Source: Lactarius indigo
Lineage: Eukaryota; Basidiomycota; Agaricomycetes; Russulales; Russulaceae
NCBI GenBank assembly: GCA_025766275.1
Contig: JAFKAC010000037.1
Span: 372,001-436,000 of the forward strand
Length of the DNA: 64,000 nucleotides
Direction of reading: 5' to 3'
The notes under the pieces are model-generated. The model was not told the origin of the DNA, ran no database searches, and saw only the letters and a program-made list of their open reading frames with translations. Made by a program: the position numbers and the translations under genes. Positions 1 to 64,000 of this stretch are shown piece after piece (the stretch's first letter is position 1; the number at the start of each line of letters is the position of its first letter).

Positions 1-1324
1 GGCGGATTGCTCGCAAAGCTCCAGGTGTTAGCCTGCTTTTTCGTACTCATGAATACATGGTACGCTCGATGCCAACAATTAGTCTGGTGCCGGACTGACG
101 CAACTCGCATTCAGGGGTATCGTTAACACCTTCGGGGCGTACCAGTCCTTTTATGAGGTCGACCTTCTTAGCTCGCACTCTCCATCTGCCATCTCGTGGA
201 TTGGCTCCATTCAGGCCTTCCTGCTTTTCATTGTCAGCGTTCTCACGGGACCCATTTTCGACGCTGGTTACATCCGCGCCCTCCTCGGCGTGGGATCGTT
301 TCTTGTCATTCTCGGCATAATGATGACCAGCCTGGTGGAGCAATACTACCAGGCCCTCCTTACCCAAAGCGTCTGCATCGGCCTCGGCGCAGGCATGATG
401 TTCGTACCCAGCGTCTCCATCGTGTCCACCTATTTCGACAAGCACCGTTCATTTGCCATCGGTGTCAGTGCCAGCGGTAGCAGTATCGGTGAGTAGCGGG
501 CAGTGGCGTTTACTTGCACATGCATGCTGACGGTGTCGTCTCCCCCGCTCCCCATTCGTTTATTAGGCGGGATAATCTACCCGACCATATTCCACGAGCT
601 GCAACCGAGGATCGGCTTCGGCTGGGCGACTCGCGTCATTGGTCTCATCGCACTCGTTACCCTCGGCATCGCCAATGTCGTCACGCGCCAGCGCGTCGTG
701 CCTACGACCCGCCGCAAGCTTTTCGACGTCTCGGCGCTGCGTGAGCCGCCCTTCATCTTCTGCGCGTTGGGGTTCTGCTTTGGCTTCATCGGCGTCTACA
801 ACCCCTTCTTCTACATCACGACCTTCGCGCTCTCCAAGACCGGCGCGAGCTCGACCCTCGCCTTCTATTTCGTGCCTATCCTCAACGCCGCCTCTGTTTT
901 TGGCCGCCTCGCACCTACCGCGCTTGCGGACCGTGTAGGCACACTTAACACCACCATCCCGTGCGCCCTTATCTGCGGCGTACTCGCCCTCGCGTGGACC
1001 GCCGTGCACAGCACCGGCGCCCTCCTCGCCTTTGCGCTCCTCTACGGCTTCTTCTCCGGCTCGTTCGTCACGCTCCCCCCGAGCACGCTGGTCGAGCTCT
1101 CACCGGACCTCAGCAAGGTCGGCACACGCATCGGCATGGGCTTCGGCGTCTCCGGCCTCGGCGTGCTCGTCGGCTCCCCCGTTGGCGGCGCCCTCCTCAA
1201 CTTCCATACGGGCCAATTTGTCCACATGCAGGTATTCTGCGCAGTCACTATGTTCGTCGCATGTGCGATGCTCGTCGTGGCACGAGTAGCAAAGTCCGGC
1301 CTTGTCGTGATTACCAAGGCTTAG
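1..1324 (+). CDS. MFS transporter, monocarboxylate-transporter-like (5' end outside window)
   Basis: Plasma-membrane 12-helix carrier of the fungal monocarboxylate permease-like group (MCH/Esbp6 relatives); substrate cannot be told. Exons 1-59, 115-488 and 567-1324 join in frame (introns 60-114 and 489-566, both GT-AG) to give 396 visible residues and a TAG stop. The window opens on Gly-Gly followed by a hydrophobic helix, which fits the DGG motif at the start of TM1 in this family, so only the cytoplasmic N-terminus is missing. Visible marks are the first helices (CFFVLMNTW, GIVNTFGAYQSFYE), the second-helix region with GPIFDAGY, the FDKHRSFAIGVSASGSSIGG loop-helix typical of these fungal MCTs, and Gly-rich C-terminal helices. 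Family assignment is secure; the substrate is inference only. Confidence 0.85.
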
Positions 1325-2347
1325 ATTTCGATCGCGATGACGCGCGGGATCTGTCTCGGGCTCACTCGGGCGCCGTGAGTCTCTATCGGTTCACGCGTGA
1401 TAAGCAACTAATTATAATCGTGTTTAGTGGCCTCGGGGTGACATGGTGCGGTATCTCGAGTTACTGCCTCTGTTTCTCTGGCGCTTCAAAAAAAAAAGGT
1501 AATGGATCTAATTTGTGATAATTAAGATGACGAAAAAGTGTTCGACGAATGAGTAGTACCACGCGAAGGCACGAATTGCCGACGTTTTGCATTTCGGTTA
1601 ATATGGCATGTCGAGACGGTCGCAGGAATGGATACAATGTAGATGGGAACCCCCAGATCAGCTATCAAAGATCCTACTGCGGGACCAATTTTTGCATAGA
1701 GCTCCGGTTAAACTCGTACCGTCCTGACGCCCTTTGGCGTGTGAACGGAGACAAGGACAAAACTCATCAGAACCAGTCACGGTCGTAGGCAAAGCCGCGG
1801 ACAAAATTAGTTGCTAAGAGGTAGGTCTCTTACAAAGAAGCCCGCCGTCGAAGTCTACATAAACAAGCCCAAAGCGAGGAGCAAAATCGAGTGTATCCAA
1901 AGGGGTCGGTACAAGTGGATTGTAATGTGCTGGGCTTCAGCATTATCCATCAATGGGTGCGGCAGCGATTGGTCGTAACTTACGAGATATCCCAGCGCCT
2001 ATGGGCGAAGCTTAATGGTGGGAAAATAAGTTAACTCTGATGAGAGCCGGACATACTGTACGGATGCATGTGGCTTTTCTCGACTGACAAATTACGGTCC
2101 ATAGGTGGATATGACACATTGCGCCCAGGAATGGGGATTCTCGGATTTGGATATTGTGGATTCGGGCTGCATCAGCAGTCCGAAGGCCGATTCGTCAGCG
2201 GCTTACTGAGGCCGACACAAAGTACACTATTCGAAAATACTGGGACGGTGACGACGCATGATGTCAGGAGCCCCTGTTCGTCGGCCTTATAAGCCTTGAT
2301 TTACGCAGCCCAACCCCATCACTCCTTGCTATACGAGCTGCGCAATA
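1325..2347. other. intergenic, no gene seen
   Basis: Contains 3' flank of the transporter with an A-rich run near 1487-1497 and the 5' flank of the oxidoreductase. The open frames here are short, lack splice continuity and resemble nothing I recognise. Confidence 0.6.
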
Positions 2348-3599
2348 ATGGCACCAACAAAACAACAAAACGCTGTCTACATAACGGAAACCGGCCCCAC
2401 GTTTGGTCAAAAAGATGTTCCAAAACCAGGTCCCGGTCAGATCCTCGTCAAGGTGGTGGCTGCGGCGCAGAACCCCACAGACTGTCAGTTCAGACTCACT
2501 ATTGGGAGGAAGTATCACTCACTTGTTACCTTCAGGGAAGTCGATCGGACGTGCTCTCAAAGCGAGTAAATACGGCGCCATTGTCGGAAACGATTTCGCG
2601 GGCACAGTTGAAGAACTTGGGCCGGACGTCCCGGCGGGTGCGAGGACCGTTGGAGAGCGCGTTGCAGGTTTCGTACTAGGCAGTCAGTCGGCTCCCGGAT
2701 ATCTTACTAGTTGGACTTCGTACTGAGCCCAGTTCCAGCCGTCTCCGCAAATGGCTCGTTCGCGGAATATGTAGTCGCGGATGCAGAACGTGGCATCGTG
2801 CCAATCCCCGAGAGTTGGTCGTTCGAGGAAGCCGCCCAGCTCGGCGTGGCTCCATTCACCGCCTTGCAATGCCTACACGAGACTCTCGAGCTACCTTCGC
2901 CCTTCGAGGCCCTGTCCGGACCCCAACGTACCATCCTCATCTGGGGCGGTGCCTCATCTGTTGGCCAGTATGTGATCCAGTTCGCCAAGCTCGGCGGTCT
3001 TCGGGTCATAACGACGGCGTCGCCAAAGAACTTTGACCTCGTCAAAGGCCTTGGCGCGGATGAGGTGTTCGACTACCGCGACGAGAGCATCGTAGAAAAT
3101 ATTCGCGCTGCTACCAACAACGCACTCGACATCGCTGTAGACACGATTTCAGATGGTAAGACGCCGGTGCAAGTCGCCGGTGCGATCGGGGACAAGGGCG
3201 GAAGGGTAGCCATCATTCTTCCGTACGAGAGCCCTCGCCCGGACGTGAAGGTCAGGTTCAGCATGGCACCCGATTTACTCAAAAGTGTACGCTCCTCGTA
3301 TAGGCTTGCCTTCACCAATACGGTTTTGCTCATGGTCTCCTAGGAATCGAATGGAAAGTGGTACGTCGATCTGTTGACCAAGGCCCTTGCCACGGGCAAG
3401 ATTAAGCCGAACCCTGTCCACATCCAACCCGGTGGTCTCGTCGGCGTGAAGGGAGGCTTGCAGTATATGCAAGAGGGAAAGGTAATTCACCTGATCGTCT
3501 GCGGGAGATGGTGAACTGACATCGATGACAACTCGACAGGTTAGCGCACAGAAGCTCACATATCGTATTGCAGACACGCCACCCACACCGGAATTCTGA
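2348..3599 (+). CDS. Medium-chain dehydrogenase/reductase, ToxD/trans-enoyl-reductase-like
   Basis: NAD(P)H-dependent oxidoreductase of the MDR superfamily, closest in look to fungal ToxD/LovC-type trans-enoyl reductases. Five exons (2348-2483, 2536-2682, 2733-3286, 3344-3481, 3540-3599) splice in frame through four GT-AG introns of 50-59 bp to 344 residues, the usual family length. The N-terminal GroES-like domain begins MAPTKQQNAVYITETG and carries GNDFAGTVEELG. The Rossmann dinucleotide loop is WGGASSVGQYVIQFAK near residue 162. The end is SAQKLTYRIADTP. There is no structural-zinc Cys cluster, as expected for enoyl-reductase-like members. No polyketide synthase lies beside it in the window, so it is not evidently part of a cluster. 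The third donor (GTACGC at 3287) and the second (GTCAGT at 2683) were chosen to keep the frame. Confidence 0.85.
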
Positions 3600-4281
3600 G
3601 TGAAGTGGAATTCTTCCTGTTGTATCGCATGTACTATTGTTTGAGATGGCAACGATGGTCGCAAGCGCGACATGTGGGAACTGATAATATACAAGAAATT
3701 AAATACTCTTCGAGTTTTTGTTTGTGTCAGCTGTTGGGGGCTGAAGCGATAGACGCGGTCTTGATATATCTACCTAAGAGAGAGGGCTTCTCCGTCGACG
3801 TTGCCATTAAACAGCATTCACATGTTGAGAGCACGACAGAATCAGCGAGAAAATCCCATTGAATTCGACGTGAATGTCCCAACTGAAGTAGTATGTGCTT
3901 GCCAACTTGAACCAGCGTGTGAGACAGATGACTTCCGCGAATTAAATAGTCTGGGATTCAGTGCCGTGGTCTTACCGTAGTAAAGGATATGCGTTGTCGC
4001 TGCCTCGCTGCAGCTGACAGTCTGGCGCCCGAGCCCAGGTCACGTTTTGTTTCCCAGCCTTGGGCCTGAGGCTGTGTATCGCCAAACATGGCTCGAATCA
4101 TTAGGCTGTATTTGTTTTTTCCTTCTTATCGTTGTCGTCTACAAGATGTCTGTAATCCGTGAGTGAAACTTGTGACTGACCTACCCCGTAGCTAGCTTAT
4201 GAATGTTGGTTAGCTTTCGGTGATTTCCCCAAGGATTCTTCTGCCGAAAAGGATGCGGTTGGTGGATCTGTCGACACCATC
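3600..4281. other. intergenic, no gene seen
   Basis: No convincing coding sequence. An upstream start for the next gene at 4146 with a 37-bp intron (4159-4195) would be in frame, but the intron is shorter than any other here, so it was not adopted. Confidence 0.5.
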
Positions 4282-7186
4282 ATGTCCGCGGTCCAAACGT
4301 CTCTCGACATACTCAAGGAGGCCAGTTCTCTGATGTCCAAGGTCCCTTTTATCTCCTCGATCGCTGGGGCGCTACACTATGCGATACAGGTTCACGGCGT
4401 ACGTTCCCCCTTCACGATTTCGGGGGCCTTATTTGCTGATAATCGATGGTCGTGCGATTAGGAGATTCGACAGTTCAAAGAGGACTGGGCGATAGTAGCG
4501 CAGAGGCTTGTCGAAGTTGCGAATATCGTCATCAGTGTCGGGAAGTCATGCGAAACCCATGGGCTGGGCGAGGAAGACCTTGCTCATTTGGAAAATGCCT
4601 TGCAGCCCCTCCAGAAGTGCGTTGAGTCCTATCCCGAGCAGTTGTTTACTACACCTTCTGACCTACTCAAAGGAGCCTGGAAACGATCGGGCGAACGCTC
4701 AAGGAATGCGCTGATTACGGAGCAATCAGAAAGGTGTTACAGCGCGCGGACATTCAAACGAAGGTCAAACAATGCGACAAGCATGTTATCGTATGCGCTT
4801 CATATCTTCCAGGTTCGTCCGAACTATAGTATCCTCCTCGCCGTTCGTCTGATCAATCCCCCCTGGGTTCGAAGACGAAGTTGGCTCTTCATATACACTT
4901 TACGCAGCTTATTCAGCTTATTCAAAAGCCGTCCGGTACACTACATTTCTTCTCTGAGAGGTTTTAGTTGATTTATCAATCCTTAGGTCAACGCTGTCGC
5001 CGTCACCGTCAGCTCGTCAGCGGCGGGATCCACTGGGAACATTACGTAAGTCCATCTCTGCGCCTTTTCTTACCCATTACTGTAGGTCCTCATATGTCTC
5101 GCCTAGGACTGTGTTGTCCAAGGCGCCCAAACCATCGGCACCCCAATTATTCTTTGGACGTGATCCCGAGCTTAATCAGATCCTCGACATGATTTTCGGG
5201 CCTCGTCCTGCTCGCATCGCCATCTTGGGACCCGGCGGTTATGGGAAGACCACTCTTGCGAACGCGGTGCTCGCCCATCGTCGCATTCGTGAGCGCTTTG
5301 GTGACGCGAGATATTTCGTCGCCTGTGAATCTGCAACTACGTCCGCCGACCTCTTGGTCGAGCTCGCGAAGGCTCTAGGCCTGTTAGACGCCGGCGACGC
5401 ATCTTGGTCCCATATAAAGACGTCGCTGACGAAGAAGAAGTGTATAATCTGTCTCGATAACTTTGAGTCGCCTTGGGACCAGGCCGCTGAGATACGAAAT
5501 TCAGTCGAAGACCTGCTCTCCAAGATTACGTCGCTGCGCTCCGTCACAGTGCTTGTCACCATGCGTGGCACTGAGAGGCCCGATCGGACCCATTGGACAC
5601 AGCCTGCTCTAGCTCCGTTGAAGACCCTTGATAATCACGCGGCTCAAGTAGCCTGGCAGCGTATTGCCAATAATTTTGATAGCTCCGCTAAGCAACTTAT
5701 CGCGGCGGTGGACAATGTTCCGCTTGCGGTCAATGTGTTGGCTCACCTCGCTCAGGCCACGTCGCCTGCGTTGTTGTTGAAGGAGTGGAAAGAAAAGTAC
5801 ACCCGGCTTGTTCAAAGGGGTCATTCCCATAAACTGTCGAACATGGAGTCATCGATCCAGCTCTCTCTTAATAGCAAGCGGATGAGAGACAACCCTGCGG
5901 CTAGGGAGTTGCTTGGGGTGCTAAGCGTACTTCCGGACGGCATTCACACGGAACTTCTGGACAAGTTTAAAGGTGTACTCGACATCGACATTCTATCGTG
6001 TCTGCGCGCCCTTCAGCAATGTAGCCTTGTTGACGTTACCGCAGAGAGATATCGAAGTCATTCCATTATCCGTCACTTTTGCCTCAGTCAGGGCCTTCTG
6101 CTACCAAGGCACGAAGAGCTATTAAACAATTTTTACATCGCTCTGGCGATGACAAATAGATATCAAGCAGGCTGTGATGATTATGCGGAGATGGTGCTAG
6201 AGGCAAATAACACCAAGGCTACCCTGTCTAGACTTTTGAAGTCAAACTATCAGGATCAATCCATGCTTGTCAATGCTGTTCTGACATTTGTCAACTTCTG
6301 CATAAACATTGGAGACTACAGTGATCAGCTGCTGGATGAAGCTATCAAATTTATACAGCAGAACCTTCTTTCCATATCATTGGAGATAGGGTGTCTTCAG
6401 CGCTGGGGAAGACTCCTTTACCGCACACATGATTTAGAAAATGCCAAACTCAAGTTACAAGCAGCAGAAATGCTTTGTGTTTCAAGTTTAAATCATGACA
6501 AGATTCTGCATGCCAAGATTTTAAGAGATCTTGGTGACATCTACCTTGATCAAGGGGCAACAATTGGAGCAGAAGCTGTATTTCAAAAAGCTTTGCAGCT
6601 GTCTGAGGCAGCCCATGATACCTTGGGTCAAGCAAATTGTTATTCAAAACTTGGAGGCATATATATGAAGCTCAGGAGATTACCAGATGCTGGTGCTGCC
6701 TACAATAAGGCCTTGGAATTCCATAAGGCCCTTGATGATAATGTTGGCCAAGGAAGTGATCATAGGGGGCTGGGTGATATCCAGTTACAGCTGCAGAAGT
6801 TTGATGAAGCAGAAGCCTCCTATCAAAAGGCCCTAGAATTTGACAAAGCGGCCAACTCTGTGCGGGGCCAAGCAAAGGATTATAAAGCACTAGGAAATAC
6901 TTATCTAAAGAAAAATCAGTTGGACGAAGCCGAAGCCTTTTTCGATAACGCCCTTAGGCTTTATCAGGCCATAAACTCTTCATCGGGTCAAGGCAACATA
7001 TTATATGACTTGGCAAAAATATATTTGAAGAGGTCACAGCTAAAGGACGCTAGGACGACAATTGAAAGGGCGCTGGCCATACACAAACTGGCACAAGATA
7101 AGGCGGGAGAGAAGATGGATCAGAGGTTGCTAGATCAGATCCTATCTAGGGACGGGGCAGTTGTCGCCGATGGAGAGAGACAATAA
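4282..7186 (+). CDS. NB-ARC/TPR signalling protein (fungal NLR-like STAND ATPase), probably frameshifted
   Basis: Cytoplasmic STAND-type NTPase with a helical N-terminal domain, NB-ARC and TPR repeats; agaricomycetes carry many such NLR-like genes, thought to act in non-self or stress sensing. Exons 4282-4398, 4462-4616, 4673-4812, 4987-5045 and about 5107-7186. The P-loop GPGGYGKTT is at 5228-5254, Walker B CIICLDNFES near 5440, and the GLPL-like NVPLAVNVLAHLA near 5715. From about 6440 to 7130 come five or six TPR units with a 40-residue period (..GDIYLDQG.., ..GGIYMKLRR.., ..GNTYLKKNQ..). The third exon is open in one frame through KQCDK but the family-like ALHIFQ end and the next exon need another frame, so one extra base near 4782 is likely. 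The TPR half is more AT-rich than the NB-ARC half. The start codon is uncertain. Confidence 0.75.
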
Positions 7187-8514
7187 GGCGCGAATTTAGT
7201 GTAGTAAGTTGATGTAACAGTAGCAAGCGTGCGGTAGTCGTAATGAATGTTCTTTGGCTCGTATATTGTAGTTCCAAAACCGCGGGTGATGGGCCTAGAA
7301 GCCGGAAATGATTAACTGGACGGACCGCGAAACGGAGCGGCACGTACCTCAGTGACTGGTCCCGCGAAAAAGGAGGCACCACAAAGAGGGAACGGTGACG
7401 CGACATATGACTCAAAGTGAGTAATTGGGTGGCGAGAACGAGATGTGACCGCTTATGTTCCTTCGCAGCGTCGCCTAGACTCGGCCTGACCCCGCTGAGG
7501 ATCACAGCCATCGTTGGACACGCTCGGCAGTGCAGCATGGCGTGCGATACAGTGAACAAATGACGCGCGTAGGACGTGGACAACTCTCTCAAGCAACTAC
7601 GGAAACGCTAGTTGACAACCCATTGAGGCAGCGGAGATGAAAACAAAAAACTCGAGTCCCGCAGGGAATAGGTAGCGCGGTAGAAACGACACATGCCGGC
7701 TTCGTAGCTGTGGTTATCAGTAAACATACTGGCAGAAATAATGTGGACTGAGCACGGGAGCGTATATTCCAGTGTCCGGCTCAACAAAGACGCTGCGACG
7801 AGTGAATGACGAAGCTTTCGCTTTCGGGATCCAAGTCATAGAGTTTCGATTGTACAAATCGATGTCAACAGCGCATGGGTGTTATTCGGCATGAAGACAG
7901 CCGACGTAGGTCACGGATTGAAGATGTGGTGATCGATGGCCTTCAAGATGACGGATGATGGATAGTCGATCGACTTGATCAAGGTCGACGTGAAAACACA
8001 ACCCGGTCGAAGGTGAGCCTGATCCCCGAGTTGTTAGTAGGGCGACGGAACCTCGATGCGAAATAACTTACACCGTACCGTACCAGAGGGGAACGCGCGG
8101 CGTAGCTCCTCCTCGCGCCAGGACCAAAAACGCATTGTGGTCCAAAGACGGTGACGAGCTATGTGGGAAATTATTAAAGGGGAGAGATATAAGGCAGACC
8201 TTCGAGTTGGACTAAGGAGACGTGTTCGGGTGCGATCACCTGATAACTTCACGCATTCAGGTGCGGATCAGCCTTTCACATCCATCCGGATCTAGATGGC
8301 AAAGCCCTAAAATCCGATCCGCGTGCGTTAGAGTCGTGCCTTTGTGATGTTAGAGGACCCGAGAGAAAGAACTCAAATCAGATTGCGGTTAAGACAGCGA
8401 CGGCGGGTCTGGTATAGTAAGTGATCAAATGAATATAGCAAAGATGCAGTGGCCGTGAATAGAATAACACGGGGCATTGTGTTGGGCTCGATAATAAGCA
8501 GTCGGACAGTATAA
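7187..8514. other. intergenic, no gene seen
   Basis: About 1.3 kb between a plus-strand gene end and a minus-strand gene end. Open frames on both strands lack family marks or splice continuity. Confidence 0.5.
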
Positions 8515-9191
8515 TCAGGCGGACACAGTCAAGACGTTGTCCGTAATGGGTTCTAGCATAGGGGCATCCGAGCCATGAGCTTGCAGGGCACGGTGCGCTG
8601 AAAAACAATCCAAGCAAGCAACAGTCTCACTGCGTCGGGTTACGAAAGTGAGAAAATTGAGGTCTTTCGAGAGGTCAATTACATCTACCTTTGAAGGATT
8701 TCTAAGCAGCATATCCGACAGATCGTCCGCCCACAGCCAGTTCCCTCGCGCTCTGGGCCCTTCACCTTCGAGATAGTATCTATATCTTCATCGCGGGCAC
8801 GTCTTCGACGTGTAGGTGAGGCGGTGCTTGGGTTACCGAGGGGAGGTGGAGAGGGTAACCGATAGGGCGATGGGTTGCGAGCGCCAGTCCCGCGAAAGCT
8901 AGGTACTGGCAGAGGGACACCTATACATGTCCGCACACAAATGGCGCACGTTGATGCGCTGCATCTGCGACGAGGTGAGGGCAATGAATTGTAAACCCTC
9001 TGGGCAGAGGGAACAACGACAAACCTCGCACAGACGAGAGGCGGACTGGATTTGAGGCCGATCGCTCGGTGGCACGAAGTGCATGTTGAGATTCTTGAAG
9101 GTTTCAGAGAAGTGGCCAAAATGTTTGGTGTCAGTAGAGGAACAAAGGAATTTGACAAGAGGCGACGACGCTTGAGTTGAGGCTGGCTCAT
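8515..9191 (-). CDS. Small Cys-rich zinc-binding (RING-like) protein, 185 aa
   Basis: Unknown function. Three exons (9191-9025, 8964-8689, 8629-8515) joined through introns of 60 and 59 bp give 185 residues ending SA and TGA. The Cys pattern is C37-x2-C40-H, C54-x2-C57-x4-C62-x2-C65-x3-C69 at the N-terminus, then a Pro/Ser/Arg-rich linker, then CGRTICRICC and a last CLDC in the third exon. This looks like a divergent cross-braced zinc fold resembling RING. I recall similar short Cys-rich proteins from basidiomycetes but can name no function. Splicing creates the CARCSAS Cys ladder exactly across the first intron, which supports the model. A decayed copy lies on the opposite strand at 11,780-12,180. 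The gene diverges from tRNA-Gly and epsin. Confidence 0.7.
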
Positions 9192-9286
9192 GGCTGTGGA
9201 TTAGTGGTGGAAGGGACGGTGCAAGAAACGCAGGCCACACGCACACAGGATTCAAGCGCACGTTCATAAGGCACCAATCAGGCAAG

Positions 9287-9294
9287 AAAAAAAA
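9287..9294 (-). terminator. RNA polymerase III terminator of tRNA-Gly
   Basis: Eight A on the plus strand (eight T on the transcript strand) directly after the discriminator base of the tRNA. Confidence 0.8.
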
Positions 9295-9366
9295 TACACC
9301 GAACGGGAATCGAACCCGTGCCGCTTGCTTGGAAGGCAAGCATGATAACCACTTCACCATCGGTGT
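9295..9366 (-). tRNA. tRNA-Gly: tRNA-Gly (anticodon UCC)
   Basis: 72-nt cloverleaf without intron. The acceptor stem pairs ACACCGA with TCGGTGT, followed by discriminator A. The anticodon stem CTTGC/GCAAG encloses the loop CTTCCAA, giving anticodon TCC for glycine GGA codons. The T arm contains GGTTCGATTCC (B box) and the D arm TGGTGAAGTGG (A box). CCA is not encoded, as expected for a nuclear gene. Confidence 0.93.
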
Positions 9367-9481
9367 TTCAAGTTTCGATTACTATAAGTGTCAATAGATG
9401 GCTATATGAAGGCGGAGCACTCCGAACGAGCCGGGCTCGGGCTGTCCGCCCGTTTTATCTTTGTCTTTACTTCCAACTACC

Positions 9482-11355
9482 ATGTCCCTTCAAACGTTCG
9501 GCAAAGGCGCGCTACGTGTCGCGAAGAATTACACGAAAGGCTACTCAGATGTGCAGGCTAAAGTTCGCGAAGCTACTTCCAACGATCCATGGGGCCCTTC
9601 TGGCACTCAGATGAACGAGATCGCGCAGATGACTTACAATCAGTGCGTTTCCCTTCCACGTCAACCACAGGGTTTTTATCCACTCAACATCGCGGCGTAG
9701 AAACGACTTCGTTGAAATTATGGAGATGCTGGACAAACGTCTCAATGACAAGGGCAAGAATTGGCGCCACGTCTTCAAAGTTCGTCTCTGTTCCAGTCTT
9801 GTAATGAGCCTGCTCAAGTCCCTCGCTTTATGACCAGTGCCTCACCGTTCTCGATTATCTCCTTCACGCAGGCTCAGAAAACGTCGTCGTCTACTTTCGG
9901 GATAACATCTATATCATCAAAACGCTCAAAGAGTTCCAGTTCGTCGATGAATACGGCAAGGATCAGGGCGCAAACGTCCGTCAGAAGGCCAAAGACATAA
10001 CGAACCTCCTCACGGATGAGGCGCGCCTCCGTCAAGAGCGCCGTTCTCGCGCGAACATGCGTGACCGCATGCTTGGCCAGCCCGATCAAGAGGAGGGTAG
10101 CGACGAACCTCCGGTCCCGCGGGGCGACGAGAACAACGCACGCCGCGCGAGAGGGGCGACAGGTGACGATGAATTACGACGCGCTATTGAGGAGAGCAAA
10201 CGCACCCTTGCTGCGGAGCAAGCCCGTGGTGTCGAAGATGCCGATCTCGCGAGGGCAATCAAACTCAGTGAAGAGGAGGAGGCGCGTCGCAAAGCCACTA
10301 TCACGGACTCTGGCTCGCTGTTCGATGAGCCGTACGTTCGTGTTCCTTGACCATTTTACCGATAACCCAAAAAGCGACGCCTTTAGGAGCAACAACTTGA
10401 TCGATCTGCAAGGCCAGAATAATGGACTACAGCCGCAGCTCACTATGCAGCCGCAGCTCACGGCGTTCAATCCATATCAGCAACAGGCGCAACAAGAGGC
10501 AATGCAGGTAAGCATGGTATTTTTGTTGATCGGTTCTTTGAGCGCTCGCTGACCGGACCACCGCTTCAGGCCGAGTGGGCAAGACAACAACAGGAATGGA
10601 TGATGCAGCAACAGCAGCAACAACAACAGCAACTACAATTACAGGCACAACAGGAAGAATGGATGCGCCAACAACTTGCACAGCAACAGGCGGCACAACA
10701 ACAAGCCGTTCTTGCGCAGCAACAGCAAGATTATCTTGCCGCCCAAGCCCAGGCCCAGCAACAAGCCAGGCTGGTCCCTCAGCAGACTGCATTTGGGTTC
10801 GGCATTCCCAAGCTACTGTTCTTTTTGGTGCACTAACGTCTTGCGCAATAGCTCGAACAATCCCTTTGCTGCCGTTTCATCACCTGCTCCACCACCAGTT
10901 CCATCACCCCAGCAGCAGCCCGCCCAGTCTCCTCTGTCCAACTTCTCGCTTCCGTCTACTTATGAGTCACATGCGTCGCCCCCTCGCCAAAACTATTCAC
11001 CGTCGCCGCAGCCGCAGCATGCGCCATCTCCGAAGCCATCTCCTCTACGTGCGCAGACTCGCACGGACCAGGAGCACGCTCATTTAGCGAGCTTGTTCGC
11101 TGCGCGTGATGGAGACGGCGTCGATACGTTCGGTAATGTTGGAGCCCTCCGGTACGCGTGCCCACTTACTATATCTCGGGCTTTTGTGGCTCACTGATGC
11201 GATGTCTGTTTCTCCGCAGCTTCGGACAAACAGAACACGGAAAGCTCGTCACACAAAAGACAGGCATCCAACCACAGAGCAGCTTCAATCCGTTCGCTCC
11301 ACAGCAGCAACAGCAGCAGGCGCAGAACCCCGAGCAGCCTTTCTTTACCATCTGA
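9482..11355 (+). CDS. ENT1: Epsin (ENTH domain clathrin/endocytosis adaptor)
   Basis: Endocytic adaptor that binds PI(4,5)P2, ubiquitinated cargo, clathrin and EH-domain proteins at plasma-membrane coats. Seven exons (9482-9642, 9701-9779, 9838-10331, 10387-10507, 10570-10796, 10852-11151, 11220-11355) splice in phase to 505 residues. Residues about 10-140 form the ENTH domain (VREATSNDPWGP, FVEIMEMLDKRL, NWRHVFKCLTVLDYLLHAGSE, DNIYIIKTLKEF, GANVRQKAK). Two ubiquitin-interacting motifs follow (DDELRRAIEESKR near 190, DADLARAIKLSEEEE near 214). The clathrin-box-like LIDL is near 249, then a Gln-rich exon, and two NPF motifs (SNNPFAAV, FNPFAP) for EH-domain binding. All introns are GT-AG, 55-68 bp; that at 10797-10851 has a perfect CACTAAC branch site. 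Orthology to yeast ENT1/ENT2 is by architecture. Confidence 0.95.
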
Positions 11356-11779
11356 GCCTTTTACTCTAGTGACGGTTCACCCGACCTACCCCCCTCCTCC
11401 GCTCTATACCCGCGCCTTCACCTAGTCTCTCTCGCCTCCTCCCTTCCTTTTCTTCCCACGCTCCCATCCGCGCCCCTTCTAAGATACGCTGATTGTAAGT
11501 ATGCGTCGCAGTGAACCGGTACACATTGGAAATGGTTGTTGGTCTGTTTTGCTGCTCGGTTGCCAGCCTCATCAGTGCATGCAGGGTTTCCTCTGTCTCT
11601 CGTCTTCTGCGAGAGAGGGGTTGTTTCGTGGACGTTCACTGTGCGTGCAATTACATGATTTTACTTTCTCTTTTGCGTATCTACGACAAACATGGATTTA
11701 CGACCTTACCGGATTCTTGATGGCGATATAGAATGTACCTGTAATTTCGAAATCGAACTGCCCCATCAACGCGCACGAA
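11356..11779. other. 3' flank of epsin, no gene seen
   Basis: Pyrimidine-rich 3' flank without recognisable coding sequence. Confidence 0.5.
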
Positions 11780-12180
11780 TCCATGTAGTGTCTCTTGCAC
11801 CTTCCCTTCCGCCGTTCATCCATGTCCACGAAGCAGCCCCAACCCCCAGCATCGTCTTGAGCATCGTCGCCTCTTATATCACATATCACATTTCCTTGTT
11901 CCTCAGATATCTTCGTCGCTTCTCTTAAACCTTCAAGAATTTCAACATGCATTTCATAGCAACAAACGATCAGCCTCGAACCCAGCATCTTATCTGTACA
12001 AGGTTTGTCACTGTTCCCTTTGTCCCGATGCTCCTTAATTCATCACCCCTGCGGCCCCATCAGATCCAGTACACCAACATGGGCCATTCCACATGGGCAA
12101 GTGATCCTCTGCCCACTGGCAGCTCTCACGATGACCGCCCTCTCCACCTCCCTTAGGCAACCGCGTGACTTACATGAGCA
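11780..12180 (+). pseudogene. Decayed inverted copy of the 185-aa Cys-rich gene
   Basis: The plus strand here aligns by eye to the minus strand of 9230-8830: shared stretches include CTTGCACC, CTTCCCTTCC, AAACCTTCAAGAAT, TCAACATGCA, the intron start AAGGTTTGTC, and CTCTCCACCTCCC. Codons for several Cys are lost and the frame is broken. It covers the 5' flank, exon 1, the first intron and part of exon 2; similarity fades after about 12,180. Together with the intact gene it forms an inverted duplication around tRNA-Gly and epsin. Confidence 0.6.
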
Positions 12181-12655
12181 CCCAAACGGGAGATAAGTTC
12201 CCATGCCCCGAAGAAAACCAGGGGTCACTACTACGGACGGTCGTATCATTACACCAAACAGTACCAGAAGTTCGTTGGTAACGTATCTTGGGAAACTGAC
12301 CAGAAAAGATGCTACGGTCGTGGATAGCAGTGTCGCAGATGAGGTTAAGAACGACATGTCAGTGCTGCGTCCCGATAGAATTTCTGTGTTGTCTCCAGCC
12401 AGATGTGATGCATGTGATGTGATGTCTCGAACAGGAATAAAGCTCGATAGAGGGTGGAGCTGAAGCTCCACGGATAATAGTCGTTTGAACACATGTTGTA
12501 CTACAAGGGCCGCCGAAGAATGAAGAGTTCGACCGAAAAACCCGAAGCCACTGTTACAACAGTCCGAGTCACTCAGTGCCCGCGGGTCGTCGTCGACAAC
12601 GCTAGCGAGGGTCTTACAGTAAATTTTATCAAAAAGACAAGCGTAGTAACTGCGC

Positions 12656-13995
12656 ATGTCCACCCCGAATCCATTCTCCCAACCAAGCTTCTTCCCGACA
12701 CATGCTATCGTGCGCAATCATGCATCATAACTCATGTAATTCATGGTCGCCCTCACTGCGTGTTTCAGGACCACGCATTCGCTGGAATCGGCGCGGGCAC
12801 TGTCGCCGTGCTCTGCATGAACCCGCTCGACCTGCTCAAGGTCAAGTTCCAGGTGTCCACGCGCGGGCCCGAGGGCGGCATCGGACGCGGCATCTGGTAC
12901 GCCCTGCGCGACATCCATGCCAGCGAGGGCTGGCGCGGGCTGTATCGCGGTCTGAGCCCGAACATCACGGGTAATGCGAGCAGCTGGGGCCTCTACTCTC
13001 TCTTGTGCGTCTCGTCTTTCTATCTCCTTTCCTCCCCCGCTGAACCTGCGAATCTGCAGCTACAATCAACTCAAGCGCCGCGCGACCGTCAACGCGCCAG
13101 ACCAGCCCCTGTCGGCTTCCCAATACCTGCTCTTTTCCGCCGAAGCGAGTTCGCATTCTATTCGCATTTTTCTCTCAACACCCCTCACGGTCACGAACTC
13201 TGTCAAGGTGCCGTGACGGCCATTCTTACAAACCCGATATGGGTGGTAAAAGTCCGGACGTTCACCGCGCCGGCCAACTCTCCCGCAGCGCACCGGGGGC
13301 TCTGGAGTGCGTTCGCCGTCTGTCCTTTTGGTTTTTGGTCTTTGGTCTTTGGGGTTTTTTTTTTTTTACTGATTGGGGGGTCCGCCCTGCAGGCGGGCTC
13401 CGCGCGATATTCCGCGACGAGGGTTGGGGCGGGCTCTATCGCGGGACGTGGCTCGCGCTAGTCGGCGTGAGCAACGGCGCCTTGCAGTTTATGACATATG
13501 AGAAGATGAAGAACTGGGCGTTCGAACGCAAGCGGCGGCGCGTCGCGAAGCTCGGGCGCGCGTGGACGACGGACGACGAGAAGCTGGCACGTCTGCTCCT
13601 CCTTCTGCGTGAACATGATCCGACCTGAAGCTATCTTTGGAAAGTCCAATACGGCGTATACGGTCATGTCTGGCACGTCGAAGCTCGGCGCGCTGTGCGC
13701 GAGGTACCCGTACCAGGTCGTCCGTTCGCGCATGCAGGTGCGTGTCTTTCTCGCCCACGTCACGAACTTGCTTAAGCGTATGTAGGACGACTCGGCGCTG
13801 GCACGCACACACCATCGCACGATCACGTCGACGATTGTCCACACGTGGACGCATGAGGGCCGTGCGGGGTTCTATCGCGGCCTGGCTACGAACCTCGTGC
13901 GTGTGCTTCCTGGGACGTGCGTCACGTTCGTCGTGTACGAAAATATTGCATGGCTGCTCAAGCGCGCTGCTGCGAGGCGGGAGGCGCGCCAGTAG
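12656..13995 (+). CDS. Mitochondrial carrier, FAD/folate (FLX1-like) type
   Basis: Inner-membrane solute carrier (SLC25) most like yeast Flx1/mammalian folate-FAD carriers. Seven exons (12656-12709, 12769-13004, 13060-13148, 13208-13306, 13393-13586, 13645-13737, 13786-13995) give 324 residues. The three repeat signatures are NPLDLLKVKF (near 36), NPIWVVKVRT (near 136) and YPYQVVRSRM (near 245); the Trp in the second motif is a mark of the FAD/folate/pyrimidine-nucleotide branch. GL(Y/W)RG loops occur in each repeat. The start at 12656 was picked because exon 1 plus a 59-bp intron joins in phase to DHAFAGIGAGT, the conserved opening. One intron (13587-13644) needs a GC donor. Substrate choice between FAD and folate cannot be settled from sequence alone. 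Confidence 0.9.
13587..13644 (+). other. GC-AG intron in the carrier gene
   Basis: Exon 5 ends after EKL and exon 6 resumes at SNTAYTVMSG. The only phase-matched donor is GCACGT, differing from GTACGT by one base, with acceptor AAAG. Length 58 bp matches neighbouring introns. Confidence 0.6.
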
Positions 13996-14207
13996 TACGT
14001 TTATTGATGGCGTAGTTTACAGTTCTTACTTTCATGACGGCACATCTATCACATACACGATATATTATTGATTCACCATTCTGAAGATATGGAACGTCAA
14101 GTCGTGTGATCTCTACATCGACAAGGAAACCATCGCGCATTTTGCATTATGTGAATTTGAGATACAACAATGGATTAAAGGAAGGGGTTAGAAGCTCTCA
14201 ACGTAAT
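13996..14207. other. Convergent intergenic region
   Basis: Short spacer between the ends of the carrier gene (plus) and the G-domain gene (minus); AT-rich, no other signal seen. Confidence 0.6.
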
Positions 14208-17200
14208 CTATCTCCCACCATCTCCAGAAACGCCTATGTGCGCGCACGTCACTTCAGTAGCCATAATAAAGCCTGCTAATAATTCGTCAGAGTTCTCTTG
14301 ATAAGATGCAGTAAGGTGTTGTCGAATTCTCGAATCAATATTTGCCTCCCGATAGTCAACTTCCGCACGGGTTAAAGCTGATTCGGGTGACATGTTTGAG
14401 AGACGTAAAAAAGTGGCGTGCTTCAAGATGAGGATAACAGCTTCGAAAACGTTAAATAAGACCTAGAAATTATAAAGCGAAATACCAAGGATCAAATGAT
14501 AATCGCCAATACTGGTGGCAGTGAGCTAGAGAGAGAAATATCATAAACCAGGGACGGGTGACCGTAATACAAATAAAACACATTTTTAATGGTGGGGAGC
14601 GACATAATCTGCTTCAACTTATCAAAAGTGAGATGCTTGGTCGAGTAGATGTACGGAGAGTTGTACGGAGAGAGCTTACAATCTGGAGAACATGATGTGA
14701 ACACTATTAACAGGTTGGAAAGAGGTGTTCACGCACGCGCTACGATAGTTGGCCAAGTATGAGTATGATCAATGATGGGCCAAAGACAGGGGTGATAAAA
14801 CGCAGCAAGGCATACAGCAACTTACATCCTGAAGAGCCAAGAAAGAGGTCGTTAGCAGGCTCAGAATGGAGTGAAGTATGGCAGCCGCTCACTTGCTGGA
14901 GAGCAGAGGACGGGCGTCGTCAGCAAGCTTGAAACGTGGCAAGCCGCGGCAGCCACTCACTTCCTGGGTGGTCAAGGACAGGCACCGTCAGCAGGCTTGA
15001 GACGCGGCAAGTCATGGCGGCCACTCACTTCCTGAACAGGGTCATCAGTAGGCCGTAAATTCAGTAATACATGGCAACCACTCACAGACTGGAGAGTCGA
15101 GGATAGTAATAGTCAGCATGCTTGAAACGTAGGGAGCCACGGCAGCTGCTCACAGGCTGGAGAGCCGAGAATGGAGGTCGTCAGCAGGCCTTAGCTCAGT
15201 GAACCACGGTAGCCACTAACCAACTGGAGAGCCGAAGATGACCATCGTCAGAAGGCTTCAAATGAAGCAAGCCACGACAGTCACTCACGTACTGGAGAGC
15301 CGAGGACACATATCGTTAGCAGACTTCAAACACAGTGAGCCACGGTAGCCACTCACATACTGGTGGACCAAGGACGTGTGTAGTCAGTGCTCTTCAAATG
15401 CAGCAAGCCACGGAAGTTGCTCACTCTCTGGAGAGCCGAGGACACACGCCATCAGTATGCTTGGAATGCAGCAAGCCACATTAGCCACTTACCAACTGGA
15501 AAGCCGAAGAAAGCCGCCGTCAGTACGCTTCAGACGCAGAGAGCCATGATAGACACTCACGTCCTGGAGAGTCGAGGACGGCTGTCATCAGCATATCCAA
15601 AACGCAGCGAGCCATAGCAGCACTCACATACTGTAGGGTTGAATACAGCCATTGTCAGAAGGCTTGAAACCCGAAACCCGCAGCAGCCACTCACCGGCTG
15701 GAGAGCCGAGGAGAGTCGTCGTCAGAAGGCTTGAAGTGGAGTAAGCCATGGCATCCACTCACATCCTAGAGAGTAGATGGCAGACATCGTCAGTACGTTT
15801 GGAACGCAGTAACAACGGAAGCCGCTCACTTCCTGGAGAGCCAAGGACAGGCGTCGTCAGTAAGCTTAAAACGTGGGGAGACACGGCAGCCACTCACATC
15901 CTGGAGAGCCGAGGATGGGGGTTGTCAGCATGCTTGAAACGTAGGGAGCCACGTCAGCGGCTCACCAACTGGAGATCCGAGGATAGCCGCATCAGCATAC
16001 TTAAGATGCAGCAAGCGATGGTGGGAACTCACCGACTGAAGAACCGAGGACGGCCGTCGTCAGCGGGTTCAAACGCAGCGAGTCACGGAAACTACTCACC
16101 AACTGGAGAGCCAAGGATAGCCGTCGTCAGCAGGCTTCAAAAGCGGCGAGATATGGCACCCACTTCCTGGACAGCCAATGACAGCCGTCGTCAGTACGAT
16201 TGAAATGCAGCGAGCCACGGGAGCCACTTACTCTCTAGAGGGTCAAGGAAAGGCATCGTCAGTAGGCCTGAAACGCAGCAAGACATGACAGCCACCAACC
16301 AACTGGGCAGCCGAGGAGAGCAGTCATCAGTAAGCTTGAAACACAGCGGGCCACGGGAGCCACTCACAGACTAAGCGCCGGGGACGGCCGTTGTCAGAAG
16401 GCTTAAAACGCAGCGAGTCACGGCAGCAACTTACAGACTGAAGGGCCGAGCACAGGCGTCGTCAACAGGCCCGAAACACAGTGAGCTCCCGCAACCACTC
16501 ACAGACTGGAGAGCCGAGCACAGGCATCTTCAGTATATTTGAAATCCAGCAAACCATACCAGCCGCTCACCAACTAGATAACCGACAGGCGTCGTCAGCT
16601 GGTTGTTTAAACGCAACGAGCCATGACGGTCACTCACAGACTGGAGAACCGAGGTTAGGCGTCATCAGCAAGCTTGAAGCACAGAGAGGTCCGGTAACCG
16701 CTCACAAACTGGAGGGCAGAGCGCCGGTATGGTCAGGTCAGTTGATCTCAAAACTGCGAGTAAACGTTGGCACTCACATACTAGGAGTTGGGCGGCATCA
16801 TGCATCATGATCCATGTATCACAATTCAAGGCTTTATCAACTTACCCAGATATATGGAAATGGGATAAGACATTCCCGGACTATATGCTCGCTGCCAGTA
16901 TGGGAACGCACACTGAAATGTTTGTTGTGATTACCGCACGTCTCGCACCGTCAATTAGCGCACTCACCGGGTCAACGCCGTTTTAACACTCAATGTTAAA
17001 TTACCTCTCTGCACGGTCATAAGCATCAATCTGATGATGTCATCGTTCAATGCTGCAGCCGTGGTTTCAATAAGCGTATTGCAGCGCATATTTTGTCTGT
17101 GCATTTCTAAAAAAAAAACGTTAGCATCTAACATTGGTATTTACCTCTCAACTTACTTTCTAATCGCACGAATATAACATCATCACCGAGTGGACGCAGG

Positions 17201-18084
17201 TAATGCTCTTGAAACAGTTTGTCCGCCACATCTGATACATTATCATCTGAGCTTCCGAAATCCTCCACATGGATTTCCACATTTCGCCAAAATTGATCGT
17301 ATTTTGTAAAGACCGCAACGACAGGGACTTGAAATTATTCAGTTGAATTTTGTCGTAAATGTGCGCAGTGACGCACCATTACGGTCGGGACAGATGTCCT
17401 TGAAAAATTTGAGGTCGAGTTGTGGACGTTGGTTGTCCATTGGCACGCAGTACCTCAAAATATGATAGTCAGTTGTCGTAACTGTAAACGCGTGAACACT
17501 CCAGAGTACAAACCATATCGCATGCAATCGGTCACGCAGCCGCCTTTCTCCACACTTGCGTCGAATAAAGTCTTGCAAAATCCCGAGTTCTTCCATGCTT
17601 CCCGACTCAATTCCGCGGGAGTCGTGAAAAACATATCCCTTATAGTTAGAGAACACAAGTTCGTCGTCGATCGTGTGCTCGCCTCGCTGGCTCTATGTTT
17701 AGAGGTAACTGAAGAGAAGTACTGCTGCCACTAACGTCCATGGATGGATCGAGCGTGACCTGGTCGGTAGTAAGATCAGATTTTCAGAGAAAACTTCGCA
17801 CCGTGTACCTTCTGCCTTCTCTGAGAATCTCGTCGGTATATAATGGGGCTCTCCGTTGCTTCACAGACCCTTTGCAGGATGGACGTCTTTCCTGAGTTTG
17901 CCCTTCCTATAATAAGCACTCGGAACTGGATCTTCGGAATTTGTCGAGGCGTTTGCTGCGTGTCCATTGAGCGACGAAAGCAAGAGCCACGGATAGGTTT
18001 GATCCCGTCCTCAATCGATGGTTCCCACGGTTCACCTTCGTGACTGGACCGCCACTGTGCCACCAGTTGTTCAACCAATTGCAT
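14208..18084 (-). CDS. G-domain (P-loop GTPase-like) protein, gene containing a tandem intron array
   Basis: P-loop GTPase-like protein of a family expanded in agaricomycetes; function unknown. Seven clear exons on the minus strand: 18084-17809, 17759-17736, 17692-17514, 17453-17377, 17327-17157, 17106-16968, 16912-16846, all phase-consistent. Exon 1 carries FRVLIIGRANSGKTSILQR (Walker A). Later exons give VFSNYKGYVFHDSRGIESG (the DxxG-like region), LHAIWYCVPMDN, and VPVVAVFTKYDQF (TKxD). Exon 7 ends VRECLIPFPYIW. The intron after it leads straight into 30 repeat modules. Candidate C-terminal exons lie at about 14,720-14,208, the clearest being a helix-rich piece with VFEAVILILKHATFL and IRQHLTASYQ up to a TAG at 14,208. 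How these connect, and whether the locus still works, is inference. Confidence 0.7.
14826..16780 (-). repeat. Tandem array of 30 intron-like units with 3-nt microexons
   Basis: Degenerate tandem repeat, period about 67 bp (65-72), 30 modules. In the gene sense each unit reads GTGAGT (or GTAAGT), a spacer containing CTGAC/CTAAC/CTGAT, then CTCTCCAG or a similar YAG acceptor, then exactly 3 nt, then the next GT donor. GT and AG are kept in 30 of 30 modules while the 3 nt between vary (13 different triplets, none a stop). The first module sits exactly one intron length (65 bp) after exon 7 of the G-domain gene, and the last ends in GATGTAAGTTG at 14,828-14,818. The unit has no interspersed unique spacers and is not a CRISPR. 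Confidence 0.85.
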
Positions 18085-20111
18085 ATATCTTGACCAACTG
18101 TAGGCAACTTGGCAGGATCAATTCGTGTTCTGTCGTCAAATGCATTTGCAACCTTTCAAAGCTGATTGTCAGCTTTACACCTAACTAGGTCAGTAGAAAG
18201 ACCGTGCACTTTTCCTCAGGTCTCTCTGCCTTGTCTGTTCGTTCCAGCCGCGGACTTAGAGTACAATTACCAGCGCATAGAACGTCTGGGTCAAGCCTAC
18301 AGCTTCTGCGGTCTACTCCTCAGGCCTCATGTTTGATATCGTGCGTCGCTCCCAGATTACTCTTACATATTCCGCTCATCCTCTAGCTCCAGTGGGAAGA
18401 TTAAGATCCCATTCGAGAGCTGATGGGAGTCTACCTTCTCAAGAGCATCACCGTCATCGTGGCCTGACTGCTCGCCAAATGATGGAACCACACGCCCACA
18501 CTACGGCCCTCGAAACATTTGCGTACACATGCAAAGAAGACAATGCAACCCAATATTTCGTGGCCTACAAGCAGTCCGAGGACCGCTCGCCCGTGCTGAT
18601 CTGCGAACGCGTGTTCAAGACCCTACGTGCAGTCTTGCGCACGGCGTTTACGAGGATCCCGCGTCTGAACAGGACTCTCCGTGCGTCATTACTGTGCCTG
18701 AACCCCCCTGCACTTCACAGATCGCCTACCTTGCCCTTAGTCCGAGTCGTCTCTCCCTAACTCCATACCTCCTCAGATTCTGCCTGAAAAGGGTCGTCGG
18801 GCAGAAGGACACGTTTGAGAGGCAATTGCGCACGGGGGCGGCAGGCGAGGCGCCCCAAACAACCTCCCTGGTACCGCGGGAGCTAGGGGCAGCAGAGACG
18901 GCAGCTGCGTGATCAGGCGAATAGGCGTTGGCGTGAATGCTGTCTACTCGATCTCAACTCCCACTTTTCTGGTCCTCCGGCCGTGCGCGACAATGTAGTA
19001 TCCATGCTCGGGCGTAAGGAGAGGCAGAGCTAACCCTGGGTCGACACAAAGAAGCTAATTCTTTTCAAGTATTCACCCGGCCATCGTCGAGCAGGGTAGT
19101 GCATTCATCAACGTTTAACTCACGAAACACCCAGGTGTCCCGCAATTGCCCAACCTTAAGTTCCGCAGAGAAGAAAAGTGACTTCGACGCTCTGTCCGTG
19201 CTGGGCCATTCCGCTCAGTCCCCATCACAAGAAAACACGATGGTGCCACCGACGCTCTCATTGCCCATATGTCTAGTAACTTTTGCTGAATGCACGGCAT
19301 CTCGCCTGCTGTTCTGGAGACGTCCCCAATCGGGAGCGGAAATACCAAGGTGCAAGAGGGGTCACAGGCGCAGGGGAAGGGGAAAGTGGTTGAGCACGAT
19401 CGGTGCGTGCCGTCTGCCTGTCTCCATGGCTCTTCCCTCTCTAATGCTTCTTCCGGTTATCCGGGCCGGACGTCGGAGTCGGCCTCGTCGTCTCCACGTC
19501 GGCAAAGCAGTATCATTAATACGTTCAAGCACGCCAAGGTTGGCTTCTTTTTTAGCCTCCCTTTAATGGCATTATGGAGACGCACACGGGAAGGTGTACG
19601 CCATAACAATGCAGCTGGGACATACGATGGAGCTGCAGCACTGGCTCAATAGAACAAAACGGCCAATCCTGTCTCAAATTAAGTACGCATACGATTTTTA
19701 TCATGTGAGACATTACGGCTAACATTGGGCCAGACTGAACTCAAGAAATATCTAGGCGCGTCCCGCTGCCCGATCTCAACATCAGCACCGTAGAGGAAAG
19801 CAGGTACTCAGCCCATCAGTGCCCCATCTTTCTTTCCGACCTGGTCACTGATTCATTCTGTCGAGTCCCCGCCTTGTGACCCGCACAACGAAGACGCGAC
19901 GGTGGCACCTGAGGCAAACTCCCGTCGCTCACGTAACTAATGGCTTCCGCCGCCATGCGTGACGCCCCATCCACTGTGTCATGTCATGCACCTCCCAGGA
20001 GCACAGGAAGTCGATGCAGCAGCGTAGGGGCTCTACATCCGCACGCTGCACAAAGTCGTCGACGAGTATTGAGCGGTCCTTGCGCAGCCGGCACCCCCAT
20101 AGAGCGAGCGG
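18085..20111. repeat. 5' flank of G-domain gene; decayed dispersed repeat block A
   Basis: No intact gene seen. About 18,110-18,800 matches 41,560-42,130 (shared CTTTTCCTCAGG, GATGGGAGTCTACCTTCTC). About 19,060-19,450 matches 44,050-44,460 (TGCATTC, CAATTGCCCAACC). About 19,845-20,010 matches 40,365-40,445 and 62,540-62,640. The block is cut at 20,114 by the tnp2 element and seems to continue at 37,606. Confidence 0.55.
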
Positions 20112-20114
20112 TCA

Positions 20115-20134
20115 CCCCCAGTGGGAAGTCCGTA
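20115..20134 (+). repeat. Left TIR of tnp2 element
   Basis: 20-bp terminus beginning CCCCCAG, preceded by TSD TCA. Confidence 0.75.
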
Positions 20135-20292
20135 TATAATTTCGTTTAGTTTCGTTTAATCTCGTTTACATAATTTTATTTTGACCCGGATCGATTATCC
20201 GAGATACTGTATCCTCGCGTTTATGATGACTTATGCGTGTCCTCTGGCTGCTAATTCATGTCTATATATCCTTCAATCCTGCCTGTAATCCG

Positions 20293-21225
20293 ATGGTAAG
20301 CCGCAAGTCCGTGCTCCAACATGCCGCAAGAACACATCTCGCAAATTTTCTACGCTCCATTGGGGATGTCCCAGTGGCAGCGAATGCAAGGGCAGCTGCC
20401 ATGCGCGAATGTGCGCGCCAACGTCGCGCAGCTCAGAATGGCCAGCATATAGAGTGTACACAGGTCATCTGTCTCTCTGTGTGGCTCGTGTGTATAGTCT
20501 GACTCCCTTGTAGCCGGCTTCGGATTCAGATCAGCCATCTATGAGGGATCCTGGACCCAGTACTTCTCGAGACGACTCTGGCCCTGTCAACTCTGATGCG
20601 TCCGATGGGCCACATCTAGGCGATCTGGACTATGACGATGGTGGTGTCTGTAGTCCCGAGCCAAGCCCGGATACTGTTGGGCCCGGGCGAGCTGGGCAAC
20701 GCTGTCAACACGTCTCGGGGTCGATACAGCCAGACCCACTGATCGAGCAAGAAGGAGACTCGGACGACGATGGACCCGAATCTAGTGTGGTCATACATCT
20801 CCCGGATCTGCAGACCACACAGGGATTCCTTGACGCGCTAGGGATGGCGTGTCTCGAAAACTCAGGTATGCGACCTGATGACATTGAAACTCTGCGGGAC
20901 CCTAGTCCGGTCATGGACCTAGAGGACCCTTCGCCTTTGCTTAGGTCTCTTAGGCATTTTATCAACAACGCAAACGCATCCAGGGCCCATTACGATACCA
21001 CGTGAGAAATAGAATTACTCAACAACCCAGAAGACCCATTTCTGTCGTATGATCAGAGCAAGCGCCGCCTTCACTGGCTCTCTGGTGTCGTACCCTTGGA
21101 GCATGATATGTGCATTAATTCTTGTCCGGCCTACACTGGGCTGTACGACGAACTTGAGGCCTGTCTGCGGTGTTCCATGTCTCGATATTTCCCCGGGACT
21201 ACAAACCCTCGAAAGCGCTTCACCA
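20293..21225 (+). pseudogene. tnp2 transposase, 5' half, cut by insertion
   Basis: Exons 20293-20463 and 20514-21225 (50-bp intron) encode the N-terminal part of a tnp2-family transposase: an acidic Ser/Pro-rich leader, then the conserved Cys region EHDMCINSCPAYTG...LEACLRC...RYFPG. An in-frame TGA at 21,003-21,005 follows HYDTT; the frame continues beyond it as EIELLNNPEDPFLSY, so it is a point nonsense change (probably CGA to TGA). The gene is broken after the codon ACC at 21,222 by the nested element. The 3' half is at 31,691-33,918. Confidence 0.8.
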
Positions 21226-21262
21226 GCATCAGCAATTTGACAGAAAAGTTTTCGCCGGTTTC
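21226..21262 (+). repeat. Left TIR of nested Plavaka-type element
   Basis: About 37 bp; outer 16 bp identical to the reverse complement of the right end. Confidence 0.8.
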
Positions 21263-21527
21263 GCAACCCGAAAAACCATCAAAAACCGTTAAAAACAATA
21301 AAAACCATACTCATTCAGAGACTTGGTGACCTGAGTCGATTTTTACGAAAACCTAAGGTAGCGACGGGGGAAAAAACCCGGAAAACTAGAGGAAACTACA
21401 ATAACTCGAAAACTGTACTATATGTCTAAATGTGTTCTTAAGTAGTATAAGATAGAGTAGAGAATAGCTAGGATTAAAAGCCACGACAAAATACTATGAT
21501 TAGAGGTCAAACAATGGGCAATAAGTG

Positions 21528-23919
21528 CTAATTCCGAGACTTTGTAGGGCTAGATGAAAGATAAAAGTCAGCACGATATGCTGACAATAGCGATTCATCA
21601 ACACGATTCTCTTCATCATAGGCCACAAAATTCAGAGCTTGTGCCCAGCGAGACTCGCTGACTTGGCTGAGGATCCTATCAAAGTCTTTCATCGAGTTCC
21701 AGGTGGTTCGGTGATTGAAATCACCAGGTGCGTTGAATCCACCTGTCAAGTGGGCTCTCATTGCACGCTCAACCTGTAAACTTGTCAGATAATGGGCCTG
21801 GGATGAGTTGCTGCAAATAGTGATGCCAACACACCGCGGTTAAAATCATCACATAAAGCCCTTTTGGCGGGCTCTTTGGTCCAAGAGATGGACGGAGAAC
21901 TGACCTTGATGCAAAGCTTAAGTATGTCTCGGCAACTGGGAGGATGAACTGTGAGCGCAAAAACCCATCGGGTTTCTAACATGCGTCATGAGCATGAGCA
22001 ACAATCTCCAACAGCAAAAATAAACTCACCTTGTAGTTTGGGTCATCCTTCCGAAGCTTGCTGGACTTTGGGACAGGGTTTTCGTAGTAAGCTGGTCCAC
22101 CTGACCGCAACGCCCAGTGGACATAATCCCTGATCTTGTCTGGTTGGTCCTTGAACTCAGCACGCTCGAAAAATGTCTTCACTAGCAGAAGGACATCACT
22201 TGCGAGCTTCGACCTTCGAGTCTTCATTCGGTCATAGGCCTATCAGGAAACATTAGTTAGTCAACCGCACAAGGATCATGTGACATACCGCCTTAACGAT
22301 GCCATCTTGCGGGCTCAGCGTGTATGAAATATTTGTGAATGAGAGGTCAAACACAACCTGCACAGCCTCAACAAGGGCACCAGACTCCCGCACCCAATCA
22401 GTAAATGGGTGGTCAGAAATATAAAGAGCATGGGACAGTGTTGGAAGAAAGATGCGAGTCCAACGTGAATCGTCGAGGCACTGACGAGTGATGTCAGTAT
22501 GTGCCTCGGTAAGGGACTTGCTGGGTTCGTGTTGCTTATATGATGCGTCCTTCTTGACTGTTGCTTTCGTTGCTTTTGATTTGGGTATCTAGTTGATACG
22601 TTTGGGGTCAAATGAGTCGGAACAACCAAGTAAAAAAATATATTGACTCACTTTCCGTGTGGCTTGCAATCTACCTGGGCGGATGTCTGCTTTCATTCCG
22701 ATCTTCACAAGCTGGTAAAATAAGAATCATGAGAATTCTGATGAGATGACATGCAAGGAATACCTCATTCACGCGAGGTGGCTTGTCCGAGACCAGAGAT
22801 TGAATTTCCGCAACCGCTGGGCACGTTTCTTCGAGGTCACTGTCACCAAGGCCCCCAAGCTCAAACGGGTCAGTGACACCTGGCTGCTGGACCAGAGTGG
22901 GAATGGGAACAGGGTTTGGTACAGCGAGAGCTTGCAGTCGAAGACCAGAGTTCGCGTATTTCTTGCGACGAAGGTCTTGTGCCGTGAACCTGCTTGTTTC
23001 ACAATGGGTCAGAGTTATGCAAAGGTGCAGTGATTGTGCACGTCTCACTTTCCAATATCGTGCTTTGAATGGGTCTTCTCAGTGTGTTCGGCGCCACGTA
23101 AGTCTTCCATCCTTGTTATAAGTTCTTGACGGGCCGCACCCTTGACACGTTTGTTACCCTGAGACTGTTGGCAGTATGAGTGACGAACCGACAGATCTAT
23201 ATATGACGTTAAACACTGGCCTTCTTTTGTGTTTTGGTGGCCTTGTCGGATTCGGACGAAGAGTCGTCAGAGTTGAAGCCATTGTCGGCCTCCCTCAAGT
23301 CGAAGCACTCATCGTCACTCTCTACATCAATGTGGCGCCGCTTACGAATTGCGGTAGATAAGCGTTGCGGGTGTAATATGGGCAGGTCGTCCTCCTCGTG
23401 TTCTTCCATTAAATTCAACTGCGTGAGGTGTTCCTTTGCCATCTGGACCTCGTGCAGCTTCTCCTTGAGGGCCTTCGCCCCAGCTTGACGGTCGGCCTCA
23501 ATCTGTTCCTTGCTGCGTCGGGGTTTTGGCTGACCTGCAGGGTGAACGTTACGGCCTGGTCGACTTGGAAGTGTGCGAGTAGCCACAGCGGCCTTTACTT
23601 GTGCGCTTCGTCTTTCTCCTTTCGGGGCTACTCTATTGTCAGCGGTTTGACTGTCATCGTAGCCAAAACCCACACCTTGTCTTACTTTTCCCGGACGTCC
23701 AGTAGCCTTTTTGTTAGCCACCACTGTGCCGAGACCTTTGTCAACGTCGACATCTGAAGAATGATGAGCGCTGGCAACAGTGGGCTTTTGGCCTCACTTA
23801 CCTGGCCCCTTAGTTGAAGGGTGCTCGTCACTTGTGGGAGTAAGGGTGTTGCCGCTGTTGGTAGTGGTGTCAGGTACAGACTTTGTTGTGACACTTCGGG
23901 TTCGACGGGTGGTTGGCAT
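21528..23919 (-). CDS. DUF6532-like protein (transposon accessory gene)
   Basis: Multi-exon minus-strand gene; start ATG at 23,919 opens MPTTRRTRSVTTKS. Early exons give a basic/acidic charged region with RRSKEQIEADRQAGAKALKEK (coiled-coil-like) and an acidic tract (VESDDECFDL, SSSESDK). A later exon has FTAQDLRRKKYANSGLRLQ. The downstream part carries a block I associate with DUF6532 proteins: AYDRMKTRRSKLASDV, KIRDYVHWALRSGGPAYYENP, DDPNYK, then KGLYVMILTAVCWHHY and a final exon ending SSSPTKSRN at 21,528. Exact exon borders between about 23,210 and 21,790 were not all resolved. Such genes commonly sit beside Plavaka/KDZ-type transposases, as here at the left end of the element. The molecular role is unknown. 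Confidence 0.65.
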
Positions 23920-24165
23920 TGATGTGACACGGTATGCGCAGGAGAGAAGGACAAGGGAACGTGAAAGACAGGCTAAGGGGAAAAGACTGAGTAGGCAAGA
24001 CAGGTCAAATATATCTATAAGTCCTACCTAGGAGCCCCAAAACCGTGGCAATGGAGTCCAAATTGGACGGTTCCGGCAATGGAAACACGGCGGAATGATA
24101 GATAGGTCCTATTAAGGTATAGTCCACCACATGAAACACGAAGACTGAGGGCAGGGATGCAATAG

Positions 24166-24880
24166 TTAGCGTATGGCCAAGTCCTGTAGCGTAACAAGGG
24201 GACCATCAAGAAAGTATTGATCTAATAAATGGCAGATCGGTGGGACGGGGAGCTTACATGAAACGAATCTACCACTCTGCTGTGCATCAGTCCATAAGGG
24301 GTTTGTGACGTTGTGATATGACGACGAGGCATTGAGCCTGTGCTGGGAACGGCCATCACAATGACCCCTGGGTTGTGTATCAGGCAGTTGGTCGTGTTGT
24401 AGCTCTTGTGTCTCATGGGAGGTAAGGGAAGTGTAGAATGTGTATGCGTAGTATATGAATTCTTGAAGGTATTCCAAGGAGATCCTGGAGCTAAGAGAGT
24501 GACGGAGGACAGTAAGTACTTCGCAACTTAGAGAATGGGAGGGTTGACACATGCACATACCGTCGGGGAAGGTTATAATACATCCATTAATGTCTAGTTG
24601 TTGAGGATCCAGCAGAGCGACGTTGGTTGACGTTGGTGCTGAAGCACCCAACGTTGGATGTGCGGACCACATCGTCTGCCAATTCTACGGTATGACATGC
24701 TAACCTGGTGGCAGCAGGAGGGGAGGGCGAGGTAATAGTTGTCGTGGGCGCACCTAGCATTGGCAGTTTGCCCCCTATTGTTGTCGTCGGTGGTGCACGC
24801 GGCCACATCGGTAGTACGATACCTGTGTCCCTTCTGTGAGATTGTGTATCTCTTGGTGACTTGCGTGATACCACTGGCAC
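24166..24880 (-). other. Possible minus-strand coding exons, unrecognised
   Basis: Open minus-strand stretches rich in Thr/Pro/Ser (24,880-24,590) followed by one containing LDINGCIITFPDGM (about 24,600-24,540). No family is recognised and no start or splice chain could be fixed. It could be another accessory gene of the element or decayed sequence. Confidence 0.25.
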
Positions 24881-24919
24881 ACTAGGCTTGTTGAGGCACG
24901 GAAATCAAATAAAAAAAAA

Positions 24920-26080
24920 GGTAGGCGCACTGTGGATATACGTTTGATCGTGCCCAGTTTTCGGCGCCCATGTCGACATCCCGGCCGCCACGGTCTGTAC
25001 TATACTCAGGGAAAAACCAGTCCAGGGGAACCTGTGAGGACGCCGGGTCAGAGGAAGCTGAAACACGGAAACGTCAAAGGTGACTTGACTTGGTCTAAGG
25101 CTGTCTTCACTAGCCGAATCGATGGCGGGTATGCGTTCAATGGTACCAAATATTTTGGGTGCGGCACGACAGCCCTGGGTTATAGCTACAAGTCCATGAA
25201 TTAGCAATAATTAATCAAGGCAGAGAAAAGTAACTCATACCCTGCGCGTCGGGAGCCATAAGAGCGAGGGAAAAGGAACCAATAAGAACTGCCAAGATGA
25301 CGTTGATGATCAGGCCAGTGTCGGCATGACCTTGGTTGATGAGCGTAGTGCCAAAACTGAACGCTAGTATATGCGGTGTGCAAGTCAATAACACGCGGTT
25401 GTATTATAAGAGAAAGAAAGGGAGGGCGAAAAACTGACCGAGAGCGTAAGTGGCATAGATGGCAAAGAAAAAGCTGGAGAGACCAATGCCATGGCAGATC
25501 GCTGCCCGGCCATCCAGAGAGGGCCTTATGGACAGGAATATCGTATAAGGATGCGAGCGCACTTTGGGTGCCAAAAGCTTGAGCAGTGCGGATCGTGGAC
25601 ACAGCTTCTTCTGCAAGGGTACCACCCTCAGCGACGTGTTTGGACAAAACAAGAGGAAACACGAACGGGTGTCGGTCTGAATGCGGGTGGTGATCTCACC
25701 AGCGCCAACTTTATCAAAGAAGGCAATATCCTGGCGGAGGACTGCTTTGAGATAGCGTTCGCCGAATTTGCTTAGCGGCGACCTCAGCGGTATAGACCCA
25801 GATACACATGTAGGTGTACGTAGAAACGAACAAGCCCACGCCTGTGTGGACATGGACAATACCAATTAGTAATTCAGAACCAGAGTAGCGTATCAGCGAA
25901 GTGACGAGTGACGAACTGATATACATCAGGTAAGACGCATCTTGAGCAGCAACGTGACGGAAGTTCTTTGCGGGTTGGTCGGCTCTAGTTGTCGACCCTG
26001 GGTCATTAAGATCAAGATTGTTGAGGGCAATGGAGAAGTCAACGAAGATGAAAGAACGACATAGGGAAGAGAAACGAACC
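24920..26080 (-). pseudogene. ABC transporter (ABCB/MDR-type) fragment, first membrane domain
   Basis: Minus strand, N to C: DFSIALNNLDLNDPGS and ASYLMYISSSLVTSLIRYSG (start of the membrane domain), ERYLKAVLRQDIAFFDKVGAGEITTRIQTDT, GTLAEEAVSTIRTAQAFGTQSALASLYD, FSFGTTLINQGHADTGLIIN with VILAVLIGSFSLALMAPDAQG, then RAAPKIFGTIERIPAIDSAS. These are in the correct order for transmembrane domain 1 of an Ste6/MDR-like exporter. The frame changes between the AEVAAK and ERYLKA stretches near 25,760, and the sequence decays before any Walker A. So this is a broken, truncated copy inside the transposon. Confidence 0.75.
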
Positions 26081-26699
26081 AAGGCAGTGATTCACCGGTC
26101 CAAGCGTCCGTCCGACACCAACGAGAGAATGACGACGAAGTCGAGGCGACAAATAAAACGCGCGGGTTGGGCGAAGCGCTAGACGTCGAGGTCGTCAGTC
26201 ATCGGTATGAAAGAGCGAGAGGGGAGAAAGAACACGAACTTGAACAGCAATTCCAACCTTCGAAAACACGGGCTTGCACCAACGAACAGCGAGCACAGAA
26301 CGGGGAGTCAAGAAAACAAGCACAAGTTCACAGATGGAGAAAAGAGATGGGGCAGAGTGGAAGGGGAAGAAATCGCGCGAACAGATTGCGAGATGGCTCG
26401 CCAAGGCCAAGGCTGCAGGACGTCGTTAGTTATGAGTGTGAAAAAGACGAGACGGACGAGAGACGGACCTGAATAGCCGTTCGACGATCAAAGCACCTGT
26501 CTGCGCCATCAGCCCAACGAATACATGACAGAACACCAAGAAACGAGAACGAGTTGCAGAAGACAAGGAGTGTGGGGGATGGGAGAGCTGGGAGCGGTCG
26601 TAGAGGAAAATACGATGCGAGAACGTCTCGCGAATGCCTTGACATCGACGTTGTCAGTTATAAATATGAAAGCAGAAGGCAGAAGGAAGCGACGAACCT

Positions 26700-27131
26700 A
26701 GTTCTAAGGGAGGTCAAAGTAGAGGTCGGCACCTGGGAACTGGGGCTTGATGACATCTCCCCAGAGCCAGTACATCGGGGTGCCGTAGGTGATGTCAGAC
26801 GAGTCGGTCGGACCAGTGCCACCGGTGAGGGGGCCGTGAATTCGGCTTCGGAACCGACGATAAGGGCCCCAGAGTCCCCACCTCTGGAGAATGGACCGTA
26901 GTCGTTGTCGTAGAGGTGAACTGCGGCTTCGATGGAATCGAAGGTGCCCACGAGGCCATAGCGGCGCTGATGAGACTTGAACCCAGAAAGGCGACCAATC
27001 GTGGTGAGCGTGGCGTGACCACGTTTGATCACGAATCGCACGGGGTCGCCCTTCACAGGCTCATCAGAGGCTATGAGGGGAGGGTCAGCAGAACAGCTTG
27101 TGAAGAACCTGGGGAAGGGAATTCCAGGCAC
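26700..27131 (-). pseudogene. Trypsin-fold peptidase-like (GDSG) fragment, frameshifted
   Basis: Encodes PVRFVIKRGHATLTTIGRLSG, RRYGLVGTFDSIEAAVHLYD and GPFSRGGDSGALIVG. The GDSGA motif fits the nucleophile region of trypsin-like serine/cysteine peptidase folds, and I recall similar agaricomycete proteins. After FTA near 26,836 the frame shifts by one base; the neighbouring frame then carries the expected tail (TGGTGPTDSSDITYGTPMYW, FPGADLYFDLP). No catalytic His/Asp region is visible upstream, so it is a partial copy. It separates two pieces that look like one ABC transporter. Confidence 0.55.
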
Positions 27132-27149
27132 ACCTGAGCAGCACCCGCG

Positions 27150-27480
27150 GCAATCGCAGCGACGAGGCCGATAGCATTGAGAATGGGCTCAAAGTGGGTG
27201 GAGAAGCTGGGAGGGGAGCTGATGAGAAAACGGTATGAATGGAAGGAAGAAATAATACCGGAAGAGACCAAAGAATGATACGGGCTTGGAAGTGTCTTCA
27301 ATCGGCACAGAGACACGAAGCTCAGAGGAGGTACGTTTCTCGGCCGAAGACAATGAAGCCGAGTCCAACTGCTTTGGCCTGAGCCATGAGAAACAAGTGG
27401 AGGGCTTGTCGTGCTCGTTATTTTCCACTGCCGACATGAGGAGCACGATGAAGGGGGCGGAAAAAAGAAGGGAGAGGAAC
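27150..27480 (-). pseudogene. ABC transporter N-terminal fragment
   Basis: Minus-strand pieces SELRVSVPIEDTSKPVSFFGLFR and FEPILNAIGLVAAIAAGAAQ match the pattern at the start of fungal Ste6/MDR exporters (PVSF-LFR, intron, then the first helix with AIAAGAAQ). It lies upstream, in the sense of the gene, of the membrane-domain fragment at 26,080-24,920, with the peptidase-like piece between them. Confidence 0.5.
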
Positions 27481-27553
27481 ACTGAGTGGAATCATATGGC
27501 TTGTGTGTATTTCTATCTTGCTCACGAGAAAAGTTGCCGTTGCCATACACCGC

Positions 27554-28126
27554 TTACGGTATCCGGAGGAACATCTGCCATTCAAGGCTGAAGAAAAAAT
27601 GTGGATCTTCGGTGGTGAGCCGACACACCAGGATACGTTCGCGATTCACCTGAAAGAGATATATAAAAGGGATGAAAAAGAGAGGAGGCGACGTACTCTG
27701 TGGTAGGGCGATGATCTCGTCCGCCGCCAAGTCCTGAACAGCTTGCGCGATGTCGAGCTGAAGAAATGTGGGTCTTCGGTGGTGAGCCCACATGCCAAGA
27801 TACGTTCGTGATTCACCTGAAAGAACTGTATAAAAAGAGACAGTAACTTGACGACGCCATGGGCGCTCTCGAAGAAATGGGTCGGGAAGCGAGAAGTTCT
27901 TTGGGTCTGTAGCCATTCTGGGGAATAAACTGAGCGGTATCAGAGGCATATTCTCCGTCGTAGTAAGAGGGAAGGCAAGGGAGGACAGCAGGGGAAGGAA
28001 AGGAATACGCACCGAGTAACCACGTTGTCGCTTATATTTCTTGGAGTCCTCCTCGATCTGACGGTCTATCATGTCTGAGAAAGCTCTCTCTTCAGCTTCT
28101 CGAGTATTGGAGGCATCATTTTCCAC
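27554..28126 (-). pseudogene. G-protein alpha-subunit-like fragment
   Basis: The minus-strand ORF opening MENDASNTREAEERAF continues MIDRQIEEDSKKYKRQR, which resembles the N-terminal helix of fungal G-alpha (IDRQIEEDSK). After a likely intron come NGYRPKELLASRP and, further on, DIAQAVQDLAADEII, which resemble later G-alpha helical-domain segments. The P-loop (GxGESGKS) expected between them is absent. Two similar intron-like stretches (27,580-27,660 and 27,758-27,850) repeat around one exon. The family call is tentative. Confidence 0.4.
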
Positions 28127-28335
28127 TGTAAGAGGAGGGAAGGGAGGAGAAAGTGTCAGAAAGGAAGGAGTAACAGAGTAACTGATCGATTGCTCAAAGA
28201 CGACGGACGCCCCATCAGTTTCGCAGTTCTGACTAAGACGGGAATTCCCGTGTTCAACTTCAATGTTTCAACATTTTCAACGATCAACGGTTTTAAGCGA
28301 GTCCACCCAACCTCTGCCTACATACCCTATGCGCC

Positions 28336-31300
28336 ATGTCTTTTTTTTGTTCCTTTTGTAGAGATAATTTCCGCTCACAGGGAGGCTTGGCGAAGCATGT
28401 GAACTCGAAGCACGGCAAGAACAGTACATTTGCAGGGATGGCCGCAGCGTTACAGTCGCACACATTCATACGCCATCCCCACCTCTCAGGTATGTCACAA
28501 ACCCGTGCATGATGACAAGGTGCTGAGTCCTTATGAGCCTGGCCATGTTCATCTGATGGCAGATTCCTCAGAGATCTCTCACAACCACCGACATCGGAAT
28601 TGTTGGAGTCGCGCAGCAATCCTTGGCTCCCTTTCAGTGACAGGCTGGCATACGAATGGGCGCACTACCACTATATACATCTTCAGTCTTCTGCAGGCGA
28701 TATTCAGCGGGGCCTTGATCTCTGGAGAGCAACGGTTATGATGTATCAGACTGACCACAGCAGCTGCGATGGAGTCCCATGGAAGAGTGCCGCGGAAATG
28801 TATGGGACGATCGACTCAATATCGGCTGGTGGAGTTGGCTGGACAACTTACCAATTATCATACAGCGGGCCACAACCAACCGGGGCTGCTCCCCAGTGGA
28901 TGCAAGAGACTTATGAGCTAAACGTACGGGACGTCCTTTCTGTCTTCAAGGAGCAACTAGCCTCGAAGGAGTTCGATGGCGAGTTTGAATACACGCCATA
29001 TGAAGAGTACGATAAGAATGGTTCTCGCGTATATTCTAACCTCATGTCAGGTAACTGGGCGTTTCGTGAGGCGGTATGTGACTATATTCCATATTTTATT
29101 CACCTGATGTATCGCTCTAGGACACGATCTCTCAGGACAAGACGACGCATGGAGCGATGTTTGTTCCAATTGTTGCTGGCAGTGACAAGACCACGGTATC
29201 AGTTGCAACCGGACATCAAGAGTATCACCCTGTGTATGCGTCGCTTGGCAACATCACCAATACCGCCCGGCGTGGGCATGGAAGTGGTGTAGTGCCTGTC
29301 GCCTTCCTTCCAATCCCAACGAGTACGTTTCATTTATCCGTGCTCCTGTCTTTGTTGTTGAGGGGTGGACTCTTTCAAGCAAGCAAACGCCAGCGAACAA
29401 AAACATCGTTTCAGATGTTTTGTCGGCAACTTTACCACAGCTGTCTCGAATTGGTCTTCGCACCGCTCAAGCCCTATATGACGGAGCCGAAAGTCATGAA
29501 ATGCCCCGATGGGCACTTTCGCTGCGTGATTTTTGGTCTTGGGCCATACATCGCAGACTATCCTGAACAAGTCTGGCTTGCCGGTACTGTATCTAAATGG
29601 TGTCCAAAGTAAGTGCAGGGATCTCTTTACAAGTGTCACTGACCCTTTCTTATGTAAGATGTGATGCATTGCCAGCTGACCTTGATGGCTCAGGGAGTCA
29701 TCAACGCTCACACACGAAAACTGACCTCCTTATCAAGATGTTTGACCCGACTGTCCTCTGGGACGATTTTGGTCTTCGGCACAACATTGTGGTGCGTATT
29801 ATGTCTTCGCTCCGACACTGTGGTCTGATAACGCACCTGGCAGCCATTCACATATTCATTTCCATGCGCCGACATCCATGAACTGCTCGCACCGGATCTC
29901 CTCCACCAGCTGATCAAAGGAGTATTCAAGGACCACCTCGTTGAATGGGTGGTAGAGTATCTACACCTGGCACATAGAGAGAAGGTAGCGTTGGAAATCA
30001 TCGAAGATGTTGATCACCGGTACGTCTTTTCTTCCTTACTTCACGGCTCATAAATCATCTGACAATAGGATCTCGGCCGTCCCCCCGTTCCCTGGTCTTC
30101 GCCGGTTCAAAGACGGGCGTGATTACCAGCAGTGGACGGGCGATGACTCAAAAGCATTGATGAAGGTATGTGCACGCCATGATATGATATTGGACTCAGA
30201 TCAGTCATACTAACCATACTGTTAAAGGTTTTTCTTGCCGCAATTGCTGGCTACATCCCATCTGTGATGGTCCGCTGCATTGCAGCGTTCATGGATGCAT
30301 GTTACATAGCCCGCCGAAATGCCATTAACTCAACATCTCTTGAACACCTTCGAGACTCTGTTGAGACGTTTCATCAACTACGTGCTGTCTTCATTGAGGT
30401 TGGGGTTCGTACAAGCCTTTCTCTTCCACGCCAGCATGCTTTGAAGCATTTTCACTGTGCCATACACCTCTTTGGCTCCCCTAATGGACTCTGCTCATCG
30501 ATTACGGAATCAAAGCACATTCGAGCAGTCAAAGAACCTTGGCGACGATCCAATCGATATCACGCTCTCGCTCAGATGCTCAAGACCAACTCACGCATGG
30601 ACAAGATGGCAATACTACATCAGCGCCTTGAGGACAGTGGGGTGCTGCGGGGACTTGCGTTCCCATCTGAGCTCGGTACAAACAACGCAACTAATGTGCC
30701 AATAGATTCAGAGGAACTTGAAGATGAAGATGAGGGAGTCGTTCCAGGTAAATCGCAGAACGCGTCCGACTTTGATGTTCAGCTCGCATCCAGAATTCGT
30801 GCGTATACATCGTTTTAGAGCGGCCCCATCATTCACACATTGAACTCTCAGAGTGTGGTTACCCGTCTCAGCTCTATGCTCTTGCAACGTACATCCAACA
30901 GCCCAATTTTCCACTCGTCTTCACCCAGTTCCTCTACAAGTTCTCCCACCCAGACGAACAGATTGCTCTGTCAAGAATTGAGGAATGCCCTGCCTTTGAG
31001 GGTGCGATCAAGGTCCATCACTCGGCCATCGCCACGTTCTATGCACCTAGTGACCTTTCTGGATCAGGTGGCCTGCGGCGTGAGCGAATCCGATCAACTC
31101 CCTACTTCTTTGGCCACCCTCGTCGCGACACTGTTTTTGTTGTCATCGATGATTCTCAGGCCGGTATGGAGGCCATGGAAATTGGGCGGGTATTGCTCTT
31201 CTTCTCATTCGAGTACAGGCGAAAGAATTTCTCATGCGCGTTAATCAATTGGTTCGTCCATACTGATGAACGTGACCCTGACACAGGGATGTGGGTCGTG

Positions 31301-31507
31301 AAGCAAGAGCTCGATCGCCATGGCCAGCCCACTCTTGAAGTCATTCATGTTGATTCTATTGCTCGAGCAGCACACCTCCTGCCCGTTTATGGCGACTCAC
31401 GGGTACCAGAGAACTTTCATTACTACCACGCTTTGGACACTTACCACTCATTTTTTGTTAACCATTATGTTGATCACCACGCACACGAGTTTATTGGTAG
31501 GGATTAG
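28336..31507 (+). CDS. Plavaka-family transposase
   Basis: Multi-exon transposase gene of the Plavaka (KDZ-related) group found in basidiomycetes. Exon 1 (28,336-28,489) encodes a C2H2 finger (C-x2-C-x12-H-x4-H: CSFCRDNFRSQGGLAKH). Later exons, 28,6xx-29,073, 29,121-29,322, 29,380-29,608 and 29,659 on, splice in phase and carry SDRLAYEWAHYHYIHLQSS, FEYTPYEEYDKNGSRVY, FVPIVAGSDKTTVSVATGH, FRCVIFGLGPYIADYPEQV, KWCPKCDALPADLDG, FPCADIHELLAPDLLHQLIK, IAAFMDACYIARR and the C-terminal RAAHLLPVYG...NHYVDHHAHEFIGRD ending at 31,505-31,507. The join between exon 1 and the next exon is out of phase in every way I tried, so either one intron is misread or a 1-nt lesion exists. The transposase ends just inside the right TIR. 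Confidence 0.75.
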
Positions 31508-31650
31508 TAGTTTCTATTCAAGTTTTTAAGGTAGTTAGCGATGTTCAGGACCTCCCATATGAATATTTAGGCCGAGCGAGTAGGTTTCCGAGTGTCTGGG
31601 TTTCAAGTTTCCGGAAACTGGGAAAACGTCTGAAAACGACAAAAACGAAC

Positions 31651-31686
31651 GAAACAACGGAAACTTTTTTGTCAAATTGCTGATGC
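31651..31686 (-). repeat. Right TIR of nested Plavaka-type element
   Basis: Reverse complement matches 21,226-21,262, the outer 16 bp exactly; followed by ACAA. Confidence 0.8.
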
Positions 31687-31690
31687 ACAA

Positions 31691-33918
31691 TACCTATCGG
31701 GCCTGTCATTCAGGCTTTCTACGGGTCTCGCGATGTGGCTGAAAGTATGCACTATCTAGAGAGGAGGCTCGCTACAAACGTGGAACACGCACAATGCAAC
31801 AACGGTCGACTTGATAAATACGACGACACCTCTTGCAGGAAAGAGCTACTTGATGCATGGAACTCTGGGGCTTTTGGAAAGTCTGATGTTGCTTTGCAGA
31901 TATCCATAGATGGTGCGCAGCTTCGTCCAGACCAGCCCTCCGAGGCCTGGGTTTTTATCTGGATAATTCACAATCTTCCGCTGGACCTGCGTTACAAGAA
32001 ACGTTTTGTGATACCTGGTGCCATTGTCCCTGGTCCAAACAAACCAGGGGACTTCAATTCGTTTTTATTTCCATCGCTATTTCACATGGCTGCCCTGCAG
32101 CGCGAGGGCCTCAGACTCTACGACGCTTCTCTGGGTACCTACGTTCCTCGCTCAATTCCTTTGGTCATATTTGCAACTGCTGACAGTCTTGGCAGTGCGT
32201 CCATGTCTGGCATGGTCGGGCATAGCGGGAAATTTGGCTGTCGCCTATATTGCAACATGCCAAGTCGTCATCGCACAGGCGACGGCCATTATTACCCCAC
32301 TATGCATCGACCACGTGACTACTCCGTCAGAGGATGTGACCATCCTGATATCCCCGACGAGGATCTGGCCAAGTATCGAAGTAACCTGGATCAGAAGTAC
32401 CGGCGGCATCTTGACCGGTTGCTCTCTGCCAATACCCAAGGCGAGTATCGGGCTCAGCGTCTTTCTGTGGGGCTTTGTAAGCAGACTCTGTTCAGCGGTC
32501 TTCCTCGTCAACCCCTCCCTGTGCCAAATGTGTTCACAATGGACATCATGCATCTGACCGTTCTGAACGATCCCGACCTATTCTTGAAGCTGTTCACTGG
32601 CAAGATCAACGTCTATGAGCCTGATGACAGGTCCACCTGGGACTGGGCCGTCTTCTATTGCAAGAACGCGCTTTGGAACGCGCACGGTGAAACCGTTGTA
32701 AGAGCGGTTCCATTCATACCGTCCTCCTTCGGAAGAGCACCCCGGGACCCCGCCAAGAAATTGAATACTGGCTACAAGGCCTGGGAGTTCCAGCAGTATC
32801 TCTATGGGCTGGGTCCTACGTTATTTCGACACCTTTTGCCTCGCAAATACTGGCTCAATTTCTGTAAACTGGTGGCTGGTGTTCATATCTTGCAGCGTCA
32901 CTCTATTGCCTATCAAGATCTCATTCGAGGCCACGAACTTCTTGTGGACTTTGCACGTGAATTTGAAGACCTCTACTATCAGCAGATGGAATCACACTTA
33001 CATTTTGTGCGACACAGTATACATTTGCTGACTCACATGGGGCCAGAAATGTTCCGGATCGGGCCACTGGCATGTTATGCCCAGTGGACGTTGGAGACTG
33101 CGATCGGCAATCTTGGTCGAGAAATCCGCCAAGATCGTGATTTGTTCGCGAATCTCACCCAGCGAGCTGTAATATGAGCACAAGTCAACTCGCTTTATGC
33201 TCGGTTTCCCCGGATCAAATTCGAAGTCGGCGGCATCACGAGATCGTCTCACTCAACCCACACTCGTGAATTCGAAGGCGGATACACCTTCTTACCACGT
33301 TGCGAGGACTTCCCTTCGCCATTGACAGAAGACGAACACGCGGCCTTCAAGATATATTGGAGGGAACAGGGGTGGCCGAATATTGACTCGTGGCCAAACA
33401 CTGTTTGTCGATGGGCGAAACTGCGCCTACCCAATGGACAAATGGCGCGATCGGTGTGGCTCGAGTTGAACATCACTGCAAAACTTCGTCGGACATCTTG
33501 TGTTGAGGTGAGTTTCTCGGATATTCGTACAGAAGATCCCAAATTGACAAGCATATTGCAGATCAAACGAGAAGGCAGAACGCGTATTGGGAATGTAGAA
33601 TTCTATTTCTATATACGCTTTGGCGAGGCCCAACATCCCCTCGCTTTGGTGTCGTTGTTCTCGTTGCCAGACGCTGAGATACTTTCAGATTCGAGTGGGA
33701 CAGTGTACTTGAGCGAGCCCGTCTCAGCGCCAGAAGGGCTTGTCATTGTGTCGGTCACATCAATACTCTCAGTTGTGGCGATGTTTCCGGAGATGCGAGT
33801 CACTGAGGATGGTAGGATCTCGGATACAGGGAGGTTCTCCCTTATGCGTCACGCGTTTATCGACCTTGCACATTTTTCTAACGGGGAGTTGTTCGATGAC
33901 GACGATGATTCGATGTAA
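31691..33918 (+). pseudogene. tnp2 transposase, 3' half
   Basis: Continues in frame from 21,225 across the nested element. It encodes TIPIGPVIQAFYGSRDVAESMHY, VALQISIDGAQL, WIIHNLPLDLRYK, VPGPNKPGDFNSFLFP, SGKFGCRLYCNMPSRH, FTMDIMHLTVLNDPDL and the C-terminal QRHSIAYQDLIRGHELLVDF and TLETAIGNLGREIRQ blocks of tnp2 proteins. An in-frame TGA at 33,175-33,177 interrupts AVI-AQVNSLYARFP, again consistent with CGA to TGA. A 54-bp intron (33,508-33,561) precedes the last exon, which ends TAA at 33,916. With two stops and a 10-kb insertion this copy cannot make full-length transposase. Confidence 0.82.
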
Positions 33919-33949
33919 CAGACAGTGAATACATTTTTTTTTGGGGTAT

Positions 33950-34480
33950 CTAAACTGACGCAGACTGCTTCCTCTTTTTGGTAACTACACTTGAGTCAGA
34001 CGCGGATGGATTGGTTTCAACGGGGGTTACGTCCATGTCCTCGGTTTGAGTAGAGGCATTAAAGAGCCGCCTCTGTGAAGGAATCAATGTAGTCAAGAAG
34101 CACGGAACCTTGATCACTTACATCCGGCAGATAATGGGCCCATTTTGGGCGGGTAACATGGCATCGGAGGATCTTGGCTGAGCCGTTGTTGATCATCACA
34201 GTATATGGGAGCGGAGGCCCTGGTGGAGAAAGGAAGTCGTAGGTTGAAAACTCGATAACAGGACTGCCCAGTCTTTGTCTCCAGGAGTGGCAAGAACGAG
34301 ACCAATAGCTTAGACTTTGAGAACTTGTAACAGAGAAGTAAGTTACCGTTTGTAAAGGGCCTCGTTGCGCTCCTGGATCAACTTGAATACCGCATCATTC
34401 CTAGCATACAAGAGATCCTTTAGGGTAGCCTCGTGCAGTGCACGAACAATGAGAACGTTGCCGCGATCTATGGTGGACAT
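33950..34480 (-). CDS. 147-aa protein of unknown function in tnp2 element
   Basis: Three exons (34480-34347, 34308-34122, 34072-33950) with short GT-AG introns give an uninterrupted 147-residue frame. It has a helical N-terminus (VRALHEATLKDLLYARND, FKLIQERNEALYKRYWSR), a middle part with VIEFSTYDFLSPPGPPLPYT and VMINNGSAKILRCHVTRPKW, and a basic tail KKRKQ that could be a nuclear signal. It is tail-to-tail with the tnp2 transposase (32 bp apart) and head-to-head with the next gene. I do not recognise the family; its position inside the TIRs suggests a transposon accessory gene. Confidence 0.55.
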
Positions 34481-34613
34481 GGAGTACAAGAGAAGAGATT
34501 TGTACGCGACACAAAATCATCTAAGTCGATTACTTATATCAGACAACCAAACATAACCAAAGCCATCATATACACGTAATCTTTCTCCACTTTTTTTTTT
34601 TCCGCCATCCACC

Positions 34614-37042
34614 ATGACAGTCTCCCCCGCTTCTTATTCCCCCGCTTCTTATTCCCCCGCTTCTTATTCCCCCACTTCTTATTCCCCCGCTTCTTATTCC
34701 CCCACTTCTTATTCCCCCGCTTCTTACAACTTCACGTCAAATATTGACCCCTCCCTACTTGGGGACCAACAGAGCTCTCATTACGACCCCCGTTCTTATC
34801 GGCAATATGACTCCGGCTCTGACCGGCCACGCTCACATATGGGCTCCAATTACGTGAGTCCGGCAATTCTCTATTGTATTCATAGTGCTGACACAACACA
34901 AGTCACCTGATCTAGAGGCGGTGGTCTCGAACGCATCCGCAAGGCTGCTAGAGAGTAACGGCCATTTCGTACGCGTCCAGATGACCTCTGAGAAGAGAGC
35001 CATGGAGATCACGAGGCTCGAAGAAGCCCTTACCACCTTAACGAAGGAGAATGACGAGCTGAAGGAGGAGATCAGGGATATGGGTTTGGAACTCAAGACG
35101 CTCAGGTGCGCATAGATCTATCCGTTATTTTCCAGGGTGTATGCGTCACTTATAATGCACAGAGGAACTCTTGAACTCTTCGCCAAATCACAACACGAGA
35201 ACACTACGGGCGGCCGTGGAAGCGGCATACGTTCTGGCCTCAGAACCGGGACTGTCCCAGCGAAGCCAGCACCTCGAAAGCGCACGGACTTCTCGATGGT
35301 CATTCAGTGGACGAAGAAGGAATTCAGGCGTGCCTTGGCGAAGATAAGTAACGCCCGTCGAGGGGAGACGGACGGCTCTGCGACATCTGTACGGAAAAAG
35401 AGAAAGCCTGGGTGCCCACGCAAAGGTTCCAACGACAACCACGTAACACCACACTTCTACTTGGAAAATGAAGATGGAACGCCTGTCGATGAAGACCGGA
35501 TAGCGGACATGAGTCGCAAGGCACGCATGCTATGGGCCACGCTCGACGAGGAAGGCTTGGCCCCAGCAACATTCGGTCACATTACCGATACTGCGTGGGA
35601 GTACTATTCGTGCATGATGTTGGCTGACGAAGCCCACGACTTCCTTCTCCTCTGTGATGACGGGGAGTGGAAGCTCTGGGAATGGTCCACACGGTCATAT
35701 CCATCTTGGCACCGCAACAGGAACCCCGGGTCGAAGGATGGTGCATCAAAAACCCCTGCAAAAGGTACGTCGATTCATTACCACCTCAGTACACTCAGAT
35801 ACACACAGGTTCGAGTCAAGAACTAGACGCCGAGAGTGACGGCGTCAATGCAAGAGAGGAAAGTCCCACTGACAGCCACAACGCAGGAGAACAGCGAACC
35901 GCTGGTGACAACCACGACAACGACACCGAGGAACAGACCCCAGCCGACGGTGACAACGACAATGGGAGTGAACCAGAACACTCTGTGACACAGGGGATAA
36001 ATCCCTTGCCCAATCCTTCGGTACGCAGCTCATGTTTACTTCATTTCAAACCTAACATCCATCTCAAGACCGCAGAGATACGAACCACTCCGTCGTCAGT
36101 GGTGACCGACCCTTTGTGCCCTCTCCCATCTTGTCCACGCTGCCCCCACTCATGTACCCATTCCAGTACTCCCGCCCCAGCAAGATCAGCATCTATGGGT
36201 ACCAACGGTACGTACTTGATGTATAGACGTGACCACACTCACGATACTTCACAGCGCCCCTTGGGGTGGGCCCAGAGAGGTCATCTTCTGATACCTCAAA
36301 CCCGCCGCCACAAAGTGGACCAGATCCGACTGACTCAACTGCCTCGTCGGAGGTGAACCCTTCCAACAATGGTACTGGCATAGAAGATATGCCCACTCCT
36401 GGAGCAGCAGCGACCGCGTCCAACCCTCTCCGAATCAGGCTCACATTGGGCCGCGCAAATAACCCAACACCCGACATGACCCACACAGCAACCAACGACG
36501 TTATGGGCCACGATAATAACAACACCGGCGAGTCGTCGCCATCTGCTAACAATGGTAGCTCCAAGACCAATGGGAAGGGCAAGAAACGGAGTGCCGAAAG
36601 TGACCCATCGACGGCGTCATCCAAAAAGCAGAAGAAGGCTGATGCCATGGCAGAGCCCACCGAGGGCAATTCCATAAAGTAAGTCGAACACACACCACGC
36701 TCCTCATGCTGACTACACCTACAGGAATATCTGCATGCGCCAATGGAACGCAACGCAACCTGGAGGACAAGGCCTCCTGCGCGAATTCGAATCATACTTC
36801 AAAACACTCTTGGAAGCCAACAAAGAGGTACGCACGTTGTGTGGGGGTGTTGCACGCACAAACTGCTCACAAGTGTCTCAATTTTTCCATTAGCCCTTCA
36901 AGAAGGAACTCCGTGCTGCACAAGTCGCAGCAGTAAGTTCGACATATTCATTCCTCACACAGGCCTACTCACAGCCTCACCACGGCAGAGGAAGGTCAAG
37001 ACGGCCGCGAAGAAGGGCACCGGCATTACCAACAGAACTTAA
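34614..37042 (+). CDS. Large accessory protein of tnp2 element with SPASY repeats and coiled coil
   Basis: Multi-exon gene: 34614-34853, 34903-35105, 35163-35764, 35809-36020, then further exons to TAA at 37,040-37,042. The N-terminus has seven SPASY/SPTSY pentads encoded by a 15-bp tandem repeat, then a coiled coil (ITRLEEALTTLTKENDELKE). A central domain contains FSMVIQWTKKEFRRALAKI, HFYLENEDGTPVDEDRI and ARMLWATLDEEGLAPATFGH with WEYYSCMMLADEAHDFLLL and YPSWHRN. Then come acidic Asp/Asn/Glu-rich and Pro-rich stretches, a basic GKGKKR nuclear-type signal, and a C-terminal piece with MRQWNATQ and EFESYFKTLLEANKE. The central block resembles proteins common in mushroom genomes; function unknown. 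The exon border after 36,020 is uncertain. Confidence 0.6.
34621..34725 (+). repeat. 15-bp coding minisatellite (SPASY pentads)
   Basis: Seven copies of TCCCCCGCTTCTTAT or the variant with ACTTC; the reading frame is kept because 15 is a multiple of 3. Confidence 0.85.
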
Positions 37043-37582
37043 GAAGCTCCGTTGTCGTCTTGCTCAACACAAGACCGATTCTTGTCTTTCGTCTCTCGCC
37101 TCTTGCTGCTCATTCTCGTCTCTCGGATCCATGAGTTCTCGTCCTCAAGTTCTCATCTTCGCGCTTGTCTCATCTCTGCACGCTGGACCTATGGACACCA
37201 GATTTCTATGTGTGACCGGACATCCACTCCCTTGGGGTCTCTGCCTGCGTCCAGGACACTTTAAGTATTGCTGTGGTTGCTTGTTTGATAGAGCTATATT
37301 GTTATCAATTGTAACAGACACGTTAATCGAATCGAATCGAAAATAAACAATGCTTGTCGATTTGCTTTGTTTGAAATCGTTTGAAATCGTCTGAAAAATG
37401 CCCATAGTTGGGCCCATTCGAATCGATTTACATCGTTTTTATCCGATTCTCTAAGGACTCTAACGCCGGTACTCGAACAAAACATATTTTTAACTAAAAA
37501 GTTATAGAATAACGAACATATTATCTGATGTTCGTTAATCTTCGATACTAACGAAATAAACCGAAATAAACCTGTCTGAAAC

Positions 37583-37602
37583 TACGAACTTCCGACTGGG
37601 GG
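37583..37602 (-). repeat. Right TIR of tnp2 element
   Basis: Ends CTGGGGG and is followed by TSD TCA; inverted match to 20,115-20,134. Confidence 0.75.
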
Positions 37603-37605
37603 TCA

Positions 37606-40600
37606 CCGGTCACCGGCTCGGCGCACATGACCCGGCAGATCTAGGATGTGGGCGGAGGGCAATCGGTTCGGTTAGTTTTTGTGCTCTACAAGACCGTTTG
37701 CATGACTCATGTCTGCATACCCCTTCCTCTCACATATACCTCGTACTGCGCGAGACTGCTCCATGCATGGACGAAGCACGTCCGCAACGTAACCCCAACG
37801 CTACATAACTTTAGCCTGGTACGCATTTAGTGGTATTCGGACAGTGACGTCGTCGTGTAGTGTAACACGGGGTTGTCGTGTGACGGAAGTTGTTGATCGA
37901 TTTGATCCCGTCCTCGATCAATGATGGTTTACATGATCGATCGAGTCGCCTTCCTTATGACTCGTAGTCAGGCTCAAGCAACTCAACACCTTGATTCTGT
38001 CGTCAAATGCATTCGGACTGTCCCTAACTCGACTGAGTCGATAGGAGGTTCTACGTTCATGCTTACTTGCCTACCAATTCATCCCACCTGGAGGGCCGTG
38101 ACCTGTGGACCGTATTATTGAGTGGCTCAGGCTTTCCCCCGCTGCTTTAGACATCGCCCATCATCGCCTCCACTAAAATTACACCCACTGGTGAATAGAA
38201 CATTTGCCAGACCTACAACCTCCGCATCCTACTTTTATGTGGTGAAGACGGAAGAAGGCCGTGAGAGACTTGTACGTATAAAATAGGCAGTATATTGGAC
38301 CGTCTCATGCCGCACAACTGACGCACAAGTTGACGCACGTTGACGCACGCCACATGGACACGTTAGACTCATGTTGGCCTCCAGGGCGGTCGCCGGTCTG
38401 AGCCGAAGCGAGGCACGGGCGAAGGCTTAGAGCATAGTCTTTGCGTGAGCGGACAGCGCGGCACGTGTTCATTCCCTTCCTCCGTGCCGCCACCTGTCCA
38501 CCCATATTTTCAGCCGTTTAAAGAACCGTGTCTTTTTATTTCGCCCGCCCGCCGCACCCTAGTTTATTCAAAGATGCCAAAGGATTGGTGAAGCGGCGTT
38601 TTCTGCATCCCCCAATTGTCGGCGCATCTCAGGCTGGGTCTTTTCCCACCCGCCCGTCGCGACCTCGCCTCGGACACAGAAATCCCCGGTTTTTCGATCG
38701 AGAAGCACTTCGTGCTTCCGCCCAGTCTCTACTTGCCCACCGCGTATCTACATAGCCACCTGCTTCCATGTACACATTTCCCCTTCCCGCTTCTCCCTGT
38801 ACACCCCATCGATTGAAAATACAATTTGCCTCTTCAAGTTTCCGCTCCCTCCTTTCTCTTCCCATGCCCTCGCGCCGGTTTTTTCTCCCCAGCTTCCCGC
38901 GTCACGCTTCCCAACCGGTGCCACATTCTTCCCGCGGTAAGCCAAGGTAAGCGACTCGCAAAGAAGCTGTTGTCTGTTCCTCCAAGATTCTCGTCCATGA
39001 CGACATCCTGACTCGGCCAACTCACCTCTCTTACTCTCAACACCTCAACATAGGCTAGTCGATTAAGCGGTTTGGCTTGACTTGTAGTCACTGGCGTTTC
39101 TTTCAATATCCCAGGGTCGACACTCTTACTCCTTCTCTCTCATTTACACTAATTCGTCATGGGAAGAAACAGTCAGCTTGACCGCATCGCCTCTCAAACT
39201 TTCAACCCTCGCAAAAGCTACCAACACTCCCTCAGGCAAAGTATTCACTCGATTTTCGTCACTCTGCTCAGGACAACGTGGCTAACATTGAGTCGACACA
39301 GAATTCAAAGGATCCAGGCCCGGCGCATCTGCCTCATTGGTAAAGTCCGTAGCGCAGGTGCTCCGTATGTCTGCCGTCATCTTACTCGCCGACCTTGCCC
39401 CACCAATCCGTTCTACCTGGTGTTCAACCGGGAAACCTACATTACGAAGACGCGATGATGGTGTCGAGCCAATGCTTTTGTTGCTCGCATGGCCAGCCTC
39501 GTCCGCCTCCGTCCGCGACACCCCATCCACCGTGTCGGAGCAAGTCTCTGTCGGGAGCGGGAGGATGAAAGAGCAGTCACAGCGGGACTGCATCCGCCCG
39601 CTGCGCAGGATTGCGACGAGGTCAACGTTGTGTTGCTCGTACTCTCGATAGGCACGATCCGACCGGGGCCGTGCTCACTGGTAAAGGAGGAAGTGCGCAG
39701 GTGCGAGGTGGAGGACAAGCAACTCGTGTTCCTGTGCAACAAAACCGGTGCGTAGCCATCTGTCTCCGCCGCCTGCATTTTCCGATAAATGACTCTGATG
39801 AAGCAGATGTACGAGCTACGGATCCTGAAGCAGCTGGACCTGATAAAGAGCACCGTGAGAGGCACTAGAATGGACACATCGCGCCGCCTCTAGGCGAGAC
39901 GTTGACCTTACCAACTGGCCAACGAGTGAGCGAGGTAGGACCGTTGTCTGTTCTTCCACAACCTCTCGTTCACGACGACGTCCTGACATACCAACTCATG
40001 TCCCCATCCCCAAAAAGCCGCAACACTCAATGAAGTGGGATAGTCAACTACACCGTTTAACTCAATTTATGACCGCTTGTGTTCCTCTCAAATATCCTGG
40101 CGCTGAAGCCTTAACCTTCCTCACATGCCTCTTGTTCACACCACTTCACCGTGGAAGGTTTGACAGCATCGTCTCAGTCAACCTTATAACCCCCTCAACG
40201 AACTCGAAAAAAAAACCAAGGCTGGCTCTCGAATGAAGATCGCGCCCAATTTTCGTCGCCCAGGCTCACAACTCAAAGGATTCAAGTGCTCTTGAGAGTT
40301 TGCGGTACCCCAAAGCAGCACAGGCGCCCCATATGCCTGTCTACTCGCCAGACTGGCCACTGATGTGTTCAGCTCAGTCTCCGCCGCACGACACACCGCA
40401 CCAAGACGTAACGACGGTGAGTAACTGACGTAGCTACCACCATGCACGACATCCTATTATATTTCGGAGCAGACATCTACCATGAAAGGCCAAGACGAAG
40501 GAACAGCGTGAGCTGTAGCCTCTCTACACCCTCACGCTACTCAACGTCTCCGACAAGCCAGACAACGTATTGAGAGTGCTTGACACGCACGACTCGGCTG

Positions 40601-41071
40601 GGTGCCACAGCCAGCTACGCTGATGCAAGGTGGGGGAGGGCAATGGTTCGGTTCGTGGTCGTGCATCAACGAGATTGTTATGTGCCTTCTGCCTCCATAC
40701 TCCTTCTCTCTCGAATTCTCGAACAGAGGTTTGGTAGTATCTAGTGGTATCGTCGTCGTGTAGGCGTGACATGGCTTCCTTGCACCTGTTCCGTGCGCCT
40801 GGCCACTGCCAGTAGCAGTTCAGCTTGAACACATATCCACTGTTAATTTTTAGGCTGGCTCTGAATGGCTAAGTGTGCGCGATTCATGTTCAGGAGAGCT
40901 CAGATGAATATGGATTTGCAAGTTGTTGGATAGGTCATGTACACAATGAGAGTAACGTTATTTATCTTTCCTGCGGTACTTCTCCGACCCCAGTATGAAG
41001 ACCAATGATCTCGTCTACGTAAATGTGGTTTCGACCGAAGACTGAGACTGCACTAAAGGCTTGACCGGATA
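37606..41071. repeat. Decayed dispersed repeat block B, no intact gene
   Basis: About 37,880-38,030 resembles exon 1 and the 5' flank of the G-domain gene (TTTGATCCCGTCCTC, TCTGTCGTCAAATGCATT). About 38,090-38,350 matches 63,130-63,400 (GACCTG-GGACC-TATTATTG). About 39,000-39,170 matches 63,430-63,620 (GACGACATCCTGAC, CACTAATTC-TCATGGGAAGA). About 39,640-39,760 matches 44,990-45,080 and 62,780-62,885. Open frames are short and broken. Confidence 0.5.
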
Positions 41072-41518
41072 TCATTTTACCAAACATAAGAACAAATGAA
41101 CCAAATCAGCGGCCATAATGAAGTCTGAAAATGACTTGTCGGAATGTTCTTGAGAAGGTGCAGTAAGGTGTTGTCGAATCTTCAGATCAATATTTGCCTT
41201 GCAATATTCAGCGTCCACGTCAGTTAAAGGTGATTCAGGTGACGTGTTTGAGAGACATAACAAAGTCGTGTGCTTCAAGATGAGGATAATAACCGCTTTA
41301 ACAAAAAGTTAAATTGGCGCTAAAAATAGGGCTCTCCATCGTACCACATGTTCTTTGTGGGATGTATGTGTTTGATAAGGACTTGGAACTAGATCTTTGG
41401 AATTCATAAAAGCGCTTGTTGCGTTTGTTGTTGAGCGTCGGAAGCGAAAACCATTGATCAATTCGATCCCACTCTCGATCAGTAGTTCACACAGTTCACA
41501 TTCCTCATTTATCGTCAC
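41072..41518 (-). pseudogene. Relic of the G-domain gene lacking its G domain
   Basis: The piece 41,278-41,072 encodes LLCLSNTSPESPLT and IRQHLTAPSQEHSDK, matching the candidate last exon of the minus-strand gene at 14,426-14,208. The piece 41,518-41,309 encodes a degraded exon-1-like stretch (FRFRRSTTNATSAF). The two are almost adjacent, so everything between (G domain and intron array) is missing. This supports that exon 1 and the far C-terminal exon belong to one ancestral gene. Confidence 0.55.
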
Positions 41519-41559
41519 TTGACCATCCGTGCCCCCAGTTACTCAACCAATCTCAGGCA

Positions 41560-42240
41560 ACTCGGTTGTATCAGTTCATGTTGGCATCTCTTTTTCTACC
41601 GTCAAATGTATTTGTAATGTTCCAAAGTGGATTGCCAGCATAACACCTAACTAGGTCAGTAGAACGACTGTGTGCTTTTCCTCAGGTTTCTCCATCTTAC
41701 CCGTTCGTTCCACCCGTGGACCCAGAGCACATCCACTGGCACATAGAACATCTGGGCCATGCACTCTGCATTCTATTCCTCATGCATCATGCTGATATCA
41801 TGTGTTGCCCCCACCTTACTCTTACCCTTCCTGCTCATCCCCTACTCCAGTTGGAAGATTAAGATTCTATTTGAGAGCTGATGGGAGTCTACCTTCTCGA
41901 CAGCATTGCCCTTGTTGCGGCCTGGCTCATCACATCATTCATGAGCATCCTGCGTTCGAACAGGATGGACTTCGAGATGCTCCATGTGTCATTACAGCAC
42001 ACAGACCCCCCTTGCGCTTCACAGTTCTCCTATCCTTGTCCCTGGTCTTCCTCTCCCCAGCTCTGTGCCTCTCCAGATTCAACCGAAAATGGTCGCAGGG
42101 CCAAAGGACGCATTCGAGTGGCCCTTCTGCATCAGCATCGCAGGAGAGGTGTGTTACGTTCCTACGAACGCAGTGTCCGACTTGGACTGGAAACGGGTGT
42201 TGGCACGTGACTATTTCTCATGGGGTGAGCTGAACTGCTG
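41560..42240 (-). repeat. Copy of the G-domain gene 5' flank (block C)
   Basis: Aligns by eye to 18,110-18,800, in the expected order upstream of the relic exon 1. Confidence 0.55.
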
Positions 42241-42259
42241 AAGCGCCCCCTTAGTAGTC

Positions 42260-42850
42260 AAGACAAGGTAACCGCCTGATGAGATAATCAGGGAATGAGA
42301 GAGAAAGTTGAACAGCCGTCAACCAAAGGAGAGATGGGAGGCAAACAATAAGTCACAAAGGAGGGGAAAAGCCTGAAGTCCTATTGAACAGTAGGAGTGA
42401 TACAAGAACTCAAGCTGGGGAATGCTCCGCCCCAGCGCACTACCTATATACTAGTACAAGTAAAGTTTGCAGTCAGATCCGAACACAGAAACCCTAGTAT
42501 CGTACTGAGTCATACCGAGTCATAGATAAACACAACCAATGGCATAAGGCCCTCGGTATCGTATCAGTCAGCACAAACACAACAACCAATCAAAATGTAC
42601 ACAGTAATCAGAACGTAGGCACGTAGGCCCGTAAAGTCTATACAGGGAAACCCAATAACCTCTAAGCTTGATATGGCAAGTGGACCGTAACACGTCCACG
42701 CCGCGTAAACGCGGCTCGGGCGTATTCCTCCCAATGTTGCAGCTGCGTAAGCAGCTCCTCTTCTTCGTCTTCTTCTTCAGGAGAGTCGGCGTTTGTCCAG
42801 CCAGACTCACGATAATCCCATTGAGGTCCAACACGTGATGCTGGTAGATC
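42260..42850 (-). other. Possible 3' end of a retroelement with LTR remnant
   Basis: The minus strand ends an open frame with YARAAFTRRGRVTVHLPYQA at 42,662, a type of ending I associate with gag or pol-like ORFs of fungal LTR elements, followed by 400 bp with a TATA-like TATATAGG. No reverse-transcriptase sequence and no LTR pair were found. Confidence 0.25.
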
Positions 42851-43429
42851 ACGTGGTCGAGGCATGTTCGTTACAGGCGCCACAACCAACCCCTCTGCTA
42901 TTCCCGCACAGCCTGGCAGTAGCAGAGGCAACGGCGTCAGCAGATGAATGGGCATTTTCATGAATGCAATCTGGTGCTTCAAGATTGATATCAATGCCCT
43001 CTTTTCTGATCCTGCATCGGTGTGCGACAATGCACCATCCATTCCTGGGCACGAGAAGTGGGAGAGCCCACCCTGGGACATCAATATCAACAAAGCTGCA
43101 GCCCAGGGTGGTGTATGGTTATTGCTTGGCCTCTATCAACCTTGTAAGTTCATATTGCTTCATATGTCGAATTCCTATTCCGTGTCATCTCACCAACATC
43201 AATCCATCTTGGGAAGAAACAACAAGCCCAACAATATTATCCTTTCAGTTGACTGTCATGGACGCTCTATTTTTGCCCTATTTTTCCGTATTTTTACAGA
43301 TTTATTTGGTGAAGATATGAGACTACAATGTTGTGCTCAAAACGTCCAAGTCCTTATCATTAGATATGATAAGATGGTTAGTCACGTGATGCCAACATGT
43401 GCACCCACAAGCACGTGACCATGAGACAG

Positions 43430-43880
43430 TAACTTCCTTAACGGATGTTACCTCTTTAGGTCACTTTCCTCATTAGTATGTAGTTTCTCATTGGACGATA
43501 AGCAGGGAAGATTCTAGATAGTTCTAGACTACGTTGTCATAGGGTTGTGACTCATAGATAAGGACACGTCATGGTTCTGTCAGCGTTAATGACTGTGCAT
43601 CAGTCAGCACAATAGATAATGCTATTATTAGACATGACATGTCAGCATCTGACACATTACTAGTACAATACCTTTAGTAACAAGGTTCTGTAGTAATTCA
43701 AACTCAGCCACAGCAGTGTATATAAACCCTCATGTAGCATCCTGAGTGGAACCAACTTGTCCTCTTGGTTCTCCACTCAGGTGCACTTTCCTTTGTACTT
43801 CCCTCTCTCTTCTCCAATATTAACTTGTCCTCTTGGTTCTCCACTCAGCGTGCCACAGCATGATCACCAGACCTTTGGAC
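43430..43880 (+). other. Solo-LTR-like sequence with hairpin and duplicated 22-mer
   Basis: TATATAAACC at about 43,720 is followed about 45 bp later by a hairpin (GAGTGGAACCA ... TGGTTCTCCACTC). The stretch GTCCTCTTGGTTCTCCACTC recurs about 67 bp downstream. The layout resembles the promoter/R region of the Ty3-type LTRs further right, but the sequence is different and no TSD was fixed. Confidence 0.35.
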
Positions 43881-46685
43881 TTGTATAAAGTCCTCACGTG
43901 TGTCTACTCTCCATTGTGACTGTACGTTCAGCGCGTGACTTGTCTCTGCACTAGGCTTGGGTGTGCCACCTGTTCAGTTCGCTTACCTCACCTTGGTCTA
44001 GTTGTACGTGATAAATCATACCGCTACATCGACATAACAAACGAAACTTTCTCGAGTATTCACCTGGTCATCGTCAAGCAGATAGTGCATTCTTATTGCA
44101 CCAGTGTTGAACTCAAGAAACATCCAGGCATCCCTCAATTGCCCAACCACAAGTTCTGCAGAGAAGAGTAGCTACTTTGACGCTCCATCCATGCTGAGCC
44201 ATTCCACCCAGTCCCACCACAAGGAATCATGATGGTGGTATTGAGACGAGGTTCTCATTGCTCACATATCTAGTAGCTTTTGCCGTAATGCACGGTGTCT
44301 CGCCCACTGTGCTGTAGATGTCCTCAATTGGGAGCAGAAAGATGAAGGTGCAGGAGACATCACATGCACAATGTGAAAGGAAAGCCTTGAGGAAAGCAGT
44401 TCAGTTTGTGGTCAACACAATTGGTACATGACGTCTGGCTGTCCATGCGCCTTGCCTCTCTAATTCTCAGATAGACCTAGTGCTGTGTGAGAATTCCCAG
44501 GAATAACCTAAGGACCATGACCTCAATCTGTCCCTTCCTCTCTCTGTGGGGTTGTATCAGTGCACAAACCTCTCCTCCAGTACACACCAATGTATCTCCG
44601 CCTTCTCTGGGTGTCTGGGCCGGACATATAAGTCAGCCTGAGCCTGGATGCAAACTTAGCTAGTGACTTCCATCATCATGTGTGACATCCCTTTGCGCCA
44701 AAACAGGCGTCTTCCTGGAGCAGCAATACGGAAGAGAAACCGCAAGTATATTTTTACATCCACACTCTGGATGAGGCCATCAACAAACCCACCACCGGCT
44801 TGATGCTCATGACCTGTCGAGGAGGAGGGCGGGCTGAGGCAGAGGGTAAGCAGTTTGGTTCGTCCCTGTGCTCAAAAGAACCACCTTCATGCCTTTTATC
44901 CATACCACCTTCCCAGGTAGACCTGTTACTATGTGGGAATGCCTACACATGGCTGAAGCATCTCCATACCACGGCCCAAACACCACACACAACGCGACCA
45001 AGGCTGTGGTAAGCTGGTCGAGGAGCAGGTGGGAGGTGGAGGACCAGCAGCTTGTGTCTGTGTTTGGTAAGATTGGTGTGTAGCTGTCTGTCTCCATCCC
45101 CCTACACTCACCAGCACTCTTGGATAGACCGGTGCCACGTGAGAATGTTCCATTCACTGAGGGACCTCAGCCCCATGACTTAACAATGCCCTTCCCCTCA
45201 GTGGGTCCATACCACCCTTTCCTTCATTGTTGGGAGTCATCTGCCTCCCAAATGTTGGCAATGCAGCCTAATCAACACCCCCTAGCAAGGCGCGTAAGGT
45301 TGGCTGCTTTCTTTTTTTTTCATGCCCATTTGATGATGAATATCATTAAGACACGGAAAGTGTGTTCCGTGACATCCCGGTCAGGATGTACAAAGGGGCT
45401 GCAACCTCTTCCCCTTGAGTATACTTGACCCTCCTGATAGCATTATTGACGACAACAAGGGGATATAGGGACAAAAAACGGTCTTCTATGCTGGTGTGCA
45501 ACGTGGTCAAACTGGAAGATCTTGATGATCCCACCTCCGACAATGTGTTCTGTCTTCCTTCTGTCAAGTTGGCTCCACTACGAGCCGCTGAAATCCTTGT
45601 GCTCACTCAAGCTGAAGAGCCGATCAGGGTTTATAATCTCCCCATATTCAACACAACGCCCAAGTTCACAAAGGCACTCGCGCTCATCTCCTCAATGTGG
45701 GTCTCTTTCCAGTCTTCCTTTCATTTCTCGTTAACCTACTCCTGCCTCCTCATGACACCTAGGGTTGAATCTTGACCATCCCCAGTCAAGCCTTGCATAT
45801 GCGGGGGCTGGAGACTGATCGGTGACATGAACTTAGAGTTGCGGGCCCCAACCCTGAGGAGGTGGCATTGACATCAATGGAGTTGTGTTATCACAGGAGC
45901 TGAAGTGGAAACGACATCGCCGATGTATATTCATGATCTCGAGAACTTGTTAACTAGGTTGAGGATGGTGTCGTAGAAGGAGAAAACAAGAGAAGGTGTC
46001 ATTGTTTGGGGAAACAAGATCGAACATAAGATGAAAGGGATGTGGCAGTGAAGCACGATGGTGATGTGGCATAATGATCAACTAGGTATTGGTAAGTACA
46101 TGGGTCACTGGGAGTCATATGTGGAGAGGGATGGACAAGTGATATGGGGACCAAGCACTGGCACGAGGCAGAGACGGATACACTTAACAGTAAAAATGAA
46201 AGAATTATTTTCACATCTTCACCATTGACAACAAGGGCTGGATTATTAAAGTATCGGTGAGGTGAACAAATGCTGTGTGATAATGGCAAGGGACTGACAG
46301 CGGCAGTGCAAACAAAGACAAAGCCAGCAACTACTAGAATGCAGGGGGGCTATCTAGCTGGTACGGTGATGGAAAGGGGTTAAGATGGTATCTATTTGGA
46401 AGCAACGCAAAAGAGGGACTAGTGATCAAAGGACGAGGGAAGAATGGGACAGGCAGAGGCACAGGAGAAGAGCACTGGTGCCAGGCTATCGAGTGCACCC
46501 GTTTCAAAAGCTCGTGCTTCTCTTTAGGAAGAATGCTGTAATATTATTGGGGTCACTGGGTTGTACAAGGGTGGGCCATCGATGCCTCAGCAAAACAGTT
46601 TTTTTTTTGGAGGACTGGGGCAGAAAAATACCAGTCCAGCGACACATCTCTTTAGACTTGTTTGGACACATTCCCAAGAGGCAAG
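43881..46685. repeat. Decayed dispersed repeat block D, no intact gene
   Basis: Matches block A (44,050-44,460) and blocks B and E (44,990-45,090). 46,640-46,690 resembles 63,650-63,700, so the retrotransposon landed in a member of the same repeat family. Confidence 0.45.
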
Positions 46686-46690
46686 TGAAT

Positions 46691-47199
46691 TGTTACAGTA
46701 TGGACTTGGTGACTCATTACACACGACTCATGACCGGTTATGACTACGGTCCAGTATCAGTATTAGTCATGGACTCTTACTTCGCATCAGTCAGCATAGT
46801 AGTTCGCATGTGATTGTGACTCATGTATGACTCATTCCTAGGATAGCTGTACTAGAGTTCGAGCTAGTTACGCTATTGGTTACTTACCTTTCCAGCGGCG
46901 CTTTAAAGCCCGCACGTATCTGTATAAGTAGTCGACTCGGAAGACCAAGAGTCTCTATCTTGGTCTTCTTCAATCCACCACTTGACTCGTCTTTTGCCTG
47001 CCTTGGTCTTCGGACTAAGAGTGCCTCTACTGCTATCTGCCTAGGGATAAGCACTCTATCATTTCAGCTGCAGTGTGTGCCAGTGAGCCCCTGTTCAAGC
47101 TTGCGTTGGGTTGACACGAGGTCCCCATTTGCCTATCTCCGCTAAGTCGATTACGCCCTTACAGTGTCCAAGTCGGACTAACGCCGGTGGAGCATAACA
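46691..47199 (+). repeat. 5' LTR of outer element
   Basis: TGTTAC to CATAACA; TATAA at 46,923; self-priming R segment ATCTTGGTCTT at 46,957-46,967. Confidence 0.9.
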
Positions 47200-47201
47200 T
47201 T

Positions 47202-47212
47202 AAGACCAAGAT
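47202..47212 (+). promoter_or_regulatory. Self-complementary primer-binding site of outer element
   Basis: AAGACCAAGAT, 2 nt after the LTR end, is the exact reverse complement of 46,957-46,967 in the LTR. Confidence 0.6.
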
Positions 47213-47240
47213 CCTCAATCGTGGCGTATTCGACCAGAGA

Positions 47241-47747
47241 TGTTACAGTACGGACTCAGTGACTCATTACACACGACTCATGACCGGTTATGACTACAGT
47301 CCGGTATCAGTATTAGTCATGGACTCTTACATCGTATCAGTCAGCATAGTAGTTCGCATGTGATTGTGACTCATGTATGACTCATTCCTAGGATAGCTGT
47401 ACTAGGGTTCGAGCTAGTTACACTATTGGTTACTTACCATTCGAGCGGCGCTTTAAAGCCCGCGTGTATCTGTATAAGTAGTTGCGCCAGAAGACCAAGA
47501 GTCTCCATCTTGGTCTTCTTCAATCCACCACTTGACTCGTCTTTCATCTGCCTTAGTCTCGGACTAAGTGTGCCTCCACTTGTATCTGCCAAGGGATACC
47601 CTTCTTTACCTTTTGCTGCAGCGTGTGCCCGAAGTGCCCCTGTTCAGCTTGTGTTGGGTTGACACGTGGTCCCCATTCACCATCTTCGCTAAGTCGATTA
47701 CGCCCGTCTCGAAGTCCAAGTCGGACTAACGCCGGTGGAGCGTAACA
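47241..47747 (+). repeat. 5' LTR of inner element
   Basis: TGTTAC...GTAACA; TATAA at 47,473; inferred transcript start near 47,507, 34 bp downstream. Confidence 0.9.
47507..47517 (+). promoter_or_regulatory. R-region segment complementary to the primer-binding site
   Basis: ATCTTGGTCTT lies 34 bp after the TATA box and is the reverse complement of AAGACCAAGAT at 47,750-47,760. In Tf1-type elements the first 11 nt of the RNA prime reverse transcription this way. Confidence 0.6.
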
Positions 47748-47749
47748 TT

Positions 47750-47760
47750 AAGACCAAGAT
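47750..47760 (+). promoter_or_regulatory. Self-complementary primer-binding site of inner element
   Basis: AAGACCAAGAT beginning 2 nt after the 5' LTR; 11-nt match to the LTR segment 47,507-47,517. Confidence 0.6.
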
Positions 47761-49713
47761 CCTCATCGTGGCATACTCGACCAGAGACCAGTGGACGTCT
47801 TTCTGTCCTTATCATACTGAACGACGAGGAGATCGCAACGTACCAACAAGATTCTTGGGAGCAGCCCAGTGGAGAGAACGAGGAGAAGATACCGGATACT
47901 TTGTAGAGTTTAACGGTCCCAACCGTTTCCGACCTGTTGAGTTCAATTTCGAACACCTCTGTTGGGTCGAGGTTACTTGGAATCCCATAGACCATCGCTG
48001 GGATATTGTATGCCCAGCGGGAAGAAACTACAACTGCGACATCGACGCGCGAGAACTCAATACCCGCGCAGATTACGGACCCATTGACGGGCAAGCACAA
48101 GAACATACAGACAAAGGAGTTAGTGGAGAAGAAACCTCCGAAAACCAGTCACCAAGTAGGGGAACAACGCCAGCAGAAGAAGCTAGCCTAGGAGCTATCG
48201 GCGATCGCATCATACAACAAACTGAGTCTTTAACCATTCACCAACCTGAACCAGAAATAATCCACATTCACAGCCCAGCAGTCGCAATGGCAACTGCCAC
48301 TATCACGCAAGAAAATGCACTACTCACCGAAGAAGCAAGGAATCAAATAGCCCTGGAAGAACAAAGACGTATTGCAGAAGAATCCCAAGCTAATTTAGCT
48401 CCCATCAACCCTTACACCGGCCATTGAATGACCGACGACAACATAGCAATTCATCGTGCCATCGGGCCCGATGTAGCAGACCCTCCCAGTGGAGGAGGTG
48501 GACCCCCTGGCAACTTACCAAGAGGAGGAGGAGGACCCCCATCAAGAGGACCTGGGTTTGGAGGATTCCCTGGAGGGTTCCCAGGAGGACCACCAGGAGG
48601 AGGACCACCGGGAGGAGGACTACCAGGTGCAGGTCCCATTATTCCCCCTCCAAGTAACAAGTTAGCTGGTGAAGCACCCACAGTATTTGACGGAGAACGT
48701 GCCAAAGTAGAAGCGTTCCTTACCCAATGGCATGTCTACTGGGGCATGAATGCTGATGAAGGCATCATGGCAGCTCCCTATCGACGTGCCTTACTTTTTC
48801 TCTCTTACATCAAAGGCGTCAACGTCAGCGAATGGGTATTGGCCATGCTCACCTGGCTCAATGGCCAGATACAAGCGGGAATACTCCGAACAAGTGAAGG
48901 ACTATGGAACGAAGTCACATGGAGCTTTATGCAACGCTTCCGCAATACGATGGAACAGGAACAAGCTCAATATGAGCTTAAAAAGGGAGTCAAAATGATC
49001 GGAGGCAATCTAGATGAGTATTGTACTCAGTTTGAGCAACTAATACGCCGCGCTCAATATCGACTCGACGATCCGCAGACGCTGGATCTATTCGCAAGTG
49101 GGTTGCCAAAAGACCTATATGAAAAAGTCTACACCCTCGACAATCCTCACAATTATCGCGAGTGGAAGGAAGCGGCCACTACCCGCCAGCAGCAGTATCT
49201 CCACCTCAAAGCAGTATTAAACAAGGGGGTTCCACAAGGACAAGGACAAGGACGATCACGACAACAACGACAATGGATGGGACCACCAAGAAGTTCCTGG
49301 CAACCGCGAAATCTGCCACAAGATCCAAACGCCATGGATACTTCCGCAGATCAAATTCGAGGGTGACTCGCGGGAGCCGAAGATATACTCGCCCCTCGTC
49401 CCCCATACCAACCGAGAGGGGGATTCCTCCAGAGAGGGGGGGGACGTAATAACCAAAGGCCAGTCACGTGTTATAATTGTGGAAAGGACGGACACATGGC
49501 CCGTGACTGTAGGCAACCGCGGGGAGGCTATCAGCCTCAAGCATCAACTAGTTGATATGTCGATACCGACTACCATCAGCAAGAACCTGAAGTCACTACC
49601 AGGGCGGTTCAAGATGTGCCCCCTCAACAGCGCGCCAGTGATTGGCTTAACGGAGTAGCAGGAGAATCAGACGATGTAAAGGACATTATCCTCCAGCAGC
49701 TGTGGAAGAAGGA

Positions 49714-49720
49714 GGGTTTT
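49714..49720 (+). promoter_or_regulatory. -1 ribosomal frameshift site between gag and pol (inner)
   Basis: GGGTTTT fits X-XXY-YYZ in the gag frame (gaG GGT TTT). Slipping back one base continues GFSGRLNPSAW into pol; the gag stop is 10 nt downstream. Confidence 0.6.
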
Positions 49721-52700
49721 CAGGACGCCTGAACCCATCGGCCTGGGTGAGGGCAGTTAATTGTAACAGTGTAATCATGACTCGCTATCGTTCTATGAGA
49801 GTTCCAGTATCGATTCGCACCAGTTACGCAATGGCCGACATACGAGCACTTGTCGACTCAGGAGCAACCCATTGCTTCATGAAACCCTCTTTTGCAAAAA
49901 GGATGGGGCTAGGGACCAAGCCACTTGACGTCCCAAAAAAGATATGGAATATCGACAACACCAAAAACAAATCAGGGCGTATTACTCATTATACCAATGT
50001 TGATGTGCAAACTAAAGGGATTCACAAGGAAATCCGCTTCCTTATCACAGACATCGGTAACAAAGATATTGTACTAGGATATCCCTGGCTTGCCATCTAC
50101 GATCCACATATTAAATGGTCGCAAGCTGCGATACACGAGGATATGCTCCCTATTATCATTTGCTCAACCAATCCCTACATCAAAACGACACCAGTAGTCG
50201 CAACGACCACTGTCCAAAACAACGACTATGAAGTGGTACACTCCTGCATCATCACGGACGAACAGCGACAACAATTTGAAGAAGGATGTCGAATCCGAGC
50301 CACCGCCACTGACCTTGCTATTGCCGCTCAGCAATACGTTACTAAAGCTGAGTTACCTCCCAAATACCGAGAATTTGAACGCCTCTTCAGTGAAGAAGCG
50401 TCGGACAGGTTTCCGCCCAGCAGGCCCTGGGATCATGCTATTGAATTCAAACCAGGGACAGCTGACGCAATTGATTGCAAAATATACCCCATGACTCAAG
50501 AAGAAGATAAGAAGTTACGTGAGTGGATAGACGAACAACTCAAGAAAGGGTACATAAGACCCTCGAAATCCCCGTATGCGTCATCCTTCTTCTTTATCAA
50601 AAAGAAGGATGGAAAACTGCGACCCATCCAAGACTATCGAAAAATCAACGCGGTTACCATCCGCAACCAATACCCACTCCCTCTTATCTCCGACCTTATT
50701 ACCGATCTCAGTAACACTCACATCTATACTAAACTCGACGTTAGATGGGGGTATAACAATATACGTATCAAGGAAGGAGATGAGGAAAAGGCGGCATTTA
50801 AGACGCGCTATGGACTGTTCGAACCAACGGTGATGTTTTTCAGCTTGACCAACTCCCCGGCAATGTTCCAGACAATGATGAATTTCATCTTCAGGGACAT
50901 TATCGCAAAACACGAAAAACAGGGCACAGTTATTCGCGTTTATATGGACGACATCGGCATCGCTACGGGACTTAACCACTCGCTACAGGATCACATTGAA
51001 GCTGTCAAGGATGTGCTCCGCGTATCTGCAGAGCACAATTTGTATTACAAACTTGAGAAATGCCTCTTCCACTCCCCGCGTATGGATTACCTGGGGGTAA
51101 TCCTTGAAAAGGGGGTGACACGCATGGACCCTGTCAAAATTTCGGGCATCAAAGACTGGCCCACACCAACGAAAGTTAAGGACGTCCGCTCTTTCCTCAG
51201 TTTTTGCAATTTTTACCGACCTTTCATACGGGGCTTCGCAACCAAAGCACGACCACTGAACAAACTCACACGTAAAGACGCCGAATGGCACTGGGGAACA
51301 GAGGAAGAAAAAGCATTCCAAGACCTCAAAACCCTCATCACTAGCGAACCCGTCTTAGTGCATCCAGATCTTACACAGCAGTTCGAACTAGAAGTCGACG
51401 CATCCAGTTTCGCCATGGGTGCAGTCCTTCTTCAACGAAAAGCAGACGGCAAGCGACACCCCATCGGCTATTATTCCTCCACCCTCAGCGAAGCAGAGAG
51501 GAACTATGACATCTATGACCTCGAACTTTTGGCCATCGTCAAAGCTTTCCGACATTGGAGACCCCTGTTAGCGGGCTCGCCCCACAAGATCAAAGTATTC
51601 TCCGACCACCTAAACCTACAGTACTGGAAATCACCACAGAAGATCAGCAGGCACGTGGCAAGGGAAGTACTTGAACTCTCAGAGTATGACTTTGAGATTC
51701 ATCATATTAAGGGAACCTCCAACGGACGCGCCGACGCACTGTCCAGAAGACCAGATTACGACCAAGGAGAAAACGATAATGAAGGAGTCACGGTACTACC
51801 AGAAAGTGTTTTCGCACGTGCCACTACACTAGAGGAGCTGCAACACCCACACTGGAGACCAGAAATCCTACCAACGGAAATGACCCCAGAACATCCCATT
51901 TATGAACAGGATATAGCTAAGTTGAAACCTTGGGTTGACACTCATCGGTTGAAAGACATTGAAGGGACATGGTACAAGGACGGACGCCAAGTGGTCACTG
52001 GCGGAGTCCACAATAAACGTACCCTTATTGCTGCTCACCATGACTCCCCAGTCTACGGTCACCCGGGTATCAAACGAACTCTCCAGCTCACTGAAAGGCA
52101 CTACTGGTGGCCGCAGATGAAAAACGACGTCACGGACTATGTTAAAGGCTGCGCTGAATGTCAGCGGCACAAAGTCAACCTTCGCCCCATTAGGGCACCC
52201 TTACAACCAATCTATCCCAAACCGGAAGCTCTGCCATTCGAGACCATCTCGGTGGATTTTATTACCAAGCTCCCCATATCCCGCGGCTATGACTCCATCC
52301 TAACCGTAACAGACCATGACTGTACTAAAGCCGCCGTCTTCATCCCCTGCAACGAAGAAATAACCGCCAAAGGGACGGCTGCCCTGTACGTCTCTCATGT
52401 ATTCCCACAATTTGGACTCCCCTCGCGTGTTATCAGTGATCGAGATCCCTGTTTCGCATCCAAGTTTATGCGGGAGATATGCAAGATCCTTGGCATCAGC
52501 CAAAACATCTCAACCGCTTATCACCCCAGGACAGACGGCCAATCAGAACGGACGAATCAATGGCTAGAACAATATCTCCGCTTCTGGGTAAATGAACGAC
52601 AAGATGACTGGGTCCATTATCTACCTATGGCAGAATTCACGCATAACAATTGGCCTAACGAAACCACACGGGAGTCCCCCTTCTTCCTCTTATCAGGGTT

Positions 52701-54507
52701 CAATCCCCGCGCTGATTGGATTGATAGACCCTCTCCTATTCCACAAGTGTCCCTGAGACTAGACCAATTCAAACAGGCGCAACAGCACGCATTCTCATGC
52801 ATGCTCAAGGCACAAAGATCATGGGTCCAGAACAAAGATACGCCCAAGTTCAAAGAAGGAGATCTTGTCTGGCTCGAGGGACGCCACCTACGTACACACC
52901 AGCCAACCGCAAAACTTGTGGTGAAACGACATGGACCATTTAAGGTTATCCAGGTGATGTCTCCTGTCAACTACCGTCTCGAACTTCCCACACAGTGGAG
53001 CATCCATGATGTCTTCCACATAGATCTTCTCACACCTTATCGTGAAACACCCACGCACGGACCAAATTATCAGCGCCCACCACCGGATTTGGTCGATAAC
53101 GAAGAAGAGTACGAAGTCAAGAAGATTCTAGACTCTCGGCAGTTCGGCAGAAGGTGCCGGCTCCAATATCTTGTCAAATGGAAGGGATACCCGGACTCTG
53201 ATAACCAGTGGGTAGATAAGGATGACGTATTTGCCGACGATGCCATTCGGGAGTTCAAACATTCGAACCCCAACAGAGAAACACATATAAGGGCGATATC
53301 CCATCATGCTAAGTCCCCATCATCCACTCATCTCATGTCCTCCACTCGACACAATGACCAGCTCGCACTCCTCTCTACCCTTGTCAACGACTCCTCTGCC
53401 ACGCTTGTTAACCCCGACTCCTCCTATGACGCCACAGCCAATGGAGCTGCGACCGGAGGTAGTACCACCGTGCAGCATGAGGAAGACGGCCCTATCACTA
53501 GTGAAGAATTGCACCAGACACTGCAATGATTCCCTCTGCCCTTACAGGGAGTTGTCAGCGACGATCCAGCAACAACTCAACCAGCACCTCTGCCAATGTA
53601 TGCCCTCACAAACCCCAACACCGGTGAGCCCAAAGTCTTCCTCACAGAAGACGAGCTCTTTTGGCTTCAAGCAGCTGTCCCACGCGGTGAACCCACCCAA
53701 CGCCATGAAGAAGTACCAACAAGAATGGAAGGAGACGGTGGCGTGGTGGCAGCAGGAGCAACTGCATATCGCCGCTTGCCGACGCCAAATGATGAAGGAG
53801 CGGAGGGAGTATTGGACGAAGATGAGGATGAAGACGAACTTGGAGACCACTACCCCATCAGGCACGCATTCCTTAATCATGAATTCTACCCTGAAGATCC
53901 AGCCGCCACTCCCTACCTCGTCGACGCATCGGGGGGGCCTTTACACCGAGGACGAGTCACCGTGGCACAAGTGGCTTGTTATACACCAATGGGGGAACGA
54001 GACCCAGCAACCAGGCTCGTCGTTCCTGAAGGGTTCCGGGTCAATAGAGGACCTGATTACATTCCGTTCCCGATCAAGCTCCCCAACGGACCGACAGTAC
54101 AAGCATCCCACGTACAGGTTATCCGAGGAGGAGACCCCTTCGTACTCGGACTAGTTCCAGGGTCGGGTTTCCTCTATGGCAAACCCCTTTACGCCACCCC
54201 CCATCTCCCGAAGAACAACCGTGCCTTCATACCACATGAAGAGTACTTCATGCTCTGCGACCAACACCCCACTGACTTACTGCTAACGCGCATTGGGGAT
54301 GTCACCCTCACTCAGGAGCTATGCCGGTTCCGGCAATTTGCGTTCACCGAGGACCAGCTGGACAAGCGGATTCGGCAACTGCACCTAGAAAGGGAGATGG
54401 TGGTAGCCGACAAGAAGGACAGTCTTTATCGTCTTGAGCGGGCTAACATATTAGAACAGATGGAGGACAAAGCCGAAAGGATGAGGAAGGAGTCAATAGC
54501 GGACTAG
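49714..54507 (+). CDS. pol: Inner pol polyprotein (PR-RT-RH-IN-chromodomain plus C-terminal extension)
   Basis: Retrotransposon polyprotein, open from the frameshift site to TGA at 53,527 and, past that stop, to TAG at 54,505. Aspartic protease: ALVDSGATHCF. Reverse transcriptase: YPLPLISDLI, KLDVRWGYNNIRI, FETRYG-like, and YMDDIGIATG (catalytic YMDD). RNase H: ELEVDASSFAMGAVLLQ, VFSDHLNLQYW, GRADALSRR. Integrase: HPGIKRTL with WWPQM and CAECQRHK (HHCC), then SVDFITKLP, VISDRDPCF and SERTNQWLEQYLRFW (DDE). Chromodomain: EEEYEVKKILDSRQ...LQYLVKWKGYPDSDNQW. About 330 further residues follow, Pro/acidic and then GFRVNRGPDYIPFPIKLPNG. The TGA at 53,527 corresponds to CGA in the outer copy. Catalytic residues all look intact. 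Confidence 0.88.
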
Positions 54508-54526
54508 TGAGGTGGGCCTCACTCCT

Positions 54527-54536
54527 GAAAAGGGGG
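54527..54536 (+). promoter_or_regulatory. Polypurine tract (inner element)
   Basis: GAAAAGGGGG just 5' of the 3' LTR (3 nt before TGTTAC); plus-strand primer of reverse transcription. The outer copy has the same tract just before 61,798. Confidence 0.75.
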
Positions 54537-54539
54537 TGA

Positions 54540-55046
54540 TGTTACGGTACGGACTCAGTGACTCATTACACACGACTCATGACCGGTTATGACTACGGTC
54601 CGGTATCAGTATTAGTCATGGACTCTTACATCATATCAGTCAGCATAGTAGTTCGCATGTGATTGTGACTCATGTATGACTCATTCCTAGGATAGCTGTA
54701 CTAGGGTTCGAGCTAGTTACGCTATTGGTTACTTACCATTCGAGCGGCGCTTTAAAGCCCGCGTGTATCTGTATAAGTAGTTGCGCCAGAAGACCAAGAG
54801 TCTCCATCTTGGTCTTCTTCAATCCACCACTTGACTCGTCTTTCATCTGCCTTAGTCTCGGACTAAGTGTGCCTCCACTTGTATCTGCCAAGGGATACCC
54901 TTCTTTACCTTTTGCTGCAGCGTGTGCCTGAAGTGCCCCTGTTCAGCTTGTGTTGGGTTGACACGTGGTCCCCATTCACCATCTTCGTTAAGTCGATTAC
55001 GCCCGTCTCGAAGTCCAAGTCGGACTAACACCGGTGGAGCGTAACA
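54540..55046 (+). repeat. 3' LTR of inner element
   Basis: 507 bp, matches 47,241-47,747 apart from about seven transitions; followed by TSD AGAGA. Confidence 0.9.
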
Positions 55047-55051
55047 AGAGA

Positions 55052-56987
55052 CCAGTGGACATCTTTCCGTCCCTATCACATTGAACGACGAGGAGATCGT
55101 AACGTACCAACAAGATTTCTCGAAGCGGCTCAGTGGAGAGAACGAGGAGAAGACACAGGATACTTCGTAGAGTTTAACGGTCCTAACCGTTTCCAACCCG
55201 TTGAGTTCAATTTCGAACATCTCTGTTGGGTCGAGGTTACTTGGAACCCCATAGATCATCGCTGGGACATTGTACGACCAGCAGGAAGAAACTACAACTG
55301 CGACATCGATGCACGAGAACTCAATAGCCACGCAGATTACGGTCCTATTGACGGACAAGCGCAAGAACATACAGACGAAGAAGTGATTGGAGAGGAAGCC
55401 TCTGAAAGTCAATCACCAAGCAGAGGAACAACGCCAGCAGAAGAAGCCAGTCTAGGAGCCATTGGCGATCACATTATACAACGAACTGAGTCCCTCACCA
55501 TTCACCCACCAGAAGTAATTCACATTCGCAGCCCAGCAGTCGCGATGGCCACTGCCACCATTACACAAGAAGAAGCACCACTCCTCATTGAAGAAAGGGA
55601 TCGAATAGCCCTAGAAGAACAGAGACGTATCACAGAAGAATCTAGAGCTAACCTAGCTTCTATCAACCCATACACCGGTCATCGAATGACAGACGACGAC
55701 GTAGCAATCCACCGGGCCATAGGACCTGACGTAGCTGATCCCCCTAGTGGAGGAGGAGGAAACCCTGGCGACCTGCCAGGAGGGGGAGGACCCCCATCAA
55801 GAGGACCTGGATTCGGAGGATTCCCTGGAGGATTCCCAGGAGGGCCACCAGGAGGAGGACCGCCAGGCGGAGGATTACCAGGTGCAGGTCCCATTGCTCC
55901 CCTCCCAAGTAACAAATTAGCTGGTGAAGCACCCACAGTATTTGACGGAGAATGCGCAAAAGTCGAAGCGTTCCTTACTCAATGGCATGTCTATTGGGGT
56001 ATGAACGCCGATGAAGGCATCATGGCGACCCCTTACCGACGTGCACTACTCTTCCTATCATACATCAAAGGCGTCAACGTCAGCGAATGGGTATTAGCCA
56101 TGCTTACATGGCTTAATGGCCAGATACAAACAGGGATACCCTGTACAAGTGAAGGACTATGGAATGAAGTCACGTGCAGCTTCATGCAACGCTTCCGGAA
56201 TACGATGGAACAAGAACAAGCTCAATATGAGCTTAAGAAAGGAGTCAAAATGATCGGGGGCAACCTAGATGAGTATTGCACCCAATTCGAACAGTTAATA
56301 TGCCGCGCTCAGTACAGGCTCGACGATCCGCAAACGCTCAATTTATTCGCAAGCGGGTTGCCAAAAGACCTATATAAGAAGGTCTATACTCTCGATAACC
56401 CCCACAACTACCACGAATGGAAGGAAGCGGCTACAACCCGTCAACAGCAATACCTTCATCTCAAGGCGGTGTTAAATAAAGGAGTTCCTCAAGGACAAGG
56501 ACAAGGACGACCATGTCAACAACGCCAGTGGCAGGGACCGCCAAGGAGCTCTTGGCAACCAAGGAATCTACCCCGAGACCCAAACACTATGGATACCTCT
56601 GCAGATCGAATCCGAGGGCGACTTGCAGGAGCAGAAGACATACTCACTCCGCGTCCCCCATACCGACCAAGGGGAGGATTCCTCCAAAGAGGAGGAGGAC
56701 GTGCAAACCAAAGGCCAGTCACGTGTTATAATTGTGGAAAGGATGGACACATGGCCCATGATTGTAGGCAACCACGAGGGGGATACCAACCCCAGGCATC
56801 AACCAGTCGGTACATCGATACTGATTATCATCAACAAGAACCAGAGGTTGCTACCAGGGCGGTCCAAGACGTACCCCCGCAACAGCGCGCCAGTGACTGG
56901 CTTAATGGAGTGGCAGGAGAATCGGACGACGTAAAGGACATTATCCTCCAACAGTTGTGGAAGAAGGAGGGTTTTCAGGACGCCTGA
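55052..56987 (+). CDS. gag: Outer gag, open reading frame
   Basis: Same gag as the inner copy but without internal stops from about 55,052 to TGA at 56,985. It has the charged N-terminal region, Gly/Pro-rich tract, capsid domain and CCHC knuckle CYNCGKDGHMAHDC. The first in-frame ATG clearly inside is in RMTDDDVAIHR-type context or a little upstream at AVAMATATI; where translation starts is unclear. The natural 5' part of this frame lies before the inner insertion. Confidence 0.8.
56969..56975 (+). promoter_or_regulatory. -1 ribosomal frameshift site between gag and pol (outer)
   Basis: GGGTTTT in the same register as in the inner copy; the gag stop follows at 56,985. Confidence 0.6.
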
Positions 56988-59900
56988 ACCCATCGGCCTG
57001 GGTAAGGGCAGTTAATTGTAACAGTGTAATCATGACTCGCTATCGTTCTATGAGAGTTCCAGTATCGATTCGCACCAGTTACACAATGGCCGATATACGA
57101 GCACTAGTCGACTCAGGAGCAACTCACTGCTTCATGAAACCATCCTTCACAAAACGGATGGGACTGGGGACCAAACAACTTGATATTCCAAAAAAGATAT
57201 GGAATATCGATAACACAGAAAACAAGTCGGGGCGTATCACTCATTATACTGATGTTGACGTCCAAACTAAAGGAATCCATAAGGAAATTCGTTTCCTCAT
57301 CACGGACATTGGCAACGAAGACATCGTGTTAGGATATCCTTGGCTTGCCACCTATGACCCACATATCAAATGGTCACAAGCCGCTATACACGAGGACATG
57401 CTTCCTATCATTATTCGATCAACTAATCCCCATATTAAGACAACGCCGGTCGTTGCAACAACCACCGTCCAAGACGACAACTACGAAATAGTACACTCCT
57501 GTGTTATCACAGACGAACAATGACAACAATTCGAAGAAGGATGCCGAATTCGAGCCACTGCTACTGACCTCGCTATCGCCGCTCAACAATACATCACTAA
57601 AGCTGAGTTACCACCCAAATATCGCGAATTTGAACGCCTCTTCAATGAAGAAGCATCGGACAGATTCCCGCCAAGCCAGCCTTGGGACCACACTATCGAG
57701 TTTAAACCCGGGATGGCTGACACAATTGATTGCAAGATATACCCCATGACCCAAGAAGAAGATAAGAAACTACATGAATGGATTGACGAACAACTAAAGA
57801 AAGGATATATACAGCCTTCCAAATCCCCATACGCATCATCTTTCTTCTTTATTAAAAAGAAGGATGGAAAATTACGACCCATTCAAGACTATCGAAAAAT
57901 CAACGCGGTCACCATTCGCAATCAATACCCACTCCCTCTCATCTCTGACCTCATCACTGATCTCAGCAATGCCCACATCTACACCAAACTTGACGTTAGA
58001 TGGGGGTATAACAACATACACATCAAAGAGGGAGACGAAGAAAAAGCGGCGTTCAAGACACGCTATGGATTGTTTGAACCAACGGTGATGTTTTTTGGCC
58101 TAACCAACTCTCCTGCAACGTTCCAGACCATGATGAATTTCATCTTCAGGGATATTATTGCAAAGCATGAGAAACGAGGTACCGTTATTCATGTCTATAT
58201 GGATGACATCGGCATCGCCACCGGGCTTAATCACTCACTACCGGACCACATTGAAGCGGTTAAAGACGTACTCCGCGTATCTGCAGAACATGATTTATAT
58301 TACAAACTGGAGAAATGCCTCTTCCACTCCCCACGCATGGATTACCTGGGGGTAATCCTTGAAAAGGGGGTGACACGCATGGACCCTGTCAAAATTTCGG
58401 GCATCAAAGACTGGCCCATGCCAACCAAGGTTAAGGACGTCCGCTCTTTTCTCGGTTTTTGCAATTTTTACCGACCCTTCATACGAGGTTTCGCAACCAA
58501 AGCGCGACCTCTCAACAAACTCACACGCAAAGACACCGAATGGCACTGGGGGATGGAGGAAGAGAAGGTGTTCCAAGACCTCAAAACCCTCATCACCAGC
58601 GAACCTGTTCTCACGCACCCAGATCTCATGCAACAATTTGAACTAGAAGTCGATGCATCTGGGTTTGCCACCGGAGCTGTTCTCCTTCAGTGCAAAACAG
58701 ATGGTAAAAGACATCCCATCGGTTATTACTCGTCCACTCTCAACGAAGCCGAGCGAAACTACGATATTTACGACCTTGAACTCTTGGCAATTGTCAAAGA
58801 CTTCTGCCACTGGAGACCCCTCTTAGCGGGCTCCCCTCACAAGATCAAAGTATTCTCCAATCATCTCAACCTACAATACTGGAAGTCGCCACAGAAGATT
58901 AGCAGACGTGTAGCCAGGGAAGTACTCGAACTCTCCGAATATGATTTCGAAATTCACCACATCAAGGGAACTTCTAATGGTCACGTGAACGCCTTATCGC
59001 GAAGACCCGATTACAATCAAGGAGAGAACAATAACGAGGGAATCATGGTGTTACCTGAAAGTGTCTTCGCACGCGCCACCACACTAGAAGAACCACGACA
59101 CCCACATTGGAGGCCTGAGATCCTACCAGTGGAGATGACCCCGGAACACCCTATTTACGAACAGGACATAGCTAAGTTGAAACCATGGGTCGATGCTCAT
59201 AAGCTAAAAGACATTGAAGGAACATGGTACAAAGACAGACGACGCATGGTCACCGGCGGCATCCATGACAAGCATACCATCATTGCCGCCCACCACGACT
59301 CCCCTGTTTACGGTCATCCGGGAATCAAACGTACTCTCCAACTCACTGAACGACACTACTGGTGGCCACAAATGAAAAACGATGTCACTGATTACATCAA
59401 AGGCTGTGCAGAATGCCAACGGCACAAAGTCAACCTCCGACCCATCTGAGCACCACTACAATCCATCTACCCTAAACCAGAAGCTCTACCATTTGAAACC
59501 ATTGCGGTAGACTTTATTACTAAACTTCCAGTCTCTCGTGGATACGACTCTATCCTCACGGTAATGGACCACGACTGTACGAAAGCAGCCGTTTTCATCC
59601 CCTGTAACGAAGAAGTAACCACCGAAGGAACGGCTGCCCTGTATGTATCTCACGTGTTTCCATGGTTCGGACTCCCCTCGCGTGTTATCAGCGATCGAGA
59701 TCCCCGCTTCGCCTCCAAGTTCATGCGAGAGACATGCAAAATTCTTGGTATCAGTCAAAACATCTCGACCGCTTATCACCCCAGAACAGACGGCCAATCA
59801 GAACGAACGAATCAATGGCTAGAACAATACCTCCGCTTCTGGGTAAATGAACGGCAAGATGACTGGGTTCGTTATCTACCAATGGCAGAATTCACGCATA

Positions 59901-61765
59901 ACAATTGGCCTAATGAAACCACGCGGGAGTCCCCCTTCTTCCTCTTATCAGGGTTCAACCCTCGCGCTGATTGGACCGATAGGCCATCTCCTATCCCACA
60001 GGTGTCACTACGAATAGACCAATTCAAACAGGCACGGCAACGCGCCTTCTCCTGCATGCTCCGGGCGCAAAAGTCATGGATCAAACATAAAGATATGCCC
60101 AGATTCAAAAGCGGAGACCTTGTGTGGCTTGAAGGACGCCACCTACGTACACACCAACCAACTGCAAAACTAGCTGCCAAACGACATGGACCATTTAAGG
60201 TCATCCAGGTGATGTCCCCTGTCAATTATCGCCTTGAACTTCCCACACAGTGGAGCATCCATGATGTCTTCCACATAGATCTTCTCACACCTTATCACGA
60301 AACACCCACACACGGACCAAACTATCAGTGCCCACCACCTGATTTGGTCAACAATGAAGAAGAATATGAGGTCGAGAAGATTCTAGACTCTCGGCGATTC
60401 GGCAGAAGACGTCGGCTGCAATACCTTGTCAAATGGAAGGGCTATCCAGACTCTGATAATCAATGGATAGATAAGGATGACGTATTTGCCGATGAAGCCG
60501 TTCAGGAATTCAAACATTCCAACCCCGACAGGGAGACGCATATAAGGAGGGTTCTCTGTCATGATAAGTCCCCATCCTTCATTCACTCCATGTCCTCTAC
60601 TCGACGCAATGACCAGCTCGCACTCCTCTCTACCTTCGTCAACGACTCCTCCGCCACACTTGTCGACCCCGACACCGCCAACAACACCACAACCACTGGA
60701 GCTGCAGACGGAGGTCATACCTCCATGCAGCATGAGGAAGACGGCCCTATCACTAGTGAAGAACTGCACCAGACACTGCAACGATTCCCTCTGCCCATAC
60801 AGGGAATTGTCAACGACGATCCAGCAACAACTCAACCAGCACCTCCGCCGCCAATGTACGCCCTCACAAACCCCAACACCGGTGAGCCCGAAGCCTTCCT
60901 CACCAAAGACGAGCTCTTTCGGCTTCAAGCAGCTGTCCCGCGTGGTGAAACCACCCAACGCTATGAAGAAATACGAACAAGAATGGAAGGAGACGGCGGC
61001 GCGGTGGCAGCAGGAGCAACTGCATATCGCCGCTTGCCGACGCCAAATGATGAAGGAGCGGAGGGAGTATTGGACGAGGATGAGGATGAAGACGAGCTTG
61101 GAGACCACTACCCCATCAGGCATGCGTTCCTTAATCATGAATTCTACGCTGAAGATCCAGCCGCCACTCCCTACCTCATCGACGCATCGGGGGGGCCTCT
61201 ACACCGAGGATGAGTCGCCGTGGCACAAGCGGCTCGTTATACACCAATGGGGGAACGAGACCCAGCAACCAGGGCCGTTGTCCCTGAAGGGTTCCGGGTC
61301 AATAGAGGACCCGATTACATTCCGTTCCCGATCAAACTCCCCAACGGACCGACGGTACAAGCAACCCACGTACAGGTTATCCGAGGAGGAGACCCCTTCG
61401 TACTCGGACTAGCCCCGGGATCGGGCTTCTTGTACAGCAAACCCCTCTACGCAACCCCCCATCTCCCGAAAAACAACCGCGCTTTCATACCTCACGAGGA
61501 GTACTTCATGCTCCGTGACTGACACCCCACTGATCTATTACTAATGCGCATCGGGGATGTCACCCTTACTCAAGAGTTGCGCCGGTTCCGGCAGTTTGCG
61601 TTCGCCGAGGACCAATTGGAGAAGAGGATTCAGCAGTTGCAATTGGAGAGGCAACTGGTGGCTGACAACAAAAAGGACAGTCTTTATTGACTCGAACGTG
61701 CTAACATACTAGCACGGATGGAGGATGAAGCCGAAAAGATGAGGAAGGAATCGGTAGCGGACTAG
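56969..61765 (+). pseudogene. pol: Outer pol polyprotein, five in-frame TGA
   Basis: Same domain order as the inner pol. TGA stops at 57,521, 59,447, 61,211, 61,520 and 61,688 break it; the inner copy has CGA at the first and third, AGG at the second, CAA at the fourth and CGT-region sequence at the last. RNase H residues are also altered: the inner SDHLNLQYW reads SNHLNLQYW here and RADALSRR reads HVNALSRR, so two catalytic-type Asp are Asn. RT YMDDIGIATG and integrase DDE motifs remain. It ends TAG at 61,763. Confidence 0.85.
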
Positions 61766-61797
61766 TGAGGTGGGCCTCACTCCTGAAAAGGGGGTGA

Positions 61798-62306
61798 TGT
61801 TACAGTACGGACTTGGTGACTCATTACACACGACTCATGACCGGTTATGACTACGGTCCGGTATCAGTATTAGTCATGGACTCTTACTTCGCATCAGTCA
61901 GCATAGTAGTTCGCATGTGATTGTGACTCATGTATGACTCATTCCTAGGATAGCTGTACTAGGGTTCGAGCTAGTTACGCTATTGGTTACTTACCTTTCC
62001 AGCGGCGCTTTAAAGCCCGCACGTATCTGTATAAGTAGTCGACTCGGAAGACCAAGAGTCTCTATCTTGGTCTTCTTCAATCCACCACTTGACTCGTCTT
62101 TTGCCTGCCTTGGTCTTCGGACTAAGAGTGCCTCTACTGCTATCCGCCTAGGGATAAGCACTCTATCATTTCAGCTGCAGTGTGTGCCAGTGAGCCCCTG
62201 TTCAAGCTTGCGTTGGGTTGACACGAGGTCCCCATTTGCCTATCTCCGCTAAGTCGATTACACCCTTACAGTGTCCAAGTCGGACTAACGCCGGTGGAGC
62301 GTAACA
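61798..62306 (+). repeat. 3' LTR of outer element
   Basis: 509 bp, partner of 46,691-47,199; followed by TSD TGAAT at 62,307-62,311. Confidence 0.9.
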
Positions 62307-62311
62307 TGAAT

Positions 62312-64000
62312 GCTCATTTCTCTGAGTCTCAAATACTGTACCTCATCTCTCTTGTTCACACCAATTCATCAGCTCGATAACATATCCCTCAATTGATCTT
62401 GTAGCCCTCTCAACAACAACAACAAGGGATACCCCTCAAATAAAGTATGTACCCAATGATCTTCGTTCAGGACACTGGTCCCACATTCCCACCTGCCAGA
62501 TCTCAGGGTCAGCAATGCCAAGAGAGAGTGCGCCATCCTCTTCACCTTGCTCACTGGCCTGGCTCTTGATTCATTCTGCTCAGTCTCCACCCTGCGATCC
62601 ATGTCACAAAGATGTGGTGATGGCATCTGAGCACAGATTTTTGTGACTTGAGTAGCTAGCAGCTTTCACCATCTCATCTGCTGCACTGAAGTAGGCACTT
62701 TATCAGACTGGAAAGCCAAATTAGCAGCTGTGGCCTACGCCTCTGAGCTCATCATATTACTTGTGTTTGATGCGCACGACCTGGCTAGGTGCCACAGCCA
62801 GCTGGTTGAGGAGGATGGGCACAGGTGTGAGGTGGAGGGCAAGCAACCCTCGCGCTTAACAAGATTGGTACATGCCTTCTGTCTCCATACAACCTCCTTC
62901 CCAGGTTGACCTGGTGCTGTGCAGAAATGCCTACCCATGGCCAAAGCACCTCTGCCCCATAACATTAACGTTACTCTCCCACTCCCTGGTCTGGTACGAG
63001 CACACAAATCACTTTTTCTATTGCACCGGTGATCTCTGCCTCCTAAAGTGTACAAGTCAGGCAGGGGGTGCAGAGGGGTTGAGCAAGGACAGTTTGATAG
63101 GAGTACCTACTTGCATATTCGTCCTACTGTGACCTGCGGACCATATTATTGGCTGGCTCAGCCTTTCCCCGCTGCTTTAGACATTGTCATCTCCACCAAG
63201 ATTACACCAACCGATACATAGAATGTTTTGCCAGACCTACAACTTTCACATTCTACTCCCTCATGTGGTGAAGACGGAAGGAGGCCGTGAGAGCCTTGTA
63301 TGTGTAAATAGGCAGTAAGTTATATTGGACCACCTCATGCCACACAACTGATGCACAGGTTGAAGTCAGGTTGACGCCCGTTGAGGCGTTGACGCACCTC
63401 TCTGGCGGAGGTGTTGTCCATTCCTCCACAGCTTTTCATCCCTGACGACATCCTGACACAGTCAACTCACCTCTCTTGTTCTCAACACCACGACATAGGG
63501 TGGTCAAATATGCCGTTTGGCTCAACATATGGTCACCAGTGTTCCTCTCAAATACCTCCAGGTCGACATTTTTCAACCCCTTCTCTCCCATCTACACTAA
63601 TTCACCATGGGAAGAGACAGTCAGCTCGACAGCAGGTTCCTTCCGTGATGCGTCTCTTTGGACCTATTTGGACAAACTCCATAGGCAAGCAAATAGCCAT
63701 ATTAGGCACTTTTGAGTTAATGGGTCATGCTGGTGTCTCACTCCACTGATGGGCCTATGAAAGGCTCCTGGTGGTCATCCTCAATGTCAGCCTTCGACAA
63801 GGTCTGTGACGACTGCAACACGTGGCTCCCTTGCTGCAGAAATCAAGTGTGGTTCGTCATGGTCCCCGTCCTATATGCCAGATCCCTGACACATTCCCCC
63901 AGGTACAGATCCACAACTCTCAACAGCCAAGAGACAGCAGCGTGCTCAGGCGTTGAATACCACCCTCTCCCAAAGGGCTCTCGAGTGCAAATTTGCTGTC
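62312..64000. repeat. Decayed dispersed repeat block E, no intact gene
   Basis: 62,540-62,640, 62,780-62,885, 63,130-63,400 and 63,430-63,620 match segments in blocks A, B and D. 63,650-63,700 resembles the left flank of the retrotransposon. Open frames are short and look like chance. Confidence 0.5.

Follow-up and report, generated by a model that had tools for sequence, protein, structure and literature searches.

The exons of micro-exon genes (MEGs) have lengths that are multiples of 3, and fungal introner-like elements, which place many near-identical spliceosomal introns in a single genome, are inserted in many genes. In the MEGs of Schistosoma mansoni, as outlined in one account of them, very short exons (3–81 bp) of mixed sizes are separated by introns of up to 5 kbp and the encoded proteins are highly variable (PMC10526429). 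The bicycle and megacycle genes of aphids likewise carry many microexons (more than 100 in one gene) but, as far as the published description goes, these are not 3-nt exons arrayed between near-identical introns (PMC9168663). In the Podospora hnwd allorecognition genes (het-d, het-e, and het-r), a repeat array is reported to be extremely polymorphic between alleles and to undergo concerted evolution, the repeat being a WD40 coding unit that controls recognition (PMC2873952). Introner-like elements have been characterized as invasive, multiplying introns (PMC4457414), the ratchet points of recursive splicing as a juxtaposed acceptor and donor (PMC8605326), and stwintrons as introns that interrupt a splice signal (PMC8469720). 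For fungal microexons, a 2024 paper states that none with a function had been described in filamentous species, and that experimental tests had by then been made in Schizosaccharomyces pombe only (PMC11121469).

Here, we describe an array of one-codon exons in a GTPase-like, minus-strand gene of the milk-cap Lactarius indigo, found within a stretch of 64,000 nt that we call the window (contig JAFKAC010000037.1, positions 372,001–436,000, of assembly GCA_025766275.1). The array is real and bears the marks of coding sequence, and splicing very probably proceeds through it one codon at a time; we consider it likely that 32 predicted one-codon exons are joined one after another into an in-frame linker between a G domain and the C-terminal exons. 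Like MEGs, the arrays combine very short exons whose lengths are multiples of 3 with highly variable products, but their exons are single codons, their introns (52–73 nt, typically ~65 nt) are tandem copies rather than long sequences, and the product is a fungal G-domain protein rather than a schistosome one. The aphid genes resemble them in the number of microexons and differ in organism and protein. Array polymorphism and concerted evolution would be shared with the hnwd genes if the near-identical gene copies that show them here are, as is likely, alleles; the Lactarius repeat is an intron, with just one codon retained in place of a WD40 unit. Introner-like elements are likewise many near-identical introns in one genome, but the Lactarius introns follow one another in tandem at one-codon intervals, and the array loci detected all belong to one gene family: 39 of 40 groups of matches adjoin the same exon of that family and the other is a fragment, the array query being one that could miss single copies elsewhere. 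As in recursive splicing and in stwintrons, removal of one intron would expose the next donor, but each Lactarius step would add a codon; acceptor and next donor are separated by 3 nt in 1107 of 1109 units, and linkers are present in cDNA-like proteins. In the open-access literature, searched by titles and the starts of abstracts, no array of one-codon exons was found. We rate the coding format as new, assembled from known parts: spliceosomal introns, microexons, and recombining repeats.

The window gene is predicted to run from 17967 to 14208 on the minus strand, to which all of its coordinates refer. Exon 1 (17809..17967), whose translation carries the P-loop GRANSGKTS, is followed by exon 2 (17736..17759), exon 3 (17514..17692), exon 4 (17377..17453), exon 5 (17157..17327, also matched by other genome DNA), exon 6 (16968..17106), and exon 7 (16846..16912), which ends in ...FPYIW. 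Joined, the seven exons give the open frame MDTQQTPRQIPKIQFRVLIIGRANSGKTS...FPYIW, in phase 0 at the end of exon 7. A 65-nt intron, GTAAGT...TAG (16781..16845), precedes the first one-codon exon; both this intron and the phase had been correctly given in an earlier sequence-only reading, made by a model from the letters of the window. The array itself (14826..16780) consists of 30 one-codon exons with 29 tandem introns of 54–69 nt between them, and decodes as YFSLSSSLRELSLDEDPYDLRYYLPSEEQD. Two further one-codon exons lie beyond it, namely CGC (14737..14739), preceded by an 86-nt intron in a tail layout similar to that of the paralogues read, and ATT (14680..14682), preceded by a 54-nt intron. 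The predicted C-terminal exons follow: LKQIMSLPTIKN (14582..14617; comparable to blocks in the proteins P0012, P0121, and P0137), LTATSIGDYHLIL (14486..14525), and a last exon from AVILILKHATF... to the stop codon TAG (14208..14440). The whole predicted model has 42 exons (7, 32 of one codon, and 3) and 41 introns, all GT-AG, and encodes 406 residues in one open frame ending at TAG; as the length of a one-codon exon cannot break the frame, this openness tests only the absence of stops and the phases of the flanking exons. The sequence-only reading had described 30 tandem units of intron plus one-codon microexon. The microexon array in a minus-strand gene is borne out and is larger than claimed, with two further one-codon exons here and at least 39 loci in the genome; the count of 30 fits the microexons, but only 29 introns are tandem copies, the supposed thirtieth unit being the 86-nt intron of another type.

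In the window array, 30 AG-NNN-GT sites form one minus-strand chain spaced at 57–72 nt (mostly 67/68), with 13 distinct triplets and no stop among them, so that the constant 3-nt spacing, the GT and AG throughout, and the triplet count of the sequence-only reading all recur. The longest strict chain of this kind had 30 sites on the minus strand of the window and 2 on its plus strand; across 20 dinucleotide shuffles, no chain exceeded 3. A branch motif CTRAY, which had been ascribed to every unit, is present in 27 of 29. When the units are aligned, as that reading had proposed, a profile made from the 31 aligned window units has AG, GT, and the branch A at 100%, compared with 39–97% in most other columns; the triplet columns (42–55%) are among the most variable but not alone in that, and the claim that the 3 nt vary most holds to this extent in the window taken alone.

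Proteins with a P-loop G domain carry the motifs GxxxxGK[ST] and [NT]KxD. Both occur in the translated window exons, as GRANSGKT and TKYD. The related protein P0012 scores 19.2 against Pfam MMR_HSR1, below the cut-off of 21.9, and a fold search with its predicted model (mean pLDDT 64.3) returned no match at E ≤0.001, the best reaching 7.9e-3 with a TM of 0.27. Several L. indigo proteins, including P0008, P0023, and P0055, have an N-terminal extension of ~150 residues before the G domain, which the window model does not have. Elsewhere in the window, a second copy of the C-terminal exon lies at 41102–41290 on the minus strand (59% over 63 residues); no second G domain or array match was found in the window, and it is likely a gene fragment. 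A 15-bp tandem repeat of 6.9 copies with 95% matches occupies 34623–34726.

A genome DNA search with the window array gave at least 96 matches, which fall into 40 groups (the best candidates being those scored). Thirty-nine of these groups have a match to the G-domain gene's exon 5 no more than 1.5 kb away, and the fortieth (C268:81030) is a fragment; the L. indigo genome thus holds at least 39 array loci, all beside the same G-domain exon and many near-identical to one another. Searching with exon 5 gave at least 49 matches, 39 of them with arrays. Among these matches, C1 and C175 form a divergent pair, of which C1 was read and contains an array of 84 sites (L031; C1:1970901-1977600), spaced at 58–91 nt and free of stops. 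Altogether 22 arrays were read, comprising 21 of the at least 39 (20 fetched and the window) and the divergent paralogue L031, and they consist of about 30 to 84 short introns, one codon apart. These 21 loci and the paralogue support the earlier proposal that intron plus one-codon exon were amplified in tandem without a shift of frame. Two G-domain copies, L032 and L033, had neither an array nor an exon-7 match within the 5 kb fetched and look truncated. A divergent G-domain subfamily, by our own grouping, accounts for six exon-5 matches, and no array was detected in the one copy read (L028 region, minus strand, from 7397 downwards); this subfamily could represent the state before arrays arose.

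The constraint on splice signals was examined with a profile built from window units cut in mid-intron, such that the splice region was internal and no conditioning on splice sites was involved. Applied to the 22 arrays, it gave 1127 hits, of which 1109 span the splice region and 18 do not. AG and GT were each present in 1108 of the 1109 aligned units, the exon was exactly 3 nt long in 1107, and none of the 1109 had a stop. Over the 961 hits of full length, variability was highest in the three columns of the exon (39, 42, and 46% consensus), and no deletion occurred there. Among 993 array introns (52–73 nt), CTRAY was found in 922, compared with 119 after shuffling, and in 842 it sits 24 nt before the intron end. 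The own profile of L031 agrees, with AG, GT, and the branch A at 100% in 84 aligned units, triplet columns at 34–45%, many gaps in the intron columns, and no exon of a length other than 3 nt among 83 units. The exceptions are few: a 6-nt exon or shifted donor in L013, a GTGAAG donor in L014, a GC donor in L023, and two breaks of frame, one through a 4-nt exon in L015 and one through a unit with a damaged acceptor or exon in L027 (42 sites), whose near-copies L019 and L028 are intact at that point.

The triplets themselves carry signatures of coding. Stops were counted in 19 arrays, L012, L019, and L027 being omitted because they are near-copies of others, and codons were taken only between normal units. 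None of 939 codons was a stop, against 107.4 expected from the base composition of each array position by position, a deficit whose nominal probability is not literal, since the units are copies and some arrays are related gene copies, so that neither the stop nor the NAG counts are independent. All three stops are missing from a repertoire of 48 sense triplets; when L027 is included, one TGA appears, in its damaged unit, and this is the sole stop-like triplet found. Codons ending in AG are also avoided, with an NAA:NAG ratio of 219:11 in the arrays, whereas the ordinary exons of these genes give 340:223 (nominal p = 5e-27); by residue, the effect is significant alone for E and K but not for Q (p = 0.21), and seven of the 11 array NAG codons belong to L031. 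An NAG triplet would create a rival acceptor, and we count its avoidance as a second sign of coding. GTN codons amount to 1.7% in the arrays and 8.9% in ordinary exons. Abundant residues in the decoded linkers are E, R, L, F, and D.

Protein searches gave 162 proteins from three sets of matches (the best 120 of 605, 2 of 2, and the best 120 of 407). Eight of them come solely from JGI contigs of 1.1–3.0 kb, and because these contigs are intron-free over the part of the gene covered, a cDNA origin is suggested. Three, P0012, P0121, and P0137 (contigs of 1.4–3.0 kb), read from the G domain through W into a linker and on to TIQN...AVILILK, a block that is also encoded after the array in L. indigo paralogues. 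With limits set by eye, the linkers measure 59, 35, and about 48 residues, respectively; P0121 starts within the G domain and P0137 is without the P-loop end. These linkers support the splicing and translation of one-codon exons in related fungi, although, being known from protein sequence, they could sit in ordinary exons of the source species. Others of the eight appear to be part-spliced. In P0064, W is followed by four residues and then by a unit intron in translation (score 83, against at most 47 in shuffles); in P0085, by 11 residues and a weaker unit match (36 vs. 30 in shuffles); and in P0162, by 18 residues and a tail starting with VSG whose score of 30 is not above shuffles (31). The residues before the tail in these three could represent a longer exon 7. 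P0053 has five residues before a unit in a shifted frame (59, a score that has no shuffle control of its own; 35 vs. 33 in frame 0), and P0037 ends just past exon 7 with no significant unit match (18 vs. 22 in shuffles).

Annotation fails at the arrays. Numerous annotated Lactarius proteins either terminate where the array begins or run on into one of its units, and NCBI models doing the latter include P0065 of L. pseudohatsudake (104 vs. 47 in shuffles) and P0139 of L. tabidus (82 vs. 48), while P0146 of Flammula alnicola (Agaricales) reads into a unit-like intron (52 vs. 41); the failing models point to putative arrays in other species. P0008, a partial annotated L. indigo protein, ends in VRSHDSTKAEDIIRKCLLPFPRIW, which is the exon 7 reading of L025 on the same contig as the window, and stops exactly where the L025 array starts. 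In P0026 and P0112, the gap between W and the C-terminal block is bridged by other predicted sequence. The L. tabidus models P0136 and P0154 both have DHDLDP immediately past the exon-7 motif, a stretch that is possibly a linker part in ordinary exons, or else a set of correctly predicted microexons.

Arrays are of two kinds, static and dynamic. Within single arrays, introns are 7–33% diverged and codons differ at 57–71% of positions across all 22, and the corresponding ranges are 7–18% and 57–70% in the dynamic arrays (L009, L010, L016–L018, L020–L023, L025, and L026). In most arrays, introns are slightly more alike between units that share a codon, so codon and intron are linked, if weakly. 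Two pairs are static, with all units colinear: in L011/L012, introns differ by 0.6% and 33 of 34 codons match, and in L019/L028 the values are 4.0% and 38 of 42. The pairs L016/L021, L009/L010, L017/L020, and L025/L026 have gene bodies that are 97–99% alike in the 5' part and 96–99% in the 3' part, and yet unit number and codon order differ within each pair. The codon strings of L009 and L010 have a common subsequence of 16, against a shuffled mean of 16.8, and thus no likeness beyond shuffles; L025 and L026 show little (27, equal to the shuffled maximum), and likeness is clear in L016/L021 (27, maximum 22) and L017/L020 (48, maximum 35). Such near-identical pairs are probably the two haplotypes of a dikaryon, as judged from the mirrored flanks of C218 and C259 and the 94–97% identity of C270 and C160 along the fetched stretches.

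Codons have also been replaced within colinear stretches. Where both flanking introns were at most 5% diverged, 149 colinear codons from nine pairs, one of which yielded none, had Hamming distances of 0, 1, 2, and 3 in 104, 10, 12, and 23 cases, counts in which the pairing of units may err in homogenized arrays, above all L009/L010. Judged by eye, the incoming codons are among those that these arrays already use often. Replacement of whole codons beside nearly unchanged introns likely means that the linker is kept hypervariable by unit exchange, and short-tract exchange between units is the simplest account, because intron ends are nearly identical in all units. In a separate comparison, exon vs. 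intron divergence was 5.1 vs. 3.9% in L019/L028, 2.6 vs. 5.4% in L027/L028, and 3.1 vs. 0.7% in L011/L012. Frame, stop codons, and splice signals are strongly held, and for these the selection proposed in the sequence-only reading is upheld; residue identity looks only weakly constrained.

Several other readings of the array can be set against these data. Were it removed as one long intron, the C-terminal exon would directly follow exon 7 in the transcript, the inner sites would be decoys or recursive intermediates, and no codon of the array would be retained; the L. tabidus gene model P0090 does join W directly to the C-terminal block TEQVVSLPAIQ, which is what skipping or absence of the array would give, and exons of 3 nt are difficult for most spliceosomes. 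A removed array, however, has no need of 3-nt spacing, of stop avoidance (0/939), or of NAG avoidance, and P0012, P0121, and P0137 have linkers, which makes this reading highly unlikely. Alternative splicing from any donor to any later acceptor would instead let one gene produce a mixture of linkers, all in frame because every exon is one codon. The near-uniformity of donors and acceptors and the phase 0 of the exons would allow it, and incomplete splicing is suggested by the JGI proteins in which a unit-like tail comes after 4, 11, or 18 residues; yet no isoform set of one gene occurs among the proteins examined, and near-consensus sites at the normal fungal intron length would favour splicing from neighbour to neighbour, so we hold such mixing to be unlikely. 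A non-coding minisatellite, in which GT and AG persist merely through recent copying, would fit arrays whose introns are just 7% diverged, but in the window and L031 the introns are 31–33% diverged with AG, GT, and the branch A still at 100%, stops number zero, and exon length is fixed although intron length varies; these old arrays lead us to reject an ordinary minisatellite as scarcely credible. Equally little probability attaches to a role of the introns as hosts of small RNAs, like that of the tandem introns that contain SNORD115 and SNORD116 in SNHG14, a gene whose description gives a superficially similar picture of tandem introns and tiny exons (PMC11608373): the array exons have coding signatures, and an Rfam search of window positions 14600–17000 at E up to 1 found no match, on which ground a snoRNA host was rejected. 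Saturation of an ordinary exon by introners is disfavoured by the small number of codon types in the arrays (7 among the 44 codons of L009).

A different objection concerns the codon differences between near-identical copies, which might be errors of assembly, polishing, or unit pairing in arrays that are real but less variable. The swaps do fall where flanking introns are identical, that is, where short reads mis-map, and pairing by intron similarity is weak in homogenized arrays such as L009/L010. Against this, unit numbers differ too (59 vs. 47 and 58 vs. 44), array ends are colinear with codons mostly kept, and the static pairs, L011/L012 and L019/L028, are almost swap-free by the same method (1/33 and 0/25). 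Errors as the general explanation are unlikely, though some of the swaps could be polishing or pairing artefacts.

Under codon-by-codon splicing, each short intron would be recognized by itself (intron definition), so that, once an intron has been removed, the newly added codon would be followed immediately by the next GTGAGT donor. Less certainly, unequal exchange or short conversion among units, alleles, and paralogues may keep the frame, which would always stay intact because every unit is an intron plus one codon, and the array might serve as a platform for codon-by-codon shuffling that keeps the linker hypervariable. We further suggest, tentatively and with the balance somewhat against it, that milk-caps rewrite codons by means of these arrays, with near-identical introns as recombination handles and codons copied between units, alleles, and paralogues, so that gene copies with bodies only about 1–4% diverged could encode linkers that are unrelated and some 28 to 84 residues long; the encoded GTPase would be polymorphic and act in recognition or signalling, its repertoire possibly widened by in-frame combinatorial splicing. 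If codon-by-codon splicing is correct, every amino acid of a protein segment has an exon of its own, and no shorter exon could preserve the frame by itself; a fungal spliceosome copes with dozens of successive 3-nt exons; and minimal exon length and intron definition become directly testable. Introns would also gain a concrete use as recombination handles for codon-level shuffling that is always in frame, and automatic annotation would be expected to break at Lactarius arrays, as it does in P0008. In the divergent paralogue L031, the decoded linker contains a hydrophobic block in which 10 Cys fall within 23 residues, and the units of this block look like a recent sub-family.
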